From Betaproteobacteria bacterium (GTDB taxonomy: Bacteria; Pseudomonadota; Gammaproteobacteria; Burkholderiales; Rhodocyclaceae): a stretch of DNA of 6,856 nucleotides. How positions within the stretch are numbered: the first letter of the stretch is position 1; each line of letters starts with the position of its first letter. Under the pieces are notes generated by a model. It ran no database searches. It saw only the letters and a program-made list of their open reading frames with translations, and was not told where the DNA came from. Below are positions 1-6,856 of the stretch, piece by piece. The stretch is taken from NCBI GenBank assembly GCA_028065725.1, contig JAPTVL010000514.1, positions 1 to 6,856 of the forward strand. The letters run 5' to 3'. The translations under genes were made by a program, and so were the position numbers.

Positions 1-96
1 GGCATCGACATGGATGCGGTCGGCAATACCCTGCAGGACGATGGCGTCAACCTGTTTGAAGCCTCCTACCAGAAGCTTCTGGCGCAGCTGTCCTGA
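1..96 (+). CDS. tal: Transaldolase, C-terminal end (5' truncated by window)
   Basis: Only the last 31 codons and the TGA stop are in the window. The visible peptide begins GIDMDAVGNTLQDDGVNLF and ends in YQKLLAQLS. This matches the C-terminal pattern I associate with transaldolases of the longer bacterial/actinobacterial type: G-I-D-hydrophobic-x-x-V, then L-x-x-x-G-V-x-x-F, then a terminal amphipathic helix with K-L-L. Transaldolase moves a dihydroxyacetone unit between sugar phosphates in the non-oxidative pentose phosphate pathway, in the cytoplasm. The catalytic lysine and the barrel lie outside the window, so the name rests on a short tail and is probable rather than certain. The gene is co-directional with the ThDP enzyme downstream, but the 166 bp gap with hairpins argues against a tight operon. 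Confidence 0.65.
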   Translation, partial: GIDMDAVGNTLQDDGVNLFEASYQKLLAQLS

Positions 97-110
97 ACCG
101 CAGGCTCGCT

Positions 111-138
111 CCCGCCCAGCCAAAACCCTGACGGCGGG
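111..138 (+). terminator. Possible terminator hairpin after the transaldolase gene
   Basis: CCCGCC (111-116) pairs perfectly with GGCGGG (133-138). An inner CAG (117-119) can pair with CTG (128-130), leaving a 2-nt bulge and an A-rich loop. It starts 14 nt after the transaldolase stop, a typical terminator position. No T-run follows, so it is not a canonical intrinsic terminator. It may instead stabilise the mRNA 3' end or be chance pairing in GC-rich DNA. Confidence 0.3.
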
Positions 139-193
139 GCGGACTCACGCGCCGTTCGCGGTTCCCCGGCGGAGCATCTTGTGCTCAAATCGT

Positions 194-228
194 GGGCTTC
201 CGCCATTCCCTTCCGGGGAATGGAGCCC
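194..228 (+). promoter_or_regulatory. Leader hairpin upstream of the ThDP-enzyme gene
   Basis: CCATTCCC (203-210) and GGGAATGG (216-223) form a perfect 8-bp stem around a 5-nt loop. GGGCT (194-198) and AGCCC (224-228) extend it by five pairs across a 4-nt bulge (199-202) on the 5' side. It ends 34 nt before the ATG at 263 and is followed by an 8-A run (249-256). It could be a 5'-UTR structure of the three-gene operon or a transcription stop without a U-tract. I found no convincing -35/-10 pair in 97-262 and no other gene there. Confidence 0.4.
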
Positions 229-262
229 GGAGCGAGACTGCAGCCTGCAAAAAAAACAAGTC

Positions 263-1927
263 ATGAATATTTCCGTCAGCGAACTGATCGTCCGGTATCT
301 GGAACGCCTGGGCATCGATACCATCTTCGGCATGCCGGGCGCGCATGTGCTGCCGATCTACGACCGGCTGCATGACTCCAGCGTGAAGAGCGTGCTGGTC
401 AAGCACGAGCAGGGCGCGGCCTTCATGGCGGGCGGCTACGCGCGGGTGTCGCACCGGCCCTCCGCCTGCATCGCCACCGCCGGTCCGGGCGCGACCAATC
501 TCATCACCGGGATTGCCAATGCCTACGCCGAACGGCTTCCGGTGCTGGCGATCACCGGCGAAACCTCCACCTATATCTTCGGCAAGGGCGGCCTGCAGGA
601 AAGCTCGGGCGAAGGCGGCGCCATCGACCAGGGCGCGCTGTTCGCCAGCATCACCCGCTATCGCAAGCTGGTCGAACGCACCGACTATCTCGGCCAGGTG
701 CTGAACCAGTCCACGCAGGCGCTGCTCGGCCGCGAGCCGGGGCCGGTGCTGCTGTCGATCCCCTACAACGTGCAGAAGGAGCCGGTCGACGCGGCCGTGC
801 TCGAGCAGATTCATTTCCCGCGCAAGGCGGCACTCAGGCACACGGCATCGGTCGCCGCGTTCGCCGGGCTGGTCCGTGATGCGCACGCCCCGGCGATTGT
901 CGCCGGCCATGGCTGCATCCAGGCGGGCGCACGCGATGGGGTCGCCGCGTTCGCGGAACGCTTCAATATCCCGGTCACCACAAGCCTCAAGGCCAAGGGC
1001 GTGGTGGCCGAGGGCACGCCCCTTTCGCTCGGCTGCCTCGGCGTCACCTCCAACGGCGATGCGTATCGCTATCTTGCAGACCATGCAGATCTGCTGATCT
1101 TTCTCGGCGCCGGCTTCAACGAACGCACCAGCTATCTGTGGGACGCGAAACTGCTGAAAAACAAGAAAATCGTCCAGGTCGACCTCGACTCCACACAGCT
1201 CGGCCGCGTGTACCACGCGGACGTGGCGATTTGCGGCGACATCCGGGGCGTGATGGAAGAGGTATTCGCCACGCTTGATAACGAAGGCATGGCGCCGAAG
1301 AATCTGGATCATCTCGTCGACCACCGTACAGTCGACATGCCGCCAGCGGACCATGAAGCAGCTGCGCAACGGGAGGCGTTCCACCTGATCCAGCGCTTCT
1401 TCAGCACGCTTGCCCAGCGCTTTCCGCACAACGCGCAGGTCTTCGACGACAACATCGTCTTCGCGCAGAGCTGGTTCGACGTCTCCGACCGCAACCACTA
1501 CTTCCCGAACTCCGGTATCTCGTCGCTCGGGCACGCGATCCCGGCCGCGATTGGTGCGCGGTGCTTTGCCAAGGACAGCCCCACCTTCGCCATCCTCGGC
1601 GACGGCGGCTTCCAGATGTGCTGCATGGAAATGATGACGGCAGTGAACTACGGCATTCCGCTCAATGTGGTGGTGATCAACAACGGCACGCTGAGCCTGA
1701 TCCGCAAGAACCAGTTCCAGCTTTACGGCGAACGCTACATCGACTGTGATTTCGCCAATCCCGACTTCGGCCTGCTCGCACAGTCCTTCGGCGTGGCGCA
1801 TTACCGCGTCGAAACCGAGGCCGACCTCGATGCGATGTTTGCGCGTGCCGATCTAACCGGTGCGATCAACCTCATCGAAATCCTGCTCGACAAACATGCC
1901 TTCCCGCTCTACCTGTCGGCTCGCTAG
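263..1927 (+). CDS. ThDP-dependent enzyme, acetolactate-synthase superfamily
   Basis: A 554-residue thiamine-diphosphate enzyme with the usual three-domain order. The PYR domain (about 1-170) has the cofactor-activating glutamate E49 in HEQGA and the GPGATN loop at 74-79. A central Rossmann-like domain follows (about 190-330). The PP domain (about 380-535) has the ThDP/Mg motif GDG at 446-448 with paired asparagines N473-N474. Such enzymes decarboxylate 2-keto acids, often pyruvate, and join the resulting two-carbon unit to an acceptor. The ATG at 263 is chosen because MNISVSELIVRYLERLG is the normal family N-terminus; the frame is open further upstream but that part is not family-like. The ribosome-binding site is weak. 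Against true acetolactate synthase: no small regulatory subunit gene is adjacent, there is extra sequence around residues 107-124 (GKGGLQESSGEGG), and the position usually Trp in the LGMVRQWQ-type motif is Asn (N483 in LSLIRKNQ). Likely a specialised carboligase or decarboxylase; substrate unknown. First gene of a three-gene overlapping operon. Confidence 0.85.
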   Translation: MNISVSELIVRYLERLGIDTIFGMPGAHVLPIYDRLHDSSVKSVLVKHEQGAAFMAGGYARVSHRPSACIATAGPGATNLITGIANAYAERLPVLAITGETSTYIFGKGGLQESSGEGGAIDQGALFASITRYRKLVERTDYLGQVLNQSTQALLGREPGPVLLSIPYNVQKEPVDAAVLEQIHFPRKAALRHTASVAAFAGLVRDAHAPAIVAGHGCIQAGARDGVAAFAERFNIPVTTSLKAKGVVAEGTPLSLGCLGVTSNGDAYRYLADHADLLIFLGAGFNERTSYLWDAKLLKNKKIVQVDLDSTQLGRVYHADVAICGDIRGVMEEVFATLDNEGMAPKNLDHLVDHRTVDMPPADHEAAAQREAFHLIQRFFSTLAQRFPHNAQVFDDNIVFAQSWFDVSDRNHYFPNSGISSLGHAIPAAIGARCFAKDSPTFAILGDGGFQMCCMEMMTAVNYGIPLNVVVINNGTLSLIRKNQFQLYGERYIDCDFANPDFGLLAQSFGVAHYRVETEADLDAMFARADLTGAINLIEILLDKHAFPLYLSAR

Positions 1928-3653
1928 TCCCGACGAGCAGATCGCGGCGCAGCACGCCGCCATTGCCCGATTCGAAGCCGCGCTGTGGGACGGCGGCTTC
2001 AACGAGTCGCTGCTGCCGTCCTATCAATCGGCCTGGCGGCGCCTGGAATCGCTGATCGCCGCGCGCGGGGCGGATAACCGTCACCATTTCATCCTTGTCA
2101 TTCCGGTCGCCGACAGCCCGCAGCAGCTGCAGGCCTGCCTCGACAGTCTGATCGAGCTCTGCACGCTGTACGGCTACGGCGGCCAGCGCGACGGCCGCTG
2201 GCAAAAGGTGTCGGTGATGATCGCCGACGATTCGCAGGACCCCGCATGCATCGCTGCGCATCGGCGCATCGCGTGCGCATTCGAGGCGCGCGGCCTTGCC
2301 ACGCAGGTCTTCGGGCTCGACGAACAGCGCGCGCTGCTGGCCACGCTGTCCGATACCCTCGACCTGTCACGCATCGTCGGCACCCCTCGCCCCGAAGCCT
2401 TCGGCCACAAGGGCCAGGCCATCATGCGCAACATCGCCTGGCTGAAGCTTGCGCAGATGCAGGCTGCCGATACGTCCCGACTTTTTTACACGCTGGACGC
2501 CGACCAGACCTTCCAGGTGAAGGTCGCCACCGCCGACGGCGACCGCGACGTCTACGCAGTGAATTTTCTAGCCCAGCTCGACGCCCTCTTCAACGCGACC
2601 GATGCCGAGGTGCTGACCGGCAAGGTCGTCGGAGACCCGCCGGTTTCGCCCGCGGTGATGGCCGGCAACTTCCTCGAGGACGTGACCGGCTTCCTGCACG
2701 ACATCGCCGGCTGCGATCCACAGGAAGCCTACTGGCAGCCCGCGCCGAGCACGCAGGGATCGGGGGAAGCCGCGTATCACGACATGGCCGGGCTGTTCGG
2801 CTTCCTGCAGGCCGATGCCCCCTATCGCTACCGTTGCACCCTGGACGGCAGCCCCGCCAATGCCGCGTGTTTCGACGCGTTTTCGCAGCACCTGAACCGC
2901 TTCTTCCACGGCGAACATCCCACCCGCGTCATCGGGTACCGGCATGCGGACGCCATGCACAGCGTGCAGCCCGCGCGCACGGTCTACACTGGCAACGCCG
3001 TGTTCCGCGCCTCGGCCCTGCACTGGTTCATTCCCTTCGCCCCGTTGCGCCTGCGCATGTCCGGACCCACGCTCGGCCGCCTGCTGAAGGCCGAACTCGG
3101 CACGCGCTTCGTCTCGGCCAATCTGCCCATGCTGCACAAGCGTACGGTCGATGCCACGGGACAATCGGAATTCCGGCCCGGCGTGGTGGCGGAACGCGAA
3201 CGCATCGATCTGTGCGACGAATTCGAACGGCAGTTTCATGGCGACGTGATGCTGTTTTCCATCGAGCGACTGACCGGTCAGGGTTTCCCGCAGCACGCCA
3301 TCGCCCCGGAGCAGATCGCCGCCACGCTGGAAAGCGTGCAGGCCGACATGCTGGAAAAATACCGCGCCAGGCGCAAAGCCATCCTGGAAAAACTTGGCCC
3401 GTTGCACACGCTACTGAGCGACCCGAAGGCCTGGTGGAACCATGCCGACGCGCTGGCCGGCGCGCGTGCGAACTTTCACGCGTTTGCCGACAATCTCGAG
3501 CATAACTTCGGCGCGGATTCAGCCTGCCATGCGCGCATCGAATCAGCCGCCGCCCGCGCGGCCTGGCGCTCCCGCCAGCTCGACGCCATCGTCCACTATC
3601 ACGCCGACCGGCTCGCCTGGGACGATGCGCTGGCCGCGCTGATGCAGCCATGA
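1896..3653 (+). CDS. Putative glycosyltransferase (GT-A / GT2-like)
   Basis: A 585-residue cytosolic protein with no signal peptide or clear membrane segment. Features point to a GT-A nucleotide-sugar transferase: a first strand FILVIPVAD (65-73) followed by a C-L-D-S-L helix, an acidic pair in IADDSQD (D111-D112) where GT2 enzymes hold the nucleotide, and a DxD-type metal motif D201-A-D203 in FYTLDADQTF. Further on are TGNAVFR (365-371) and a conserved-looking basic block RLRMSGPTLGRLLK (385-398) that may contact the acceptor. The C-terminal part (about 470-585) is helical and charged (YRARRKAILEKLG). I do not recognise a named subfamily, so the donor and acceptor are unknown. The start is uncertain. 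ATG 1896 overlaps the upstream gene by 32 nt, GTG 1860 is also in frame, and neither has a good Shine-Dalgarno; the first 10-15 residues (PSRSTCRLA) look like out-of-frame coding. The stop overlaps the next start as ATGA, so translation is probably coupled. Confidence 0.6.
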   Translation: MPSRSTCRLASPDEQIAAQHAAIARFEAALWDGGFNESLLPSYQSAWRRLESLIAARGADNRHHFILVIPVADSPQQLQACLDSLIELCTLYGYGGQRDGRWQKVSVMIADDSQDPACIAAHRRIACAFEARGLATQVFGLDEQRALLATLSDTLDLSRIVGTPRPEAFGHKGQAIMRNIAWLKLAQMQAADTSRLFYTLDADQTFQVKVATADGDRDVYAVNFLAQLDALFNATDAEVLTGKVVGDPPVSPAVMAGNFLEDVTGFLHDIAGCDPQEAYWQPAPSTQGSGEAAYHDMAGLFGFLQADAPYRYRCTLDGSPANAACFDAFSQHLNRFFHGEHPTRVIGYRHADAMHSVQPARTVYTGNAVFRASALHWFIPFAPLRLRMSGPTLGRLLKAELGTRFVSANLPMLHKRTVDATGQSEFRPGVVAERERIDLCDEFERQFHGDVMLFSIERLTGQGFPQHAIAPEQIAATLESVQADMLEKYRARRKAILEKLGPLHTLLSDPKAWWNHADALAGARANFHAFADNLEHNFGADSACHARIESAAARAAWRSRQLDAIVHYHADRLAWDDALAALMQP

Positions 3654-4978
3654 TCGAACGCCTGCGGCACGCGCTGCACCGCAGGCGCTATCCGCTGCGG
3701 TATGCGCATCTCACCCAGTTGCTGAAAAACCAGGCGCTCGACCGTGCGCACCTGCTCGCCAGACAGCAGCAGGACCTGGCCGACCTCGTCGCCTTCGCTG
3801 CGGCCCACACGCCCTATTACGCCGACACGCTCGGCACGCTGCTCGACGCAGGCAAACCCATCGCCATCGGCGAGCTGCCCATCCTGAAAAAGGACGACGT
3901 CCTCCGGCGCCTCGACGACCTGCTGGCCGACACCGCCGACCGCAGCCAGGCGAAGCTCGGCCATACCGGCGGCTCGACCGGCAAGCCGCTCGCCTTCTGG
4001 TACGACGACGCCAAGCACGAACTGATGCGTGGCGGCATGATGCGCAGCTATATGCTGTCGGGCTGGCGGCCGGGACAGAAAATCCTCAACTTCTGGGGCG
4101 CACGGCAGGACGTCGCCCCCGGTGGCGTATTCGGCACCCAACTCGATGATCTCATCGCGGCCGAGCACACCATCGCCGCCTACGAATACACCGAGGACAC
4201 GCTCGTCGAATGGGCGCGCTTCATCCAGCGCTACCGGCCCGTGCTGCTGCAGGGCTACGCTTCGGTGCTGGCGGATGTCGCGCGGGTGGCGATCGACAAC
4301 CGGCTGTCCATGCCGAAGACCCTGCTCGGCGTGTACTCCACCGCCGAAATGCTCGACCCCAGTCAGCGCCAACGCATGCAGCAGGCTTTCGGCTGCAAGG
4401 TGTTCAACCAGTACGGCAGCCGTGAAATTCCCAACATCGCCTGCGAATGCCGGCTCGGCAACATGCACGTCTTCACCGACATGGTGTACCTCGAATCGGT
4501 GAAGACAGACGACGAAGACCGGCTGCTGGTCACTTCGCTGACCAACCGGCTGATGCCGATGATCCGCTATGACATCGGCGATGCCGGCCGGCTGCTGGAA
4601 GGAAGCTGCGACTGCGGCCTGCCGTTTCCGTTGATGGAAATGGATCTGTGCCGGCAGAACGACCTCATCCGCACACGTAGCGGCAAGACCGTCCATCCGT
4701 CCTATTTCAACCGCCTGCTGTACGGGCAGACGCAGATCCGGCAATACCAGTGGGTGCAGCGCGACTACGACCGGATCGTCCTGAACCTGGTCGCCGCGCA
4801 GCCGCTGAGCAGCCAAACGCGGGCGTCGCTGGAAGCCGACATCCGCCGCAATGTGGATGCGCAGATGGTGCTGGAGGTGAACACCCTGGATGACATCCCC
4901 CGCTCGCTTTCCGGGAAGCACCGGTTTGTGATCGGGATGCCTGACGATCCAGTCGACCTCCAGGCCAGCTGGACATGA
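3650..4978 (+). CDS. Adenylate-forming ligase, PaaK/CapK (phenylacetate-CoA ligase-like) family
   Basis: A 442-residue member of the ANL (acyl-adenylating) superfamily, of the shorter PaaK/CapK/coenzyme-F390-synthetase type. The motifs occur in order: the phosphate-binding loop T106-GGSTGKP-113, the Y255-GSRE-259 adenine/Mg motif, R306-YDIGD-311 before the hinge, and a C-terminal SGK423HR containing the lysine expected to catalyse adenylation. All key positions are present, so it should be active. Two CxC pairs (C265/C267 in ACEC and C320/C322 in CDC) could bind a metal, as seen in relatives. Family members activate aryl or acyl acids with ATP, making an acyl-AMP and often an acyl-CoA; CapK relatives sit in polysaccharide gene clusters. 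Here the context is a ThDP carboligase and a putative glycosyltransferase, which suggests activation or transfer of an acyl group onto a glycoconjugate (inference). The ATG lies within the preceding TGA (ATGA), arguing for translational coupling. Length is about normal for the family (roughly 430-450). Confidence 0.8.
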   Translation: MIERLRHALHRRRYPLRYAHLTQLLKNQALDRAHLLARQQQDLADLVAFAAAHTPYYADTLGTLLDAGKPIAIGELPILKKDDVLRRLDDLLADTADRSQAKLGHTGGSTGKPLAFWYDDAKHELMRGGMMRSYMLSGWRPGQKILNFWGARQDVAPGGVFGTQLDDLIAAEHTIAAYEYTEDTLVEWARFIQRYRPVLLQGYASVLADVARVAIDNRLSMPKTLLGVYSTAEMLDPSQRQRMQQAFGCKVFNQYGSREIPNIACECRLGNMHVFTDMVYLESVKTDDEDRLLVTSLTNRLMPMIRYDIGDAGRLLEGSCDCGLPFPLMEMDLCRQNDLIRTRSGKTVHPSYFNRLLYGQTQIRQYQWVQRDYDRIVLNLVAAQPLSSQTRASLEADIRRNVDAQMVLEVNTLDDIPRSLSGKHRFVIGMPDDPVDLQASWT

Positions 4979-5002
4979 TCAGACACACCACGCATAAATA
5001 AA

Positions 5003-5125
5003 TTTCCAAATCCGTGGCTCACCCGCGCGGCGCTGCCGTGGCGGTCGGTCCTGCTGGTGTTTTTGCTGATGATCACCTATATCCCGCAAATCAGCCTGGT
5101 GCTGCCGCAGTTACTCTTCGATTGA
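5003..5125 (+). pseudogene. Remnant of a TRAP transporter large permease (DctM) C-terminus
   Basis: Bases 5003-5125 encode about 40 residues ending in a TGA stop, without a start codon in front. The peptide reads [16 protein letters not shown], then a hydrophobic stretch [12 protein letters not shown], then [12 protein letters not shown]. The pattern of a final membrane helix, T-Y-[IVF]-P, [QA]-x-S-L and a closing L-P-x-L-L is how DctM/TRAP large permeases typically end. The 5' portion of such a gene (normally about 430 codons) is absent. The frame is the same as the preceding ligase gene, separated by its TGA and an AT-rich, non-coding-like stretch (4979-5002). I read it as a relic left when the upstream DNA was replaced or deleted. 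A small membrane peptide starting at an internal ATG (5066) or GTG is less likely. Confidence 0.5.
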
Positions 5126-5130
5126 ACTGT

Positions 5131-5167
5131 CCGGGCGGGCGTTGTCCAACACGCTCTGTCCGCCCGG
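5131..5167 (+). terminator. GC-rich hairpin after the DctM remnant
   Basis: CCGGGCGG (5131-5138) and CCGCCCGG (5160-5167) are perfectly complementary, and up to three more pairs including G-U wobbles extend the stem inward. It begins 5 nt after the stop of the TRAP-permease remnant, where a terminator for that gene would sit. It would also end the ThDP-glycosyltransferase-ligase transcript and insulate folE. No U-tract follows (the sequence continues CGCTTGATAC), so intrinsic termination is not assured. Confidence 0.45.
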
Positions 5168-5181
5168 CGCTTGATACTGAC

Positions 5182-5210
5182 TTGACGATGCCAGGGCACC
5201 CTGACACAGT
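5182..5210 (+). promoter_or_regulatory. Weak candidate promoter for folE
   Basis: TTGACG (5182-5187) matches five of six bases of the sigma-70 -35 box. A 17-bp spacer leads to CACAGT (5205-5210), which keeps only A2, A4 and T6 of the -10 box. The position, downstream of the hairpin at 5131-5167 and 34 nt before the folE ATG, is reasonable. The spacer contains the small inverted repeat CAGGG-CA-CCCTG (5192-5203). Confidence 0.3.
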
Positions 5211-5244
5211 CAAAGCACTCTTTGAACCAACCAGGACATCAGCA

Positions 5245-5799
5245 ATGGACACTGCCAAGCTCTACGAACAGCTCATCCATAGCGCAGGCGAAGACATCTC
5301 GCGAGATGGGTTACTCAAAACCCCCGAGCGCGCCGCCGCTGCGTTCAAGTTTCTGACGCAGGGTTATGCGCAGTCGCTGGACGATATCATCAACGAGGCC
5401 GTGTTCGATTCGGACAACAACGAGATGGTCATCGTCAAGGACATCGAACTGTATTCGATGTGCGAGCACCACCTGCTGCCGTTCGTCGGCAAGGCCCACG
5501 TGGCCTACCTGCCGCGAGGCAAGGTGATCGGCCTATCGAAGATCGCGCGCATCACCGACATGTTCGCGCGGCGGCTGCAGATCCAGGAACAGCTCACCAC
5601 CCAGATCGCCGACGCCATCCAGACCGCCACCGGCGCAGCCGGCGTGGGCGTGGTGATCGAAGCCCAGCACTTCTGCATGATGATGCGCGGCGTGCAGAAG
5701 CAGAACTCCTGGACCGTCACTTCGATGATGCTGGGCGCCTTTCGCGATCATGACCGCACCCGGCAGGAGTTTTTGCAATTGATTGCAAAATCAAGCTAG
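5245..5799 (+). CDS. folE: GTP cyclohydrolase I
   Basis: A 184-residue GTP cyclohydrolase I, which converts GTP to 7,8-dihydroneopterin triphosphate plus formate, the first step of tetrahydrofolate (and pterin) synthesis, in the cytoplasm as a toroidal decamer. Visible hallmarks are LLKTPERAA near residue 25, the signature [20 protein letters not shown] containing zinc ligand C73 and H75-H76, and [11 protein letters not shown] with H142 and zinc ligand C144. These match E. coli C110, H112/H113, H179 and C181. It is the short form, lacking the N-terminal extension of the 222-residue E. coli protein and close in size to Bacillus FolE. ATG 5245 is chosen for the family start and the AGGA at 5233-5236, 8 nt upstream. 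The upstream frame is open to 5014, but that part is intergenic and not FolE-like. A DsrE-like gene follows after 33 bp and may be cotranscribed. Confidence 0.96.
5771..5790. repeat. Perfect 9-bp inverted repeat at the folE 3' end
   Basis: TTTTGCAAT (5771-5779) and ATTGCAAAA (5782-5790) are exact reverse complements separated by TG. Each arm also contains the self-palindromic TTGCAA, so the site is both a direct and an inverted repeat. It encodes the end of FolE (FLQLIAK) and lies about 43 bp before the ATG of the DsrE-like gene. The size and symmetry suit a dimeric repressor operator, but it could also form an RNA hairpin. It is AT-rich in a GC-rich neighbourhood. Confidence 0.45.
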
Positions 5800-5832
5800 G
5801 AGCCACTCTCGGCTGATTTGATTTCGATCGTC

Positions 5833-6348
5833 ATGATTTCAGTGCTCAACCGCTTGTCGACCGTCTGGATCGGACTTGTTGCCCTCGTTGCTTTGACAGG
5901 CCCGGCCTGCGCAGCACCGCTTACACTGGACGAACTGCTGGCGCGCCCGGTGGCACCCGCAGGAGTGGTGTTCGAAATCGTCGACCGCGATGCGGGCGCA
6001 CTGGAGGTCTCGCTGCCCTGGGTGAAGCAGGCTGCGCAACGCCTGAAGGCCCGCCACCCCGGCCTGCCGATGGCGCTGGTGACGCATGGCCAGGAAATGT
6101 TTGCCCTGCAGACCGGAAAACGTGCGGATAACCAGGCAATCCACCAGATTGCGGAAAGCCTCAGCCGCGACGACGGCATTCCGGTGCACGTCTGCGAAAC
6201 CTACGCCGGGTGGCGCGGGGTGGCGGCCGAAGATTTTCCCGCCTATGTCGACGTGGCGCCCGCCGGTCCGGCGCAGATTCGCAACTACGAAGCGCTCGAC
6301 TATGTGCGGCTGGTGGTGCCACGGGCGGCCGTGCTGAAGTCGCGCTGA
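5833..6348 (+). CDS. Secreted DsrE/DsrF-like protein
   Basis: A 171-residue protein with a Sec signal peptide: R7 in the n-region, a hydrophobic core about 11-22, and probable cleavage after ACA27. The mature part resembles the DsrE/DsrF-like fold: VVFEIVD as first strand, ALVTHGQEMFAL (the V-x-H-G strand-loop), a helix with NQAIHQIAESL, then IPVHVCETYAG with the conserved cysteine C121, and a final strand ALDYVRLVVP. C121 is the only cysteine of the mature protein. Cytoplasmic DsrE-family proteins carry sulfur on a cysteine; the exported relatives are poorly understood and often annotated as intracellular sulfur oxidation proteins, so a periplasmic sulfur or redox role is inference. The start is uncertain: ATG 5833 gives the best signal peptide, while TTG 5818 and GTG 5842 are in frame, and no clear Shine-Dalgarno is present. 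It may be cotranscribed with folE 33 bp upstream. Confidence 0.7.
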   Translation: MISVLNRLSTVWIGLVALVALTGPACAAPLTLDELLARPVAPAGVVFEIVDRDAGALEVSLPWVKQAAQRLKARHPGLPMALVTHGQEMFALQTGKRADNQAIHQIAESLSRDDGIPVHVCETYAGWRGVAAEDFPAYVDVAPAGPAQIRNYEALDYVRLVVPRAAVLKSR

Positions 6349-6420
6349 AGCGGCGTCACATCCCGCTATGGGCCGGTACCTGGCTGGCCGGTCTTGGATT
6401 CGCACGCAGGACACCTCGAA

Positions 6421-6856
6421 TCAGAACGCCGTCCACTCGTCTCGTCCGCCTCCGGCCACCACGCGCTTCGTCGGCCGCTCGACCAGCGCCAGCGTGGGCT
6501 CGATGCCCTTCAGGGTATTCATGCCCTTCAGGGTATTCATGCCCGGAGAGACACTCGGCCTCGCCGCAACCCTGTCGCTCGACACCGGAAGCTCACGTGC
6601 ACTGCAGGCGCCGCCGTCCAGCCTGAACACGCTCACCGCCTCGGCCAGCTTGCCGGCCTGGTTCTGCAGGCTCTCGGAGGCCGCCGCGGCTTCTTCGACC
6701 AGCGCAGCGTTCTGCTGGGTCACGTCATCCATCTGCGTGATGGCCTGATTGATCTGCTCGATGCCGGCGCTCTGCTCCTGGCTCGCCGCTGCGATCTCGC
6801 TCATGATGTCGGTGACGCGCTTGACCGAGCTGACGATCTCGTCCATGGTCTTGCCG
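6421..6856 (-). CDS. Methyl-accepting chemotaxis protein, C-terminal part (5' end beyond window)
   Basis: The frame runs leftward from the right edge to a stop at 6421-6423, giving about 145 residues. The peptide begins GKTMDEIVSSVKRVTDIMSE and continues through IAAASQEQSAGIEQINQAI and MDDVTQQNAALVEEAAAASE. This is the C-terminal coiled-coil arm of the MCP signalling domain just past its cytoplasmic tip, including the second methylation helix (QQNAALVEEAAAASESL). Receptor dimers in the inner membrane control CheA through CheW. After the helix comes a flexible tail of about 70 residues containing a duplicated MNTLKG, ending in DEWTAF. That ending resembles the acidic-W-x-x-F pentapeptide that tethers CheR/CheB, so this receptor may recruit its own adaptation enzymes. 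The ligand domain, membrane segments and start are not in the window. It converges on the DsrE-like gene with 72 bp between the stops, where I see no clear terminator. Confidence 0.92.
   Translation of the reverse strand, partial: GKTMDEIVSSVKRVTDIMSEIAAASQEQSAGIEQINQAITQMDDVTQQNAALVEEAAAASESLQNQAGKLAEAVSVFRLDGGACSARELPVSSDRVAARPSVSPGMNTLKGMNTLKGIEPTLALVERPTKRVVAGGGRDEWTAF
6503..6544. repeat. 18-bp tandem duplication inside the chemoreceptor tail
   Basis: ATGCCCTTCAGGGTATTC occurs exactly twice in tandem (6503-6520 and 6521-6538) and is followed by the first six bases of a third unit (6539-6544). On the coding (minus) strand it gives MNTLKG twice, in frame, in the linker between the MCP coiled coil and the DEWTAF tail. 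Perfect identity suggests a recent slippage duplication. Confidence 0.9.

Follow-up and report, generated by a model that had tools for sequence, protein, structure and literature searches.

A ThDP enzyme and a probable glycosyltransferase with an interchangeable third enzyme: a candidate metabolite pathway of Dsr/Apr sulfur-oxidizing Proteobacteria

The window analysed in this study is a stretch of 6,856 nucleotides from a betaproteobacterial assembly (GCA_028065725.1, contig JAPTVL010000514.1) that carries three overlapping genes on one strand (Table 1). A preliminary description of this DNA had given their coordinates, common strand and overlaps of 32 and 4 nt, all of which were borne out by the open reading frames. 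The start of the first gene was placed at ATG 263, a site occupied by methionine in 17/17 rows of alignment A3 (row starts taken from tblastn matches), and that of the second at ATG 1896, with MPS or MSS opening 22 of 23 homologues in alignment A1. The gene folE lies downstream of the trio; it was found by tblastn in 3 of 80 related loci (L002, L014 and L019), several of the 80 ending early, and is not counted within the conserved set.

Table 1. Genes and gene overlap of the operon in the window
Feature	Coordinates	Strand	Remarks
ThDP carboligase/decarboxylase gene	263..1927	+	554 aa; acetolactate-synthase superfamily, own subfamily
Gene of GT-A-fold protein, probable glycosyltransferase (GT)	1896..3653	+	585 aa
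ThDP/GT gene overlap	1896..1927	+	32 nt; exact in 48/80 cases
Adenylate-forming (PaaK/CapK-like) enzyme gene	3650..4978	+	442 aa; 4-nt ATGA overlap with GT gene

The ThDP protein carries the Pfam domains PF02776, PF00205 and PF02775. With enzymes of the acetolactate synthase (ALS)/BbmA type it shares the full-length three-domain architecture and the ThDP motifs (catalytic Glu, GDG..NN); its nearest solved relative is BbmA (PDB 8x3x, profile E 6.5e-108), on whose function our literature search returned no paper. Catalytic Glu49 is present in 83/83 rows with letters at that position, D447 in 87/87 rows and N474 in 86/86 rows with letters. As the best NCBIfam match is acetolactate synthase (TIGR00118, 355 bits), the protein might be taken for an ordinary ALS serving branched-chain amino acids or acetoin, with incidental neighbours. 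However, this score lies under the curated cut-off of 538.35; N483, nearly invariant in A3, aligns with a Trp of plant ALS (chain 3e9y), with Leu in 7u25 and with Gly484 of BbmA; and FNER is invariant where ALS has FDDR. The gene is moreover strictly paired with the GT gene, as detailed below. An ordinary ALS was thus rejected on its score and aligned residues, and we regard it as highly improbable; the operon enzyme belongs to a subfamily of its own that occurs with a GT.

The second gene encodes a probable glycosyltransferase, a class taken from the predicted fold only, in a structural model of medium confidence. The predicted structure has a GT-A fold, and the DxD metal-binding motif (D201 and D203) is conserved in 92/92 rows (91 distinct). 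These features and a helical C-terminal part are shared with MtdL, WrtF and mannosyl-3-phosphoglycerate synthase, from which the GT protein differs by extra N-terminal helices, a long helical C-terminus and the lack of detectable sequence similarity to any solved chain. Searches of Pfam, NCBIfam and the PDB gave no sequence match; the sole PDB profile row (E 0.26) was dismissed as a chance match.

The third protein resembles the PaaK-like PDB entry 9s3l (profile E 5.3e-33) and is similar to PaaK/CapK ligases (9s3l, 4r1l) along most of its length. It differs from them in its ThDP and GT context and in lying under every listed NCBIfam equivalog cut-off (PaaK, the DVU_1553 family and others, i.e. 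NF045666, with 97 bits against a cut-off of 300, and seven further rows). Both motifs common to these ligases are kept: TGGSTG, presumably the phosphate loop, in 55/55 rows, and the GKHR lysine K423, at the C-terminal position that we take to be catalytic in PaaK/CapK enzymes, in 54/54 rows with letters. Open frames of 1010 and 1005 aa, in G091 and G156 respectively, hinted at a GT-CapK fusion, an idea set aside on the evidence of L082 and L081, where the genes are separate. Because their catalytic residues are conserved, the ThDP and CapK-like proteins look like working enzymes, each with its own specificity. The three enzyme classes assigned earlier were therefore retained, the first through its Pfam domains, the second through its predicted fold and the third through similarity below the curated cut-offs.

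The GT alignment was used for a pattern scan of GTDB species genomes, which yielded 255 encoding stretches; the best 80 were kept, so that every locus count given here describes 80 of 255. A ThDP homologue adjoins the GT gene in 79 of these 80 loci; in the exception (L063, from the Venteria genome G014) it is present elsewhere in the genome. The CapK-like gene was detected in 52/80 loci, within 400 nt of the GT gene in 50 of them; with the window included, it begins at most 400 nt from the GT end in 51/53 detected cases. ThDP/GT junctions were compared in 80 cases (the window and the 79 loci in which the two genes occur together), and the exact recurrence of the 32-nt overlap in 48 of them indicates a maintained arrangement. 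At 24 of the other 32 junctions the GT gene starts 8-166 nt past the ThDP stop (start codons at non-overlapping junctions being picked by rule), four overlap by a different length and four are unreadable.

Record titles naming a group below phylum for these best 80 of 255 loci all point to Beta- or Gammaproteobacteria, and some give only Pseudomonadota, proteobacterium or bacterium. The hosts named include Thiobacillus, Hydrogenophilales, Rhodocyclaceae, Gallionellaceae, Sulfurisoma, Sulfuricella, Sulfuriferula, Thiodiazotropha, tubeworm endosymbionts, Venteria and others. Some homologous protein records are labelled Thermoplasmatota, Hyphomicrobiaceae or Actinomycetota, and we took these as misbinned assemblies. 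None of 72,556 plasmid records gave a match. The suggestion that the genes belong together was thus upheld by this near-constant ThDP-GT adjacency (79 of the 80 best loci out of 255), and the trio was found to recur in distant genomes, rather than in this genome only or with unrelated partners. Searches of open-access papers, PMC5099947 among them, turned up no earlier description of the operon.

In some genomes the place of the third gene is taken by a 176-aa protein of sulfotransferase fold, an interchange that is not visible from the window sequence alone. In its alignment GRCGS and the pair R77/S85 are invariant in 15/15 rows (14 distinct, two rows being the same locus); we take the former to be the 5'-PSB loop near the N-terminus and the latter the 3'-phosphate Arg and Ser eight residues apart. 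No Pfam match was obtained for three of these proteins and no NCBIfam match for two.

Both third genes were searched in 18 whole GT-positive genomes, CapK being scored as present above 400 bits and matches of 140-230 bits being taken as other PaaK-like paralogues. Seven genomes had CapK only (G001, G006, G009, G358, G361, G362 and G418), ten the sulfotransferase only (G010, G013, G014, G015, G017, G234, G277, G335, G364 and G419), one neither (G359) and none both. For six of the 18 (G001, G009, G015, G017, G277 and G335) the third gene was known beforehand from the locus; the 12 whose outcome was open comprised five with CapK, six with the sulfotransferase and one with neither. A nineteenth GT-positive genome, G417, carries CapK and lay outside the sulfotransferase search. 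That search, covering 54 genomes, found no sulfotransferase in 27/27 CapK-positive and 7/7 GT-negative genomes, and recovered it in 16 of the 20 other GT-positive ones (6 of the 16 known beforehand). Four GT-positive genomes were left without it (G205, G218, G307 and G359), among which G359 alone was covered by the CapK search. Operon position does not explain this exclusion, since several of the third genes are not linked to the GT gene.

On the GT tree (92 rows, 91 distinct, 90 of them labelled by local or genome-level presence) the third gene changed state at least five times, a rough figure given the quick tree, its long branches and 25 open forks. The swap also spans groups: G010 and G364, of the G018 family, which includes Thiobacillus, carry the sulfotransferase, and G009, of the G017 order, carries CapK. 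The ThDP-GT pair forms the stable core, and either an adenylating or a sulfonating enzyme can serve the third step. According to PMC3903477, the sulfotransferases of CurM and olefin synthase sulfonate a hydroxyl and so activate it for decarboxylative release, which makes activation, instead of decoration, a serious possibility here. The substitute differs from those activating sulfotransferases (4gbm, 4gox) in being a stand-alone protein, beside which no polyketide synthase was noticed.

The association of the operon with dsrA was tested in three groups of genomes, and that with aprA in the first two. In the family of G011 (Sulfurisoma, 159 genomes), the GT gene was found in 11 genomes, dsrA over cut-off in 33 and aprA in 29, and all 11 GT-positive genomes had both dsrA and aprA (p 6.7e-9 and 1.2e-9, respectively, not corrected for kinship). 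In this one well-testable family the GT gene is confined to genomes with dsrA and aprA. The ThDP gene follows the same pattern (0/22 dsrA-positive, GT-negative genomes vs 4/4 GT-positive genomes, E 1e-100). Since 22 of the 33 dsrA-positive genomes do without the operon, Dsr as such does not require it, and it would be an accessory, not a core part, of the Dsr/Apr machinery.

The G017 order (170 genomes) has the GT gene in 52 genomes, dsrA in 154 (E 1e-40) and aprA in 146 (E 1e-50). Four relic or marginal GT matches (G233, G255, G294 and G329) were dropped and the 48 clear GT-positive genomes used in the test; G195 lacks dsrA but has aprA, and G217, G308, G313 and G323 lack aprA (E 1e-50) but have dsrA. 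The dsrA association is weak here (p 0.03) because dsrA is present in 154/170 genomes. In the G018 family (82 genomes, dsrA search only) the GT gene occurs in 73 and dsrA in 77, four of the 73 GT-positive genomes being without dsrA at E 1e-40 (G346, G347, G399 and G403). Some GT-positive genomes without dsrA or aprA may be incomplete bins.

Part of the hosts also show physical linkage to aprBA-sat, with apr linkage in a minority of loci. The GT gene lies 2-7 kb from aprA in 6/11 GT-positive genomes of the G011 family (G034, G044, G054, G091, G098 and G130) and 16 kb from dsrA in G038; the remaining four have these genes on separate contigs. Among the best 80 loci, aprA falls within the fetched stretch in seven (L025, L027, L029, L035, L047, L053 and L068), three of which appear to be the same as those of G054, G098 and G044; L025 and L029 belong to G008 and G010 of the G018 family, and the other aprA-linked loci to the G011 family. 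A CxxCxxCC gene (PF03692) is present in 9 of the best 80 loci, i.e. these seven plus L058 and L063, and several of these loci have a cbbQ homologue (PF08406) with a VWA-type neighbour upstream of the ThDP gene.

One reading of these linkages is that the genes, as residents of lithotrophy islands, simply travel with dsr and apr and share no joint function. The operon occurs in just 11 of the 33 dsrA-positive genomes of the G011 family, the co-occurrence statistics ignore kinship, apr linkage is local, and dsrA or aprA is missing from nine GT-positive genomes of the G017 order and the G018 family, all of which would fit such hitch-hiking. Yet the ThDP and GT genes are retained together even where they are not linked (G014), the third step was replaced, with at least five changes on the quick tree, and apr linkage is seen in more than one group (the G018 and G011 families); we therefore hold this explanation to be quite unlikely.

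The neighbourhoods were surveyed through about 30 recurrent families, with one member of each looked at and most named by eye; family 3, consisting of antisense shadow ORFs, was ignored. The preliminary description had proposed to ask which polysaccharide, exosortase or lipid genes accompany the trio, and such a tie was not supported: no surface-glycan, exosortase or lipid family was recognised by eye among these families, and sulfur lithotrophy recurs instead. In the corresponding scenario, the ThDP enzyme would extend a nucleotide keto-sugar by a two-carbon branch, in the manner of YerE, the GT would transfer the sugar and the CapK-like enzyme would acylate it, in decoration of a surface glycan or lipid. 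In favour of this, the enzyme classes are compatible, capsule clusters are known to contain CapK-like ligases, and a sulfotransferase could stand in for acylation as a decoration. Against it, inspection of the recurrent families by eye revealed no family for a polymerase, flippase, export or nucleotide keto-sugars, nor were nucleotide keto-sugar genes recognised among the annotated neighbours of the ThDP gene, and the distribution tracks sulfur oxidation. Glycan decoration is thus not supported, and we consider it rather unlikely. One nucleotide-sugar dehydrogenase-like ORF, named by eye, is present in L089.

We instead propose, at about even confidence, that the operon is a dedicated short pathway to a soluble glycosylated small metabolite of Proteobacteria whose sulfur oxidation runs via reverse Dsr and APS reductase (Dsr/Apr), finished or activated by adenylation or sulfonation. 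As its family and conserved catalytic residues suggest, the ThDP enzyme would decarboxylate a 2-keto acid and couple the resulting activated aldehyde with a carbonyl acceptor to form a scaffold of the hydroxy-ketone or hydroxy-acid type. The GT-A enzyme, judging from its fold and DxD motif, would then move a sugar from a nucleotide sugar onto this scaffold. Finally, the folds and motifs of the CapK-like and sulfotransferase proteins point to a third enzyme that would activate or cap the product: in this lineage a carboxylate would be adenylated with ATP, and in others a hydroxyl would be sulfonated from PAPS. The simplest reading is that the product carries, or passes through, an acyl-adenylate-activated or sulfonated form.

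As to its role, the metabolite may help its hosts to live on sulfur. More specifically, it could be a low-molecular-weight cofactor or carrier of the cytoplasmic Dsr/Apr route in chemolithotrophs, with the last activation solved in two unrelated ways (CapK-like adenylation or a PAPS-fed sulfotransferase), a tentative idea that we put forward with considerable doubt. The CapK/sulfotransferase alternatives may be likened to those of hydrocarbon pathways, in which activation proceeds either by OleC-type adenylation or by the sulfonation of olefin synthase. A compatible solute appears unlikely; here the GT would make a small glycoside resembling mannosyl- or glucosyl-glycerate, charged by an acyl or sulfo group.

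The proposed metabolite pathway, apparently undescribed, would be conserved across two proteobacterial groups that drive sulfur oxidation, in hosts ranging from Thiobacillus to the symbionts of tubeworms and clams. The either-or swap between an adenylating enzyme and a sulfotransferase offers a clean natural experiment in pathway evolution, and the co-occurrence of a metabolite pathway with dsr and apr in chemotrophs would raise a small-molecule question open to direct test.

The trio formed by the ThDP carboligase gene, the GT-A-fold gene (GT) and the CapK-like ligase gene was found close to lithotrophy genes at several loci with a GT homologue (L numbers). A CxxCxxCC (PF03692) gene lies between the trio and aprA, the APS reductase marker, at L035, L053, L068, L085 and L089-L092, and the same loci, except L089, carry cbbQ/cbbO-like genes upstream of the ThDP gene.

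In the window, the tail of the gene upstream of the trio occupies positions 1-96 (+) in frame 1, and resembles a transaldolase C-terminus. On the 3' side, Pfam and NCBIfam searches gave no match for the 176-aa ORF, whose recurrent neighbour family was also found near the trio in Thiobacillus-type loci (L002, L006, L007, L008, L014 and L019). The ORF holding the tandem repeat looks, by eye, like a chemotaxis receptor. TRAP-transporter-like genes, recognised by eye and corresponding to families 73, 29, 30 and 20, are flanked by the CapK-like gene and folE in L014 (9245-12825) and L019 (4320-7856).

Genomes G233 and G255 (both dsrA-positive) hold short GT remnants with internal stops, which suggests that some lineages have lost the GT gene. 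It is present twice in the single genome G012, and a metagenomic homologue of 763 aa (P0074) contains a DUF924 (PF06041) domain and is perhaps a fusion.

Finally, a class-I methyltransferase-like gene was detected near the sulfotransferase gene in L101, L102 and L103 and, as family 18, in L059, L064, L073, L075 and L076; the assignment was based on PF13578 for L073 and L075 and on family membership or visual inspection for the other loci. At all these loci the two genes are on opposite strands; they mostly adjoin, being 3 kb apart in L076, and the methyltransferase-like gene may represent an extra pathway step.

Coordinates of features in the window and at sulfotransferase loci
Feature	Location	Strand	Remark
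ORF, 176 aa	window 5818-6348	+	family 12 of recurrent neighbours
Tandem repeat, 2 x 18 nt (ATGCCCTTCAGGGTATTC)	window 6503-6543		within - strand ORF
Class-I methyltransferase-like gene	L101 7045-7725	opposite to sulfotransferase gene	
Class-I methyltransferase-like gene	L102 6707-7462	opposite to sulfotransferase gene	
Class-I methyltransferase-like gene	L103 6981-7652	opposite to sulfotransferase gene
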